64,000 nt of DNA from Candidatus Aminicenantes bacterium JdFR-78 (GTDB lineage: Bacteria; Acidobacteriota; Aminicenantia; JdFR-78), in the NCBI GenBank assembly GCA_002010665.1, contig MTON01000024.1, forward strand, positions 140,999 through 204,998, read 5' to 3'. The notes beneath the pieces were generated by a model. It was not told the origin of the DNA. It was given only the letters and a program-made list of their open reading frames with translations, and did no database searches. Shown in pieces: positions 1 through 64,000 of this stretch. Numbering within the stretch: the stretch's first letter is position 1; each line of letters opens with the position of its first letter. A program made the translations under genes and the position numbers.

Positions 1-2080
1 GGGAAAAAACATTGCTCAGACAGAATTCTGCGCTCCAATTCTCATTGCTCACGGACATATTGAATGGCTTATTCGAAATAATGTTGATTATATTTTCTTC
101 CCGATCATGCTACATGGAGACAGAGAAGAACCAGACAATAATCACAATTTCTTCTGCTATTACACTGCTTATGCACCGGTCATTATAAAAAATTCTATTC
201 TCTTAGATAATAAAGAAAAGTTAATATCGCCTGTAATAAATTTCCAGCTGGAAGTTGATAAAATTATTGATAATTTATACGAGTCCTTAAAATGTTTATC
301 CATTACAAGGGATTCCGTGAAAAAAGCTTTCAAAGAAAGTTTAAAAAATTATTTTCATTCTCGAAGAAATCTTGAAATAATAGGAGAGAAGGTTTTAAAA
401 GAACTCGAAAGAGAAGACTCTTTTGCAATAGTAATTTTGGGAAGACCCTATAATATTCTTGATCCATCAATAAATCAGAATATTCCAGATTTAATTCAAC
501 AATACGGATATCGAGTTCTTACACAAGATATGATAAAGACTGAAACTTCTGACTACAATTATGTTAATGAATTTCTTGAAAAAGTTCACTGGTATTACGG
601 TAAGAAAATTCTAAAAGTTACTGAATTTGTAGCCAAACATCCAAAATTGTTTCCAGTTTATATAACAAATTTCAGATGCAGTCCAGATTCTTTCATAATT
701 ACATATTTCAAAAGCATTATGGAAAGATATGGAAAACCTTATCTAATCCTCCAATTAGACGAACTTAGTTCTGATGTGGGATATCAGACAAGAATTGAAG
801 CTGCTCTTGACTCTTTTAAAAACTGGAAGCCTAAACAGCCTGTTAAAGGAGATACATTCTCTTTCGTGAGTCTCAAAAAAGACAAAATTTGGATTTTACC
901 CCATATTGATGATATTGCTACAACCCTTGCAAGTGCAGTTTTTAAAAAATTTGGTTATGATGCGATTGTAGCTGAAGAGACACCTGAATCTATTGTTAAT
1001 GGATTAAAACTGGTTGGAGGAGGAGAATGCATACCAACTGCTGCATTGATAGGAAGTTTTATTTATACAATTGAAAAAAATAATTTAAAACCTGAAAGGA
1101 CAGGAGTTATTATTCCAACTTCTTTTATTCCTTGCAATTTTCCACAAATTCCTTTAATGATTGATCTTGGCTTTAAGAGAGCTGGCTTTGGAGATTTAGA
1201 AATCTTCACAACTGCAGTTGCAAATCAAAGCGAACCCTTATTAATTAATTTAAATCTCATGAAGATTTATATAATAGCGGGTTTAATTCAACAAATGGTC
1301 GCAAGAATAAGACCCTATGAAATAAATAAAGGTGTAACAGAAGAGGCAAAGAATTATGTTCTAGAAAAATTAAGAAAAGACATTATATTTGGAAACGACT
1401 TGTCTGATTCCTTTAAAGAAGCTGTCAGTATTTTCAAGAGCATTAAAATAGATAAATTTAAAGATGATCGACCCATTTTTTTAATTATTGGTGATTTGTA
1501 TGTTGTTGGTAATAGAACATTTAATTATGATTTGGAAAAGACAATAGAAGACGAAGGTGGAGAAGTTTTGCCCTCCACTTTTATAGATATCTATCATTTT
1601 AGTAATTTAAATAAAATTGAATTATGCACCAAACATAGAGCTTTCATTTCCTTAATTGAAACCAAGGCATTGAATGCTTTTGTAAGATATTACGATATTA
1701 AATTTAGAAAGATTGCTTCTCCAGTACTCGGTGGTATACATCCTTTATTTGACATGAAACTTTTAAAACGTCTCAGAGATATTGGTATTCCACCTGAGCT
1801 TACAGGAGAAACAGCAATAAATATGTTGAAAATAATCTATTACATAAATTACTTCCAACCTGATGCGATTGTCCATATTAATCCTTTGTATTGCTGTCCA
1901 GGTTCTGTAACAAGTGCTATTTGCAACTGGGTGAATAAGAATTTTGATATACCTGTAATCAATTTATTTTATGACGGAATTAACAACCCAAATAAAAATT
2001 TGAAGCCACATTTACACTATCTTAAACAAAAAAAATTAATCAATAAAAAAGACTCCTATTTTTATTTAAAAATTAAATAA
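1..2080 (+). CDS. Acyl-CoA dehydratase activase-related protein (DUF2229 / HgdB-like), 5' truncated by window edge
   Basis: Listed ORF begins at an internal Met (107). The frame is open back to base 2 (GKNIAQTEFCAPILIAHGHIEWLIRNNVDYIFFPIM). Motifs such as AIVILGRPYNILDPSINQNIPDLIQQYGYRVLTQDMI are typical of the DUF2229 CoA-enzyme activase family. Confidence 0.8.
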   Translation, partial: GKNIAQTEFCAPILIAHGHIEWLIRNNVDYIFFPIMLHGDREEPDNNHNFFCYYTAYAPVIIKNSILLDNKEKLISPVINFQLEVDKIIDNLYESLKCLSITRDSVKKAFKESLKNYFHSRRNLEIIGEKVLKELEREDSFAIVILGRPYNILDPSINQNIPDLIQQYGYRVLTQDMIKTETSDYNYVNEFLEKVHWYYGKKILKVTEFVAKHPKLFPVYITNFRCSPDSFIITYFKSIMERYGKPYLILQLDELSSDVGYQTRIEAALDSFKNWKPKQPVKGDTFSFVSLKKDKIWILPHIDDIATTLASAVFKKFGYDAIVAEETPESIVNGLKLVGGGECIPTAALIGSFIYTIEKNNLKPERTGVIIPTSFIPCNFPQIPLMIDLGFKRAGFGDLEIFTTAVANQSEPLLINLNLMKIYIIAGLIQQMVARIRPYEINKGVTEEAKNYVLEKLRKDIIFGNDLSDSFKEAVSIFKSIKIDKFKDDRPIFLIIGDLYVVGNRTFNYDLEKTIEDEGGEVLPSTFIDIYHFSNLNKIELCTKHRAFISLIETKALNAFVRYYDIKFRKIASPVLGGIHPLFDMKLLKRLRDIGIPPELTGETAINMLKIIYYINYFQPDAIVHINPLYCCPGSVTSAICNWVNKNFDIPVINLFYDGINNPNKNLKPHLHYLKQKKLINKKDSYFYLKIK

Positions 2081-2090
2081 AAAGGGGAAA

Positions 2091-2540
2091 ATGAAAAAAA
2101 TCTCATTATATCTCTTAATTTTTATTTTTACAGCCTTCTGTACCTCCTCAAAAATTAAAAGATCAGAGATTAAACTTTATTACGGAACTCTTCCTCCCGA
2201 AAGTACTATTTCCATTGTAGATTATACTCCAGATTGGGTAGAGTTTCAGATAAGGGTCAAATTTAAAATTAAAAAGCTTTATCATATAATAGCAGATAAT
2301 GAAAATAATTTTGTCTCAGAAGGTTGGTATCGTACTTCAGTGAATTCAAGTGGAATATATAATGTCAAAATGAGAGTGAAAAAAGGTTTTAAATTTCAAC
2401 CAGGCAAAAAATATTGCTTGTGCATTGGTTCACAGAATCCTGAACTTACATACGTCTTTTCAAGTAAATATCGGTGTATTATTTATTATGAATTTACTTT
2501 ACCATATAAAAATTGTTTAAAAATAAGACGGGAGGTTTAA
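2091..2540 (+). CDS. Hypothetical lipoprotein
   Basis: N-terminal hydrophobic segment with lipobox-like TAFC; SD-like aaaagggg upstream; no recognised domain. Confidence 0.6.
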   Translation: MKKISLYLLIFIFTAFCTSSKIKRSEIKLYYGTLPPESTISIVDYTPDWVEFQIRVKFKIKKLYHIIADNENNFVSEGWYRTSVNSSGIYNVKMRVKKGFKFQPGKKYCLCIGSQNPELTYVFSSKYRCIIYYEFTLPYKNCLKIRREV

Positions 2541-2541
2541 A

Positions 2542-5271
2542 ATGTTCAAGAGACTCTTAAAGATTATTTTATCATTAAATTTAATTGTTATAAGTTTTAT
2601 TTTCTTTGTTTTTGCTGAGAAGCAAATAATCACAATAGATGATATTCTAAAAGTAGACAGAGTTTCTGATTTGCAAATTTCTCCGGATTGTAAATATGTT
2701 GTCTGGGTTCAAAGTAAGCCAGATTTTAAAAAAGATAAAAGAATCAATCATTTATGGATGGCTTTTCTCAAGGAAAAAATTGAACCCATTCAATTAACTC
2801 GGGGTGAAAATTCAAACTGGTCTCCACGATGGTCTCCTGATGGTAAAAGACTTGCATTTCTTTCTGACAGAAAGAAAAAATCTCAAATATTTATTATGCC
2901 AATTTTAGGAGGTGAGCCAGAACAGGTTACAGATGTTAAAATGGGAATTATCAGATTTGCATGGAGAAATAACCATTCTATTATTTTTTCTGCCCGTGAA
3001 AATGAATATTTTTATGAAAAAAAAGCAAAAGAAAGGAAAGACGATGCAAAAGTTATTGATGATATTGAAGCCTTTTATCCAATAAGGCTTTTTGAAATTA
3101 ATCTCAAAGATAAAAAAATAATAAGAATAACAAAAAATAAAGACAGAATTCAGAATTTTGCTATTTCACCGAATGGAAATTGGGCTATCACGATGCATAT
3201 TGATACACCATTATATGAGGTGGAAGCAAAACATAGACCAAAATATTTTCTTATTAATCTGAATGACTATACTGTGAAAGAAATATGGAAAGAAAAATAC
3301 TTTAGCCCTACTCGCTTCCAATGGTCTTATGATAGCAGGAAAGTATTTCTAATCGAAGAAAAATCAAATTATGAAGAGAAAAGAGCACCTGGTATTCCTT
3401 TTTTATATGAATATAATTTGGAAAAGAATAAATGCCAATTAATTCCAATTAATTGGGAAAAAGGTATAGGGGAGATATATGGAAGAATCTTTGATGCAGA
3501 AAAGAATAAAATTGTTACATCATTAGCTAATGGGGTTATTAATCCTTTAATTGTTCTCGAAAGGTCCCAAAAGTCAGATAAGTGGAGAATTTTCAAAATT
3601 AATCATAAAATGGCAGCAAATATCAGTAACCATGATCTTGGAAAAGATGGTAAAACATTTGTTTTTATCCATTCAACATCGAGCACCCTTCCTGCACTAT
3701 ATTGTGGGGAATTGAGTAAAAATAAACTAATAAATGTAAGAAAACTAGTTCAATTTAATAAACACTTAAAGAACAAATTTATAGCTAAATCAGAAATTAT
3801 ACGATGGAAATCAAAAAATGGCAGAGAAATTGAAGGAATTCTTTATTATCCAAAGGATTATGAGAAAGGTAAAAGATATCCTCTTATAGTGAGTATTCAT
3901 GGAGGACCATCAGCGTATGATCCTGATTGGTTTACGCTTTCATGGGGAGATTATCCACATCTTTTAGCTGGCAAGAATTGTTTTGTTTTATTTGTTAATT
4001 ATTCTGGAAGTTCAAATTATGGTCTTGAATTTTTAGAGTCAATTTTTGGAAAATATTATGAATTAGAAATTCCAGATATTTTAAGTGGCATAGATTATTT
4101 AATTGATAAAGGACTGGTTGATCCTGATAAATTAGGTTTAATGGGCTGGAGCAATGGGGCAATCCTTTCTATTGGTCTAGTAGTGGAAACAGATCGTTTT
4201 AAAGTAGCATGCTGTGGGGCAGGTGATGTAAACTGGATCAGTGATTATGGTAATTGCCGTTTCGGGCCTCAATTTGACAATCTTTATCTCGGTGGTCCTT
4301 TCAGGGAGAAATTGGATGTATATATTAAAAAATCACCCATTTTTAGGCTGGATAGAGTTAAAACACCAACTTTAATTTTATTTGGAGATAAAGATACTAA
4401 TGTTCCAACAGAGCAGGGTTTCGAACATTACAGGACTCTTCAACAGATAGGCAAAGTTCCTGTTAGATTTGTTCTTTTTCCTGGAGAACCACATGGTTTT
4501 AGAAGGATTTCACACCAGAGAAGAAAAATAGAAGAGGAACTGGCATGGTTTGATAAATATTTATTCGGGAAAGAAGAAAAGAAAAATAAAGCTTTAAAGA
4601 AAGGCTCTCCTTTAGATATAGCTCTCAAAAAAGATTTTAAATATGATGAGGAAGGTAATTTAGGGATAATTATTAATGGAATATTAGTTCCAGAAACAGT
4701 AAGAATAGGAAAAATCGAAGTGGGCAGGTTTGAAGTTACAAGAGCTCAATTTGCTCAATTTCTTAGAGAAAACAAAGATATAAATACATCTTCTATTGTT
4801 GGGTGGACAGAAAAAGGGTTTAAGCCTGGAACACAAAATTATCCAGTTTCAGGTATAGATTTCGAAATAGCTATTAAATATTGTAAATGGCTATCAGAGA
4901 AAACAGGGGAAAAGTATCGATTACCGAAGGAAAAAGAAATGAAAGAATGGTTAGAAAAATGCACAGGAAACGAAAATACTCTCTGTTACTGGGCTGGTTA
5001 TAATTTATCTCCAGATGAAGCAGATATGCTGGAAGAGAAATTTCAGGAGCTTGAGAAAACTCAAGGTTTAATCTTACCTGTAGGTTATTTCAATGCCTCT
5101 TTTGGCAAGATTTATGATTTGAACGGAAATGTTTCTGAATGGTGTGTTAAAGAAAATGGTGAAGGTATTATTCTTGGACTTTCAGCCCGGCATATTTGTG
5201 ACAAAAAAGAACCTTACCGGTCTCCTTCCTTGGAATATGTAGGATTTCGTATTCTAAAAGAAACAAAATAA
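2542..5271 (+). CDS. S9-family prolyl oligopeptidase/acylaminoacyl-peptidase fused to a C-terminal FGE-sulfatase (SUMF1-like) domain
   Basis: Signal peptide; WD40-like beta-propeller repeats (WSPRWSPDGKRLAFLSD); catalytic GWSNGA, FGDKDTNVP, GEPHGF; C-terminal VGRFEVTRAQFAQFL ... YRLPKEKEMKEWL ... YDLNGNVSEWC ... VGFRI. Confidence 0.85.
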   Translation: MFKRLLKIILSLNLIVISFIFFVFAEKQIITIDDILKVDRVSDLQISPDCKYVVWVQSKPDFKKDKRINHLWMAFLKEKIEPIQLTRGENSNWSPRWSPDGKRLAFLSDRKKKSQIFIMPILGGEPEQVTDVKMGIIRFAWRNNHSIIFSARENEYFYEKKAKERKDDAKVIDDIEAFYPIRLFEINLKDKKIIRITKNKDRIQNFAISPNGNWAITMHIDTPLYEVEAKHRPKYFLINLNDYTVKEIWKEKYFSPTRFQWSYDSRKVFLIEEKSNYEEKRAPGIPFLYEYNLEKNKCQLIPINWEKGIGEIYGRIFDAEKNKIVTSLANGVINPLIVLERSQKSDKWRIFKINHKMAANISNHDLGKDGKTFVFIHSTSSTLPALYCGELSKNKLINVRKLVQFNKHLKNKFIAKSEIIRWKSKNGREIEGILYYPKDYEKGKRYPLIVSIHGGPSAYDPDWFTLSWGDYPHLLAGKNCFVLFVNYSGSSNYGLEFLESIFGKYYELEIPDILSGIDYLIDKGLVDPDKLGLMGWSNGAILSIGLVVETDRFKVACCGAGDVNWISDYGNCRFGPQFDNLYLGGPFREKLDVYIKKSPIFRLDRVKTPTLILFGDKDTNVPTEQGFEHYRTLQQIGKVPVRFVLFPGEPHGFRRISHQRRKIEEELAWFDKYLFGKEEKKNKALKKGSPLDIALKKDFKYDEEGNLGIIINGILVPETVRIGKIEVGRFEVTRAQFAQFLRENKDINTSSIVGWTEKGFKPGTQNYPVSGIDFEIAIKYCKWLSEKTGEKYRLPKEKEMKEWLEKCTGNENTLCYWAGYNLSPDEADMLEEKFQELEKTQGLILPVGYFNASFGKIYDLNGNVSEWCVKENGEGIILGLSARHICDKKEPYRSPSLEYVGFRILKETK

Positions 5272-5312
5272 ATAAGATTTTATATCTAATTTAATTTTTT
5301 TCGATTCTAAGA

Positions 5313-5340
5313 TTGACAAAGTCCCATTTTTTGCTATAAT
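5313..5340 (+). promoter_or_regulatory. Consensus sigma70 promoter of the TonB-receptor operon
   Basis: TTGACA (5313-5318), 16-nt spacer, TATAAT (5335-5340). Confidence 0.85.
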
Positions 5341-5342
5341 TG

Positions 5343-5371
5343 TGTGTTACAAATTTTAAAAAAGTAACACA
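5343..5371. promoter_or_regulatory. Putative NikR operator
   Basis: Perfect inverted repeat TGTGTTAC-aaattttaaaaaa-GTAACACA directly downstream of the -10 box. It matches the GTGTTAC-N13/14-GTAACAC NikR motif as I recall it from comparative genomics. A NikR homologue is encoded at 42274-42690. Confidence 0.75.
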
Positions 5372-5384
5372 AATGGAGGATCAG

Positions 5385-7238
5385 ATGAAAACAAAAATAA
5401 AAAGAATCATCATATTAGTAATAATTTTAATTTTTGGTATATCTCAGAATTTCTTACTCGGAAAAGAAAAAGAAAAAAAGGAAGAAAAACCGGTTTATAT
5501 AGGGAAAGAAAAGATTGTTGTAACTGCAACTAAAACACCCCACTCTTTAAAGGATGTCCCGATTACCACAGTCATAATTACTAGGGAAGAAATTGAAAAA
5601 ACAAATGCACAAACAGTAGGGGATATATTGAGATGGCTCCCTGGCGTTTATATTCAAACAAATGGTTTCTCGAGAGCAACTGTTAAAATTCATGGTTTAC
5701 CATCCAAATATACTCTTGTATTGGTGGATGGACAGAGGCTTAAAGGAAGACATGCTGAAAGTATTGATTTAAGTCATATTCCTATTGATATGATTGATAG
5801 AATAGAAATTATAAAAGGTCCTTCATCAGTCTTATATGGAAGTGACGCAGTTGCAGGAGTAATTAATATAATTACTAAATCTGCTCCTAAAAAATCTACA
5901 TTTGATGGTTATGTTTCCTATGGAACAGGGAATACTGTAAGAGCAATGCTGGGTTATGGTTCCCAGATTGGAAAATTTCGTTATCTAATTACTGGAAGTA
6001 AAAATAAGTCAAATAATATGGGTGCAGGGTATGAATATGATGGATACAATGTGCAAGGGAAATTTGAATACAATTTTAATGAAAGTAATAAAGTTACCTT
6101 CACCACAGGATATTTTAATGAGAAAGGTGACTACCTTGATGACGAAAAGTTTAATTTGATTTTAAATTGGAGAATAGGGATAGATAAGGTTTCTTATTTA
6201 GAGGTAAAAGGTTTTCATTATGATTCTCACCGCCTCGATGCACGACCCGGACGTGCTCCAAGAACATGGGATGAAAAGACAACAAGAGCAGAAGTGCAAT
6301 ATGTAAGAATGTTAGGAAAGAGTAATTTACTTACCTTGGGATTGGAAAGTCGATATGATGAAATTAAATATACATTGATTGAAGGAAAGAAACATCAAAT
6401 TATTAACAGTCTCTTTGCTCAAGATGAGATAAAGTTGATTAAACCATTGACTTTAATTTTGGCTTTCAGATTAGACAATCATGATAAATGGGGGACTGAA
6501 CTTGTACCAAAGGCTGCTATATTTTTTAAATTAAGTGAAACTACTAACTTACGAGCATCCATTGGTAAAGGATTTCTTGCACCAACTTTATCTCAGTTAT
6601 ATGAACAACAGTATTATCATCCTTGGGGTGGTGGATTCTGGCTTGGAGGAAATCCTGATTTAAAGCCAGAGACTTCTACTGGATATACTTTTGATATTGA
6701 GCATTATTTTACAAGTAATTTTACAACTCGAATTTCACTTTTTAAGAATAACCTTAGGAATATGATCACTTCTGAAAGAACAGATGAAATAATAGATGGT
6801 AAACCGGTTTTCCGTTCAATAAATATCAATAAAGCTTATAGCCAGGGAATAGAATTAGAAGTTAAGATTAATTTGAATAAGGCATTTGTAGGAGTGCTCG
6901 GCTATACTTTTCTTAAAACACAAAATATCTCTTCAGGAAAGGAATTCCCATATAGTCCTCGTCACACATTTAATTTTGTTTTAAATTATTCTAATCAAAA
7001 AATTGGTCTCAATTTTAATATATTAGGAAAATATTTAGGAAAAAGATTCACAAATACATCTAATACTCAAAGTATAGACGAATGTTATTTAGTGGATATA
7101 AAAATTATTAAAAAAATATATAGAGATACAGGCTTTTTTATAGCCGTGGATAATTTATTTAATGAAAAAATTGAAAAAGAGAGTAAATATTTCAGACAAG
7201 GAAGGACTTTTACTGCTGGTATGAGAATGCATTTTTAA
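5385..7238 (+). CDS. TonB-dependent outer-membrane receptor, candidate nickel receptor
   Basis: TonB box-like KIVVTATKTP, plug domain (VGDILRWLPGVYIQTNGFSRATVKIHGLPSKYTLVLVDGQRLKG...GPSSVLYGSDAVAGVINIIT), C-terminal aromatic barrel end (MRMHF). Start set at MKTKIKR (5385), preceded by GGAGGA; the ORF's TTG start at 5340 would lie inside the promoter. Confidence 0.9.
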   Translation: MKTKIKRIIILVIILIFGISQNFLLGKEKEKKEEKPVYIGKEKIVVTATKTPHSLKDVPITTVIITREEIEKTNAQTVGDILRWLPGVYIQTNGFSRATVKIHGLPSKYTLVLVDGQRLKGRHAESIDLSHIPIDMIDRIEIIKGPSSVLYGSDAVAGVINIITKSAPKKSTFDGYVSYGTGNTVRAMLGYGSQIGKFRYLITGSKNKSNNMGAGYEYDGYNVQGKFEYNFNESNKVTFTTGYFNEKGDYLDDEKFNLILNWRIGIDKVSYLEVKGFHYDSHRLDARPGRAPRTWDEKTTRAEVQYVRMLGKSNLLTLGLESRYDEIKYTLIEGKKHQIINSLFAQDEIKLIKPLTLILAFRLDNHDKWGTELVPKAAIFFKLSETTNLRASIGKGFLAPTLSQLYEQQYYHPWGGGFWLGGNPDLKPETSTGYTFDIEHYFTSNFTTRISLFKNNLRNMITSERTDEIIDGKPVFRSININKAYSQGIELEVKINLNKAFVGVLGYTFLKTQNISSGKEFPYSPRHTFNFVLNYSNQKIGLNFNILGKYLGKRFTNTSNTQSIDECYLVDIKIIKKIYRDTGFFIAVDNLFNEKIEKESKYFRQGRTFTAGMRMHF

Positions 7239-7297
7239 ACTAAGGATGGAAAGATTTGATCTTAAACAAAAAATAAGAAATCAAAGGAGGTAAAAAA

Positions 7298-7993
7298 ATG
7301 AGAAAAAAAATTTTTATTATAACTTTTCTTCTTATTGGATTGCATTTCATGAATCAAATTTCTTTATCTCATTCAATGTGGATAACCATCAAGAATTACA
7401 AACTTAAAGTTGGAGAAGAAACTTCGTATTTTATTGGATACGGGCATAAATATCTTTCTCCAGAACATTGGGTTATGAATCTGGAAAGGAATTATTGGAA
7501 TATATTTAAAAAAGCTACATTAATAGACCCTGATGGAGTAAAATTAATCTTAAAACCTGCAAAAGGTTCAGGAAAATTTATGGTAAAAAAAGAAGGAGTT
7601 TATATTCTGGGAGTGAAATCTGAAAGAAAAGCAGGGGAGCCCTATGGTCCTTCAGGTAAATACGCCAAAGCTATAATTCAGGTGGGAAAAAAAGATAAAG
7701 GTTTTTCTCATTTTTTTGGGCATAGAATAGAAATCATTCCTTTGGAAAATCCAGCTAAAATCAAACCAGGAGATTACCTTACTGTCAAAATTATCTTCGA
7801 AGGGAAGCCATTATCAACCTTTGTTTATGCTACTTACGCAGATTTTAAACCGGAAAAAGATGCATTTCCAATAATGGCTAAGAGTAATCAAGAAGGAATT
7901 GCAAAAATTAAAATTTCTAATAAGGGCGAATGGCTTATTTATGTCAATCACAAAGTGGATTATTCAGCTGTTTTGACTTTTGAAGTAAATTAG
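7298..7993 (+). CDS. DUF4198 family periplasmic protein (nickel-transport associated)
   Basis: Signal peptide then HSMWITIKNYKLKVGEETSYFIGYGHKYLSPEHW; SD aaaggagg; in line with the receptor gene. Confidence 0.75.
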   Translation: MRKKIFIITFLLIGLHFMNQISLSHSMWITIKNYKLKVGEETSYFIGYGHKYLSPEHWVMNLERNYWNIFKKATLIDPDGVKLILKPAKGSGKFMVKKEGVYILGVKSERKAGEPYGPSGKYAKAIIQVGKKDKGFSHFFGHRIEIIPLENPAKIKPGDYLTVKIIFEGKPLSTFVYATYADFKPEKDAFPIMAKSNQEGIAKIKISNKGEWLIYVNHKVDYSAVLTFEVN

Positions 7994-8416
7994 ATGAAAA
8001 TAAAATTAATGAAACAAAATGATAATTTTCTAAAAAGAGCAATTGAATTTCATGGACATTTAGGGCCATATTTAGTTTTGGGTCTAAAAGCAGGCAATTA
8101 TGCTAATGAAATACTAGGAAAATCTCCCTTTGAAATGAAGGTTATTATAGAGACAATTCCATCTCCTCCTCAATCATGTTTTGCAGATGGTATTCAATTT
8201 TCAACAGGTTGCACGTATGGTAAAAGAAATATTACTATTGTGAGAGGGAAAGGCTTAAGAGTTAGATTGAAGAAGAAAGGCAAAAAACTCACGCTTATTC
8301 TTAAAAAAGAAATTATGGATAAAATAAAGTCACTTCTTTCTGATAAAAAATTACTCGAAAAATTAGCTTTTGAATTATATTCAAAAAATATAGGAGAACT
8401 TTTTGATATAAAATAG
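7994..8416 (+). CDS. FmdE-like protein (short, single-domain)
   Basis: FLKRAIEFHGHLGPYLVLGLKAGNYANEIL ... CFADGIQFSTGCTYGKRNI matches the FmdE family; starts immediately after the preceding stop codon. Confidence 0.8.
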   Translation: MKIKLMKQNDNFLKRAIEFHGHLGPYLVLGLKAGNYANEILGKSPFEMKVIIETIPSPPQSCFADGIQFSTGCTYGKRNITIVRGKGLRVRLKKKGKKLTLILKKEIMDKIKSLLSDKKLLEKLAFELYSKNIGELFDIK

Positions 8417-8420
8417 ATTC

Positions 8421-9905
8421 TTATTCACATACTCTTATCTGATTTCGGCCTTCTCTTTTTGGTCGAAAGAGAGCTGTGTCTGCTTTGGTAATTAATTCAT
8501 CAAGGGTTTTAGCATGGACAGGGAAAGTTGCTATACCTGCACTAATAGTAAGTTTTCCAGCCGATGGTTTTTCTTTTGAAAAAATATAATTTTCAATTTT
8601 AACCCTTACCCTATCAATTACCCTTAAGCTCTGGTATGCATCTGTATTGGGCATAATTATTGCAAACTCATCGCCCCCATATCTTGCAACAATATCACTT
8701 TTTCTGACATTATTCTTAATTATTTGAGCTAATTCATAAAGTGCTTTATCACCTGCCTTATGACCAAATGTATCATTGTATTCTTTAAAAAAATCTATGT
8801 CTAATAAAACCACCGTTAAGAACTGATCAGATCTTTTTGCTCTCTCAATTTCTTGTTCAAGTCTATTATAAAAATACCTATAATTGTATAAATCAGTCAA
8901 TTCATCCGTTATTGAAAGATGATGAAGTTTTTGATTGGTTAAATATAATTCAAAAATAATACCTAAATAGCTTGCTATGGAAGTAAAAATTTCCAATTCA
9001 TGATCAGAAAAATCATTCAGTTTTTTACTCTCTAAATTTATAACACCAATTACTTTGTTTTCGACTTTAATTGGAACACACAGCTCAGATTTTATATCTC
9101 TATCGAGACTTATATATCTCTTATCTTTACTCACATCCGGAATAATTATACTCTTCCCTGTTTTAGCAACCCATCCTGTTATTCCTTTACCCAGAGGTAT
9201 TCTTGCTTTTTCTTTAAAATAATCTGGATAAACATAAAAAGGCTCAAGAATTTCGTCCTTCTCATTTAAAAGCAGAAAGGCTACTTTTGAATAGCCCATT
9301 TCTTTTACAATTAAGCCATGAAGTTTTTTAATCATATTTTCTAAGGTGTTCTCTTTTGATATGGCTTTTGTCATTTCTCTGAATATGTAGATTTCTTTTT
9401 CCAATAATTTATTGTGAAAATTAAGATATTCTAAAACAATCCATTTTCGTATACTTTGAAAATAATCTGAAAGCGAAGCTTTCTTTTTAGCAGAAATTTC
9501 TCTCAAAGGGCAATTAATTCCTAAAAGAAATCCTATAAATTTTTTTTCCTCTGTTAAAAAAGGAAAAAAAACAAAATCGGTTGCATTTTGAAATTTATTC
9601 CTAAAAAATTTATAAAGTGTATTTGAAGAATCTTTTTCGGTTAATTTTCTTAATATTTTTCTCTTTGGAATGAATTGCTTCTTTAAAGAAGGAAAAACAA
9701 TAATTTCTTTTGATGTTAATAACTCTTTAAATTTTTGTTTCTCAATTAGGATATAGATTAGAATTTTTTCACAGCCTGTTTTCCTTTTTATTTTATATAA
9801 GATTTCATTTAAAGCTTTTTTATTTTTTGAATTAACAAAGTCATAAAAGGAACCTGAAATTCTTCTGAGGTAAGTTTCCTTATCCCCTTTGCTTAAATAA
9901 TCCAT
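8421..9905 (-). CDS. GAF-domain diguanylate cyclase
   Basis: GAF-like region (GKGITGWVAKTGKSIIIPDVSKDKRYI) followed by a GGDEF domain (DELTDLYNYRYF ... ARYGGDEFAIIMP). Confidence 0.9.
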   Translation of the reverse strand: MDYLSKGDKETYLRRISGSFYDFVNSKNKKALNEILYKIKRKTGCEKILIYILIEKQKFKELLTSKEIIVFPSLKKQFIPKRKILRKLTEKDSSNTLYKFFRNKFQNATDFVFFPFLTEEKKFIGFLLGINCPLREISAKKKASLSDYFQSIRKWIVLEYLNFHNKLLEKEIYIFREMTKAISKENTLENMIKKLHGLIVKEMGYSKVAFLLLNEKDEILEPFYVYPDYFKEKARIPLGKGITGWVAKTGKSIIIPDVSKDKRYISLDRDIKSELCVPIKVENKVIGVINLESKKLNDFSDHELEIFTSIASYLGIIFELYLTNQKLHHLSITDELTDLYNYRYFYNRLEQEIERAKRSDQFLTVVLLDIDFFKEYNDTFGHKAGDKALYELAQIIKNNVRKSDIVARYGGDEFAIIMPNTDAYQSLRVIDRVRVKIENYIFSKEKPSAGKLTISAGIATFPVHAKTLDELITKADTALFRPKREGRNQIRVCE

Positions 9906-9920
9906 TTTCCTGCCTTTTTA

Positions 9921-9949
9921 ACTATAATAAATAATTTAGATTAAGTCAA
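9921..9949 (-). promoter_or_regulatory. sigma70-type promoter for the diguanylate cyclase gene
   Basis: Minus strand TTGACT-N17-TATAGT just upstream of the 9905 start codon. Confidence 0.6.
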
Positions 9950-9986
9950 ATTTCATCTAAAATAGTAATGAACCAAATTATATAAA

Positions 9987-11105
9987 TCAGAGTTTCAAAA
10001 ATAATTCAGTAAGTAAAGTAGTCCTCTCTAGAAGAGAAGCAATATATAAATGTTCATTTTCACTGTGGATGCCATTTCCCACTGGGCCAAGACCATCCAC
10101 AGTTGGTATTCCTATATTAGAAGCAAAAGAAGCATCAGAACCTCCACCTGACTTTCCAGCTTTTATCTCAATTCCTAATTTTTTTCCAATTCTTTTTATT
10201 CTTCTAAATAGATTGAATGAAACTCTCGTTTTTTCCATTGGTGGTCGGAAACTTAAAACTTGGAACTTTAATTTAGCTCCTTCCATTTTTGGTTTTAAAT
10301 AATTAAAAAAATCAATTATTTTTTCTTTATCTTTTGTTTTCCAGAACCTTATATCCAAGATTGCCTCTGCACTGTCTGGAACAACGTTTACTTTTTCGCC
10401 ACCTCTGATTAATCCAACATTTATAGTTATTCCTCCTTTTTGTACTTTTTTTAATTTTAATAATTGATGCGAGAGTTCAATAATTGCATTTACTCCTTTA
10501 TGAGGAGAACTTCCATGTGCTGATTTTCCAAAAGTTATTAATTTCCCAACCATTCTTCCTTTTCTTTGCATCTTTAAGGAGCCGTCAGGGAGAGCTGGCT
10601 CGAGACAGAGGACATATTTTGATTTTTTTGCAGAGTCAATTATAAATTTCTCAGAATGATGGCTACCTGTTTCTTCTTCTGAATTACAAAATACAGATAT
10701 TGTTTTCTTTGGTTTTAAACCCGAATCTTTAATAGCTTTAAATGCAAAATACACCATAACTGCTCCTGCTTTCATATCAAGAACACCTGGTCCGAAAATT
10801 TTCTCCCCCTCGATTTTGAAAGGCATTTCCTTAATCTTTCCGATCTTCCACACTGTATCTATGTGCAAAAGCACAAGAATTTTTTCATTACTTTTTCCTG
10901 GGAGTTCAGCGAAACCAAAATCTCCTATTTCCTTTTGAGTTATTTTGGATGTTTTTATTCCAAGTTTTTTCAATTCTTCAAAATAAAAATTTGAACATTT
11001 ATCTACTGCATTTTTATCATGAGTAGGAGATTCTAGAAATACAAGTTCTTTTAAAAAATTGATAATTTCTTTTTCTCTTTTTTTGAAATATTCGCTAAAA
11101 TTCAT
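9987..11105 (-). CDS. M20 family metallopeptidase (CPG2/carboxypeptidase-like)
   Basis: VLLHIDTVW, GPGVLDMKAG, CNSEEETGS, GRMVGKLITFGKSAHGSSPHKGVNAI, GGGSDASFASNIGIPTVDGLGPVGNGIHSENEHL. Confidence 0.9.
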   Translation of the reverse strand: MNFSEYFKKREKEIINFLKELVFLESPTHDKNAVDKCSNFYFEELKKLGIKTSKITQKEIGDFGFAELPGKSNEKILVLLHIDTVWKIGKIKEMPFKIEGEKIFGPGVLDMKAGAVMVYFAFKAIKDSGLKPKKTISVFCNSEEETGSHHSEKFIIDSAKKSKYVLCLEPALPDGSLKMQRKGRMVGKLITFGKSAHGSSPHKGVNAIIELSHQLLKLKKVQKGGITINVGLIRGGEKVNVVPDSAEAILDIRFWKTKDKEKIIDFFNYLKPKMEGAKLKFQVLSFRPPMEKTRVSFNLFRRIKRIGKKLGIEIKAGKSGGGSDASFASNIGIPTVDGLGPVGNGIHSENEHLYIASLLERTTLLTELFLKL

Positions 11106-11190
11106 TTTTTACTCCTTTTCATTTGAGTAAATGGATTTTACTATATTTTAATTTGACAAACAACTGATTTTTAGAAATTATAAATTATGT

Positions 11191-11805
11191 ATGAGAAAGA
11201 AAATTTTAGTCGTCTTTATATTTCTGTTTTTTATATGTGCCAATTTAAAAGCTCAAAAAATCTCTTTTGCTTTAGGTCTCAAAGTTCAGTATGCTGATCC
11301 AGTAAAAAAAATCTATAATGGCGATTTTATGTCAGGATTACTTTTCAATCTTAAAATAGGGAATAATTTTATGATAGAAATTGATTCAGGAAACTGGAAA
11401 AGTCAAGTAAAAGAAAAAAATAATCTTTATCCGGGCGAACTTTCAGTAACTCCTATTTTGGTAAGTGGCATATTTATTTATCCTATTAAAGATTCACTTT
11501 ATCCATATTTTTCAATTGGATTCGGCTATTATTTCAATCATTTTCAAATTTCTGAGGAAATAATAACGATTCCTGAAATAAAGATTAATCAAGACATAGA
11601 GGACAGTTTTGGATTCCAAACTGGTTTGGGAATTGATTATATTATAGCTTCTACCCTTGCCTTAAATTTGGATGTAAAATATTGTTGGATTTCACCTAAA
11701 GGAGAGACAATAATAACCTATATTGATGATAAAGTGAATCAAGAGATTTTTAATTTGAATTTAAATAATCTTCTTTATAGAATTTGTATTAAGATTTACT
11801 TTTAA
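11191..11805 (+). CDS. Predicted outer-membrane beta-barrel protein
   Basis: Signal peptide; alternating amphipathic strands; ISFALGLKVQYAD...YPYFSIGFGYYFNHF...C-terminal IKIYF. Confidence 0.6.
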   Translation: MRKKILVVFIFLFFICANLKAQKISFALGLKVQYADPVKKIYNGDFMSGLLFNLKIGNNFMIEIDSGNWKSQVKEKNNLYPGELSVTPILVSGIFIYPIKDSLYPYFSIGFGYYFNHFQISEEIITIPEIKINQDIEDSFGFQTGLGIDYIIASTLALNLDVKYCWISPKGETIITYIDDKVNQEIFNLNLNNLLYRICIKIYF

Positions 11806-13946
11806 AATCTCCACCAGTAAGAGAACTTTACGAAAAAAGTTCTTTTCTTTCTTACAAAAACATCCATTTCTTTTTCCTGAGTGTCATCAAACCCTAAATA
11901 GAAAGTAGTGCCTGGTCTATATTCCCAGCTTATAAGAAAGGAATTAAAAAGCTTTTTATAATAGCTATGATAATCTGTAATAAATCTGAAGGAAAGGGTT
12001 CTTGAAATTTGAAGGGTAATTTTTTGTCTAATGGTGTTTATATCATAAACTTTTTCTCCTCCTTTCTTTTTAAAAAACTTGCTGTTTTTGAAATAGTATG
12101 AAATTCTTAGAATAGATGAGGGCCTTATCTCTGTTTTTATATAATGATTTATTCTAAAACCCAGATACGGGTTTTTAGGATCATAATAAATTCCGTCCCC
12201 AATTAAAAAGTTGTAACTTCCGCTTAACCACTTAAATGGTTGAGAGCTTGCACTTAAATAAAAATAATTCTTATGGAAATTTATTCCTGCCCATCTTTCC
12301 ATGTAATCTGAATACTTAATGCTTAAAATAGTTTCTTTAGAACCCCTCATATAAATTGAAAAAATTTTTGCTTCATCTGTTAAGATATTTTTAAAGTCAT
12401 ACCATCTTCTATAATGAATCATTGGTCTTAAAAATATTAGAAATTTTTTCTGGGGATAGTACTTATAGGCAAGTCTTATGTCAAATTCTTTTACATTATT
12501 TCTTATTATGAAACCTGATGAAGCTTCAAAATCAGGATGTATACTAAACCAGCTTACATCAAAAAAAATCTTTCTAGAAGAATGTTTAAACCATAAAGCA
12601 AGGGCAGGGACTAATGACGTAGTTTTATTTTTGAACTTAGTCTTAGAATAAAGAGCTTGGAAAGTAAAATAGTAATATTTTTTAAATTTAAATTGGCCAT
12701 CAAGTCCAAAAACTCTATTATATCGTGATAGAGAACCAATATTTTGCCCAATTTCTTTGTCTGTCAAAATGAACCCAATGTATGATTCAGAATATAAATC
12801 TCTTTTTAGACGCAAAATATTAAAAAGAGCATTATCTTTTTTCCTGCTTTCCACTCCACTTATTTCCCACAGGCTTTCTGTTGGATTTTCATCATACGCA
12901 TTTATATATCCTATGGTTGTCTTTCCAATTTTTCCTGTTAATTTTGCTCCCCATAAGGGATCGATTATTCTTCTTGTATAGACAATTGGAATTAATGTTT
13001 CAAAAATATCCTTCGCTTCATAGAAAAAAGGCCTTTTTTCTGGATAATAGAGTGCATATCTTAAATTTATATCAACTTGTGGCAGATCAGCCTCTATATG
13101 ACTGAAATCAGGATTATAGGAGAAATCGGCAGTTAGATTTGATGTAATTCCATATTTAAAATTTAATCCAAAATCAGAGTCAAAATTTTCGCCCATCCTT
13201 TTCAGCCCAGTAGCCACCGGCATGATTTCTAAATTTCTGCCTCTCTCGATTTCTCCATCAATTTCCAAAGTTCCTGCTTGAATCAGATAACCAGTTATAT
13301 CTCTCGTCAATGGGATCCAATGTATTCGTTCACTTTTTCTTCTTATTCTTCTAAAAATGTGAATTCCCCACCTTTGAACCGAAGTATTTGGAAAACGGAT
13401 GCTTTTAAAAGGGATTGCTATTTCAACGGTGTATCCATCTTTGTTAATTCTTCCTTTTGAGATAAAATAAGTATCCCAACTCAGATCTTCCTTTAAAGGT
13501 TCTTCAGTTACTATACTATCCTCTTGAATTCCCAAAGGATTCACAACGAACTGAAAGGCTCTTTTCTTTGCATTAAAAGTGTCAAGAACAAATCCTACAA
13601 AGTCATCAAGGGAAATATGGTCCCTTTTTGAAAGTGATGCTCTTATTTTATCGGGTTCAGAGTCAAAACATTGAAAGGCTACATATAAATTCTTTTTATC
13701 GTAGCCAATGTAAGCAATTGTTTTTTCTGTAGGTGGTGAATTTTCTTTTGGTTCAAATTGTGTGAATTTTTCAATTTTAAAAGCCTCTTTCCAGCACTCA
13801 TCATTTAATAAGCCATCAATAACAGGGGGTTGGGATAATTTCGGAACTTTAATATAGTATTTTTCATTTATTTTTCCAGCATTTAATAATAATTTTAAAC
13901 TAAAGAAAATGATTATTAATAATTTGAATCTTACCCCATTCGCCAT
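11802..13946 (-). CDS. CBM9-like / DUF5916 outer-membrane protein
   Basis: PPVIDGLLNDECWKEAFKIEKFTQFEPKENSPPTEKTIAYIGYDKKNLYVAFQCFDSEPDKIRASLSKRD ... DFSHIEADLPQVDINLRYALYYPEKRPFFYEAKDIF is the DUF5916 signature. Confidence 0.85.
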   Translation of the reverse strand: MANGVRFKLLIIIFFSLKLLLNAGKINEKYYIKVPKLSQPPVIDGLLNDECWKEAFKIEKFTQFEPKENSPPTEKTIAYIGYDKKNLYVAFQCFDSEPDKIRASLSKRDHISLDDFVGFVLDTFNAKKRAFQFVVNPLGIQEDSIVTEEPLKEDLSWDTYFISKGRINKDGYTVEIAIPFKSIRFPNTSVQRWGIHIFRRIRRKSERIHWIPLTRDITGYLIQAGTLEIDGEIERGRNLEIMPVATGLKRMGENFDSDFGLNFKYGITSNLTADFSYNPDFSHIEADLPQVDINLRYALYYPEKRPFFYEAKDIFETLIPIVYTRRIIDPLWGAKLTGKIGKTTIGYINAYDENPTESLWEISGVESRKKDNALFNILRLKRDLYSESYIGFILTDKEIGQNIGSLSRYNRVFGLDGQFKFKKYYYFTFQALYSKTKFKNKTTSLVPALALWFKHSSRKIFFDVSWFSIHPDFEASSGFIIRNNVKEFDIRLAYKYYPQKKFLIFLRPMIHYRRWYDFKNILTDEAKIFSIYMRGSKETILSIKYSDYMERWAGINFHKNYFYLSASSQPFKWLSGSYNFLIGDGIYYDPKNPYLGFRINHYIKTEIRPSSILRISYYFKNSKFFKKKGGEKVYDINTIRQKITLQISRTLSFRFITDYHSYYKKLFNSFLISWEYRPGTTFYLGFDDTQEKEMDVFVRKKRTFFVKFSYWWRF

Positions 13947-14050
13947 TGCTCAAAGCATTCGGGATTATATCAAAATTTAAATTAAATGACAATATTTGTA
14001 TTGACTTTCTTTATGCAAAAATTTAAGATATTCACAAAGATTAAATAAAA

Positions 14051-16426
14051 ATGGTAGATATACTATTTAAAATAAAAGCATTAAAAATTCCTGATTTTGA
14101 AATCGCGAATTTACCAATATCGATTCAGTTTTTAATATATTTCTTTATCCTTATTGTCTTCATAAAATTAATAAAAACTCTGGATAGAAGTTTAATTGTA
14201 TCTCTATATAATAATACTCCTTTTCTTTCTAATTTTTTCACAATTCTTTTCAAGAGCTTTGCTTTAAGTAGAAAAGCAAAGAGAAATTATAATTTAGGCT
14301 ACATAAAAGAAGCAGGTGAGATTTACGAGAAACTTGGAAAATATAAAAAGGCCTTAAAAATATATAAAAAAACCAAAAGCCATTTAAATCTAGCTCACTT
14401 GTATCAGAAAATTGGAGAAATAAAAAAATCTGAAAAATTATATCTTAAATATGGACTTTTTTCAGAACTAATAGATTTCTATATATCAACCGGAAAAACT
14501 GAAGAGGCAGTTAAATTGTATCTAAAAAAAGAAAAATACTCAGAAGCAGCACATTTATTATTGCTTTTAAAAAAATGGGAAGAGGCAGGAGCACTTTTTG
14601 AAAGAGAGAAAATGTATTATGAAGCTGGAAGAGCTTTTGAAAAAGCTGGTCTAATTGGGAGAGCTACCATAAATTATGAGAAATGGTATGAAACCAACAG
14701 GGAACTAATTTCAAGAAACCAAGAAGCAAAGAAAAAATTTGAAAACATAATTGGTGCACTTGAAAATGCTGGAAAGATAGATAAATGTATGGGGATGTTA
14801 ACTGAACAAAATATGTTCGAGAAAGCGGGTGAAATATGTAAAAAACATGGAAAATTAGAGGAAGCAGCAGATTATTTTAAGAAATCAGCTAATTTCTTTC
14901 AAGCTGCAGAGGTTTACAAAAAGCTTGGAGATGAAAAAAGAGAGTTCCAAATGCTTGGAGAGGCATATTTTGCTAAAAATCAAATAGGGAAAGCTGCTCA
15001 ATATTTTGAAAAAAGTGGTGATTACGAAAGAGCAGCTAAATTATACGAATGGGATAATCAAGATGATAAGGCTGCTGAATGTTATTATAAGAGTAAAAAT
15101 TTCGTTCTTGCAGGAGATAGTTACCTAAGACGAGGAGAGATGGAAAAGGCTGCTGAATGCTATGAATTAGGAAAAGATTTTCAGCAAGCAGCTTCTATAT
15201 ATCATCAAATTGGGAATTTAACAAAAGCACTAACCCTTTACAAACTATCAGAAGATTATTTTAATGCAGGTAAAGTTGCTTATGAAATGGGTGAGGCAGA
15301 AACTGCTTTAGAATTTTTAAGAAAAGTCCCATATGAAAGCCCAAATTTTTTTCAAGCTAATTTTATTGCAGGAAAAATTTATCTTGAAAGAGAAGAGTAT
15401 GACAAGGCAGAAGAAAGATTTTTAAAAGCGATAAATGATGAAACTATAAATGACGGAAATAAAGAATATTATTATTACTTAGCACGAACATATGAAGAAA
15501 AACAAAAATATGATGAGGCAAAGACTTTATATAATAGAATCTATGAGTTTGATAAAGAATTTAAAGATATTGAAAATAAAGTTGAAGAAATAGAGAAAAA
15601 AGCATTAGAAAAAGCAAAATTTGAAAAAGCAGTAGAGGATTCGTCAGAAAGATACAGAATAATTGAGAAAATTGGTGAAGGAGGAATGGGCGCAGTATAC
15701 AAAGCAGAAGATTTAATCTTAAAAAGGATTGTTGCTCTTAAAATGTTAAATAAAGAATTTTTACAGAAAAGAAAAGCAGTAGAAAGGTTTTTGAGTGAAG
15801 CAAGAACTTCTGCTTCTTTATCCCATCCTAATATAATTACTGTTTATGATGTAGGACAAATAAGTGAAAGCTATTTTATTTCTATGGAATATATTGAAGG
15901 TGAAACTTTCATGGATTATTTAAGAAAGGTTGGTAGACTTACAGTTCCCCAATTAATTTTTGTTGCCTATCATCTTTTTAAAGCTCTGGATTACGCTCAT
16001 AAAAAAGGAGTTATTCATAGAGATATAAAACCCCATAACATAATGCTTACAAAAGATAAACAGATAAAAGTAATGGATTTTGGAATTGCAATTATCCTTA
16101 CTGGTGAAAATAGAGAAATGACATTTAGTGGAACTCCTTATTATATGGCGCCTGAACAGATTCTTGGGACATCAATAGACCATAGAACAGACCTTTATTC
16201 AGCAGGAGCTACCCTTTATCATTTAGCAGCAGGAAGGCCTCCTTTTGCAGAAGGAGATGTGTTTTCCCAGCATCTTTCTAAAAAGCCAACCTCTTTAAGA
16301 GAAATTAGAAAAGATATTCCTCATCAGCTGGATTATATTATTTTAAAATGCCTTGAAAAAGATAAAGTAAATAGATTCCAATCTGCTGGAGAAGTTCTAA
16401 ACGAACTTAGAAAAATCAGAATTTAA
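14051..16426 (+). CDS. TPR-repeat serine/threonine protein kinase
   Basis: N-terminal transmembrane segment, at least 10 TPR-like repeats, C-terminal kinase: IGEGGMGAVYKAED, VALKML, HRDIKPHNIM, DFGIA, GTPYYMAPEQ. Confidence 0.9.
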   Translation: MVDILFKIKALKIPDFEIANLPISIQFLIYFFILIVFIKLIKTLDRSLIVSLYNNTPFLSNFFTILFKSFALSRKAKRNYNLGYIKEAGEIYEKLGKYKKALKIYKKTKSHLNLAHLYQKIGEIKKSEKLYLKYGLFSELIDFYISTGKTEEAVKLYLKKEKYSEAAHLLLLLKKWEEAGALFEREKMYYEAGRAFEKAGLIGRATINYEKWYETNRELISRNQEAKKKFENIIGALENAGKIDKCMGMLTEQNMFEKAGEICKKHGKLEEAADYFKKSANFFQAAEVYKKLGDEKREFQMLGEAYFAKNQIGKAAQYFEKSGDYERAAKLYEWDNQDDKAAECYYKSKNFVLAGDSYLRRGEMEKAAECYELGKDFQQAASIYHQIGNLTKALTLYKLSEDYFNAGKVAYEMGEAETALEFLRKVPYESPNFFQANFIAGKIYLEREEYDKAEERFLKAINDETINDGNKEYYYYLARTYEEKQKYDEAKTLYNRIYEFDKEFKDIENKVEEIEKKALEKAKFEKAVEDSSERYRIIEKIGEGGMGAVYKAEDLILKRIVALKMLNKEFLQKRKAVERFLSEARTSASLSHPNIITVYDVGQISESYFISMEYIEGETFMDYLRKVGRLTVPQLIFVAYHLFKALDYAHKKGVIHRDIKPHNIMLTKDKQIKVMDFGIAIILTGENREMTFSGTPYYMAPEQILGTSIDHRTDLYSAGATLYHLAAGRPPFAEGDVFSQHLSKKPTSLREIRKDIPHQLDYIILKCLEKDKVNRFQSAGEVLNELRKIRI

Positions 16427-17379
16427 TGAAAGCACTTGTTTTTAAAAATAACGAGATTTCTCTAAATGAAGTTCCTATTCCAGAAATTAAAGAAGACGAA
16501 GCTCTTATTAAGATTTTAAAAGCAGGAATATGTAATACAGATATAGAGATTTTAAAAGGTTATATGAATTTTGAAGGAATTCTTGGCCATGAATTTGTTG
16601 GTATAGTTGTTGAGGCTAAAAACAAAAAATGGATTGGGAAAAGAGTAGTTGGAGAGATAAATATTGGATGTGGTAAGTGTGAGTATTGTTTAACTGGGAG
16701 AAAAAATCATTGTCCTTCAAGAAAAGTGGTTGGGATTTTAAATAAAGATGGAGCATTTGCAGAATACATTACGCTTCCAATTTCAAACCTTTATATTGTT
16801 CCTGACAAAATTTCTGATGAAAAAGCAGTATTCACAGAACCACTGGCTGCAGCATTAAGAATCACGGAGCAGATTGAAATAAGAAAAAACGATAAAGTAT
16901 TAATAATAGGAGATGGAAAAATTGGATTATTAATTTCTCAGGTCATGAAATTAATGAATTGTGAAACCTATTGTATGGGAAAGCACAAAAGAAAATTGAA
17001 AATTCTGGAAAATAAAAACATTAAAACTTTATTAAAAGGAAAGAATATAGATCATAGATTTGATATAGTTATAGAGGCTGCGGGAAAGAGGGGAGGTATA
17101 AAACAGGCATTAAAATATGTAAAGCCAGAAGGTAAAGTGATTCTAAAAAGCACTTACCATGGCAGAGTAGTCCTTGATATTTCTTCAATTGTGGTGAATG
17201 AGATTAATGTCACTGGTTCAAGATGTGGTCCATTTAATAAAGCGTTGGAACTATTGGAAAGAAATCTGGTCGAAGTAGAATCTTTAATTGATGGAGAATA
17301 CTCATTATGTGAATGGGAAAAAGCCTTTGAACAGGCATTAAAAAGTGAAAAATTAAAGATATTATTTAGAATTAATTGA
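16426..17379 (+). CDS. Zinc-dependent medium-chain alcohol dehydrogenase family protein
   Basis: GHEFVGIVVEA, structural-Zn region GCGKCEYCLTGRKNHC; TAATG overlap with the kinase gene. Confidence 0.85.
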   Translation: MKALVFKNNEISLNEVPIPEIKEDEALIKILKAGICNTDIEILKGYMNFEGILGHEFVGIVVEAKNKKWIGKRVVGEINIGCGKCEYCLTGRKNHCPSRKVVGILNKDGAFAEYITLPISNLYIVPDKISDEKAVFTEPLAAALRITEQIEIRKNDKVLIIGDGKIGLLISQVMKLMNCETYCMGKHKRKLKILENKNIKTLLKGKNIDHRFDIVIEAAGKRGGIKQALKYVKPEGKVILKSTYHGRVVLDISSIVVNEINVTGSRCGPFNKALELLERNLVEVESLIDGEYSLCEWEKAFEQALKSEKLKILFRIN

Positions 17380-17450
17380 CTTTCCTTCCAAATTTTCTTA
17401 AAAAATGCTATACATAAATGTTAATATTTTTTACATTAGGAGTCTCAAAA

Positions 17451-18356
17451 TTGAAAACACAAGAATATATTGAAGAAATAATTAAGTTAAAAAAGGAAAG
17501 AAATGCAATAATTCTTGCACATAATTATCAAAGAGGAGAAGTACAAGATATTGCAGACTATATAGGCGATTCTCTTGGTTTGAGTCAAAAAGCTGCTGAA
17601 GTTAATGAAAAGGTTATAGTTTTTTGTGGGGTTCATTTTATGGCTGAAACTGCTTCGATTCTTGCTCCTAATAAAACTGTTCTTATACCTGATATCACAG
17701 CAGGATGTCCCATGGCAGATATGATCAGTGCGCAGGAGATGAAGGAATGGAAGAATAAATATCCTGGAAGACCTGTTGTATGTTATATAAATTCAACTGC
17801 AGAGGTAAAAGCTGAATGTGACTTTTGTTGTACTTCTTCTAATGCAATAAGAGTAATTGAAGCTGTAAATTCTAATGAAATTTTATTCGCACCCGACCAG
17901 TATCTTGGAAGTTATATTGCTTCTCAAACAAATAAGAAACTTATCTTATGGGATGGATATTGTTATGTGCATAGGATGATATTACCTAAGCATATTTTAG
18001 AAAAAAAGAAAGAATTCCCAGAAGCAGAGGTTTGGGCTCATCCAGAATGCAGAGGAGAGGTATTGGAATTGGCTGACAAAATCCTTTCTACAGGAGGTAT
18101 GGTAAAGCAAGCGAGATTAACAGACAAAAAAGAAATTATAATTGCCACAGAAACAGGAATTATCTATAGACTTAAAAAGGAAAATCCGGATAAAAATTTT
18201 TATCCTGCTTATGAATATGCAATATGCAGTAATATGAAAAAGATAACATTGAGAAAAGTCCTCGATTCTTTGAAAGAAATGAAATTCGTAGTTAAAGTTC
18301 CAGAAGAAACTGCTGAGAAGGCAAAGGATGCTATAGATAGAATGATAAGAATTTAA
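17451..18356 (+). CDS. nadA: Quinolinate synthase A
   Basis: AIILAHNYQRGEVQDIADYIGDSLGLSQKA, FCGVHFMAETASILAPNKTVLIPD, GCPMADM. Start placed at TTG 17451, with AGGAG 8 nt upstream (ORF track starts at ATG 17418). Confidence 0.92.
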   Translation: MKTQEYIEEIIKLKKERNAIILAHNYQRGEVQDIADYIGDSLGLSQKAAEVNEKVIVFCGVHFMAETASILAPNKTVLIPDITAGCPMADMISAQEMKEWKNKYPGRPVVCYINSTAEVKAECDFCCTSSNAIRVIEAVNSNEILFAPDQYLGSYIASQTNKKLILWDGYCYVHRMILPKHILEKKKEFPEAEVWAHPECRGEVLELADKILSTGGMVKQARLTDKKEIIIATETGIIYRLKKENPDKNFYPAYEYAICSNMKKITLRKVLDSLKEMKFVVKVPEETAEKAKDAIDRMIRI

Positions 18357-18358
18357 GA

Positions 18359-19447
18359 ATGAGAAAAGCTTATTTAGGTTTAGAAGATGGGTCTATTTTT
18401 GAAGGAGAAACATTTTTCAATAAAGAATTTGAGCGTTATGGAGAAGTAGTTTTTAACACTTCAATGACAGGGTACCAAGAAGTTCTGACTGATCCTTCTT
18501 ACAAAGGACAAATTGTTGTAATGACTTATCCTTTAATTGGAAACTATGGAGTTAATAGTGAAGATTTAGAGTCTTCGAAAGTTCAAGTTGAGGGTTTTGT
18601 GATTCGAGAATTAAGTAAAATTTCAAGCAATTGGCGGGCTGAAAAGAATTTAAAAGATTTTCTTGTTGAAAATAATGTATTCACTCTGACAGAAGTTGAT
18701 ACTCGAGCAATTACAAGAAAAATTAGAATTTATGGGGCAATGAAAGGTCTTCTAACTAATAGGAAATATTCAAAAAAGGAATTAATTAAAAAAGTTAGGG
18801 AATTGCCATCAATTTCTGAACAGGATTTAGTTAAATATGTTACAACAAATAAAATTTATTTTTACAATGGAAGAACGGGAAATCCTTTAATCGTTGTTTT
18901 AGATTTTGGAGTCAAATTTAATATTTTAAAAGAATTGAAAAAAAGAGATTTTGATATTGTTGTTTTTCCAGCAAGAACAGATTATGAACTTATATTATCT
19001 TATAAACCAGCAGGAGTTGTTCTTTCAAATGGTCCCGGAGATCCAGCAATTGTGTGCTATGGTATTGAAACAACTAAAAAACTTTTAAATAAAGTGCCAA
19101 TTTTGGGAATTTGTCTTGGTCATCAAATTCTTGGACTTGCACTTGGAGGAAAAACATATAAATTAAAATTCGGACATAGGGGAGGGAATCATCCTGTAAA
19201 AGATTTGAAGACAGGAAAAGTTATGATTACAACACAAAATCACGGTTTTGCTATTGACTTCGAAAGTTTTAAAGATGAAAAAATAGAATTAACCCATATC
19301 AATTTAAATGATAATACAGTTGAAGGAATCGGACATAAAGAAATTCCTTTTATCTCAGTTCAATTTCACCCAGAATCATGTCCTGGGCCTCATGACACAA
19401 CTTATCTTTTTGATGAATTTAGAAAATTGGTTATAAGTCGAATGTAA
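18359..19447 (+). CDS. carA: Carbamoyl-phosphate synthase small subunit
   Basis: YLGLEDGSIFEGE, VVFNTSMTGYQEVLTDPSYKGQIVVMTYPLIGNYG, GPGDP, ILGICLGHQILGLALGGKTYKLKFGHRGGNHPV. Confidence 0.97.
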   Translation: MRKAYLGLEDGSIFEGETFFNKEFERYGEVVFNTSMTGYQEVLTDPSYKGQIVVMTYPLIGNYGVNSEDLESSKVQVEGFVIRELSKISSNWRAEKNLKDFLVENNVFTLTEVDTRAITRKIRIYGAMKGLLTNRKYSKKELIKKVRELPSISEQDLVKYVTTNKIYFYNGRTGNPLIVVLDFGVKFNILKELKKRDFDIVVFPARTDYELILSYKPAGVVLSNGPGDPAIVCYGIETTKKLLNKVPILGICLGHQILGLALGGKTYKLKFGHRGGNHPVKDLKTGKVMITTQNHGFAIDFESFKDEKIELTHINLNDNTVEGIGHKEIPFISVQFHPESCPGPHDTTYLFDEFRKLVISRM

Positions 19448-19501
19448 ATTTTTTGAAATTAATCTTTTATTTAGGAAAATATATTATACGAACAATTAAA
19501 T

Positions 19502-22500
19502 ATGCCAAAAAGAAAGGACATTAAAAAAATATTAATAATTGGTTCGGGTCCAATAATTATAGGGCAGGCATGTGAATTTGATTATTCTGGTTCGCAAGCA
19601 TGCAAGGCACTGAAAGAGGAAGGCTATAAAATAATTCTTGTTAACTCAAATCCTGCAACAATCATGACTGACCCCGAAATGGTAGACAAAACTTATATTG
19701 AACCTCTTGTTCCCGAAATATTGACTAAAGTTATTCAAAAAGAAAAACCAGATGCTATACTTCCTACTCTGGGAGGACAGACAGCTTTAAATTTAACTGT
19801 TGAGCTTTTTGAACAGGAAGTCCTTAAAAAATATAACGTAAAAATAATTGGAGTAAAGGTTGATTCTATTAAAAAAACCGAAAATAGAGAGTTATTCAAA
19901 AAAACAATGGAGGAAATCGGATTAGAGGTTCCAAAAGGAGGGACTATTCGTAATACTGAAGAAGCTTTAAGATTACTCGATCTTATCAGTTTTCCTATAA
20001 TAATCAGACCCTCTTTCACTCTTGGAGGTACTGGTGCAGGTATTGCATATAATATGGAAGAATATAAGGAAATGATTGAGTGGGCACTTCGTGTCTCTCC
20101 AATTCATGAAGCATTAATTGAGGAATCAGTAATTGGATGGAAGGAATATGAGTTGGAAGTAATGCGGGATTCAAAGGATAATGTGGTAATTATTTGCTCG
20201 ATAGAAAATTTTGATCCAATGGGCGTTCATACTGGTGATTCTATCACAGTTGCTCCTGCACAAACCTTAACTGATAAAGAATACCAAAAAATGAGGGATA
20301 AAGCCTTAAGAATAATTCGCGCTGTAGGAGTTGAAACAGGAGGTTCAAACATTCAGTTTGCTGTAAATCCTAAAAATGGAAGAATGCTGGTTATTGAAAT
20401 GAATCCTAGAGTTTCAAGAAGCTCAGCACTTGCTTCAAAAGCTACAGGTTTTCCAATAGCAAAAATAGCTGCTAAACTTGCAGTTGGCTATACCTTGGAT
20501 GAAATTCCAAATGATATTACAAAGAAAACACCTGCATCATTTGAACCAGCACTTGACTATTGTGTTGTCAAAATACCACGATGGGATTTTGAAAAATTTC
20601 AAGATGTAAATACAGAAATTACAACTCAAATGAAATCTATTGGAGAAGTTATGGCAATCGGTAGAACTTTTAAAGAAGCACTTCAGAAAGCTTTGAGAGG
20701 TCTAGAAAAAGAGAATTCTGGAATTGGAGTTTGTTATTTAAAAAATCATTTCAAAAATTTGGATATTGAAGAGATAAAATCAAATCTAAGAAAACCCTCT
20801 CCAGACCGTTTATTCTATATTCAGGCAGCTTTATTAAAAAAAATAGAAATTAAGGAAATACATGAACTCACAGGTATAGATCCTTGGTTTTTAGACCAAA
20901 TAAAACAAATCCTTGAATTCGAAAATGAATTAATTTCTCATCAATCCAGGGTTCAAAAAATGGGCTTATCATCTCTTACTCCTCAATTAATAAAAAGAGC
21001 AAAACAATTTGGAATGTCAGATTATCAAATCGCGGTTTCTTTAAGGGAAACACCTGAAAACATTAGAAATTATAGAAAAAATCATAATATTGAATCAGTA
21101 GTTAAATGCGTTGATACATGTGCAGGAGAATTTGAAGCATTTACCCCGTATTATTATTTAACTTATGAGGAAGAAGATGAAATCAAACAAAGCAATAACA
21201 AAAAAATAATGATTTTAGGAGGTGGTCCAAATAGAATCGGGCAAGGCATTGAATTTGATTATTGTTGTGTGCATTGTGCTTATGCATTAAAGGAAGAAGG
21301 AATTGAATCCGTTATGGTTAATTCAAATCCAGAAACGGTAAGTACTGATTATGATACATCTGATAGACTGTATTTTGAGCCGTTATATGAAGAAGATATT
21401 TTGAATATTATTGAAAAAGAAAAGGTAGATGGAATTATAGTCCAATTTGGAGGACAAACTCCTCTAAATCTGGTTAAAAAAATCAAAAAATTTGGGAATA
21501 GTTATATAAGAATTATTGGCACTGCACCAGACAAAATAGATATTGCAGAAAATAGAAGCAGATTTAAGAAGTTTATATCAAATCTTAACCTAAATCAACC
21601 TCCGGGTGGAGTTGCCTGTTCAGTTGAAGAAGCAATTAGAATTGCAGAAAAAATTGGTTATCCTCTCTTAGTAAGACCTTCATATGTAATTGGCGGAAGA
21701 GCAATGGAGATAATTTATTCTCGCTCTATGTTTGAAAACTATTTTCTCAATCAGACTATAAAAGTATCAAGAGAATATCCTATTTTAATAGATAAATTTA
21801 TTGAGGATGCAATTGAAGTTGATGTTGATGCAATATCTGATGGAGATACTGTAGTCATTGGAGGTATAATGGAACATATTGAAGAAGCAGGTATTCACTC
21901 TGGTGATAGTAGCTGCGTTATACCTCCTGTTACACTGGCTAATTCTCAAATTGAAGAAATAAAGCGCCAAACCAAATTAATTGCTACAAAGCTAAGGGTA
22001 AGAGGACTTTTAAATATTCAATTCGCAATAAAAGGTGATTTAATTTATGTCTTAGAAGTTAATCCAAGAGCTTCCCGAACAATTCCTTATGTAAGTAAAG
22101 CAATTGGTATTTCATTAGCTAAATTAGCGACAAAAGTTATAATAGGAAAAAAATTAAAGGATTTAGGCTTTACCAAAGAAATTATACCAAAGCATTTTGC
22201 TGTAAAATATCCTGTTTTTTCCTTTGATAAACTACCAGGAGTTGATCCAGTTCTTGGTCCAGAAATGAAGTCCACTGGAGAAGTAATGGGAATTGATTCA
22301 GATTTTGGAAAAGCTTTTGCAAAAGCTTACATTTCTGCTGGACATAATTTACCTACAAAGGGAACAGTTTTCATAAGTGTTAAAAATAAAGATAAAAGAG
22401 CAATTATATTTATAGCAAAAAAATTAAGTGATATAGGTTTCAGACTAATAGCTACACAAGGGACAGCTAATGTCTTACAAAATAATGGATTGGATGTAAA

Positions 22501-22762
22501 GTCAATATTAAAGGTCTATGAAGGAAGACCAAATGTTATTGATTTAATTAAAAATCAAGAAATTGATATCATAATAAATACCCCTACAGGTAAGGGCCCA
22601 AAACAGGATAGTCTAAATATTAGAAAAATAGCTATAAAAAGATCAATCCCATGTATTACTACAATTTCTGGAGCATATGCCTGTGTAAATGGAATTGAGG
22701 CACTTCAAAAGGGAAATCTTGAAGTAAAAGCTTTACAAGAATATTTTTCATATAATCTTTGA
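19502..22762 (+). CDS. carB: Carbamoyl-phosphate synthase large subunit
   Basis: 1086 aa; [35 protein letters not shown]; duplicated ATP-grasp halves; MGS domain at C-terminus. Confidence 0.97.
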
Positions 22763-22778
22763 TTTTTTTTCTTATTTC

Positions 22779-24143
22779 TTAAAAAAATTCATCATGAATT
22801 GCAATAACTGCCTTTTTTAAATCTTTCTCTTTCACAACAAAATAATAAGCAACTTCAGATGCACCTGAAGAAATCATTTCAACATTAATATTCTTTTTAG
22901 CAACTGCCGAAAAAACTTTTGCTGCAATACCTTTTCTTTTTTTAATACCTTCACCAACAACTGCAATGAGTGCAATATCTCTCACTAAAACAAATTTCTC
23001 AATAACTCCTCCACATAAATTATTCAACACTTCATGACTTTTCTCTAAATCCCTTTTATTAATTAACAAGTTTATACAGGTTTGAGATGTGAGAATTGAA
23101 TAAATATTTATTCCTTTTTGAGAAAGAAGATTACCAATTTCTCCTATAATTCCGGGCTTATACCCAACCCCAGGTCCATAAATTCTAAAAACACCTATTT
23201 CATTATTAAAGGTAACACTTTTAACAATATTCTTTTTAACATACCCTTTTGGCAAAATCAGTGTACCTCTTCCACCATCTTTATAAAAATTCCTTATTAT
23301 AATTTTTGTTTTCAATTCTGTTAAGGGTTCAACAGTACGAGGATGTAAAATTTTTGCTCCAAAATAGGAAAGTTCTGCCGCCTCGTAATGTGACAATCTG
23401 GTTATTCTCTTTGCATTTCTTACAATTTTTGGATCAGCGCTCATGAAACCATCTACGTCTTTCCATATTTCTAAAATAGGAGAATTTAATGCATAAGCAA
23501 CAACAGCTGCACTATAGTCAGAGCCATTTCTTCCAAAAGTTGTAATTTTTCCTTTTTTAGTGCATCCGTAATAACCTGTAATAACAGGAATAATTCCTTT
23601 ATTTAACAATGGAACAACATGTTTTTCAAAATTCAATTTTGTCTCTTTTAAATCAACAGTTGCATTTTCAAATGAGTCATCAGTTATTATTTTAATTTTC
23701 TCAGATTCTAGCTCAGTAGCCTTTATACCATTCTGGGTTAAAATTTCAGAAAGGATTATAGCTGAAAACCGTTCCCCATAACTTAGAATATTTGCTTTAA
23801 TAGAATCTGTTAACTCTCTAGTGTAGGCAACTCCATATAATAATCTTTCAAGTCTTTTTATTTTATAGGAGATTTTTCTTTTTACTTTTTTCTTAAAATT
23901 TCTGTCATAAATGGTGTTTTCAATTAAAAATTCGTGCTTTTTATGAATTTTATTAAGAATTTGTTTTATTTTATTTTCAGATTTTAAAGCTAATTCTATT
24001 GCGTGGAAAAGCATATCAGTAACTCCAGAAACTGCGGATACAACAATTGCAGTTTTGCTCTTCTCATCTCTAATTATTTCTACTACTTTTAAAAAATTCT
24101 CAGGATTGTTCAAACAAGCTCCTCCAAATTTTGTTATTTTCAT
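22779..24143 (-). CDS. lysC: Aspartate kinase
   Basis: KFGGACLNNPENF, TELESEKIKIITDDSF, TTFGRNGSDYSAAVVAYALNSPILEIWKDVDGFMSADP, C-terminal ACT domains. Confidence 0.92.
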   Translation of the reverse strand: MKITKFGGACLNNPENFLKVVEIIRDEKSKTAIVVSAVSGVTDMLFHAIELALKSENKIKQILNKIHKKHEFLIENTIYDRNFKKKVKRKISYKIKRLERLLYGVAYTRELTDSIKANILSYGERFSAIILSEILTQNGIKATELESEKIKIITDDSFENATVDLKETKLNFEKHVVPLLNKGIIPVITGYYGCTKKGKITTFGRNGSDYSAAVVAYALNSPILEIWKDVDGFMSADPKIVRNAKRITRLSHYEAAELSYFGAKILHPRTVEPLTELKTKIIIRNFYKDGGRGTLILPKGYVKKNIVKSVTFNNEIGVFRIYGPGVGYKPGIIGEIGNLLSQKGINIYSILTSQTCINLLINKRDLEKSHEVLNNLCGGVIEKFVLVRDIALIAVVGEGIKKRKGIAAKVFSAVAKKNINVEMISSGASEVAYYFVVKEKDLKKAVIAIHDEFF

Positions 24144-24144
24144 T

Positions 24145-25197
24145 TTAATTCTCTATTATTTCTTTTTTTAATGCATATTCAGCATTTAACACACTTGTTC
24201 CAGCTGCTCCTCTTACAAGATTATTCACATGAAGAAAAAAGCTTATTTTATTGTTCTTTCTTCTTATCCTTCCTATTACTACTGCCATTCCTTTTTCTGT
24301 ATGTATATCAAAAATTGGCTGTGGTCTATCTTTTTCGTTTATTAATATTATCGGTCTCTCAGGTGCAGAGGGTAGTCTTAATTTTTGTGGTTCTCCTTTA
24401 AAATTGATTAAATTTTTAATAAAAAGGCTTTCATTTATTTCTCTTTCAAATTCAAGAGTTATGCATTCTAAATGTCCAAAAGGCACAGGTACTCTTGCAC
24501 AATTTGCTATTACTTCAATTTCTTTTTCTTTGATTTTTCCATTAACTAATTGCCCAAGAATTTTTTTTGTCTCTCTTTCAATTTTCTCCTCTTCATCTTT
24601 TATATATGGGATAACATTTCCAAATATACTCATTGCAGGTATTCCTTTTCTTCCAGCTCCTGAAATAGATTGATATGTTGTAATTATTGCAGATTTCAAT
24701 TTTAAATTTAAAATTGGCTTTAGGGCCATTACAAACCCTGAAGTCGTACAATTTGAATTGGTAATTACAAATCCTCCGTATTTATTTTTCTGTTTTTCTG
24801 CTAACTCAAAATGTTCAGGATTTATTTCTGGAATTATAATAGGTATTTCTTCATTCATTCTATGAGCGCTTGCATTAGAAAAGATATATAATCCGTTATT
24901 TCTTAATTCAATCTCAATATCCTTTGCCACAGAAGAGGGAAGAGCACTAAAAACTATTTTTATATTGTTTTTTATAAAAGTTTCAATACTGGTTTTCTCA
25001 ATTATCAAGTTTTTTACAATATTGGGAATTTCTCCTTTCAACATCCAGTTTACTACTTCATTATACTTTTTTCCCTCTGAGTTTGATGACGCTGTCAAAC
25101 AGGAAATTTCAAAATAAGGATGATTGGAAAGCATTTTAATAAACTGTTGTCCTACCAAGCCAGTGCATCCCATAATTCCAACTCTCAATTTTCTCAT
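24145..25197 (-). CDS. asd: Aspartate-semialdehyde dehydrogenase
   Basis: VGIMGCTGLVGQQFIKML, VITNSNCTTSGFVMALKPIL, YQSISGAGRKG, CARVPVPFGHLECITLEFE. Confidence 0.93.
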   Translation of the reverse strand: MRKLRVGIMGCTGLVGQQFIKMLSNHPYFEISCLTASSNSEGKKYNEVVNWMLKGEIPNIVKNLIIEKTSIETFIKNNIKIVFSALPSSVAKDIEIELRNNGLYIFSNASAHRMNEEIPIIIPEINPEHFELAEKQKNKYGGFVITNSNCTTSGFVMALKPILNLKLKSAIITTYQSISGAGRKGIPAMSIFGNVIPYIKDEEEKIERETKKILGQLVNGKIKEKEIEVIANCARVPVPFGHLECITLEFEREINESLFIKNLINFKGEPQKLRLPSAPERPIILINEKDRPQPIFDIHTEKGMAVVIGRIRRKNNKISFFLHVNNLVRGAAGTSVLNAEYALKKEIIEN

Positions 25198-25212
25198 CTT
25201 TTAATTTAAAAA

Positions 25213-25929
25213 TTACCCTTTAGTGATAAGAATAGGATCGATTTCTGCCTGAACTATTTCAGGTAGATTCCCAGCTAACCCTATAATATCTCCATAAAAA
25301 ACCATTATTCCATCAATCTCATCCATCATAAATGATTCAATGTTTTCTTCAATTATCTTTCTGTCTTTTTGTTTTATTGAATTACAGAGTGAGGTAGCTA
25401 CAGCATCTGCTAAGGTAACATTTTTTGAAATGACGACCACTGCATCTGCTTTTCCAAAGCTTAAAGAATGACCTATTGTGGCAGATGATGTGCAAATTCC
25501 TATAATAGAATCACAAGGATAAAATTTTAACCCGATATTACAAACATTTTCTCCAGAATAAATTCCAACAATTATAGGATGATTTATTTTCATTGCAATA
25601 TCTCCTCCATTATCTACAATTGCATGCTTGGCTCCTTCCTTAATTAATGCCTTTAAAGTATATTCAGCAATTGCTCCAGCTACGCATGCCATAGGACCAA
25701 CACCTGCCTTAGCACTTTCCACAGCCATTCTCTTCACGATCTCAGGAGCATTATAGGGAACAATATAGGGCTTTAAAGTTGACTTGAATAAAGGGTCATT
25801 TTTTATGTAATCTTCAAGTAATTTCCTCTGATTTATTATTTCTTTCTCTGCAATAGGTATAAATCTTTCCTCACATATCAGGGATATAATAGTTTCCTTA
25901 ATTTTTATTTTAGTCCTCTTAATTGCCAT
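25213..25929 (-). CDS. UPF0280 family protein (COG2122, ApbE-like)
   Basis: ESAKAGVGPMACVAGAIAEYTLKALIKEGAKHAIVDNGGDIAMK...VGIYSG...GICTSSATIGHSLSFGKADAVVVIS. Confidence 0.85.
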   Translation of the reverse strand: MAIKRTKIKIKETIISLICEERFIPIAEKEIINQRKLLEDYIKNDPLFKSTLKPYIVPYNAPEIVKRMAVESAKAGVGPMACVAGAIAEYTLKALIKEGAKHAIVDNGGDIAMKINHPIIVGIYSGENVCNIGLKFYPCDSIIGICTSSATIGHSLSFGKADAVVVISKNVTLADAVATSLCNSIKQKDRKIIEENIESFMMDEIDGIMVFYGDIIGLAGNLPEIVQAEIDPILITKG

Positions 25930-25932
25930 TTT

Positions 25933-27282
25933 TCACTGAACATATATAGCTCCAACAGGGCATACGTCTTCACAGATTCCACATCCATTGCATTTCTGTG
26001 AATTCACATGAATATTCCACTTCTGGTCATGATAGAAAACATCCTCCGTACAAATAGAAATACAAACTCCACAATGAATACATTCATTCTCATTCCTGAA
26101 CAAATATTTTTCTTCAGGAATTTCAACCTTTTTTTCTTTAAAAAATTCTATCTCCTTAGGTTCATTCATAGCCATAGATTGAAAAGTTTCCTTTAAGGAG
26201 AGTTTTTGAACTGGCTTAGTTAAGAAAAACTTTCCATTTTCTATCCACTCCTTTAATACTTGAGCAATTAATTTTGCTTTATAAAAACTCGAAAGGGGAG
26301 AAGTTTTAACTTTTTTACCATTAATCTCAATATAACCAGATTTCAATTCTGCATAGCTTACCTTTCGTAGAATCGGTCTTGAACGAGAAGGAATCCCATA
26401 ATCTAGAACATTTGTAATTATATCTGCATCACTTAATCCAGTATAATGAGCTATTTCTTCATTCAAAATAGGTATGGGAATGCCAATTCCCAAATACAAG
26501 GTGCAGCCATAACCACTGAAAGTTGCAGCTTTTAAAAATTTACTAGTCATTTCTTTTAGATTTCCGATTACCATTAGTGTGGAAAATTGGTTTTTGGGAT
26601 CATGTTGGGTCCCGTTTCCAATTATGTATCCTTGGGTTCCTCCAATAAATATTCTAGTTCCAATACCAATAGTTTCAAAAAAGGGATCATTCATGAGGGG
26701 AGATAGCTCTCCTGCTCCTGAATAGGTCGCATTTCCAAAATTCGGAAGAAGTTTACCCATGTATGTATAAAGAATTCTGTTAGAAGAATTTGTAGCTACA
26801 TTATACTTTTGATATGCATTTCTTGGATTGCACATAATAGCCTGATTTAAATCATCAATTGTGAGTTGTGTCTCTATGTATTTTCTTGGATAACAATCAG
26901 TTCCATATGCTTCAGCTCTCACAATAACAGGTTTTCTATTAATTAAATCTTCAATTACATGTGCACCTCCATATTTTATACCTAAGGACTCGGATGGTTG
27001 AGTTGCACCTAGATAAGCATCAACTGCAGCCACGCCTGTGTATGCTTCAACTCCGTTTATCCATACCTTAGACATTTTAATCGGTGGATCCGCATGACCA
27101 AAATTAATCCAGACTCCAGAGGAACACATTGCTCCAAAAGTTCCAGTTGTTACAACATCTACCTTTTCAAAAGCTTTTTTTGGTCCAATTTCTTTTACAA
27201 TCTTGGTCATTTCATCAGCTGTAACCACTTTTACCTTTTCTTTTTTAATTTTTTCATTTATTTCTTCTATAGTTCTTGTCAT
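25933..27282 (-). CDS. Homocysteine biosynthesis protein (DUF39/COG1900) with C-terminal two [4Fe-4S] ferredoxin domain
   Basis: [53 protein letters not shown] is the DUF39 signature; C-terminal [11 protein letters not shown] and [12 protein letters not shown] motifs. Confidence 0.9.
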
Positions 27283-27337
27283 TTCAAAACCTCCAAAAGG
27301 AATAAAAATTTAAATTTTCGAAAGGGATTATTTATAA

Positions 27338-27388
27338 TTCGGGAAGGAATCCCGAACACGGGTTTAAAGTATAGCACCCGTGTTCGGG
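27338..27388 (-). promoter_or_regulatory. Structured 5' leader with competing hairpins (class unknown)
   Basis: 13-bp perfect stem: + strand CCCGAACACGGGT (27351-27363) with ACCCGTGTTCGGG (27376-27388); alternative stem TTCGGG (27338-27343) with CCCGAA (27351-27356). Confidence 0.6.
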
Positions 27389-27453
27389 TTACGCATTATC
27401 ATGGCAGGAATTATTATCCAATAAATTTCAATTAAATTATCCATTAGGTGATA

Positions 27454-27482
27454 TTTATAAGAAAAGTTATATAAATTGTCAA
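27454..27482 (-). promoter_or_regulatory. sigma70 promoter of the homocysteine/aspartate-family operon
   Basis: Minus strand TTGACA (27482-27477), 17-nt spacer, TATAAA (27459-27454). Confidence 0.75.
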
Positions 27483-27766
27483 GGCTTTTTTAAAAAGCCT
27501 TTTTTATATTCTTCTATGAATTTTTCCTTACATTCCTTTGAACAGAAATAGTATTTTTTACCATTTATATTAACTTCTATTGCATCTTCTACTGGAAGAT
27601 AGGTATTACAAACCTCGTCTTTAATCATTAAATTTGATTTTTTCTGTTGAGGAGGTTCTTTAGGCAATTTGAAAAACGAGCTCCATTTATTTATAAATCT
27701 AATGAATTTTATTAATAAATATAATACAAATATCAAAAATCCAATTAAAATTAATTTTACAAGCAT
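27479..27766 (-). CDS. Small membrane-anchored YHS/TRASH-like metal-binding domain protein (PP0621-like)
   Basis: N-terminal TM helix then DEVCNTYLPVEDAIEVNINGKKYYFCSKECKEKFIEEYKKG. Confidence 0.75.
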   Translation of the reverse strand: MLVKLILIGFLIFVLYLLIKFIRFINKWSSFFKLPKEPPQQKKSNLMIKDEVCNTYLPVEDAIEVNINGKKYYFCSKECKEKFIEEYKKGFLKKP

Positions 27767-27793
27767 ATTAAAAATTTAGGCTATTTTTATATG

Positions 27794-27814
27794 AAAGTCA
27801 ATTAATTTGACTTT
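27794..27814. promoter_or_regulatory. Palindrome carrying the -35 elements of divergent promoters
   Basis: AAAGTCAA-TTAAT-TTGACTTT; plus-strand promoter TTGACT-N17-TAAAAT (27807-27835), minus-strand TTGACT-N17-TAAATT. Confidence 0.5.
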
Positions 27815-27853
27815 GTCTATCTAATTATTTAAAATGGAAAAACGAAATTATTA

Positions 27854-29335
27854 ATGAAAAAGAGAGGAATAGTCTTAATTTCCATATTTTTGATCCTTTC
27901 TCAAATTATATTTTCACAACAGAATCCTTCTCCTTATGGAATAAATGGACATGTTCCAAAAAATAGAACTCTATCACTAATAAAAAATGCGGGAATAAAA
28001 TGGGTAAGAGTTGATTTTAACTGGTATGAAATCGAAAGTTCCAAAGGAAATTTTAACTGGAAAGAAATGGATAGAGTTGTGAATAACTCAATAGATAAGG
28101 GTTTAAGTATACTTGGAGTCCTTGCTTATACACCTTCTTGGGCAAATAATGGCAAGTCTAAAAATTATCCACCCTTAAAAAAACAGTACTGGACAAATTT
28201 TGTTAAAAAAGTCGTGAGAAGGTATAAAAGTAAAGTCAAATATTGGTCAATGTGGAATGAGCCGAATTTGGAAAAATTTTGGTCTGGAACTTTAGATGAG
28301 TATGTATTCAATATTCTAATCCCTGGAGCACAAACTGCAAAATCGATTGACTCCAATTGTAAAATTGTTGGACCAGATTTATCACATTTGACTACTGGAG
28401 ATAATATGTGGAACATATGGCTAAGGGCTATTTTAAGAGAAGCAAAGGATTATATTGATGTAATTTCTCACCACATTTATGATATTAGGGGACCAACTTA
28501 TATTTTCGATAAATTAGAAAATGATCAAGGTCCTCTGCTTCCATCTGTTCTTAGAGTGCTTAAAGAAGAAGGAGTAGATAATAAACCTTTCTGGATTACA
28601 GAAACTGGTTGGCCTACAGATGAAGTAGGGGAGGAGGTTCAGTCAAAATATTATCTCGAGTTTCTTCAAGGAATGAGAAATAGGTCATACATAAATAAAA
28701 TCTTTTTTTATGAGATAATAGATGACCCAAGACCTGAAATTCCTAAATATGGGATTATTTATAATAATTTTACTCCTAAAAAAGCCTATTATACCTATAA
28801 GGACTTCATAGCAGGGAAATATCCTCCTGAAGAACCTGAAAACAAGGGTGAAAGTGATACTAATTGTCCCATAATAACCACATTAAATAAAGATAAAAAT
28901 TCTTCAAGAAAAATAATATATCTTAAATCTTTAAGAGATAATTTATTAAAGTCCACAATCCGCGGGAATGAAATTATAAAGCTATATTACAGATATTCGC
29001 CAGAAGTCAATTCAATTCTCCTAAATTCTCCGTATGCTCGTGAATTAGCATTAGAATGTTTAAAGCCTTTTGTGAAATTTAGTGAAGAATTATTTAAAAA
29101 TCCTTTAGAATTAGAAAATAAGAAATTTTATTTGAAACAAAGAGACTGGGAAAAGATTGAGGAATTCATAGAAATTTTGAGAGCTTTTGCAAGTCCTGAA
29201 TTGTTTAGAATTGTTAATGAAATAGAGGAGAGATTACCTCAATATAAAGAAAAATCATTGAATGAATTAATTTTAAAATTAGAATTTGAATTTTCATTTT
29301 TAAGAAAAGAAAAAGAAAATAAAAATGAAAAATAA
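27854..29335 (+). CDS. Secreted glycoside hydrolase (GH39/GH5-like TIM barrel)
   Basis: Signal peptide; WVRVDFNWYEIESSKGNFNWKEMDRVV, YWSMWNEPNLEKFWSG (acid/base NEP), FWITETGWPT (nucleophile TE). Confidence 0.8.
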   Translation: MKKRGIVLISIFLILSQIIFSQQNPSPYGINGHVPKNRTLSLIKNAGIKWVRVDFNWYEIESSKGNFNWKEMDRVVNNSIDKGLSILGVLAYTPSWANNGKSKNYPPLKKQYWTNFVKKVVRRYKSKVKYWSMWNEPNLEKFWSGTLDEYVFNILIPGAQTAKSIDSNCKIVGPDLSHLTTGDNMWNIWLRAILREAKDYIDVISHHIYDIRGPTYIFDKLENDQGPLLPSVLRVLKEEGVDNKPFWITETGWPTDEVGEEVQSKYYLEFLQGMRNRSYINKIFFYEIIDDPRPEIPKYGIIYNNFTPKKAYYTYKDFIAGKYPPEEPENKGESDTNCPIITTLNKDKNSSRKIIYLKSLRDNLLKSTIRGNEIIKLYYRYSPEVNSILLNSPYARELALECLKPFVKFSEELFKNPLELENKKFYLKQRDWEKIEEFIEILRAFASPELFRIVNEIEERLPQYKEKSLNELILKLEFEFSFLRKEKENKNEK

Positions 29336-29942
29336 GAAATTGATCATCGTGATGGTTATTCTGACTACATATAATATTGGATTTGCCCAAAAATCCAATA
29401 CTGTTTCCTCACGATGGGCATTGGGAGTTGGAGGAGGATGGTATGGAATGCCAGAAGAAATTATGAGTAAATTAGTATATGAATCTCCTGCTTTGAGAGG
29501 AAGTACTTATTTTTTAAAATTAAGTTATGAAGAGGGTACTAAAAGCTTTATTTCTACTGTTTTTCAACTTTCTTTTGTTTATGAGAAAATGTCAGGTTCA
29601 GGTATTTGGCGCTACAAAAAAAACTGGGATTCAATTAAAGGAAGCATTGATTTGACTCAATATTTGATGAGTATTTCAACTATTTTCAATTTTTTCAATA
29701 ACTTACCATTAAATCCATATTTTGGAATTGGTCTTGGTCTGGGCAAGTTAGATATATTTGTAAAAGGACAGCTTGTAAAAGACATTGAAATAGAAGAACA
29801 GGATGAAATTGGCCTTTATATTCCTGTTTTATATATTCCAATAGGGTTGAGATTAAAAGTATATGACTTGTTTGAAATTAAAGTTGAAACAGGATTTCAG
29901 AACGGATTTTATATGGGTGGAATTCTCTCCATATATCTTTAA
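29325..29942 (+). CDS. Predicted outer-membrane beta-barrel protein
   Basis: Signal peptide, glycine/aromatic-rich strands (NPYFGIGLGLGKLDIFVKG), terminal GGILSIYL; start overlaps the hydrolase stop. Confidence 0.55.
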   Translation: MKNKKLIIVMVILTTYNIGFAQKSNTVSSRWALGVGGGWYGMPEEIMSKLVYESPALRGSTYFLKLSYEEGTKSFISTVFQLSFVYEKMSGSGIWRYKKNWDSIKGSIDLTQYLMSISTIFNFFNNLPLNPYFGIGLGLGKLDIFVKGQLVKDIEIEEQDEIGLYIPVLYIPIGLRLKVYDLFEIKVETGFQNGFYMGGILSIYL

Positions 29943-30081
29943 CATCTTAAAAATAAAAATAGCTTTTTATAAATGGATTGTTTAATTGTTTTTATATTGG
30001 GTCGTATAAGATATATTATGTAAACCAATAACATATAGATTAAAAAATAAAAAAATGTAAAAAATTCTATTGGGAAAGGAT

Positions 30082-30921
30082 TCAACTTTCAGATTCTAAT
30101 TGTCTAATGATTGTTTTCAAAATCTCAATTATTTCACTTTTTTCAACACTGCTTTTTCTAAAAACTATACTTAATTGATATTCTTTTCCTGGAGGGCGAA
30201 ATTTAAAAATATAATTTTTTGGCTTTTCAACTTTTTTTTCTTTATCCACTTTGAGTTGTTTTGTTAATTTCCGAGTATCTTCACGAGTAAGCCCTTCTTT
30301 TTTTATTCTTTCAACAAGTTCTATCATTTTCTCCTTAGATGGTTGGCGAGCAATTTGAACCAATACTGTCTTTGCTTTTATATTATATTCGCTGCACAAT
30401 TTTCTTACTTCTTCAGGAATTTTTAATAGGCTTAAAGTTTCAGTAATTGAAATTCTTGATTTACCAATTTTTTTAGCTATTTCTTGATGTGTATATCCAT
30501 AAATTTCCACAAGTGCTCTAAGCCCGTCGGCTTCTTCAAATGGATCTAAATCTTTTCTGTGTAAATTTTCAATCAAGGATATTTCCAGTGACTCTTTATC
30601 ATCAACATTCATTTCTATACATGGAACTTCTTTTAAGCCAGCTTTTATTGCAGCTCTATATCTTCTTTCTCCAGAAATTATTTCATATCCTTCACCTTTA
30701 GGTCTAACAATAATTGGTTCTAGAATACCTTTAGATTTAATCGATAAAGCTAAATCATCAATATTGCCCAATTCACTTCTTGGTTGATTAGGATTTGGAT
30801 ATATTTTTTCAATAGGTATAACTCTTAATAAAGGGCTTTTTGAGATAGATGAAAGGAGTTCAACAAAATGAGTGTCATGTCGCATTTTAAAGGAATCTGG
30901 TAAACCTATTTTTTTAGGCAC
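30082..30921 (-). CDS. parB: Chromosome partitioning protein ParB
   Basis: IPIEKIYPNPNQPRSELGNIDDLALSIKSKGILEPIIVRPKGEGYEIISGERRYRAAIKAGLKEVPCI. Confidence 0.95.
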   Translation of the reverse strand: MPKKIGLPDSFKMRHDTHFVELLSSISKSPLLRVIPIEKIYPNPNQPRSELGNIDDLALSIKSKGILEPIIVRPKGEGYEIISGERRYRAAIKAGLKEVPCIEMNVDDKESLEISLIENLHRKDLDPFEEADGLRALVEIYGYTHQEIAKKIGKSRISITETLSLLKIPEEVRKLCSEYNIKAKTVLVQIARQPSKEKMIELVERIKKEGLTREDTRKLTKQLKVDKEKKVEKPKNYIFKFRPPGKEYQLSIVFRKSSVEKSEIIEILKTIIRQLESES

Positions 30922-31681
30922 GGCTTATTATCTCCTCAACAAGATTTTTATACTGAATTGCACCTGATGAGTTTGGAGCAAAGGTGAAAATTGATTCCTT
31001 ATATGCAGGACTTTCTTCCAATCTTACACTTCGCGTTATTATTGTTTTAAATACTACAGGGCCAAATACTTCTTTGATTTTGTTAATCACATCTTTGGAT
31101 ATAACTGTCCTTTTATCATGAAGAGTTATCAAAACTCCTAAAATTTTTAAATCTGGATTAGCTCTCTGTTTTACTTTTTCAATAGTCTCAAGTAAATCAT
31201 CAGTGCCTTCCAAGGATAAATAAGATGGTTGAATAGGAATCAGAATATAAGAAGCTGCAACCATAGCGTTTAATGTTATTAATCCTAATGTAGGTGGAGT
31301 ATCTATTATTATATATTCATATTCTTTTTTTAACCCTTCTATTTTATCCTTTAAACGGTAATAACTATCTATTTCACCAAGAAGAGTTGATTCTAATTTA
31401 GCCATTGAAATTTTTGATGGGATAAGGTGCAGCCCAGGCACAGTAGTATTTAAAATAATATCTTTTAATGTGATATTTGAATCAGTTAAAGCTTCATATA
31501 TGGATTTTTCTATTTTTTCTGGATTTAATACATAAGAAATAGTTGAATTTGCCTGAGGATCAACGTCCACAAGCAGAGTTTTAAACCCTTTAAAGGCAAG
31601 AGCTGCGGAAATATTAATAGCAGTTGTGGTCTTCCCTACTCCACCTTTTTGATTCGCGATTGTAATAACAGTATTTTTCAT
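30914..31681 (-). CDS. parA: Chromosome partitioning ATPase ParA
   Basis: ITIANQKGGVGKTTTAINISAALA, LLVDVDPQANST, YIIIDTPPTLGLITLNAM; overlaps parB by 8 nt. Confidence 0.95.
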   Translation of the reverse strand: MKNTVITIANQKGGVGKTTTAINISAALAFKGFKTLLVDVDPQANSTISYVLNPEKIEKSIYEALTDSNITLKDIILNTTVPGLHLIPSKISMAKLESTLLGEIDSYYRLKDKIEGLKKEYEYIIIDTPPTLGLITLNAMVAASYILIPIQPSYLSLEGTDDLLETIEKVKQRANPDLKILGVLITLHDKRTVISKDVINKIKEVFGPVVFKTIITRSVRLEESPAYKESIFTFAPNSSGAIQYKNLVEEIISRA

Positions 31682-31691
31682 ATTTGTTTAA

Positions 31692-31721
31692 TTTATAACA
31701 TTAATAACCGAAAAAAATCAA
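31692..31721 (-). promoter_or_regulatory. Putative parA promoter
   Basis: Minus strand TTGATT-N18-TATAAA upstream of the parA start. Confidence 0.45.
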
Positions 31722-31753
31722 GTATTTAATTGTCGGCATGCAGACATTTTGGA

Positions 31754-31790
31754 TGACAATTATTGTCACAGTTGTTGACAAATTTTGTCA
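31754..31790. promoter_or_regulatory. Two tandem perfect 15-bp palindromes (candidate regulator/enhancer sites)
   Basis: TGACAATTATTGTCA (31754-31768) and TGACAAATTTTGTCA (31776-31790), centres 22 bp apart. Confidence 0.7.
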
Positions 31791-31850
31791 TAAAATACTA
31801 ATAAATTTGGTTATCTTATTGAAAATAAAAAAGATAGTTTATGAATTTTT

Positions 31851-31866
31851 TGGCATGGTTTTTGCA
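31851..31866 (+). promoter_or_regulatory. sigma54 (-24/-12) promoter
   Basis: TGGCATG-gttt-TTGCA. The GG and GC dinucleotides are 12 nt apart, as in consensus TGGCACG-N4-TTGCW. Confidence 0.75.
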
Positions 31867-31893
31867 GAATAAGATAGTGAAAGGAGGAGAAAG

Positions 31894-32520
31894 ATGGGAT
31901 TAAATAATAGAATACATAAATTTGAAAAATTGAATGAACCCCAACAAGAAATATTAGAATTATTATTTAAATTAGTAAAATATGTTGAAAATAGAGAGCA
32001 ATATTCAGTTGGACATTCAGAAAGGGTTGCCTACTATGCCAAAAAAATTGGTAAAAGATTAAATCTTCCTCCTGAAAAATTAGATAAATTAGAATTAGCA
32101 GGATATTTACATGATGTAGGAAAGATATCCATAAGTGATGTAATTCTACAAAAGACAGCTCCTTTAACATTTGAGGAGAGATTAATCATTCAACAGCACC
32201 CCCTCACTAGTTGCGAAATATTATCTCCCTTTAACTTTCTTAGACCTATAATTCCAGCTGTAAAATATCATCATGAAAGATGGGATGGTTCTGGTTATCC
32301 AGAAGGCCTTAAAGAGAAAGAAATTCCTCTGGAAGCAAGAATACTGGGAATAGTTGACTCCTTTGAAGCTTTAAGTTCAAAGCGTCCTTATAGAAACAAA
32401 TTTACAATAGGAAAGATTTTTGAAATTTTTGAAAAAAATTCAGGAATTCTTTTTGACCCTGAAATAACTGAGATTTTCATTGATATAATGAAGAGCGATA
32501 CAATAACTCTTTATTTTTGA
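31894..32520 (+). CDS. HD-GYP domain protein (candidate c-di-GMP phosphodiesterase)
   Basis: VGHSERVAYYAKKIG, YLHDVGKI, KYHHERWDGSGYPEGLKEKEIPLEARIL; SD aaggagga. Confidence 0.88.
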   Translation: MGLNNRIHKFEKLNEPQQEILELLFKLVKYVENREQYSVGHSERVAYYAKKIGKRLNLPPEKLDKLELAGYLHDVGKISISDVILQKTAPLTFEERLIIQQHPLTSCEILSPFNFLRPIIPAVKYHHERWDGSGYPEGLKEKEIPLEARILGIVDSFEALSSKRPYRNKFTIGKIFEIFEKNSGILFDPEITEIFIDIMKSDTITLYF

Positions 32521-34193
32521 TAGACTATTTTACCACCAACAATTGTCATTTCAACATGAGTATTAAGTATTTCTTTTGCAGGAATACTCAATAAATTTTT
32601 TGATAAAATCACAATATCTGCCAATTTCCCCTCTTCAATTGAACCTTTTATTTTTTCTTCAAAACCTGCATAAGCTGCATCAATTGTAAACATTTTTAAA
32701 GCTTCATATCGAGTTACCCTCTGTTCAGGATACCATCCTCCTTTTGGCCAGCCTTTATGGTCCTGCCTAGTACATGCCGCGTAAATACCCCATAAAGGAT
32801 TTGCATTCTCCACAGGTGCATCTGAACCTCCAGCAATTCTAACTCCTGTATTTATTAAAGATTTCCATGCATATGCATATTTAGCTCTCTCTGAACCAAG
32901 TCTATCCACAGCCCAATACATATCAGAAGTTGCATGAGTTGGTTGCATAGAAGGTATCACATTTAATTTTGCAAATCTTGGGATATCTTCTTCTGTTAAA
33001 ACCTGAGCATGTTCGATTCTAAATCTATGATTTTTTGTCTGAGATACGGTTTTAAAAGCTTTTTCAAAAAGATCAAGGGTCAATCTGTTTGCTCTATCAC
33101 CTATTGCATGAACACAAACCTGGAAACCTTTTTTCAATGCTTTTTTCATTACTTCCAAAGCCTCATCCGGATCAAAAGTTATAAGACCAGTATTTGTAGG
33201 ATCGTCATTATAAGGTTCAAATAATGCTGCACCTCTTGAACCAAGAGCACCATCAGAAAACATCTTGATACTTCTTACTGTTAAAAAGTTATTTCCGTAT
33301 CCTATTTCAGGTCCTTTTTTAAAATATTCATCAATTGCATCTCCAGGCCATCCAAGCATGACATATAATCTTACAGTTAATTTGTTTTCGTTTATTAATT
33401 CCTTGTAAATTTTTATAGTTTCTAAATCCACTCCCGCATCATGAACTGTTGTGAGGCCGAGAGAAGAACATTCTTTTGATGCCAGAATAGCCATTTCTTT
33501 CTTCTCTTCATATGTAGGGGAAGGCATAATTTTCTTTACAAGAGACATGGCTTCGTCAATTAAAACACCAGTTGGTTTTCCTGTTTCTGGGTCCCGGAGA
33601 ATTTTTCCTCCTTTAGGATCTGGGGTTTGTTTTGTAATTCCAGCTTTTTTCAAAACAAGACTATTAACCCATAGGGCATGACCATCAATTCTTCTTAAAA
33701 CAACAGGATTTTTTGGAGATACTGAATCTAAATCCCATCGTGTAGGAAATTCTTTTATTGGCCAGTCATTCTGGTCCCATCCTCTCCCAAGGATCCATTT
33801 TCCTTCTCCTTCCTTTAAAATTCTATTTTTAACAAGCTTAACAATTTCCTCTTTTGAAGTCGTTCCTACAAGATTCAAAATTCTCTTTGTATTCCCTAAC
33901 CCTAGGAAATGTATATGCGCATCTATAAATCCAGGAACAACTGTTTTCCCAGTCAAGTCAATGACTTTTGTTTGGACTCCAATTAATTTTTCTACTTCTT
34001 TATTTTTTCCTACTTTAACAATTTTATCCCCAATTATTGCAACAGCTTGTGCACTTGGTTTTTTTGGGTTCATGGTAATTACATTTGCATTTAATAAAAC
34101 CATATCAGCTTGTTTTCTTACGCAGGTTATAAACAAACTAAGCAAAAATCCTATAAAAAATAAAAAAATAAATATTTTTTTAACAAAAAGCAT
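32511..34193 (-). CDS. Secreted/lipoprotein amidohydrolase (YtcJ-like, amidohydrolase family 3)
   Basis: Signal with TCVRKQ lipobox-like; ADMVLLNANVITMNPKKPSAQAVAI, GFIDAHIHFLGLG, VHAIGDRANRL, RIEHAQVL, GGSDAPVENANPLWGIYAA. Confidence 0.88.
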   Translation of the reverse strand: MLFVKKIFIFLFFIGFLLSLFITCVRKQADMVLLNANVITMNPKKPSAQAVAIIGDKIVKVGKNKEVEKLIGVQTKVIDLTGKTVVPGFIDAHIHFLGLGNTKRILNLVGTTSKEEIVKLVKNRILKEGEGKWILGRGWDQNDWPIKEFPTRWDLDSVSPKNPVVLRRIDGHALWVNSLVLKKAGITKQTPDPKGGKILRDPETGKPTGVLIDEAMSLVKKIMPSPTYEEKKEMAILASKECSSLGLTTVHDAGVDLETIKIYKELINENKLTVRLYVMLGWPGDAIDEYFKKGPEIGYGNNFLTVRSIKMFSDGALGSRGAALFEPYNDDPTNTGLITFDPDEALEVMKKALKKGFQVCVHAIGDRANRLTLDLFEKAFKTVSQTKNHRFRIEHAQVLTEEDIPRFAKLNVIPSMQPTHATSDMYWAVDRLGSERAKYAYAWKSLINTGVRIAGGSDAPVENANPLWGIYAACTRQDHKGWPKGGWYPEQRVTRYEALKMFTIDAAYAGFEEKIKGSIEEGKLADIVILSKNLLSIPAKEILNTHVEMTIVGGKIVYQK

Positions 34194-34245
34194 TTAATCA
34201 ACCTCCAAGATTGGATTATAAGAATATTAAGATATATTGTTATGG

Positions 34246-34339
<94 letters not shown>

Positions 34340-34421
34340 TCCACGCTTTTTTATTTTAACATTTATTATTTCAAAGTCAATCTTCCTTTAACAAATGACC
34401 ATTTGCCATTAACCATATAAA

Positions 34422-34514
34422 TGGCGGAGGGAGAGGGATTCGAACCCCCGTCCCGGGATCTACCCGGGAAGCGATTTTCAAGACCGCCGCCTTAAGCCAC
34501 TCGGCCATCCCTCC
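34422..34514 (-). tRNA. tRNA-Ser (anticodon UGA), CCA encoded
   Basis: Minus strand GGAGGGATGGCCGAGTGGCTTAAGGCGGCGGTCTTGAAAATCGCTTCCCGGGTAGATCCCGGGACGGGGGTTCGAATCCCTCTCCCTCCGCCA. Confidence 0.95.
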
Positions 34515-34549
34515 TTCTTTAAAAATTTTAATAATCTTAGCCAAAATTA

Positions 34550-36518
<1,969 letters not shown>

Positions 36519-36612
36519 TTTTTTCCTCCATTTTTAGTTTATAGTGGATTTGAATTATAAAAATCAAGAATAAAAATAAAATCGCTTGACAAAACTTCTT
36601 TAAAATATTAGA

Positions 36613-36632
36613 TTAACTAAATGGTTAGTTAA
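36613..36632. promoter_or_regulatory. Palindromic TetR-type operator
   Basis: TTAACTAA-ATGG-TTAGTTAA, perfect 8-bp arms, ending 1 nt before the TetR ATG; TTGACA at 36586-36591 upstream. Confidence 0.7.
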
Positions 36633-36633
36633 T

Positions 36634-37236
36634 ATGACAAAAGAAAGAATTCTTAAAGTAGCGCAAGAAATATTTTCCAAAAAGGGATTTGATTCTACAA
36701 CTACCCAGGAAATTGCAGAGAGAGCTAAAGTTAATAAAGCAATGATTCATTATTATTTCAAAAATAAGGAAGGTCTTTACATTGAAATTTTAAGAAAACT
36801 TTTTAGTGAAATTGCTTCAAAAATCCTGAATATTTTTTCAATGAATTTGACTCCACCTGAAAAATTTAAATTATTAATATCCGAATACATAGATTTTATT
36901 TCAAAAAATAGATTTCTTCCCCCTTTGGTTTTAAGGAGTGTTCTCAGTTATAAAAGAAATATATATGAAATAATAAAAGAAATAATGCTTCCAGTTTATA
37001 AAAAAGGAGAAGAAGTCTTTGACGAAGGCAAACGAAAAGGTTATTTCTACGATTATGATTATAAGAATTTAATACCAACTTTAATTGGTGCCATTATTTT
37101 TTATTTTATTGCACATCCTGTTTTCTCCTTCATATGGGAAGATAATCCTCTTTCGAATGAAAATTTAGAAAAGAGAAAAAACGAATTAATAAAATTCATC
37201 GAAAAAGCTTTAATAAAAAGCACGGAGGAAAAATGA
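36634..37236 (+). CDS. TetR/AcrR family transcriptional regulator
   Basis: RILKVAQEIFSKKGFDSTTTQEIAERAKVNKAMIHYYFKNKEGLYIEIL. Confidence 0.93.
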   Translation: MTKERILKVAQEIFSKKGFDSTTTQEIAERAKVNKAMIHYYFKNKEGLYIEILRKLFSEIASKILNIFSMNLTPPEKFKLLISEYIDFISKNRFLPPLVLRSVLSYKRNIYEIIKEIMLPVYKKGEEVFDEGKRKGYFYDYDYKNLIPTLIGAIIFYFIAHPVFSFIWEDNPLSNENLEKRKNELIKFIEKALIKSTEEK

Positions 37237-38237
37237 AAAATTCAATAAATATTTTCTGGATTTTTACTATTTCAAGTTTAATATTCAGCCAAATATTTAT
37301 ATCAAACTGCAAAAATAAGAAGGAAATTAAAACAATAGAAGTCTCAGGCATAATTGAAGCAATAAAAGTTGAAATCAGGTCAAAATTGCAAGCAGAAGTG
37401 AAAGAAATCTTTATAAAGGAAGGACAGAAAGTTAAAAAGGGAGATTTATTATGTTTGCTTGATAAAGAAAAATTACAAATTCAATTAAATCAAATTAAAG
37501 CAAATATTGAAATGGCAAATTTAAAATTGAAGCTTTTTGAAAAAGGCACTAAAAAAGAGCTTATTGCAATTGCTAAAAATCAATTGGAAAGTGCCAAAAA
37601 AGAATATATGTTAGCCAAAACAAATCAGGAAAGAATGTCAAGGCTTTTTGAAAAAGGAGCAGTATCACAATATCAAAAAGAAAGAGCAGATTTAGAATTA
37701 AAACTTGCAAAAGAGAAATACGAAAGTGCACTTGAAAATTATAATCTTGCGCTTAGAGGAAAAGAGAAGGAAGAAATTGAGATGGTCAAAGCAGAAATAA
37801 AAAATCTCGAAGCAAAAGAAAAATTTCTCTTTAGTCAATTAAAAGATACTGAAATTCGTTCTCCAATAGATGGATATGTTGAAATTAAACATGTGGAAGT
37901 GGGCGAATTGGCTTTACCGGGAACAATTCTTTTCACTCTCTTAGATTTAGGCAGAACATATGTTAAAGCATACATTCCTGAAAGATATATTGGCTTAATA
38001 AAAAGAGGGAATCTAGTTGAAGTATATTCTGATTCTTATCCTAATAAAATTTTTAGGGGTGAGGTAGATTATATTTCTGACGAAGCAGAATTTGTTCCAA
38101 AAGAAGTGCAAACTAAAGAAGAGCGCCTGAAATTAGTATTTATGATTAAATCTTATCTTAAAAATCAAAAACGAGAATTGAAACCTGGAATGCCAGTGGA
38201 TGTGAAAATATTTGTTGGTGAATCGGTAAGTCGGTGA
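37233..38237 (+). CDS. HlyD/membrane-fusion (periplasmic adaptor) protein, YbhG-like
   Basis: VSGIIEAIKVEIRSKLQAEVKEIFIKEGQKVKKGDLLCLLD, coiled-coil hairpin, DTEIRSPIDGYVEIKHVEVGELALPGTILFTLLDL. Confidence 0.9.
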   Translation: MKNSINIFWIFTISSLIFSQIFISNCKNKKEIKTIEVSGIIEAIKVEIRSKLQAEVKEIFIKEGQKVKKGDLLCLLDKEKLQIQLNQIKANIEMANLKLKLFEKGTKKELIAIAKNQLESAKKEYMLAKTNQERMSRLFEKGAVSQYQKERADLELKLAKEKYESALENYNLALRGKEKEEIEMVKAEIKNLEAKEKFLFSQLKDTEIRSPIDGYVEIKHVEVGELALPGTILFTLLDLGRTYVKAYIPERYIGLIKRGNLVEVYSDSYPNKIFRGEVDYISDEAEFVPKEVQTKEERLKLVFMIKSYLKNQKRELKPGMPVDVKIFVGESVSR

Positions 38238-38276
38238 ATTGGTTATTTATAAATAATAGCGATAATAAAGTAAAAA

Positions 38277-39203
38277 GTGATTATTTTAAAGACTGTAAAT
38301 TTATTTAAAAGATTCAATCAGATTATAGCTATCAACAATATTAATTTAGAAATTGAGAAAGGCAAAATTATTGGTATAATTGGTCCTGATGGTGCTGGAA
38401 AATCAACTTTATTAAGACTGTTAGCTGGGCTTTTAAAACCTACCTCTGGCTCAGTTATTTTTAAAGAAATCGAGATAGCAAAATTTCCATCTAAAATTAA
38501 AGAAAAAATTGGATACATGCCTCAGCATTTTAGTCTCTATGGAGACTTAACAGTTTTTGAAAATTTAAAATTCTTCGCAGATTTATATCAAATATCTCGT
38601 GAAAAATTTAAAAAGAAAGTGGAGGAATTATTGAATTTTAGCCGTCTAAAAGCTTTTAAAAATACTTTAGCAAGAAATCTCTCTGGAGGGATGCAAAAAA
38701 AACTTGCTTTAGCTTGTAGCCTTTTTCACACACCTGAAATTCTTCTATTAGACGAACCAACAACAGGGGTTGACCCTATCTCAAGAAAAGAACTGTGGCA
38801 GCTACTTTATCAATTAAATAATCAAGGAGTGACAATATTATTTACTACTCCTTATATGGATGAAGCTCAGAAGTGTCAAAAAGTTGGTTTAATTCATGAA
38901 GGACAATTGCTAGCTTATGAAAATCCTGAAAAATTAATTAAAGAAATGAAAGAAGAAATTATAGAACTTATTACTGAAGAAAAGGAAATTAGAACAAAAT
39001 TAAAAAACTGGCCAGAATTAAAAAATATATATCCTTATGGAGACACTCTTCACTTGGTTTTTAAAGCTGGAAAAGTCAAAATCGAAGAAATAAAAAACAG
39101 ATTAGAAAATCAAAAAATCGCTATCAAAAGTATTAGAAAAATTACTCCATCTTTTGAAGATGTATTTTTCTCCTTAATTCAAAAAATTAAAACCGAAAAT
39201 TAA
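38277..39203 (+). CDS. ABC transporter ATP-binding protein
   Basis: Walker A GPDGAGKSTL, signature NLSGGMQKKLALA, Walker B ILLLDEPTTGVD. Confidence 0.95.
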   Translation: MIILKTVNLFKRFNQIIAINNINLEIEKGKIIGIIGPDGAGKSTLLRLLAGLLKPTSGSVIFKEIEIAKFPSKIKEKIGYMPQHFSLYGDLTVFENLKFFADLYQISREKFKKKVEELLNFSRLKAFKNTLARNLSGGMQKKLALACSLFHTPEILLLDEPTTGVDPISRKELWQLLYQLNNQGVTILFTTPYMDEAQKCQKVGLIHEGQLLAYENPEKLIKEMKEEIIELITEEKEIRTKLKNWPELKNIYPYGDTLHLVFKAGKVKIEEIKNRLENQKIAIKSIRKITPSFEDVFFSLIQKIKTEN

Positions 39204-39207
39204 GAGA

Positions 39208-39942
39208 ATGTTTGCTATAGAAGTATATAATTTAACAAAAAAATTTGGTGAGTTTGTTGCAGTTAATAATATTTCTTTTAAAGTAGCAAAAGGAGAGATT
39301 TTTGGCTTTTTAGGACCAAATGGTGCTGGGAAATCTACAACCATTAGAATGCTATGTGGAATTATGAGACCCACTTCAGGAGAAGGATTAGTAGGTGGCT
39401 ATTCCATTAATAATCAGCCTGAAGAAATAAAAAAAATAATTGGATATATGTCTCAAAAATTCACCTTATACCAGGATCTTACTGTAGAAGAAAATATAAA
39501 TTTTTATGGCGGAATACATGGTTTATCCTCTTCAGCCATAAAAGAGCGTAAAAAATGGGTCATAAAAATGGCGGGGCTTATTGGAAAAGAGAATTATTTA
39601 ACTCGAGAACTTTCAGGAGGATGGAAACAACGCTTATCTTTAGGATGTGCAATTCTTCATCAGCCAGAAATATTATTTTTAGATGAGCCTACAGCCAGTG
39701 TAGATCCTATTTCTCGAAGGGATTTCTGGGATTTGATTTATAATCTATCAGAAAAAGGGACTACAATTTTTGTTACTTCTCATTATATGGATGAAGTTGA
39801 AAGATGCCATAGAATTGCAATTATTTATTCAGGAAAAATAATAGCTATGGGGTCTCCCAAGGAATTAAAAAAAGAATTTACAAAATCTGAAAAGTCAACT
39901 TTAGAGGAGGTTTTTATATCAGCTATTGAAAGAGAAAAATGA
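39208..39942 (+). CDS. ABC transporter ATP-binding protein
   Basis: Walker A GPNGAGKSTT, signature ELSGGWKQRLSLG, Walker B ILFLDEPTASVD. Confidence 0.95.
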   Translation: MFAIEVYNLTKKFGEFVAVNNISFKVAKGEIFGFLGPNGAGKSTTIRMLCGIMRPTSGEGLVGGYSINNQPEEIKKIIGYMSQKFTLYQDLTVEENINFYGGIHGLSSSAIKERKKWVIKMAGLIGKENYLTRELSGGWKQRLSLGCAILHQPEILFLDEPTASVDPISRRDFWDLIYNLSEKGTTIFVTSHYMDEVERCHRIAIIYSGKIIAMGSPKELKKEFTKSEKSTLEEVFISAIEREK

Positions 39943-41075
39943 AAAGTAGAATCTTTCCTATTATAAGAAAAGAATTTATTCATATAATTAGAGACCTAAG
40001 AAGCCTTTATTTAGCAATATTTTTACCAATTATTTTATTAATTCTTTTTGCCTATGCTATTACTTTTGATATAAAACAGATTCCTATAGGAATAATAGAT
40101 CAAGACAATACTTCTTTAAGTAGAAGTTTAATTTCTACAATAAACTCGAGCGAATTCTTCCATTTATCTTTTATCTCAAATCATTATATCAATTTAGATA
40201 AATTTCTTGGTGAAAGAAGAGTTAAATTAATGTTAATAATTCCAGACCATTTTTCCCATGATATTTCTGAAGGCAAGAATACTCCTCTTCAAATTTTAGT
40301 AGATGGAAGTGACAACAATACTGCTTTAATTGCATTGGGATATATATCAAAACTAATTAATAATTTTTCATTTAATCTTTTTAAAAAATTTTTAAATAAG
40401 AAAGGAAACATTCTTTTTAAAGAATTACCTTTAATAAATATCCAGGAAAGATTTTGGTACAATCCAGGACTAAAGAGTCCTTTTTTTATAGTTCCAGGAC
40501 TGATTGCAGTAGTGATGATGATTTTTACAGTATTATTAACCTCCTTAACAATTGCAAGAGAATGGGAGACCGGAACTATGGAACAATTAATTATTACTCC
40601 AACAAAGCCCATAGAAATTATAATAGGCAAGCTCATCCCCTACTTTTTTCTTGGCATGTTCCAAATCTCCGTTATAATTCTTATTGGATTTTTATTATTT
40701 AAAGTTCCCCTTAAAGGAAATATAATTTTTCTTTTCATTATTTCAGGAATATTTTTAATCACTGGTTTAGGAATTGGACTTTTTATATCCACTGTTACAA
40801 AATCTCAACAACTTGCTTTTATGTTCTCCGTTATATTTACTTTATTGCCCGCATTCCTTCTTTCTGGATTCATTTTTCCTATTTCAAGCATGCCTAAAAT
40901 CATTCAATTTATAACATATTTAATACCTGCAAGATACTTTTTAACCATTTTAAGAGGAATTTTTCTTAAAGGAATAGGTTTTTCTTTTCTATGGCGAGAG
41001 GTTTTAGCATTAATTTTATTTGGAGTCATTATAATTTTTGCATGTGCTAAGAGATTAAGATTAAGCTTAGAATGA
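39939..41075 (+). CDS. ABC-2 type permease
   Basis: RKEFIHIIRDLRSLYLAIFLPIILLILFAYAI; REWETGTMEQLIITPTKPIEIIIGK; multiple TM helices. Confidence 0.93.
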   Translation: MKSRIFPIIRKEFIHIIRDLRSLYLAIFLPIILLILFAYAITFDIKQIPIGIIDQDNTSLSRSLISTINSSEFFHLSFISNHYINLDKFLGERRVKLMLIIPDHFSHDISEGKNTPLQILVDGSDNNTALIALGYISKLINNFSFNLFKKFLNKKGNILFKELPLINIQERFWYNPGLKSPFFIVPGLIAVVMMIFTVLLTSLTIAREWETGTMEQLIITPTKPIEIIIGKLIPYFFLGMFQISVIILIGFLLFKVPLKGNIIFLFIISGIFLITGLGIGLFISTVTKSQQLAFMFSVIFTLLPAFLLSGFIFPISSMPKIIQFITYLIPARYFLTILRGIFLKGIGFSFLWREVLALILFGVIIIFACAKRLRLSLE

Positions 41076-42190
41076 AAATGTTTAGCACAATTATTCATAT
41101 TGTTCGAAAAGAGTTTATTCAAACTTTCCGTGATAAAAGAATGTTGATGCCCATTTTTATAGCACCAATAATTCAGTTAATCTTATTTGGATATGCTGTT
41201 ACAACTGATGTAAAGAATATATCAATTGGTATTTTGGATTTTGACCAAACACAGCAAAGTAGAGAGCTCATAACTAAATTTTCAATAACAGAATATTTTA
41301 ATTTATCTCATCAAGTATTTTCTTATAATGATGTAGAATATCTCTTACAGAAAGGAGAAGTTAAATCCTTTATTATTATTCCTCCAGAATTTGGAAAAAA
41401 TATAAAAAAGATGAAAAAAACATCTTTACAAGTAATAATAGATGCCACTGATGCCAATTCTGCAAATATTATTATGAGCTATATTTCAAAATTAATAGGA
41501 GAATATTCAAAAAAGATTTTAATAAATGTAGAAAATTGGGAATTTGGTAATATAATTCTTGCACCCAGGATTTGGTATAATCCTGAATTAAAAAGTGCAG
41601 TGTATATGGTACCTGGAGTAATATGTTTAATTTTACTTATCACCACAATAATTTTAACCTCCTTAGCTATAACAAAAGAGAAAGAAATGGGAACAATTGA
41701 ACAATTAATTGTGTCTCCTATAAAAACCTGGGAATTAATTTTAGGGAAAACAATACCTTTCGTTATAATTGGTTTTTGCGACATTATTCTTATTGTTTTA
41801 GCCGGAAAATTAGTATTTGATGTTCCAGTCAGGGGAAGTCTTTTATTTCTTTTTGGAGCTTCTTTTATTTTCATTCTTACTACTTTAAGTATAGGTCTTT
41901 TTATCTCTACTATTTCACGAACTCAACAACAAGCAATGATGACTGCGTTTTTCTTTATTGTTCCAGCAATGCTTCTTTCTGGCATATTCTCTCCTATTGA
42001 AAATATGCCCAAAATAATTCAATATATTACCTATTTCAATCCTCTTAGATATTTTGTCAAATTAGTAAGGGGCATACTTTTAAAGGGCAATAATTTATCT
42101 ATTTTATGGCCTGAAGTATTAATTTTATCAATTTTCGGAATTGTAGCTATTGTACTCAGTTCTTTAAGATTTAGAAAGCATATTGAATAA
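41072..42190 (+). CDS. ABC-2 type permease
   Basis: [57 protein letters not shown]; multiple TM helices. Confidence 0.93.
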
Positions 42191-42213
42191 AAATTTTAAA
42201 AAATAAAATCTTT

Positions 42214-42242
42214 TTGACATTGAGAAAAGAAAGTATTATAAA
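42214..42242 (+). promoter_or_regulatory. nikR promoter
   Basis: TTGACA (42214-42219), 17-nt spacer, TATAAA (42237-42242). Confidence 0.6.
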
Positions 42243-42273
42243 TTTATCTGAAAATAACACTAAAGAGGAAAAA

Positions 42274-42690
42274 ATGAGTGAACTTGTAAGATTTGGAATA
42301 TCCATTGATCATGATTTAATCAAAAAGTTTGATGACCTGATCAATAAAATAGGCTATAAAAATAGATCTGAAGCTATTAGAGATTTAATAAGAGAGCGTC
42401 TCGTTGAAGAAGAATGGAAAAAAGGAGAAGAAACAATTGGTATTATCAGCCTTGTTTATAATCATGAAATCAGAGAACTGACAGATAAACTTACAAATAT
42501 TCAACATAAGTATTATAATTTAATTATTTCCTCTACTCACATTCATTTGGATGAGCACAACTGTCTTGAAGTTATTGTGGTTAGAGGAAAAAGTGACTTA
42601 ATAAAAAAAGTGGCAGAACAATTAATCAGCACAAAAGGGGTAAAACACGGTAAATTATCAATGACCACGACTGGTAAAGAAATTAAATAA
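42274..42690 (+). CDS. nikR: Nickel-responsive transcriptional regulator NikR
   Basis: Ribbon-helix-helix ([39 protein letters not shown]) plus ACT-like nickel domain with [20 protein letters not shown]. Start set at ATG 42274 with AGAGG upstream (ORF track TTG start lies at the -35). Confidence 0.92.
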
Positions 42691-42717
42691 AAGAAAAAAA
42701 TTAAAGGAGAAAAATCG

Positions 42718-43359
42718 ATGAAACGATTTATTCATGTTTTAATTATTTTTTTATTATTTACTTTAATTAACTGCAAAACTGTAATTATACCTCCAAAAGT
42801 TGATGTTTCTTTAATTGAGAAATTAGCGGTTTTACCTTTTACAGGCTCTTACACTTATGCTGAAATCGGGAGAAAATTAGCAGATGGAATTGTAATTGAG
42901 TTTTCAATGAGACCAATTAATTTTGAAGTTCTTGATCCTGGAATAGTTGATTCAGCTTTAAGAAATACTGATATCTCGATGTTCATTACTATTGACCCTA
43001 CGAAAATAGGAGAATATTTGAAAGTCAGCACCCTTTTAATGGGAAGAATTGAGGAATTTTTAATTCCTCCTCCAAGAGTAAGTGGTCCATATTTTGATAA
43101 AAAAGCACAAAAAAACAGATATAAGATAGAACAGGAGTCAGTGCTTTCAGTCACTTTTAGAGTAATAGATGTTAAAACCGGAAATGTTCTATTCGCTAAT
43201 AGAGAGGTAACGAGTATCTACCAATATGACTATTACTATGAAGATGAAGAAGTTCCTGTGCTTGATATGAGTCCTTATGAAATAGAACGGGAACTTATAA
43301 GAAGAACTGCTTACAAAATAGCCCGCAATTTTTACCCTTATAAGAGCTTTACATTTTGA
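42718..43359 (+). CDS. Lipoprotein, CsgG/LpoB/GNA1162-like
   Basis: Lipobox LINC; LAVLPFTGSYTYAEIGRKLADGIVIEFSMRPINFEVLDPGIVDSAL...; ESVLSVTFRVIDVKTGNVLFANREV. Confidence 0.6.
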   Translation: MKRFIHVLIIFLLFTLINCKTVIIPPKVDVSLIEKLAVLPFTGSYTYAEIGRKLADGIVIEFSMRPINFEVLDPGIVDSALRNTDISMFITIDPTKIGEYLKVSTLLMGRIEEFLIPPPRVSGPYFDKKAQKNRYKIEQESVLSVTFRVIDVKTGNVLFANREVTSIYQYDYYYEDEEVPVLDMSPYEIERELIRRTAYKIARNFYPYKSFTF

Positions 43360-44437
43360 AAATCACTTTTTCTGCTAAATTATGAAATTTTTTTCTAATA
43401 TTATTAAAATTAATATCTCTATATTCAGGATGAATGCGATTTGTTAGAAATATAAAAATACCCTTTTTCTCAGCATCTATCCAGAGACTTGTTCCTGTAA
43501 AACCAGTATGTCCTATTGATTTTCGAGAAAAATTATCACCCGCAGATGAAACTCGAGAGCTAGCAAGTTTCCATCCTATTGATCTGTATTCTGTTGAGTA
43601 TGAAGTATAATTTGTATAAAAGAGGTCTATTATCTCTGATTTAAACAAAATACTGTAATCTTTTAAAAATTGAAGAGCTAAGCAATGTAAATCTTCAATA
43701 TTGGAAAATAAACCTGAATTTCCCGAGATTCCTCCCATAGAATAGCAATTATGGTCATGAACTTCTCCCCAAATAATGGTTTTACGCCAGCCATTGTAAT
43801 TTTCTCCTTTGCTTCCGCATCTTTCTTTCTCATATTTATTTCCTCTCTCTGTGGGAGCAATTTGATTTCTTATATTCCCTGGGGGGTTAAAATAAGTATT
43901 CTTTAATTTTAAAGGGTTAAATAAAAATTCTTTTGCCAATTCATTTAAACTTTTGCCTGTGATTTTTTCTAAAATATCTCCAAGTAAAATATAACCGATA
44001 CAACTATAAATTACTTTCTTTCCAGGTTTTGCTTCAAGCAATAATTTATTTAAAATAAAATCTATCATTTCTTTTTTATTCTTTCCTTCAAGATATAAAG
44101 GATACCATGCTGGAAAACCCCCTTGATGTGTAAGCAGTTCAATAATCTTAATTGATTTCTTTTCTTCAGGAATAGATGAGTAAAATTTACCCAATTTGTA
44201 ATCAAATTTTAAAATTCTATTTTGAAAAAATAATCCATAAAGAGATCCTATAATTAGGGGTTTAGTCAAAGATGCAATGTCATATATTGTATTTATAGTC
44301 GCCTTAATCTTTACCGGCTCTATAACAGAAAAACCAATACAATTTTTCTTAAGAACTCTCTCACCTTTTGCAATAAGATAACAGGCACCTGGGAAGTTAC
44401 CTGCTTTAATTTGAGAAGACAGGAATTCATCAATCAT
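43349..44437 (-). CDS. Serine hydrolase (beta-lactamase class C / esterase family)
   Basis: IYDIASLTKPLI (SxxK), YSCIGYILLGDILEKITG (YxN-like), GHTGFTGTSLWID. Confidence 0.88.
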   Translation of the reverse strand: MIDEFLSSQIKAGNFPGACYLIAKGERVLKKNCIGFSVIEPVKIKATINTIYDIASLTKPLIIGSLYGLFFQNRILKFDYKLGKFYSSIPEEKKSIKIIELLTHQGGFPAWYPLYLEGKNKKEMIDFILNKLLLEAKPGKKVIYSCIGYILLGDILEKITGKSLNELAKEFLFNPLKLKNTYFNPPGNIRNQIAPTERGNKYEKERCGSKGENYNGWRKTIIWGEVHDHNCYSMGGISGNSGLFSNIEDLHCLALQFLKDYSILFKSEIIDLFYTNYTSYSTEYRSIGWKLASSRVSSAGDNFSRKSIGHTGFTGTSLWIDAEKKGIFIFLTNRIHPEYRDINFNNIRKKFHNLAEKVIFKM

Positions 44438-44440
44438 TAA

Positions 44441-45364
44441 TTATTTTTCTGCCCGAGCTTCTTTTAAAACTTGATATGCTAATTTTAAAGCTGTAAGTCC
44501 TTCTTCACCTGTTACTTTTATTTTCTTTTTCCCCATAACACCCTGAAGGAAATTATCTAATTCTTTTTTTAAAGGCTCTTCTTTTTTTATCTTTAAGGTC
44601 TGTGTATTGATTTTTTCTCCATCAAGCGAGAAAACTTTTACTTCCTGATCTATATAATCAACAGAAAAATAAACATTCGGTTGGAAAACTCTTAATTTTC
44701 TTATTTTTCCATGATGAACTCGGCTTGCTGTCACATTTGCCACACATCCTGAATTAAATTCTAAACGAGCATTTGCAATATCGATTTTATCTGTTAAAAC
44801 ATGTGTTCCTGTTGCTTTAATAACTTTGACCTCATCCTTTACCAAAGCTAATATTATATCCAAATCATGAATCATTAAATCGAGTATGACATCAATATCC
44901 AAAGAACGGGCAGAAAAGGAACCAAGCCTTTGTACTTCTATGAATTTTGGTTCAGTTACTATTTTTTCCAATTCTTCCACTGCAGGATTAAATCTTTCGA
45001 GATGCCCAACCTGAAGAATTATATTTTTTTCTTTTGCAATTTGAACTAATTTTTCTCCTTGTTCAACAGTTTCTGTTATTGGTTTTTCAACAAGAACAGC
45101 TTTCCCATGTTCGATTAAGTCTTTTGCTATTGAATAATGCTCTGATGTAGGGGTTGCAACAACTGCAGCATCTATTAAATCAATAACCTCTCTATAATCC
45201 ATGAAGTACTTTACTCCATGTCTGTTACCAATTTGCATCGCCTTATCATAATCAATATCCACAACCCCAACTAATTCAGCATTTTCGAGATAAGAAAGTA
45301 TTCTTGTATGCTGAGTTCCAAGATATCCAACTCCAATAACCGCTATTTTTACTCTATCTCTCAA
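44441..45364 (-). CDS. Gfo/Idh/MocA family oxidoreductase
   Basis: IAVIGVGYLGTQHTRILSYLENAELVGVVDID, VATPTSEHYSIAKDLIEHGKAVLVEKPITET, MIHDLDIILALV. Confidence 0.9.
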   Translation of the reverse strand: MRDRVKIAVIGVGYLGTQHTRILSYLENAELVGVVDIDYDKAMQIGNRHGVKYFMDYREVIDLIDAAVVATPTSEHYSIAKDLIEHGKAVLVEKPITETVEQGEKLVQIAKEKNIILQVGHLERFNPAVEELEKIVTEPKFIEVQRLGSFSARSLDIDVILDLMIHDLDIILALVKDEVKVIKATGTHVLTDKIDIANARLEFNSGCVANVTASRVHHGKIRKLRVFQPNVYFSVDYIDQEVKVFSLDGEKINTQTLKIKKEEPLKKELDNFLQGVMGKKKIKVTGEEGLTALKLAYQVLKEARAEK

Positions 45365-46197
45365 ACTTTTTCTCCTAATAAGATCGATTTCTGTTTAAGA
45401 GCAATAACACAAATATCATTATTATTTGCATATGAAATAACTTTATCCTGATCAAGGAAAATGGTTTTTTCTGCCTCAATACAGAGACACTTTCCCTTTA
45501 CACTTGCAATCTTTTCAACAGTGGAAAAACCAACTACTGGCACATCAAATCTCATGTCCTGATATGGCCTCCCAACCTTTACAACCACAATTCCCTTTCC
45601 TGCCAATTTTCCTGCTCTGATAATTGTTTCATCAGTTCCTTCCATTCCCTCAACTGCAATCACTGCTTTTTCTTTTACAACCACTGTTTGACCAATATCT
45701 AAGGATGCTATTCTTTTCGCTATCCTCCATCCGAACTTAATGTCTTCTAATATTTTTTTAGAGGGCATGTCGTTTGTAAAAACTCTTTCCTCTGGAAAAT
45801 AATCTTTCAAAAGTAATTTAATATTCTTAATTTTAAAATTAAATTTCATTAAATAATTTTTTAATAACAAAAAAAGTGAATAAGGTTTTTTATCACTCAG
45901 TTCATTTATCAAACTGAGCACTATTCGGTTTTTATTCTGTAATCTATCAATCAAGGAATAATTTATTTTACCAGTTAGAATTAAATCTCTTATTTTGTTT
46001 TTCTTTAAAAAATCAATTAAATTTAAAAATTCTTCAGGTTCAAACCAGATAAATTCATCAGAAATAGCCTCTAATTTCGAATCTGTATAATTTCTTATTC
46101 CAGCAACAACTGTAAAAAAACCCCTCTTTTTAGCTTCATTAATCACAATTTCGGTTATCCTTCCTTTTCCTGCTATTATACCAATTCTATATCCCAT
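45361..46197 (-). CDS. lpxI: UDP-2,3-diacylglucosamine diphosphatase LpxI (DUF1009)
   Basis: IGIIAGKGRITEIVINEAKKRG, DIGQTVVVKEKAVIAVEGMEGTDETIIRAG, VVVKVGRPYQDMRFDVPVVG. Confidence 0.9.
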   Translation of the reverse strand: MGYRIGIIAGKGRITEIVINEAKKRGFFTVVAGIRNYTDSKLEAISDEFIWFEPEEFLNLIDFLKKNKIRDLILTGKINYSLIDRLQNKNRIVLSLINELSDKKPYSLFLLLKNYLMKFNFKIKNIKLLLKDYFPEERVFTNDMPSKKILEDIKFGWRIAKRIASLDIGQTVVVKEKAVIAVEGMEGTDETIIRAGKLAGKGIVVVKVGRPYQDMRFDVPVVGFSTVEKIASVKGKCLCIEAEKTIFLDQDKVISYANNNDICVIALKQKSILLGEKV

Positions 46198-46997
46198 GCA
46201 TCAGCCCTCTTTTTGATAATACCTCTCTTTGAAGTTCTAATAAAATTTATGATTTCTTCTATTTCTGGAATAGGATCAAATTCCTCCTGAATTTTTTTCA
46301 GAGCCTGAGAAGTATTCATATCTGACCAGAAAATTATTTTGAAGACATTTTTCAAAATTTTTATCTTCTCATTTGGAAATCCCCTTCTCCTCAAACCTAT
46401 TACATTCACGCCAAAAATTAGTGGGGGTCTACCACCTGCAACTCTTGCAAAAGGAATAACATCCTGAGTTATTATAGAATAACCTCCGATAAAAGCATAT
46501 TTCCCTACTCGGCAAAATTGATGGACACCACTGAAAGCTCCTATAGTTGCAAAATCATCTACTTTTACATGACCTCCAAGAGTAGCACCATTTATGAAAA
46601 TTGTATCATTTCCGACTTTACAATCATGGGCTATATGTGTATAAGCCATAAAATAATTATTATTTCCAATTAATGTTATTCCACCTCCTTTGACAGTTCC
46701 TCTATGAACAGTAATAAATTCTCGAAAGACATTGTTATTACCTATTTTTACCCCGGTTTCTTCACCTTTATATGTTAAATCCTGAGGTTCTGTTCCAATT
46801 GACGAATAGGGGGAGAAATAACAGTTTTCCCCTATTTCAGTATTACCCGTAATATAAACACTGGCGGCTATCTTCGTCCCCTTCCCTATTCTTACATTTT
46901 TATCTATTATGCAAAAGGGTCCTATTTCTACTCCAACATCGAGCTCAGCATGTGGGTGAACATACGCTCTCTCGTCAATAAAAACTTCATTTCTCAT
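46176..46997 (-). CDS. lpxA: Acyl-ACP--UDP-N-acetylglucosamine O-acyltransferase
   Basis: Left-handed beta-helix hexapeptides; FREFITVHRGTVKGGGITLIGNNNYFMAYTHIAHDCKVGNDTIF; GLRRRGFP. Confidence 0.95.
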   Translation of the reverse strand: MRNEVFIDERAYVHPHAELDVGVEIGPFCIIDKNVRIGKGTKIAASVYITGNTEIGENCYFSPYSSIGTEPQDLTYKGEETGVKIGNNNVFREFITVHRGTVKGGGITLIGNNNYFMAYTHIAHDCKVGNDTIFINGATLGGHVKVDDFATIGAFSGVHQFCRVGKYAFIGGYSIITQDVIPFARVAGGRPPLIFGVNVIGLRRRGFPNEKIKILKNVFKIIFWSDMNTSQALKKIQEEFDPIPEIEEIINFIRTSKRGIIKKRADAWDIELV

Positions 46998-47430
46998 CTT
47001 TTTCTAAATCAACCAGAGCAGCTAAGATCTCAGCTTCTGCAACAAGATTATTTTCTACAAAAGCCTTTCCGCCAATTCTACAAAATCTTTCCTTTAAATT
47101 TAACAATGTTAATTCCATTTTCAATTGATCTCCTGGAACAACTGGCCTTCTAAATCTTGCTTTTTCAATACCAGTTAAATAAATCAACTTCTTTTCCCTT
47201 TCTGGGATGGAGCCTATTAACAGCAAAGCACCAGTCTGTGCCATTGCTTCAAGAATTAATACTCCAGGCATTACAGGTTTTTTGGGAAAATGTCCTTGGA
47301 AAAACTGCTCATTGATTGTGACATTTTTAATACCCACTATCCTTTTTCCCTCTTCAATTTCGATTATTTTATCCACCAATAGAAAAGGATATCGATGAGG
47401 AAGGAGACCAAGAATTTTTTCAATATCCAT
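46987..47430 (-). CDS. fabZ: 3-hydroxyacyl-ACP dehydratase FabZ
   Basis: IEKILGLLPHRYPFLLVDKIIEI, FFQGHFPKKPVMPGVLILEAMAQTGALLL. Confidence 0.95.
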   Translation of the reverse strand: MDIEKILGLLPHRYPFLLVDKIIEIEEGKRIVGIKNVTINEQFFQGHFPKKPVMPGVLILEAMAQTGALLLIGSIPEREKKLIYLTGIEKARFRRPVVPGDQLKMELTLLNLKERFCRIGGKAFVENNLVAEAEILAALVDLEKDEK

Positions 47431-47431
47431 C

Positions 47432-47977
47432 TTACTTTTTAGTAGATTTTTGTTTGGTATATTTTTGATTATATCTTCTTATTACCTCATCCGTAATATC
47501 AACAGCTGGGTCCCAATAAATTGCACCAGCATCTGCAAGGTCCACAATTAAAGTGTAGCCCTTTTCCTTTCCAATTTGCTGAATAATTGGTAATATTTCA
47601 TTTCTCATTTTTGTGAACAATCTGGCTCTAAGAGAGGCTATTTCTCTTTGTGAATCTTCCCAAAATCTCTGCCTTTCAGTTCTTTTTCTCTGTAATTCAT
47701 CTCCAAGCCTAGTAAGAGTATCTGGGTCAAGAGCAACTCTCTGTGTTGCAATTTTATTCTCAAGTTGCTGAATCTCTTTGTCCATTTTGTCCAGCTTGTT
47801 CTGCATTTCCTTAGTTTTTTTATCAAGTTGAGCAAGAACCTCTTTTCCTCGATTTGAATTAAAAAGAATTTTTTGAGAATCAACTACACCTATTTTTACT
47901 ATTTGTTGTGCATTAAGAAATGAAAAAGAGAGGATGAGGATTCCTAAAATTAGTAAAATCTTCCCTTTTACTTTCAT
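47432..47977 (-). CDS. OmpH/Skp family periplasmic chaperone
   Basis: Signal peptide, KIGVVDSQKILFNSNRGKEVLAQLDKKTKEMQNKL, long coiled coil; lies between bamA and fabZ. Confidence 0.9.
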   Translation of the reverse strand: MKVKGKILLILGILILSFSFLNAQQIVKIGVVDSQKILFNSNRGKEVLAQLDKKTKEMQNKLDKMDKEIQQLENKIATQRVALDPDTLTRLGDELQRKRTERQRFWEDSQREIASLRARLFTKMRNEILPIIQQIGKEKGYTLIVDLADAGAIYWDPAVDITDEVIRRYNQKYTKQKSTKK

Positions 47978-47989
47978 ACTCGTACCTCC

Positions 47990-50296
47990 TTAAAAAGTTG
48001 TGCCAACACCAAACCTGACTGCAAAATGGGAGTCTGTTGGTCTTACAGTTCTTGGATTATATGCAAAAATTAATCTAAAAGGGATTCTTAAAGCTGGCAC
48101 AAAAATTCTTGCCTCAAGTCCCATAGAAGAATAAACATTTGAAAGACTTATTTTCTCATCAATCCCATAAGCATTTCCCATATCATAAAAAAGTATTAAT
48201 TGAAGGGGTCCGCCTACAGGAATTTTATATTCTGCATTAAAAACAAATGTTTTATTTCCTCCAATGTTTGCTCCTCTTTCATTTCTTGGTCCAATTGAAT
48301 AAATTTCAAATCCTCTAATTGATCTTTCTCCTCCAAGGTAAAATTTTTCCCAAAAGGGAAGTACCTGACCCTCTAATGGTTTCACATATTGTAATTCTAT
48401 GTGGAAACCAATAACGTGTTTCCTTAATGGTTTATACCATGTCCACTCCACACGAGGATTTATCAGACTTATGTCTCCTCCCAGAAAAGTTCCCCCTAAT
48501 CTTGCAGATACCAAATAAAGCGTTCCTCTTGTTGGATTAAGTGGACTATCCACAGTTGAACGATAAATGGTCCATGTCAAACTGCTAACTGTTCTCTCTG
48601 CAAGGGCATAATACGCATAATATGGATCATAAAACCATGGCAAATTTTCATTTATGTCACTTACTTTCACGCGTTCATAACCATAGGATATGTTTGTTCT
48701 CCAGAAACTCTTAATTCTTGCACCACATATAAAGCTGAATCCTTTACTTTTTCTATTATAAAGGAATGGAAGGTTAATCCATCTATCATAAATACTTCCA
48801 CCAAGAGAAATTGGATAATCAAGAAAATAGGGCTCTGTAAAACTGAATGAATAATTCTTTGTTCTTCCCCCTGTTAAAAGCATGATTTCAAAGGACTCAC
48901 CTGTTCCTAAGAAATTAACAGTAGAATAAGATAAAGAGACAAATGTCCCCTCATAACCACTGTATCCTGCTGAAAACTGAATATTTTGTCTCTGTAATTC
49001 TTTTACATATACTGTAACATCTATTTTGGTGTAATCTTTAGGATCAGGCTTTACGTCAGGCATTTTTTCAATTTCAACAAGTCCAAGCTGTTTCATTCTC
49101 ATTAGAGAGTTTTCAAATAAAAGAGTACTGAATCTATCCCCTTCTCTAAGTAAGAATTCTCTTCTTAAAACTTTATCCTTTGTGTAGTTATTTCCCTTGA
49201 ACTCTAATTTTCCAAGATAACAGATTTCATTTTCTCTTATTGCAAGTGTTAAATCAACTATTCTATCCTTTGGATTCAAATTTTCTATTGGGAAAATTTG
49301 GAAATAAAAATATCCCTGATATAAGTAAACTTTTCTAATTTCATCAATCCCATCCTCTATGGCTTTTGTGCTATAGAAATCTCCTTCCTTCAATTTAATA
49401 AATTTCCTAAGAATTTTTGAAGGTAAAGCCTTATTCCCCTCAAATTTAATTTTTCCAAGTCTGTACCGCGGTCCTCTTTTAATTGGGATTATGATTTTAA
49501 CCATTTTTTGTTTTTTAAGATAAAAAGTTCTTTTTTCAACTTCTACAATTTTAGGCTCTCCTACTTCAGCTTCCATATATCCAAGTTCCTTTAATTTTTT
49601 CTTAATATTTTCGAGATCCTTCTCAAGTTTAGCTCTTGAAAAGACATCCTTTTTCATTACCCAATAAAGTGGAGTATGAGGTTTTATTTCTTTCATAGCC
49701 CATATTAATTCGCTGGGACGTATTCCTTTAAGCCCTTCAAATTCAATACTCGCAACTCTTACTTTCGGTCCCTCATCAATTATAAAATTAACTTCAACCT
49801 CGTTTTTCCCTATTTTTTTTGTCTCCACTTTCACTTTACCATAAGGGAGACCTTTTTCTATTAATAGATCTTTAATCACTTTCTCAACTTTTTTAATTTT
49901 TACAGGATTATAATAGGAATAAGGAAGTAGAGAGACGTCCTCTTCTTTTAATTTATCAATTATTTCATCTTCCTTTACCTTTTTCCCACCCTTATAATTA
50001 ACAGCTTTAATGATTGGATTTTCCTTTACTATGATTTTTATTATTTTCCCATTCGCACCATCTTCCTCTTCCATTTTTAGATAGGAGAAGAATCCTGTAG
50101 ACCATAGAATTCTAAAGTCTTGCCTTAATTGGGAAGGATCAAAATAATCCCCTTCTTTTACAGTAAGATAATATAAAATTGTCTCGGAGGATACTCTGTC
50201 ATTCCCTATAATTTCTATTTTTTCAATTTTTTCCTGAGAAAAAGTGAATCCTGAAAATATTAAAAGTATAGTTACTAAAAATATGTACTTTTTCAT
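47990..50296 (-). CDS. bamA: Outer membrane protein assembly factor BamA
   Basis: POTRA repeats and C-terminal barrel (YLGGERSIRGFEIYSIGPRNERGANIGGNKTFVFNAEYKIP ... FAVRFGVGTTF). Start set at MKKYIFLVTILL (50296), giving a clean signal peptide. Confidence 0.93.
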   Translation of the reverse strand: MKKYIFLVTILLIFSGFTFSQEKIEKIEIIGNDRVSSETILYYLTVKEGDYFDPSQLRQDFRILWSTGFFSYLKMEEEDGANGKIIKIIVKENPIIKAVNYKGGKKVKEDEIIDKLKEEDVSLLPYSYYNPVKIKKVEKVIKDLLIEKGLPYGKVKVETKKIGKNEVEVNFIIDEGPKVRVASIEFEGLKGIRPSELIWAMKEIKPHTPLYWVMKKDVFSRAKLEKDLENIKKKLKELGYMEAEVGEPKIVEVEKRTFYLKKQKMVKIIIPIKRGPRYRLGKIKFEGNKALPSKILRKFIKLKEGDFYSTKAIEDGIDEIRKVYLYQGYFYFQIFPIENLNPKDRIVDLTLAIRENEICYLGKLEFKGNNYTKDKVLRREFLLREGDRFSTLLFENSLMRMKQLGLVEIEKMPDVKPDPKDYTKIDVTVYVKELQRQNIQFSAGYSGYEGTFVSLSYSTVNFLGTGESFEIMLLTGGRTKNYSFSFTEPYFLDYPISLGGSIYDRWINLPFLYNRKSKGFSFICGARIKSFWRTNISYGYERVKVSDINENLPWFYDPYYAYYALAERTVSSLTWTIYRSTVDSPLNPTRGTLYLVSARLGGTFLGGDISLINPRVEWTWYKPLRKHVIGFHIELQYVKPLEGQVLPFWEKFYLGGERSIRGFEIYSIGPRNERGANIGGNKTFVFNAEYKIPVGGPLQLILFYDMGNAYGIDEKISLSNVYSSMGLEARIFVPALRIPFRLIFAYNPRTVRPTDSHFAVRFGVGTTF

Positions 50297-50465
50297 AGTT
50301 TTTTTATAACATAGTAAATTCATTTTTTCAAATATAATCCTTCCCCAAATAACTTTTCGCATCTTGACTAATTCCAGTAAATCTGCTACCGTTAAATTCA
50401 GTCAGCGACTTTTAATTATTCTATTATATATCCTTCTGTCTGGATCATGAATAAGGAGGCTTATA

Positions 50466-51422
50466 ATGAAGTTAAAGAAATTTTATGAGAAGGCAGTGGA
50501 AATAGGAATTAAAAATGATTTAAGGCCAAAAGAAGAAATTCAAAAACTACTCAATGATGAAAAATCCAAATTTGAAAAACTACCCAATGAAGAGAGGGAA
50601 TTTTTTGACAGGGATAGACTTTTCAATCCTTACGCAGACACTCGAATTTTAAACGGTGATCCTGAAACCGAGGTACGGAGAATTATTGTTGGCATAGACA
50701 TGGAAATCGGTGAAATTCTTCTTACTTATCTTCTTAATCAAAGGGAAGAAAATAAAATAGACCTTATAATTTCCCATCATCCAGAAGGCACAGCTCTTGC
50801 TCAATTATATCAAGTTATGAAACTTCAATCAGATATTTTGGCTAGATTTGGGGTCACATTGAGTGTTGCTGAGCAATTAATGGAAAAAAGAATTAATGAA
50901 GTTGAACGCCGACTCCTTTCCCTGAACCATATCCGACATACAGAAGTAGCCCGTCTCCTTGGCATTCCAATGATGTGTATCCATACTCCTGCTGATAATT
51001 GTGTTACCAGTTATTTGAATAAACTTTTTGAAAAAGAAAAACCCTATCGTTTGAAAGACCTGCTCGAAATACTTAAAAATATACCTGAATATCGAATTTT
51101 TCAAAAGTACCAGATTTTTCCAAAAATAGTTAATGGCTCTGAAAACAATAAATGTGGAAAAATATATGTTGATATGACAGGAGGAACAGAGGGATCAAAG
51201 GAAATCTTCGATCAACTTGCAACTAGCGGAATAAGCACGCTTGTAGGAATGCATTATAGTGAAGAACATATAAAACAAGCAAAAAAAGCCAATGTGAATG
51301 TTATTATTGCAGGTCATATTCCAAGTGATGTTCTGGGACTTAATTTACTTTTTGATGAAATAGAAAAGGAAGAATCTCTTGAATTTGTAGAAATTTCAGG
51401 TTTCAAACGAATTCGCCACTAA
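50466..51422 (+). CDS. NIF3-like protein (NGG1p-interacting factor family)
   Basis: RRIIVGIDMEIGEILLTYLLNQREENKIDLIISHHPEG ... IHTPADNCVTSYL ... TLVGMHYSEEHIKQAKKANVNVIIAGHIPSD. Confidence 0.75.
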   Translation: MKLKKFYEKAVEIGIKNDLRPKEEIQKLLNDEKSKFEKLPNEEREFFDRDRLFNPYADTRILNGDPETEVRRIIVGIDMEIGEILLTYLLNQREENKIDLIISHHPEGTALAQLYQVMKLQSDILARFGVTLSVAEQLMEKRINEVERRLLSLNHIRHTEVARLLGIPMMCIHTPADNCVTSYLNKLFEKEKPYRLKDLLEILKNIPEYRIFQKYQIFPKIVNGSENNKCGKIYVDMTGGTEGSKEIFDQLATSGISTLVGMHYSEEHIKQAKKANVNVIIAGHIPSDVLGLNLLFDEIEKEESLEFVEISGFKRIRH

Positions 51423-51449
51423 TGAATTATTGAGAAATAGACCTAAATA

Positions 51450-52352
51450 TTATTGACTTCTTGCAAGAGCTATGAGAGCACGCATAAGCTTAAAACCTTC
51501 AATATAATCTTTGATGACAAAATAAACTGTTCTTCCATTTTTTCTTTTAACTCCTGGGATAAGCTCTGGATAATCCGCCTGATAGCTAAAATTGAATTCA
51601 AGTTCAAAAGTATAAGGTGGATCAAGTTTAAAAGGTTTGATTTTACTTCTTTTCTTCAAAGCTAATTTTGTTTTTTCTCTTAATAATTTAAAAGCCTTAT
51701 TTAAAGGCAAGCATTTTGCTGCATATCTTCCAATTCCTTCTTTTACTGGAACTACTTCAATTTCTTTACTAAGAAGTTCTTTAGCTTGAAAGCATACTTC
51801 TGAATCTCCCGAAACTAGAACCACAGGAACATCAAAATAGCCTGCAACAAGAGCGTTAATTCCTACTTCTGGCATTTCAATATTGTTTATTCTGATTGAG
51901 TAAATTGAGGAACCCGAGTATGTGTGATCTAAAACTCCATTTTTTGTTCCTGCTTTTGCATGATAACCTATGAAAATTACTGCATCAAAAGAATCGTCTA
52001 TTCCTTGCATCATACTGAGAGGTTTCGGCGAACCTGTTATTAGATATGCAGAAGGGTGAAGTTCGCTTAATATTATGTTTCTCATGCTTCCATGAGAATC
52101 ATTCACTACAATTTCTGTTGCTCCAGCATCAAGAGCACCCTGGATCACAGCATTGGTCTCCTCTATCATCCATTTACGAGCTATATTATAATCCTTACCT
52201 GCAGAAGAACTCTGCTCTCTATGCACAACTCCTGCTATTCCTTCCATATCTACTGAAATGTAAACCTTTAATTTTTCAGCAGAAATCAGATAATTATTCA
52301 CTGAAATTAAAATCAAAATAAAAATCAATACCCTAAAAATCTGCTTATTCAT
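51450..52352 (-). CDS. M55 family D-aminopeptidase (DppA-like), secreted
   Basis: KVYISVDMEGIAGVVHREQ, VVNDSHGSMRNIILSELHP, FIGYHAKAGTKNGVLDHTYSG, VVLVSGDSEVCFQAKELL. Confidence 0.9.
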   Translation of the reverse strand: MNKQIFRVLIFILILISVNNYLISAEKLKVYISVDMEGIAGVVHREQSSSAGKDYNIARKWMIEETNAVIQGALDAGATEIVVNDSHGSMRNIILSELHPSAYLITGSPKPLSMMQGIDDSFDAVIFIGYHAKAGTKNGVLDHTYSGSSIYSIRINNIEMPEVGINALVAGYFDVPVVLVSGDSEVCFQAKELLSKEIEVVPVKEGIGRYAAKCLPLNKAFKLLREKTKLALKKRSKIKPFKLDPPYTFELEFNFSYQADYPELIPGVKRKNGRTVYFVIKDYIEGFKLMRALIALARSQ

Positions 52353-52365
52353 GATTTTCTCCTCC

Positions 52366-53445
52366 TTATCCCAATTTTTTCTTTAAAAAAGATATAAATT
52401 TTTCTCTATATGGAAAAAGTGCAGGAGTTCCTCCTGTATGAAGAAAAACTATATTCTCTCCTTCTCTAAAATATCCATTTTTAATTAGATCGAGCATTCC
52501 TGCCATAGCTTTTCCTGTATATACAGGATCAAGAAAGATACCCTCCTCTCGTGCAAGAAAAGCAATCGCTTGCGCTACCTCTTGATTAAGCACACCATAC
52601 CCTTCCTTTAAATAATCATCGAAAACAATTATCTCTTTATCTTCAATTTTTTCCTTGATGTTAATTGCTGATAAAGTATGTTCTATTATGTTTTTCACAT
52701 ATTTTCTCATTGTTTCTTTGTCTTCAGAGACGCATATTCCAACAATTCTTGTCCAGGGAGAAAGCAATTTTGCTCCAATTATTAAACCAGCCTGAGTGCT
52801 TCCTGAACCTGTTGCAATAATAACAGAATCAATTTTAATTTTTTCAGCCATTGTCTGTTCATATAATTCTAAAAATACCTCTAAATAAGCAATTGCTCCC
52901 AATGGAACACTCATTGAACCCTCAACTAAGGACCCCCCAATTGGAGCAATATATGGAGTATTTCCTTTTTGTTTTTCCTTTTTTACTATTTCCTCTACAA
53001 AGTCTTTTACATCACTAAGCTCCATTGTCTTTTTTTCTTTTTCAACTTCAATGATTTTAATTTCTGCATCCAAAATAAGATCAAGTAAAAGATTTCCATC
53101 GTATTCTTTTGAAAAAGCTGGTTTTTTAAAAAGCAATAACACTGGCTTTATTTTTAATTTCTTCGCTGCAGCTGTAAGCTGTCTGCACCAGTTAGATTGG
53201 ACTCCAGCCCATGTAATTACACAATTTGCTTTCTGGTGTAAAACATCAGCCATTATGAATTCTAATTTTCGAGTTTTATTCCCTCCAAAAGCCAACCCAG
53301 TTTGGTCATCTCTTTTAATAAAAATATTATAATATTTAAACATTGCAGAAAGATTATTTAATTTTTCAAATGGCGTAGGTAAAAATGAAAGTTTTACTCT
53401 TGGAAATTTTTTAATTTTATTTTTCAAATCCTGAATCGAAATCAT
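52366..53445 (-). CDS. PLP-dependent D-cysteine desulfhydrase / ACC deaminase family protein
   Basis: FIKRDDQTGLAFGGNKTRKLEF (PLP Lys), TWAGVQSNWCRQLTAAAKKL, IIATGSGSTQAGLIIG, FLHTGGTPALFPY. Confidence 0.88.
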   Translation of the reverse strand: MISIQDLKNKIKKFPRVKLSFLPTPFEKLNNLSAMFKYYNIFIKRDDQTGLAFGGNKTRKLEFIMADVLHQKANCVITWAGVQSNWCRQLTAAAKKLKIKPVLLLFKKPAFSKEYDGNLLLDLILDAEIKIIEVEKEKKTMELSDVKDFVEEIVKKEKQKGNTPYIAPIGGSLVEGSMSVPLGAIAYLEVFLELYEQTMAEKIKIDSVIIATGSGSTQAGLIIGAKLLSPWTRIVGICVSEDKETMRKYVKNIIEHTLSAINIKEKIEDKEIIVFDDYLKEGYGVLNQEVAQAIAFLAREEGIFLDPVYTGKAMAGMLDLIKNGYFREGENIVFLHTGGTPALFPYREKFISFLKKKLG

Positions 53446-53467
53446 TTCCTTTCTCCTAGGTTTTCTA

Positions 53468-53776
53468 CTAATCCATTATATCTTTTTTTATCCTCTCAAA
53501 TTCCTCTCTATCAATTTCTCCTCGAGCATATCTCTTTTTAAGGATATCAAGAGCAGTTTCATCTTTACTTTGTTTAGCAAACCACTTAATAAAAAATATT
53601 AAGATAATAATTATTATTGCCCATCCCATAACCCAGATTATTCCCCATAAACCACTCCACACCCAGTTTTTTGTCCACCACCATATTTTTATTCCTTTCC
53701 TAAAGATTAATTTCTCTTTCTTTTCCTGATACTGCCTCAAGGGAACTAGCAAATTCTTCAGGTCTTTGAGATCCAA
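53468..53776 (-). CDS. Small membrane protein with SHOCT domain (start uncertain)
   Basis: TM segment and C-terminal ALDILKKRYARGEIDREEFERIKKDIMD; ORF overlaps the upstream gene by 77 nt, so the true start is probably internal. Confidence 0.7.
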   Translation of the reverse strand: MDLKDLKNLLVPLRQYQEKKEKLIFRKGIKIWWWTKNWVWSGLWGIIWVMGWAIIIIILIFFIKWFAKQSKDETALDILKKRYARGEIDREEFERIKKDIMD

Positions 53777-54227
53777 TTAATAATTGCTTTCCATCTATAA
53801 ATTCAATTTGAACTCCGCGATTTCCCCTAATATTATAGGCTTTTCCATGTTTTCCATAACGTATTCCCCATCCACCATATTCTTTAATAGGATGATAAGT
53901 TACAACTTTGAATTTTTTTATTCTCTCATAGGGAAATTTTTCAAAAGAAAAATGGAAAGGGTAAAAACGAATATAGAGTGCATCAGCTCGAACCTCTGTT
54001 ATAAGTTTTGTTGAAAAAAATAAAATAGGAAATCCAATTCCGAAAATTAACCAGAATATAACAACAATAATATCAGACACAGGTTCTTTCCCCAAAGGCT
54101 TTCCTAATAATACCTGTGTTCCAAACCAGTACCAGAAAAAACCAGAAATTGAAAGAATAAGAAGTCGAATCCATATTTGATTAAATCTCTGAACTTCTCT
54201 GAAATAGACAATTTTTGAATCAGGCAT
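53700..54227 (-). CDS. Two-TM membrane protein (DUF6141-like)
   Basis: REVQRFNQIWIRLLILSISGFFWYWFG ... YHPIKEYGGWGIRYGKHGKAYNIRGNRGVQIEFIDGKQLLIGSQRPEEFASSL. Confidence 0.65.
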   Translation of the reverse strand: MPDSKIVYFREVQRFNQIWIRLLILSISGFFWYWFGTQVLLGKPLGKEPVSDIIVVIFWLIFGIGFPILFFSTKLITEVRADALYIRFYPFHFSFEKFPYERIKKFKVVTYHPIKEYGGWGIRYGKHGKAYNIRGNRGVQIEFIDGKQLLIGSQRPEEFASSLEAVSGKEREINL

Positions 54228-54295
54228 TTTGATTTTTCCTAAAATACTATAACTTCAACCTTTCCCTTTTTCAAGCGATAAAATAAAAAACTCGA

Positions 54296-54787
54296 TCATT
54301 CTTTTTTCGAATAAATAAATTCTTTTTTCAATGAATAAGTATACGGAAGATTTCTGTTTTTCCAACCATTAATAGTTCTGTGACCTTGTTCATCTTTTTC
54401 TCCTTCAAATCCCTCCTTTATACTGAATACATTGAGGAAACCCGCCTTTCTTGCAATGCTTGCAGCTTTTAAGCTTCTCTTACCACTTCGACAAATAAAA
54501 ATTAAAGTATCGGTTTTTGTAAAACGAGCTTTTAAATCTTGGATGAAATTTTTATTTGGTATTAATTTCTGTTTCTCTTCAGACCAGAACATTAAAGGGA
54601 TATTATACGCTTTTTCTGGATGTCCAATAAAAACATATTCTGCGATACTTCTTACATCAACCAGATACGTTCTTGGATTCTTGAGCATTTTGTAAGCCTC
54701 ATCAGGTAAAATTTCTTCAATATCTTGAGCAATAGAAAAACTAAAGATTGAGAGAAGAATAATAAAAAATAAATTTGACTTTCTCAT
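54296..54787 (-). CDS. Secreted rhodanese-like domain protein
   Basis: Signal peptide, ILPDEAYKMLKNPRTYLVDVRSIAEYVFIGHPEKAYNIP, active-site CRSGKRSLKAA; start at MRKSNLFF preceded by GAGGTGGG. Confidence 0.88.
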   Translation of the reverse strand: MRKSNLFFIILLSIFSFSIAQDIEEILPDEAYKMLKNPRTYLVDVRSIAEYVFIGHPEKAYNIPLMFWSEEKQKLIPNKNFIQDLKARFTKTDTLIFICRSGKRSLKAASIARKAGFLNVFSIKEGFEGEKDEQGHRTINGWKNRNLPYTYSLKKEFIYSKKE

Positions 54788-54927
54788 ACCCACCTCTTTT
54801 TTCTGAATTCTAAATTTTAACAAATTATATATCATTTCCATTGGACAGAGTCAATTTTTGGAAAAAATTATAAAAATTAATATTTGACAGGATAATTTTA
54901 TTTTTATAACTTTATATTTGAGTAAAA

Positions 54928-55323
54928 ATGAGTGAATATACTGAAAAACATGCAAAATCTGGATTAAAGGAAAAGTTACCCAAAATTGAATGTTTTCCTA
55001 ATCAATTTGAGGGATACGAAATAAAAATTGAAATTCCTGAATTTACCTCTGTATGCCCTAAAACCGGACTCCCTGATTTTGGAAAAATAACCATTAGATA
55101 CATGCCCGACAAATACTGTGTGGAATTAAAATCATTGAAAATGTATATTTTGGGTTACAGAAATCTTGGAATTTTTTATGAAAACGCAGTTAATAGGATA
55201 CTTGAAGACTTTGTTAAGGCTTGTAAACCAAAATGGGCAATTGTAACTGGTGAATTTAATCCAAGAGGAGGAATAAAGTCAATTGTTGAAGCAAGATATC
55301 CACGGAACAGAAGTGAAAAGTGA
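54928..55323 (+). CDS. queF: NADPH-dependent 7-cyano-7-deazaguanine reductase
   Basis: EFTSVCPKTGLPDFGKITIRYMPDKYCVELKSLKMYILGYRNLGIFYENAVNRILEDFV. Confidence 0.95.
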   Translation: MSEYTEKHAKSGLKEKLPKIECFPNQFEGYEIKIEIPEFTSVCPKTGLPDFGKITIRYMPDKYCVELKSLKMYILGYRNLGIFYENAVNRILEDFVKACKPKWAIVTGEFNPRGGIKSIVEARYPRNRSEK

Positions 55324-55326
55324 GGT

Positions 55327-55355
55327 TTGACAATAAAAAAAATATATTCTATAAT
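55327..55355 (+). promoter_or_regulatory. Perfect consensus sigma70 promoter for ssrA
   Basis: TTGACA (55327-55332), N17, TATAAT (55350-55355), with the mature tmRNA 5' end about 16 nt downstream of the -10. Confidence 0.9.
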
Positions 55356-55371
55356 TTTAAAGTGATTGACT

Positions 55372-55721
55372 GGGGGCGAAAAGGGCTCGACGGAGATAAT
55401 GAGGCGGAAGCAGCATGCCGAGGTTCCACCAACCTCGTTAAAAAGGTGGAAAAAAAGAAGTGCAGAAACTCTGCCTGTCGCTGCCTAAAAAGTAAGGCAG
55501 CCATCCCTTTAGCCTTTTCCCGCGGGGCTTGAGGGATGTCGGTGAGCGGGATAGCGACCCGGATTTGTCCTGAGTCCGGGAAGCGAAACTTTATCAGGAC
55601 TAGTCGATGGGTGTTTTGCCTCTTCGAACCCCATCGATGAAGATTTAAGAAGAGGATAAGCATGTAGAACCTTCTCGCCGAAGATCTCCGGACGCGGGTT
55701 CGATTCCCGCCGCCTCCACCA
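55372..55721 (+). ncRNA. ssrA: Transfer-messenger RNA (tmRNA)
   Basis: 5' GGGGGCGAAAAGGGCTCGACGGAGATAATGAGG and 3' GGACGCGGGTTCGATTCCCGCCGCCTCCACCA form the tRNA-like domain; tag ORF ends GCAGAAACTCTGCCTGTCGCTGCCTAA with stop codon in a GCTGCC/GGCAGC hairpin loop. Confidence 0.95.
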
Positions 55722-55736
55722 CAATTAATAAAGATA

Positions 55737-56855
55737 ATGAAGAAGAAATATCTGCTATTAATAATTTTTTTATATTTAATACCAAGCTTAGAGGGGCTAA
55801 CTCTTAAGGTTAGGTACGCTGACCATCCTGATTTTACTCGAGTTGTCATAGAATCTTACACAGCTTTCTCTTATCAGATTTATACCACTCCTGGAAAAAT
55901 TGATGTAGTAATTAATGGAAATTTTACTTTTGGAATTCAACGAAAAAAAGTCCATAGCAGAATTTTAAAAGAATTCTATTGGGAAAAGAACGGTTCAAAT
56001 ACTATTTTTAAAGTAATCCTTAAAAAAGACAGATTCACCATTGATTATTTCACTTTAATAAATCCTTTTAGACTTGTACTCGATATAAAAGAATTATCTT
56101 CGCCTGTTATTCCTGAATTGGAAGGGAAAGGAGCTGGAGGGATATCTAATTTAAATAGAGGCATCCGCTATACGAAAACCATTATTATTGACCCAGGACA
56201 TGGGGGTTCTGATAGAGGAGCAAGAGGACCTTCTGGTCTTCTGGAAAAGAATGTCACCTTAGCAATCGCAAAAGAATTAAAATCAATTATAGAAAGAAAC
56301 TTACCAGTAAGAGTAGTTCTTACAAGAACAGAAGATATAAATATTTCATTGGAGGATAGAGCATCCATAGCAAATAATCAAAAAGCAGATATGTTCATAA
56401 GTATTCATACAAATGCTTCTTATCGAAAATCAGCGCATGGTTCTGAAACCTATTTTTTAAGCTTGCACGCAAGTGACGAAGAAACAAGAAGACTTGCTTA
56501 TTTTGAGAATAATTCTGATAAATTAGAAGATGAAATTTTCCCTGAAAATGCAGAGGATATAAAATTAATTCTCTGGGATCTGGCACAAACTTCCTATCTG
56601 AAACAGAGCAGTCAGCTGGCAGAGACTATTCAGAATGAGCTGAATTATCTTCTTGGAACAACCAATAGAGGAATTAAACAAGCTCCTTTTAAAGTTCTAT
56701 CAAATGTTGCTATGCCTGCTGTTTTAATAGAAGTGGCATTTATAACCAATCCCGAGGAAGAAAAGAAACTTTCTTCTGTAAAATTCCAGCGTCAGGTTGC
56801 ACTTGCAATTTTTAGAGGCATAATTAATTATTTAAAATCAACAGAAGTTAAATAA
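55737..56855 (+). CDS. N-acetylmuramoyl-L-alanine amidase (AMIN + Amidase_3)
   Basis: N-terminal AMIN-like region; TIIIDPGHGGSDRGARGPSGLLEKNVTLAIAKEL, FISIHTNAS, VLIEVAFITNPEEEKKL. Confidence 0.93.
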   Translation: MKKKYLLLIIFLYLIPSLEGLTLKVRYADHPDFTRVVIESYTAFSYQIYTTPGKIDVVINGNFTFGIQRKKVHSRILKEFYWEKNGSNTIFKVILKKDRFTIDYFTLINPFRLVLDIKELSSPVIPELEGKGAGGISNLNRGIRYTKTIIIDPGHGGSDRGARGPSGLLEKNVTLAIAKELKSIIERNLPVRVVLTRTEDINISLEDRASIANNQKADMFISIHTNASYRKSAHGSETYFLSLHASDEETRRLAYFENNSDKLEDEIFPENAEDIKLILWDLAQTSYLKQSSQLAETIQNELNYLLGTTNRGIKQAPFKVLSNVAMPAVLIEVAFITNPEEEKKLSSVKFQRQVALAIFRGIINYLKSTEVK

Positions 56856-57443
56856 ATGAAAAGGAAAGAGAGAATTTTGCTGATATCTCTTTTTATAATA
56901 GTTTGTATTCTCATTATTTTAATAATTTTAAGTTTGAAAACAGAAAAAATTAAAGTTAGTAGGGAGGTAACTCAGACCTATTTTCCAAACATTGAAGAAA
57001 CCACAGAAAAACGAGAAGTGACCATTTTCTTTCCCTCTGAAGAAGACTCTTTGCTTTATCCAGAAGCAAGAGAAATTTATTTAACTCCTTCTCTTATACA
57101 ACAAGCGAAACAGGTCATTTTAGAACTAATAAAAGGGCCAGAAAATAACCATTTACCCACACTTCCTCCAACCACAAAATTAAGGGAAATTTTCATTACA
57201 AATGACGGAACTGCTTACATTGACTTCTCAAAGGAGATTTATCAACAACACCCAGGAGGTTCAGAGGCTGAGATAATATCCATATACGCTATAGTTAATT
57301 CTTTAACTTATAATTTTCCTCAGATAAAAAGAGTCCAGATCTTGATCGAAGGTCTGGAGAAAGAAACTTTGAACGGACATATAGATTTGACAAAACCTTT
57401 TTCCCCTCGTTTTAATCTAATAGCCTCAAATAAAGAACCCTGA
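56856..57443 (+). CDS. GerMN domain protein
   Basis: TM anchor; VTIFFPSEEDSLLYPEAREIYL ... KQVILELIKGPENNHLPTLPPTTKLREIFITNDGTAYIDFSKEI. Confidence 0.85.
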   Translation: MKRKERILLISLFIIVCILIILIILSLKTEKIKVSREVTQTYFPNIEETTEKREVTIFFPSEEDSLLYPEAREIYLTPSLIQQAKQVILELIKGPENNHLPTLPPTTKLREIFITNDGTAYIDFSKEIYQQHPGGSEAEIISIYAIVNSLTYNFPQIKRVQILIEGLEKETLNGHIDLTKPFSPRFNLIASNKEP

Positions 57444-57460
57444 AAGCATTTTAAATTAAA

Positions 57461-58771
57461 ATGACTCTACCCAAAGTTGCAATTATTGGCTTTCCAAATG
57501 TAGGAAAATCTACCCTTTTTAATAGAATTCTCGGAAGAAAAAAGGCTTTGGTGCACTCGTTACCAGGCATGACAAGGGATAAAATATACGGAATAGCAGA
57601 ATGGAAAAATAAGAGATTTGAGTTAATTGATACTGGAGGACTATTCAGTAATTCTGAAGAGCCATTATCTGAACTTGTTGAAAAAAAGGCAATAGAAGCA
57701 GCAGAAGAGGCAGATGTTATATTATTTGTAATCGATGGACGCAGAGAAATTCTTCCAGGTGAAGAAGAATTATTTGTTTTACTTAAAAAATTAAACAAAC
57801 CTATATTAATCGTTGTGAATAAAATAGATACCCTATCTGCAAAAAGAAAACATGTTGATGCGTATAAATTCGGAAGCGAAAAAATTCTATTTATTTCAGC
57901 TGAACATAAAAAAGGAATTGAAGAATTGAAAGATTGTTTAATTAAATATTTACCTGAAGGAAAAAAGGATAAAATCTCAGAAAAACCAGTTAAAATTGCA
58001 ATAGTGGGGAGAATAAATGTAGGTAAGTCCTCTCTTATTAACAGATTACTCGGAGAAGAAAGATTAATAGTTAGTGAAATACCAGGAACAACAAGGGACA
58101 GTGTGGATACCCTTGTAAAAAGAGAAGGAAAATATTTTATTCTGATTGATACAGCGGGCATAAGAAGGCTTGGAAAAACTAAAGATAAAAAAGAAAAAGC
58201 AGCTATAATTAAAGCAAAGAAAAATATAAAAGAAGCTGACGTTATCTGTCTTGTTCTTGATGCTCTGGAGTCCCCTACTCATCAAGATGCAACAATTGCT
58301 CAATTGGCAGCTCTATCTTGGAAGCCTTTAATTGTTGCTGTAAACAAATGGGATTTAATTCCAAAGAATCAGCAAAATACGGTGATTTTTGAGGAAAGAA
58401 TTTACCAAAAATTATCCTTTGTGAGTTATGCACCTTTAATCTTTGTTTCTGCAGTTACAGGAAAAAGAGTTGTTAAAATTCTCGATCTTTCCCTCCAAGT
58501 TTATGAAAATAGTTTTAAAAGAATTCCTACTCCTCAGTTAAATAGATTCTTACACGAAATTATTAAATCTAATCCTCCTATTACGAAAAAGAGAGAACCT
58601 ATTAAAATTAAATATATGGTTCAGACTGGCGTTCATCCGCCCACTTTCTCTCTATATTCCTCAAAAAAGCAACCTCTTCTTCCAAATTATGAGAAATTCT
58701 TTACAAATAAGATGAGAGAAGAATTTGATTTATGGGGAACACCTATAAAACTTATTATTAAAAGGAAATAA
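57461..58771 (+). CDS. der: Ribosome biogenesis GTPase Der (EngA)
   Basis: Tandem G domains: GFPNVGKSTLFNRILGRKKALVHSLPGMTRDKIYG and GRINVGKSSLINRLLGEERLIVSEIPGTTRDSVDT; C-terminal KH-like domain. Confidence 0.97.
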   Translation: MTLPKVAIIGFPNVGKSTLFNRILGRKKALVHSLPGMTRDKIYGIAEWKNKRFELIDTGGLFSNSEEPLSELVEKKAIEAAEEADVILFVIDGRREILPGEEELFVLLKKLNKPILIVVNKIDTLSAKRKHVDAYKFGSEKILFISAEHKKGIEELKDCLIKYLPEGKKDKISEKPVKIAIVGRINVGKSSLINRLLGEERLIVSEIPGTTRDSVDTLVKREGKYFILIDTAGIRRLGKTKDKKEKAAIIKAKKNIKEADVICLVLDALESPTHQDATIAQLAALSWKPLIVAVNKWDLIPKNQQNTVIFEERIYQKLSFVSYAPLIFVSAVTGKRVVKILDLSLQVYENSFKRIPTPQLNRFLHEIIKSNPPITKKREPIKIKYMVQTGVHPPTFSLYSSKKQPLLPNYEKFFTNKMREEFDLWGTPIKLIIKRK

Positions 58772-58849
58772 AAAATTAATATTGATTTATAATAGATTAA
58801 ATATTATCTTATAAATTCAATATTTTTAGTTAACTAGGAGGAGAAATAC

Positions 58850-60376
58850 ATGAAAAGAGTTTTAATAAGTGTTTATGATAAAACTGGACTTATTGAATTT
58901 AGCAAATTTTTAGTAGAAAATGAATGGGAAATAATAGCTACCAGAGGGACTTCAAAATTTCTCGAAAAAAATAAAATACCAAATACTCCTATCGAAAAAT
59001 TAATCAATTTTCCTGAACTTCTGGGGGGTCGAGTTAAAACACTCCATCCATTTCTTTTTAGTGCGATTTTAGCTCGAAGAAATAGGGAAAAAGACTTAGA
59101 AGAGATAGAGAAATTTAATATTAAACCAATTGATATGGTTGTAGTAAATCTATACCCTTTTAAGGAAGCTACTTCAAGAGAAGAGTTAAAACTTGATGAT
59201 GCCTTAGAATTTATAGATATTGGAGGAGTTTCTTTAATTAGGGCATCAGCTAAGAACTTTAAAGACGTAATTGTTGTTGTTGACCCAAATGACTATTCCG
59301 AGATTACTCGTTTATTAAAAGAAGAAAAGGACATAAGTTTTAATAAAAGAATTGAATTTGCTAAAAAAGCTTTTCAAATCACCTCGGAATATGATTCTTA
59401 TATCTTCAATTATTTAAACTCTCTTACAGAAAAGAAAGAATTTTTTACACCCGTAATAAATTTAAGTTTATTAAAAATTCAGGAATTGAGGTATGGCGAG
59501 AATCCCCATCAAAAGGGAGCTTTATATAGTGAACCGGATTCCCCTTTTTTTCAGAATATGATCAAATATCAAGGTAAGGAATTATCTTTTAATAATTTAC
59601 TTGATATAAATTCAGCATATGAATTATGCATGGAATTCAAAGAGCCTTTCTGCTGTATAATTAAACACAACAGCCCATGTGGTGCTGCATTAGGTAAAAA
59701 TGCTCTTGAGTCCTTTGAAAAAGCTCTTCAGACTGACCCACTTTCTGCTTTCGGAGGAATAATAGGTTTTAATTGTGCTGTAGATGAACAGGTTGCTTCA
59801 GAAATAGTAAAATCTTTTTATGAAGTTGTAATAGCTCCTGAATTTTCGGAAAAAGCACTTGAAATATTTCAGATTAAAAAGAACTTAAGGGTCGTGAAAT
59901 TCCCTTTCGGAATTCTGAATGAAATGGATTTTAAAAGAATAACTGGAGGTTGGCTTGTTCAAGAAAAAGATAGTATTGATTATGTGAAAGAAAAACTAAG
60001 AGTGGTAACGAAGAAAAGACCTTCTGAGAAGGAACTCAAAGATTTACTCTTTGCATGGAAAGTTGTAAAATATGTAAAATCCAATGCTATTGTCTTTGCT
60101 AAAGATCTGCAAACAGTTGGAATTGGTGCAGGTCAGATGAGCAGGGTTGATGCAGCAAAAGTTGCAATCTCAAAAGCTCGACTTCCTCTTAAAAATTCAG
60201 TTGTAGCTTCAGATGCCTTTTTCCCGTTTCCTGATGCTTTAGAAGAGTGCATTAAGGCAGGCGCTTCTGCATTTATCCAGCCCGGAGGTTCAATTCGAGA
60301 TGAAGAAGTTATAAAAACAGCGGATAATTATGGTGTTTCAATGATATTTACAGGAATAAGACATTTCCGACATTAA
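58850..60376 (+). CDS. purH: Bifunctional AICAR formyltransferase / IMP cyclohydrolase
   Basis: RVLISVYDKTGLIEFSKFL, GGRVKTLHPFLFSAILARR, LRYGENPHQKGALY, IKHNSPCGAALG, GIGAGQMSRVDAAKVA, SDAFFPFPDALEECIKAGASAFIQPGGSIRDEEVI. Confidence 0.97.
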   Translation: MKRVLISVYDKTGLIEFSKFLVENEWEIIATRGTSKFLEKNKIPNTPIEKLINFPELLGGRVKTLHPFLFSAILARRNREKDLEEIEKFNIKPIDMVVVNLYPFKEATSREELKLDDALEFIDIGGVSLIRASAKNFKDVIVVVDPNDYSEITRLLKEEKDISFNKRIEFAKKAFQITSEYDSYIFNYLNSLTEKKEFFTPVINLSLLKIQELRYGENPHQKGALYSEPDSPFFQNMIKYQGKELSFNNLLDINSAYELCMEFKEPFCCIIKHNSPCGAALGKNALESFEKALQTDPLSAFGGIIGFNCAVDEQVASEIVKSFYEVVIAPEFSEKALEIFQIKKNLRVVKFPFGILNEMDFKRITGGWLVQEKDSIDYVKEKLRVVTKKRPSEKELKDLLFAWKVVKYVKSNAIVFAKDLQTVGIGAGQMSRVDAAKVAISKARLPLKNSVVASDAFFPFPDALEECIKAGASAFIQPGGSIRDEEVIKTADNYGVSMIFTGIRHFRH

Positions 60377-60382
60377 CAATTA

Positions 60383-60859
60383 TCAAAACAAAGCTTTAAA
60401 AAAATAAAATGTCATTATCCCTGAAACAACTAATTTCAAAACAGTTCCAGTAATTATTCCTATGAAAACTCCCCATCCAGCTTTAAAAGCTCCATAAGTC
60501 TGCTTCCCGCTTATGACTTCGCCTACAAAAGCACCAAGAAAAGCTCCTATTATTATTCCCAGAGGTGGAAAATAAAAAAAACCAACAATCATTCCTATTA
60601 CTGCGCCCCAGAAACCAAATTTTGAAGCTCCAAATTTTTTTGCACCAAATGCAGGAATAACGAAGTCTATAGCTGTAACTAAAATGGTCAGTCCAGCCAT
60701 TGCAATGAGAAACTCAGGACTAAACACTTCCCATTTTTTTGAAATTGAAAGAGAGATAAGAGCTAAATAACTCAATGGTGGACCAGGAAGGCCAGGAACA
60801 ACGCACCCAATGATTCCTAAAATTATTAAGAGAATGCCAATAATAGTAAAAACAAACAC
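60383..60859 (-). CDS. DUF456 family membrane protein
   Basis: GIIGCVVPGLPGPPLSYLALI ... GAVIGMIVGFFYFPPLGIIIGAFLGAFVGEVISGK...AFKAGWGVFIG. Confidence 0.85.
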   Translation of the reverse strand: MFVFTIIGILLIILGIIGCVVPGLPGPPLSYLALISLSISKKWEVFSPEFLIAMAGLTILVTAIDFVIPAFGAKKFGASKFGFWGAVIGMIVGFFYFPPLGIIIGAFLGAFVGEVISGKQTYGAFKAGWGVFIGIITGTVLKLVVSGIMTFYFFKALF

Positions 60860-61383
60860 TATTTTGCAAGTTCTGCAAGTTTTTTCAGGTCAAGCAAATT
60901 GGCTATTTTTTTCAATTCTGATGTATCTTTTACATTATCTTCTGTTAAGTTAACTAGAAATCTATCCTTAACAAGAATTATTATCATAGCTTCTTCACTT
61001 CCATATTCATATTTCTCAACCCCAGGAAATCCCTTTACTGTTATCTTTTTCACATATTCTTCTGAAGAATCGATTTCAAAACTTGTCATCATTTTAAAGC
61101 TAGCATAGACCATAGGTATGTAACTTCCATCAATAATTTTAATTTCTAAATCCTTCTCACCTAATACATAACTTCTTTCCACCTGAGAAATCTTAAAATT
61201 TCCCATAGAAACTGTAGAGCCTTTTGGTTCTCCTTTAGCCTGCCATCCAGGAATATCAATTAAAAAATTAATTAATTTACGCCAATTTACTGGTTCTACT
61301 GGTTTTTGTGGCTGAGCAAAGAGATTAATAATAGAAATAAGAAGAACAGAACTAAAAAATAGAATTAAAATTTTCCTCTTCAT
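60859..61383 (-). CDS. Hypothetical secreted protein
   Basis: Signal peptide ending LFAQ; no recognised domain; 1-nt overlap with the DUF456 gene. Confidence 0.6.
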   Translation of the reverse strand: MKRKILILFFSSVLLISIINLFAQPQKPVEPVNWRKLINFLIDIPGWQAKGEPKGSTVSMGNFKISQVERSYVLGEKDLEIKIIDGSYIPMVYASFKMMTSFEIDSSEEYVKKITVKGFPGVEKYEYGSEEAMIIILVKDRFLVNLTEDNVKDTSELKKIANLLDLKKLAELAK

Positions 61384-61410
61384 AGTTTTCCTCCTCCATA
61401 AATTAAAGTT

Positions 61411-62391
61411 TTATAGAAATCCCCTTTCCTTCATCCATTTATTATTAAAAATTGTGCTTAAATATCTTGAGGCGCTATCCGGAAAAATCGTTACTATTCT
61501 TGCTGGTTTATTAAGTTTTTTCGCGAGTTTAAGAACCCCCCACATTGCTGCTCCACTTGAGCCTCCAACTAAAAGACCTTCTTTTCTGGCGATTTCTCTT
61601 GTGCATAAAAAAGCCTCTCTATCTGTAACTTGATAAATATCATCTATAATAGAAAAATCTACACAATTAATTAAAAATTCATCACCCAATCCTTCAATAA
61701 GATAGGGTTTTGGTTTAACTTTTTTCTTTTTGTGGAAATAATCATAAAAAACTGAACCTAAAGGATCAATTCCTATTACCTTTATATTTGGGTCTTTTTC
61801 TTTTAGGTATTTTCCAACTCCACATATTGTTCCCCCTGTCCCTATACCTGCAACAAAATAATCTATTTTCCCTTCCATTTGCTCCCAGATTTCAGGACCC
61901 GTTGTCTTATAGTGAGTTTCATTATTTTCTCTGTTATTATGTTGATCAGGAAAATAACAATTCGGTATTTCTTGTGCTAAAAGCGATGCAATATTGTTAT
62001 AGCTGTAAGGGGACTCGGGCGGAAGGGTGTGATCAACCATATGAATTTCAACACCCAATGCCCTCAATTGATCAATTTTCTCTCTGCTAATGCTGTCTCT
62101 AACTATAACTTTTAATCTATAGCCTTTCTGAATAGCTACCAAAGCTAAACCAAGCGCTGTATTACCTGAGGAACTTTCAATTATTAAATCCCCTGGTTTA
62201 ATTCTACCTTCTTTCTCTGCTTTTTCAATCATGTATTTTGCAATTCTATCTTTAATACTACCCATAGGATTCATGAATTCGAGTTTCGCATAGACTTCGC
62301 AACAAATGCCTTCAGTGATTTTATTCAATTTAACAAGAGGAGTATTTCCTATTGCTTCTAATGGGTTATCAGCACTTTTTTTCATTTCCAT
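61411..62391 (-). CDS. PLP-dependent cysteine synthase / cystathionine beta-synthase family protein
   Basis: AIGNTPLVKLNKITEGICCEVYAKLEFMNPMGSIKDRIAKYMI, ESSSGNTALGLALVA, GIGTGGTICGVGKYLKE, GGSSGAAMWG. Confidence 0.88.
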   Translation of the reverse strand: MEMKKSADNPLEAIGNTPLVKLNKITEGICCEVYAKLEFMNPMGSIKDRIAKYMIEKAEKEGRIKPGDLIIESSSGNTALGLALVAIQKGYRLKVIVRDSISREKIDQLRALGVEIHMVDHTLPPESPYSYNNIASLLAQEIPNCYFPDQHNNRENNETHYKTTGPEIWEQMEGKIDYFVAGIGTGGTICGVGKYLKEKDPNIKVIGIDPLGSVFYDYFHKKKKVKPKPYLIEGLGDEFLINCVDFSIIDDIYQVTDREAFLCTREIARKEGLLVGGSSGAAMWGVLKLAKKLNKPARIVTIFPDSASRYLSTIFNNKWMKERGFL

Positions 62392-62519
62392 TTTAAGAAA
62401 TTAAGAAAAATTTTAGCTTAATTTAGAAAGTCTGTAAAGACTTTTAATAAATAATTTGACAAGTCCATTAAAATGGAATTATTCTTAAAATTGTAACTTT
62501 CAGGATAAAAGGAGGAAAA

Positions 62520-63032
62520 ATAAGAAAAATTAAAATAGTAAAGTGGCTAATTGGAGCAAATATTCTATTATTCACGTTGAGCTGGATTATGTCTTTTGTA
62601 GCTTTTCCAAAATTGCCTGAAAAAATTCCCGTGCACTTTAATTTTTCCGGTAAACCCGATTCATGGAAAGAAAAATCTGTATTTTCCTTCTTTCTTCTCC
62701 CCATAATACAAACAATTTTTATAACCGGTTTTTTCTTATTAGCTTATTTCAGTCATTCCGTTAATTTTCCTAAAAAAGAAAGTCTGTCTACCCTTTCTCC
62801 TGAAAAAAGAGAAATAATTTATTCCCTAATTAAAGAATTTGTTTTTTTAGTTATGATATTTTTCAACCTTCTTTTCATCCATCTCCAAAGAAGTGTAATT
62901 CTTACAGCCCATCAGATAACCCGGGGAATAGATAAAAGTTACTTTTACAGTATAATTGGAATTATTTTTATGCTTATATTTCTATACTTCCTGAGGATAA
63001 AGGTAAAAATAAAAGAACTTCTTATATCTTAA
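62520..63032 (+). CDS. DUF1648 domain membrane protein (start codon unusual, see findings)
   Basis: SWIMSFVAFPKLPEKIPVHFNFSGKPDSWKEKSVFSFFLLPIIQ; the frame is open to an SD (GGAGGA 62511-62516), with in-frame ATA at 62520; ORF track starts at TTG 62577. Confidence 0.65.
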   Translation: MRKIKIVKWLIGANILLFTLSWIMSFVAFPKLPEKIPVHFNFSGKPDSWKEKSVFSFFLLPIIQTIFITGFFLLAYFSHSVNFPKKESLSTLSPEKREIIYSLIKEFVFLVMIFFNLLFIHLQRSVILTAHQITRGIDKSYFYSIIGIIFMLIFLYFLRIKVKIKELLIS

Positions 63033-64000
63033 TTACTTTCTCTTCTTCCCTTTTTTCTCAAATTTTACCAACTTGCATAGAATCCAATTATCAGGGTCAA
63101 AAAGAATTTCTCTGGGTATTTGGTCAAAAGAGAATTCGAAAACATTATTTTCATTTTCCACCCAAATTATTTTTCTCAATTCTCCTGTTGGAAAAATGAA
63201 TTTTAACTCTATCGGCATAATGAAAATAGGAGAATCTTTTTGAATTTGATTTATTATTATTCTAATTTTATTAAGTTCTGTTACGCCCCATCCAAACTGG
63301 TAAACAGGATAGCCTGATTTATAAATCCACTCATTAAAAAACCACTCCAGACTTTCTCCATAAATTTCTTCGCATATCTGTTGAAAATTGTTGGTGGATG
63401 CATTACTATAGGCATAAAGCAAAGCATATCTTTTCAATATTTTCCAAAATTTTGAATCTCCAACTATAAATCTCAGCATATGAAGAACCCATGCTGCTTT
63501 TTCATATTCTATTGAACAGAAAAGATGTCCAGAAGGTGGATTGTAAACTGGATGATCAGAACCTCTATGCAGGTTAAAATATATACTTTTAAAATTAGCC
63601 ATTCGGGATTTTAATCCCTCAAAACCATAAATATGCTCATGCCACAAAGCATCAGAATAAGTGGCAAAGCCCTCATTTAACCATATATCTGGCCAGTCTG
63701 ATAATGTAACAAGGTCTCCCCACCATTGATGAGCTAATTCATGCGCTACTATCCAGTCATATTTATGATTACCAGTTATTAATGTTGAAGGATAAGAAGT
63801 ACATGTTTGATGTTCCATTGCTATACTTCCAGGAATCTCTGCCATACCATATTTTTCTTCAATAAAAGGATATTCTCCGAATAAACTGGAAAAAAACTTT
63901 ACCATGGACGGAGTAACGGAGAAATCTTCTTGAGCAGGAACAAAATCTTCCGGATAAACAAAATAGACGATTTCCATATCTTCTCCTTTACTTGAAAGAT
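63033..64000 (-). CDS. M1 family metallopeptidase (aminopeptidase N-like), 5' truncated by window edge
   Basis: IAMEHQTCTSYP, zinc motif VAHELAHQWWGDLVTLSDWPDIWLNEGFATY; frame stays open upstream of the ORF-track Met to the window end. Confidence 0.88.
   Translation of the reverse strand, partial: LSSKGEDMEIVYFVYPEDFVPAQEDFSVTPSMVKFFSSLFGEYPFIEEKYGMAEIPGSIAMEHQTCTSYPSTLITGNHKYDWIVAHELAHQWWGDLVTLSDWPDIWLNEGFATYSDALWHEHIYGFEGLKSRMANFKSIYFNLHRGSDHPVYNPPSGHLFCSIEYEKAAWVLHMLRFIVGDSKFWKILKRYALLYAYSNASTNNFQQICEEIYGESLEWFFNEWIYKSGYPVYQFGWGVTELNKIRIIINQIQKDSPIFIMPIELKFIFPTGELRKIIWVENENNVFEFSFDQIPREILFDPDNWILCKLVKFEKKGKKRK

Follow-up and report, generated by a model that had tools for sequence, protein, structure and literature searches.

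A predicted NikR-repressed nickel uptake operon of an Aminicenantes bacterium includes an FmdE-like protein of the HGHxGP clade

In the 64,000-nucleotide stretch of Candidatus Aminicenantes bacterium JdFR-78 DNA analyzed here (the window), a promoter and a predicted NikR operator precede genes for a TonB-dependent receptor (TBDR), a DUF4198 protein, and an FmdE-like protein. We consider it likely that these genes form a nickel-starvation operon under repression by Ni-NikR, and that the FmdE-like protein acts as a cytosolic nickel carrier toward hydrogenase maturation. The case for linking the operon to the NikR regulon is strong at the sequence level, where it draws on the promoter, the operator, the gene order, NikR itself, the conservation of the box at orthologous operons, and a second box at a permease gene; the FmdE-like protein is probably a cytosolic nickel carrier. 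With less assurance, we also lean toward the broader reading that the HGHxGP proteins are a dedicated nickel-handling family of bacteria and archaea, which would be under NikR from Aminicenantes to Bathyarchaeia, with the archaeal NikR reading GTRTTAC-N14-GTAAYAC. A published link is confirmed and extended for the TonB-DUF4198 half of the operon; what is new here is the FmdE-like protein, a member of the HGHxGP clade. The features are the following.

5313 to 5340, plus strand: sigma-70-type promoter TTGACA-N16-TATAAT (12/12 match)
5343 to 5371, no strand assigned: predicted NikR operator TGTGTTAC-N13-GTAACACA, an exact match to the published NikR consensus (PMC545781)
5385 to 7238, plus strand: TonB-dependent outer-membrane receptor, 617 amino acids, predicted nickel-chelate importer (PF07715/PF00593)
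7298 to 7993, plus strand: DUF4198 periplasmic protein, 231 amino acids (PF10670, 3e-31)
7994 to 8416, plus strand: FmdE core-domain protein of the HGHxGP clade, 140 amino acids, predicted nickel-binding (PF02663, 4e-21)
42274 to 42690, plus strand: nikR, predicted regulator of the operon (NF003381, 210 bits, cut-off 105)

Promoter, operator, and regulator

The promoter, made up of TTGACA (5313 to 5318), a 16-nt spacer, and TATAAT (5335 to 5340), is the sole 12/12 match within 5270 to 8600, in agreement with the preliminary description. The inverted repeat reported to follow it has perfectly symmetrical 8-bp arms separated by 13 nt, as claimed, but the gap between the end of TATAAT at 5340 and the start of the left arm at 5343 is 2 nt rather than 3. 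Its core, GTGTTAC-N13-GTAACAC at 5344 to 5370, exactly matches the consensus GTGTTAC-N13/14-GTAACAC predicted in 2004 for NikR of delta-proteobacteria (PMC545781), and the predicted consensus box overlaps the promoter. The expected transcription start falls inside the left arm, and the repeat therefore holds the repressor position that had been proposed for it. The exact palindrome has a single match in the 2.53-Mb genome, the chance expectation being about 0.0008 per genome (Markov-1 model, window composition, spacers of 13 or 14). When two mismatches were allowed, the genome gave 10 boxes versus 6 in the control, and these matches are mostly due to chance. Two candidates for further boxes, at C23:6530 and C1:89695, were rejected, both lying inside coding genes. 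The gene upstream of the promoter (2542 to 5271) codes for an unusual fusion of an S9 peptidase with an FGE-sulfatase (sulfatase-modifying factor-like) domain.

The NikR homologue noted earlier in the window is genuine: besides its score at twice the NF003381 cut-off, it matches 2bj1 (E=2e-47) and keeps the ligand motif QH-x13-HIH-x5-C intact, and thus a NikR with intact nickel ligands is encoded in the same genome as the box.

The box and its operons across the phylum

A scan of related genomes, suggested in the preliminary description, linked the box to NikR phylum-wide. The exact box occurs in 17 of 297 genomes of the phylum, versus 3 of 297 for the backward pattern, and in the same class it was found in 10 of 33 genomes, with the backward control in 0 of 33; NikR is encoded in 16 of the 17 exact-box genomes versus 46 of the 280 others (p=3e-11). 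Many of the phylum boxes lie just upstream of TonB receptors, beside nikR, or upstream of CbiM-type transporters, and some sit elsewhere (cytochrome, sulfotransferase, and a few ambiguous cases). At two loci (L023, 8188 to 9657, and L024, 7169 to 8314, in genomes G216 and G201), a NikR box is located upstream of a gene-nikR pair, and the gene paired with nikR in L024 encodes a methyltransferase-domain protein.

Receptors of the class that are 57 to 75% identical to that of the window head operons including NikM, together with NikL in four of them. The order TBDR-DUF4198-NikL-NikM is found in L021, L304, L306, and L307, and L305 presents TBDR-DUF4198-NikM with a nikL-sized gap in which the ORF filter called no gene. 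L021, preceded by the exact box, has the full run TBDR-DUF4198-NikL-NikM-NikQ-NikO, with CbiQ and the ATPase at its end; NikO-like ATPases lie farther downstream in L305 and L307, and a small gene of 90 to 101 amino acids 3' of NikM in L304 to L307 was read by eye as NikN-like. The box is kept in all three orthologous operons with readable promoters (exact in L021, with one mismatch in L305, and with two in L307), and nikR is present in each of the three genomes (G146, G020, and G232, respectively); the loss of the palindrome from orthologous operons that keep nikR, which had been named as evidence against the regulation, is thus not what these operons present. L304 and L306 share the same first genes and were left out of this count, as their sequence ends before the promoter. 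Since fmdE is absent from the orthologous operons, its place in that of the window is lineage-specific, and there it occupies the slot of the relatives' inner-membrane transporter genes.

Nickel or cobalt

In the genome of the window, no CbiM/NikM was found. A one-mismatch box, GTGTTAT-N13-GTAACAC, is located 17 nt before the ATG of a gene for a His-rich permease on another contig (G000:C5), whose family match is borderline (PF13386, 5e-5, below the cut-off) and for which PDB phmmer gave no match; this permease is likely the inner-membrane nickel step. The genome encodes an [NiFe] hydrogenase and hypA, which shows a demand for nickel, and the Prismane/CODH-type domain PF03063 was not found in it.

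CbiM/NikM-type ECF proteins handle nickel or cobalt, and BtuB-like models match the receptor (TIGR01779, E=8e-63, far below the cut-off), as would suit an operon that imports cobalt and feeds B12 rather than hydrogenase. We regard this as very improbable, given the presence of the NikR box and NikR, the NikL-family subunit in the orthologous operons, the [NiFe] hydrogenase with hypA, and the lack of any cobalamin riboswitch or other Rfam match in 4800 to 8700. The NikR-repressed nickel uptake operon predicted at the outset gains support from the phylum-wide NikR linkage, from the box at orthologous NikL-NikM operons, and from the second box at the permease.

The receptor and the DUF4198 protein

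Domain searches confirmed both the coordinates and the identity of the three genes first described as encoding a TonB-dependent receptor, a DUF4198 protein, and a 140-amino-acid FmdE-like protein. The receptor contains Plug (1e-28) and barrel (6e-43) domains. In the DUF4198 protein, the cleavage site SLS-HSMW, read by eye, makes His25 the likely new N terminus after signal cleavage, with His50 as the second histidine, and both are invariant among seven homologues (the window protein and six relatives). The protein thus combines PF10670 membership, an N-terminal histidine after cleavage, and a second conserved histidine. According to a 2025 study (PMC12537917), a DUF4198 family member binds nickel with a Kd of 18 nM through an N-terminal and a second histidine, and TonB and NikR neighbors were reported; the retention of the two histidines of this site, as published there, sustains the earlier association of the window's DUF4198 protein with nickel. 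The PDB phmmer search with this protein gave no usefully named relative.

The ribosome-binding site of the DUF4198 gene is strong, and the ATG of the FmdE-like gene abuts the DUF4198 stop codon (TAGATG) and has no clear ribosome-binding site of its own, which suggests that the two are translationally coupled. The following gene (8421 to 9905, minus strand) is convergent, so that the operon ends at the FmdE-like gene.

The FmdE-like protein

The protein belongs to PF02663 (75.9 bits, cut-off 22.9) and matches the FmdE fold, its model (pLDDT 92) having 2gvi and 2glz as best PDB fold matches. The HGHxGP proteins form a distinct core-only FmdE clade (support 100/99), whose signature replaces FHGHxC with FHGHxGP, with the loss of one metal-ligand cysteine. 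No variation is seen among 53 clade members at His20, His22, and Cys62, nor at Asp65, Gln68, and Thr74. The full His-His-Cys-Cys site of 2GLZ and 2GVI is not present, the third ligand cysteine being a glycine clade-wide, and the metal site of the clade may therefore be weaker or different; this does not set the protein outside the family, since PF02663 also includes 3D00, in which the site is likewise incomplete (PMC2954224). In 2GLZ, a core-only member, the crystal site holds mixed Zn/Ni and is formed by two histidines and two cysteines, and FmdE family genes mostly adjoin metal-transporter genes (PMC2954224, 2010). No fmd/fwd catalytic subunits were found in the operon or its flanks, and the protein does not qualify as a formylmethanofuran dehydrogenase subunit E. 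To our knowledge, structures of FmdE proteins have been solved, and their role outside methanogenesis operons is not known. We found no published FmdE-NikR link among the papers searched.

Because an obvious signal peptide is missing from the window protein, a cytosolic location is likelier than a periplasmic one, and a cytosolic carrier is favored; signal peptides are present in its three closest relatives, from the same class (Aminicenantes, 53 to 56% identical). These relatives are solitary genes without accompanying nik genes, and the box is missing from their promoters. NikR-repressed genes are made under nickel scarcity, so that storage or detoxification is unlikely for the FmdE-like protein and capture or delivery fits better.

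The main rival to a cytosolic carrier keeps NikR-controlled uptake and makes the FmdE-like protein an enzyme acting on the imported chelate, either to modify it or to release its nickel. It can appeal to the ligand of unknown identity that in 2GVI is 1.8 A away from Cys61, a conserved residue (PMC2954224), to the invariant Asp65, Gln68, and Thr74, which exceed the needs of a plain metal site, and to the placement of FmdE in Bathyarchaeia, with an ECF S-component-like protein on one side and DUF1893 on the other. However, no catalytic family was recognized for the protein, and FmdE of this clade occurs with ECF, Znu-type ABC, and TonB transporters, a variety that argues against one fixed chelate; we therefore hold the enzyme to be rather unlikely.

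The HGHxGP clade in other bacteria and archaea

Clade loci were collected by a genome-contig scan and their neighborhoods analyzed. A nikR gene lies within 3 kb in 5 of 29 HGHxGP loci versus 0 of 51 classical FmdE loci (p=0.005). The arrangements include a nikR-ZnuA-fmdE-ABC operon in Bipolaricaulota, the order larB-fmdE-CODH/ACS in Omnitrophota, and a TBDR with a Znu-type metal ABC transporter and FmdE in Fischerbacteria (L075, where there is no clear NikR palindrome), and nikR or HypA/B adjoins the clade fmdE in Bathyarchaeota; NCBIfam gave only generic ABC matches on the mixed neighbors.

In Bipolaricaulota, GTAGCAC-N13-GTGCTAT overlaps the nikR start in L090 (1560 to 1586) and L097 (8618 to 8644), with identical arms at the two loci, and may possibly be a variant NikR operator. 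In four Omnitrophota loci (L076, L085, L092, and L096), larB (NF033503, 282 bits in L092) is directly 5' of the clade gene, followed by the CODH/ACS delta subunit and RACo.

The clade is present in 88 of 257 Bathyarchaeia genomes. Among 71 loci from 70 genomes (G460 being represented twice; 333 kb), 29 carry a GTRTTAC/GTAAYAC palindrome with up to one mismatch, and all 32 sites have the N14 spacer; spacers of 10, 12, 13, 15, 16, and 18 gave no site, those of 11 and 17 one each, and the reversed-half control none. In 23 of the 71 loci nikR is found within 2 kb, and four genomes have an exact box at 12 to 17 nt from the fmdE match. Three layouts recur: a box directly 5' of fmdE; box-nikR-fmdE; and a box flanked by nikR and a divergently transcribed S-component-like gene, with fmdE and DUF1893 behind the latter. 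Genome-wide, the exact pattern was found in 47 of 257 genomes versus 8 for the backward control among the matches listed, and counts from these related species are not fully independent. Occurring beside NikR in archaea too, the FmdE family is a good nickel-handling candidate, and it is chiefly this archaeal nikR and box linkage that lends independent support to the earlier proposal of the FmdE-like protein as a nickel component.

The ECF S-component-like membrane protein and FmdE form a recurrent operon in seven Bathyarchaeia loci (L228, L229, L230, L224, L205, L215, and L250), usually with nikR divergent to it and a NikR-type box in the intervening gap or close by. DUF1893 (TM1506, PF08973) joins it in L205, L215, L224, L228, L229, and L250 (Pfam-tested in L205, L228, and L250, by eye in the others) and is a candidate further nickel component. 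At a further Bathyarchaeia locus (L159, G406:C13:112), the gene behind a NikR-type N14 box encodes a multihaem cytochrome c.

These neighborhoods also bear on whether FmdE is a passenger, that is, a chance neighbor with no nickel role. Its nearest bacterial relatives are solitary and the orthologous nickel operons do without it, but NikR-type boxes and nikR recur beside the clade in Bathyarchaeia and Bipolaricaulota, and the DUF4198-FmdE stop-start overlap suggests coupled translation; on balance, we judge a passenger improbable.

Proposed mechanism and comparison with known systems

In the mechanism that we favor, NikR would be off the DNA when nickel is scarce, and the TonB receptor would import a nickel chelate into the periplasm, where the N-terminal histidine of DUF4198 would capture Ni2+. 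The His-rich permease would then move nickel across the inner membrane, after which the FmdE-like protein would bind cytosolic nickel through His20, His22, and Cys62 and carry it toward hydrogenase maturation, for which HypA is present. With sufficient nickel, Ni-NikR would cover the transcription start and block the operon.

A single FmdE clade tied to a nickel sensor in bacteria as well as in archaea would thereby acquire a testable function. The analysis also predicts nickel targets for lineages that have not been cultivated, among them a NikR operator in Bathyarchaeia, and it proposes two further candidate nickel components, the ECF S-component-like protein and DUF1893.

The box, its spacing, and the kind of target (nikMNQO, nikK, nikL) are the same here as in the delta-proteobacterial NikR regulons (PMC545781); different from those, the targets here begin with a TonB receptor and DUF4198, an FmdE-like gene is included, and the Bathyarchaeia box reads GTRTTAC-N14-GTAAYAC. 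As in the TonB-DUF4198-NikR neighborhoods of PMC12537917, a DUF4198 protein with an N-terminal histidine lies beside a TonB receptor with NikR in the genome, whereas the accessible text of that study does not mention FmdE, and, compared with the neighborhoods it describes, the window operon has no ECF transporter and its genome no CbiM. Finally, the core-only FmdE 2GLZ of Desulfitobacterium hafniense (PMC2954224) has the same fold as the window protein (TM 0.73 by query) and shares both histidines and the second cysteine, but the window protein belongs to a separate, NikR-linked clade in which HGHxGP stands in place of FHGHxC and one cysteine ligand has been lost.
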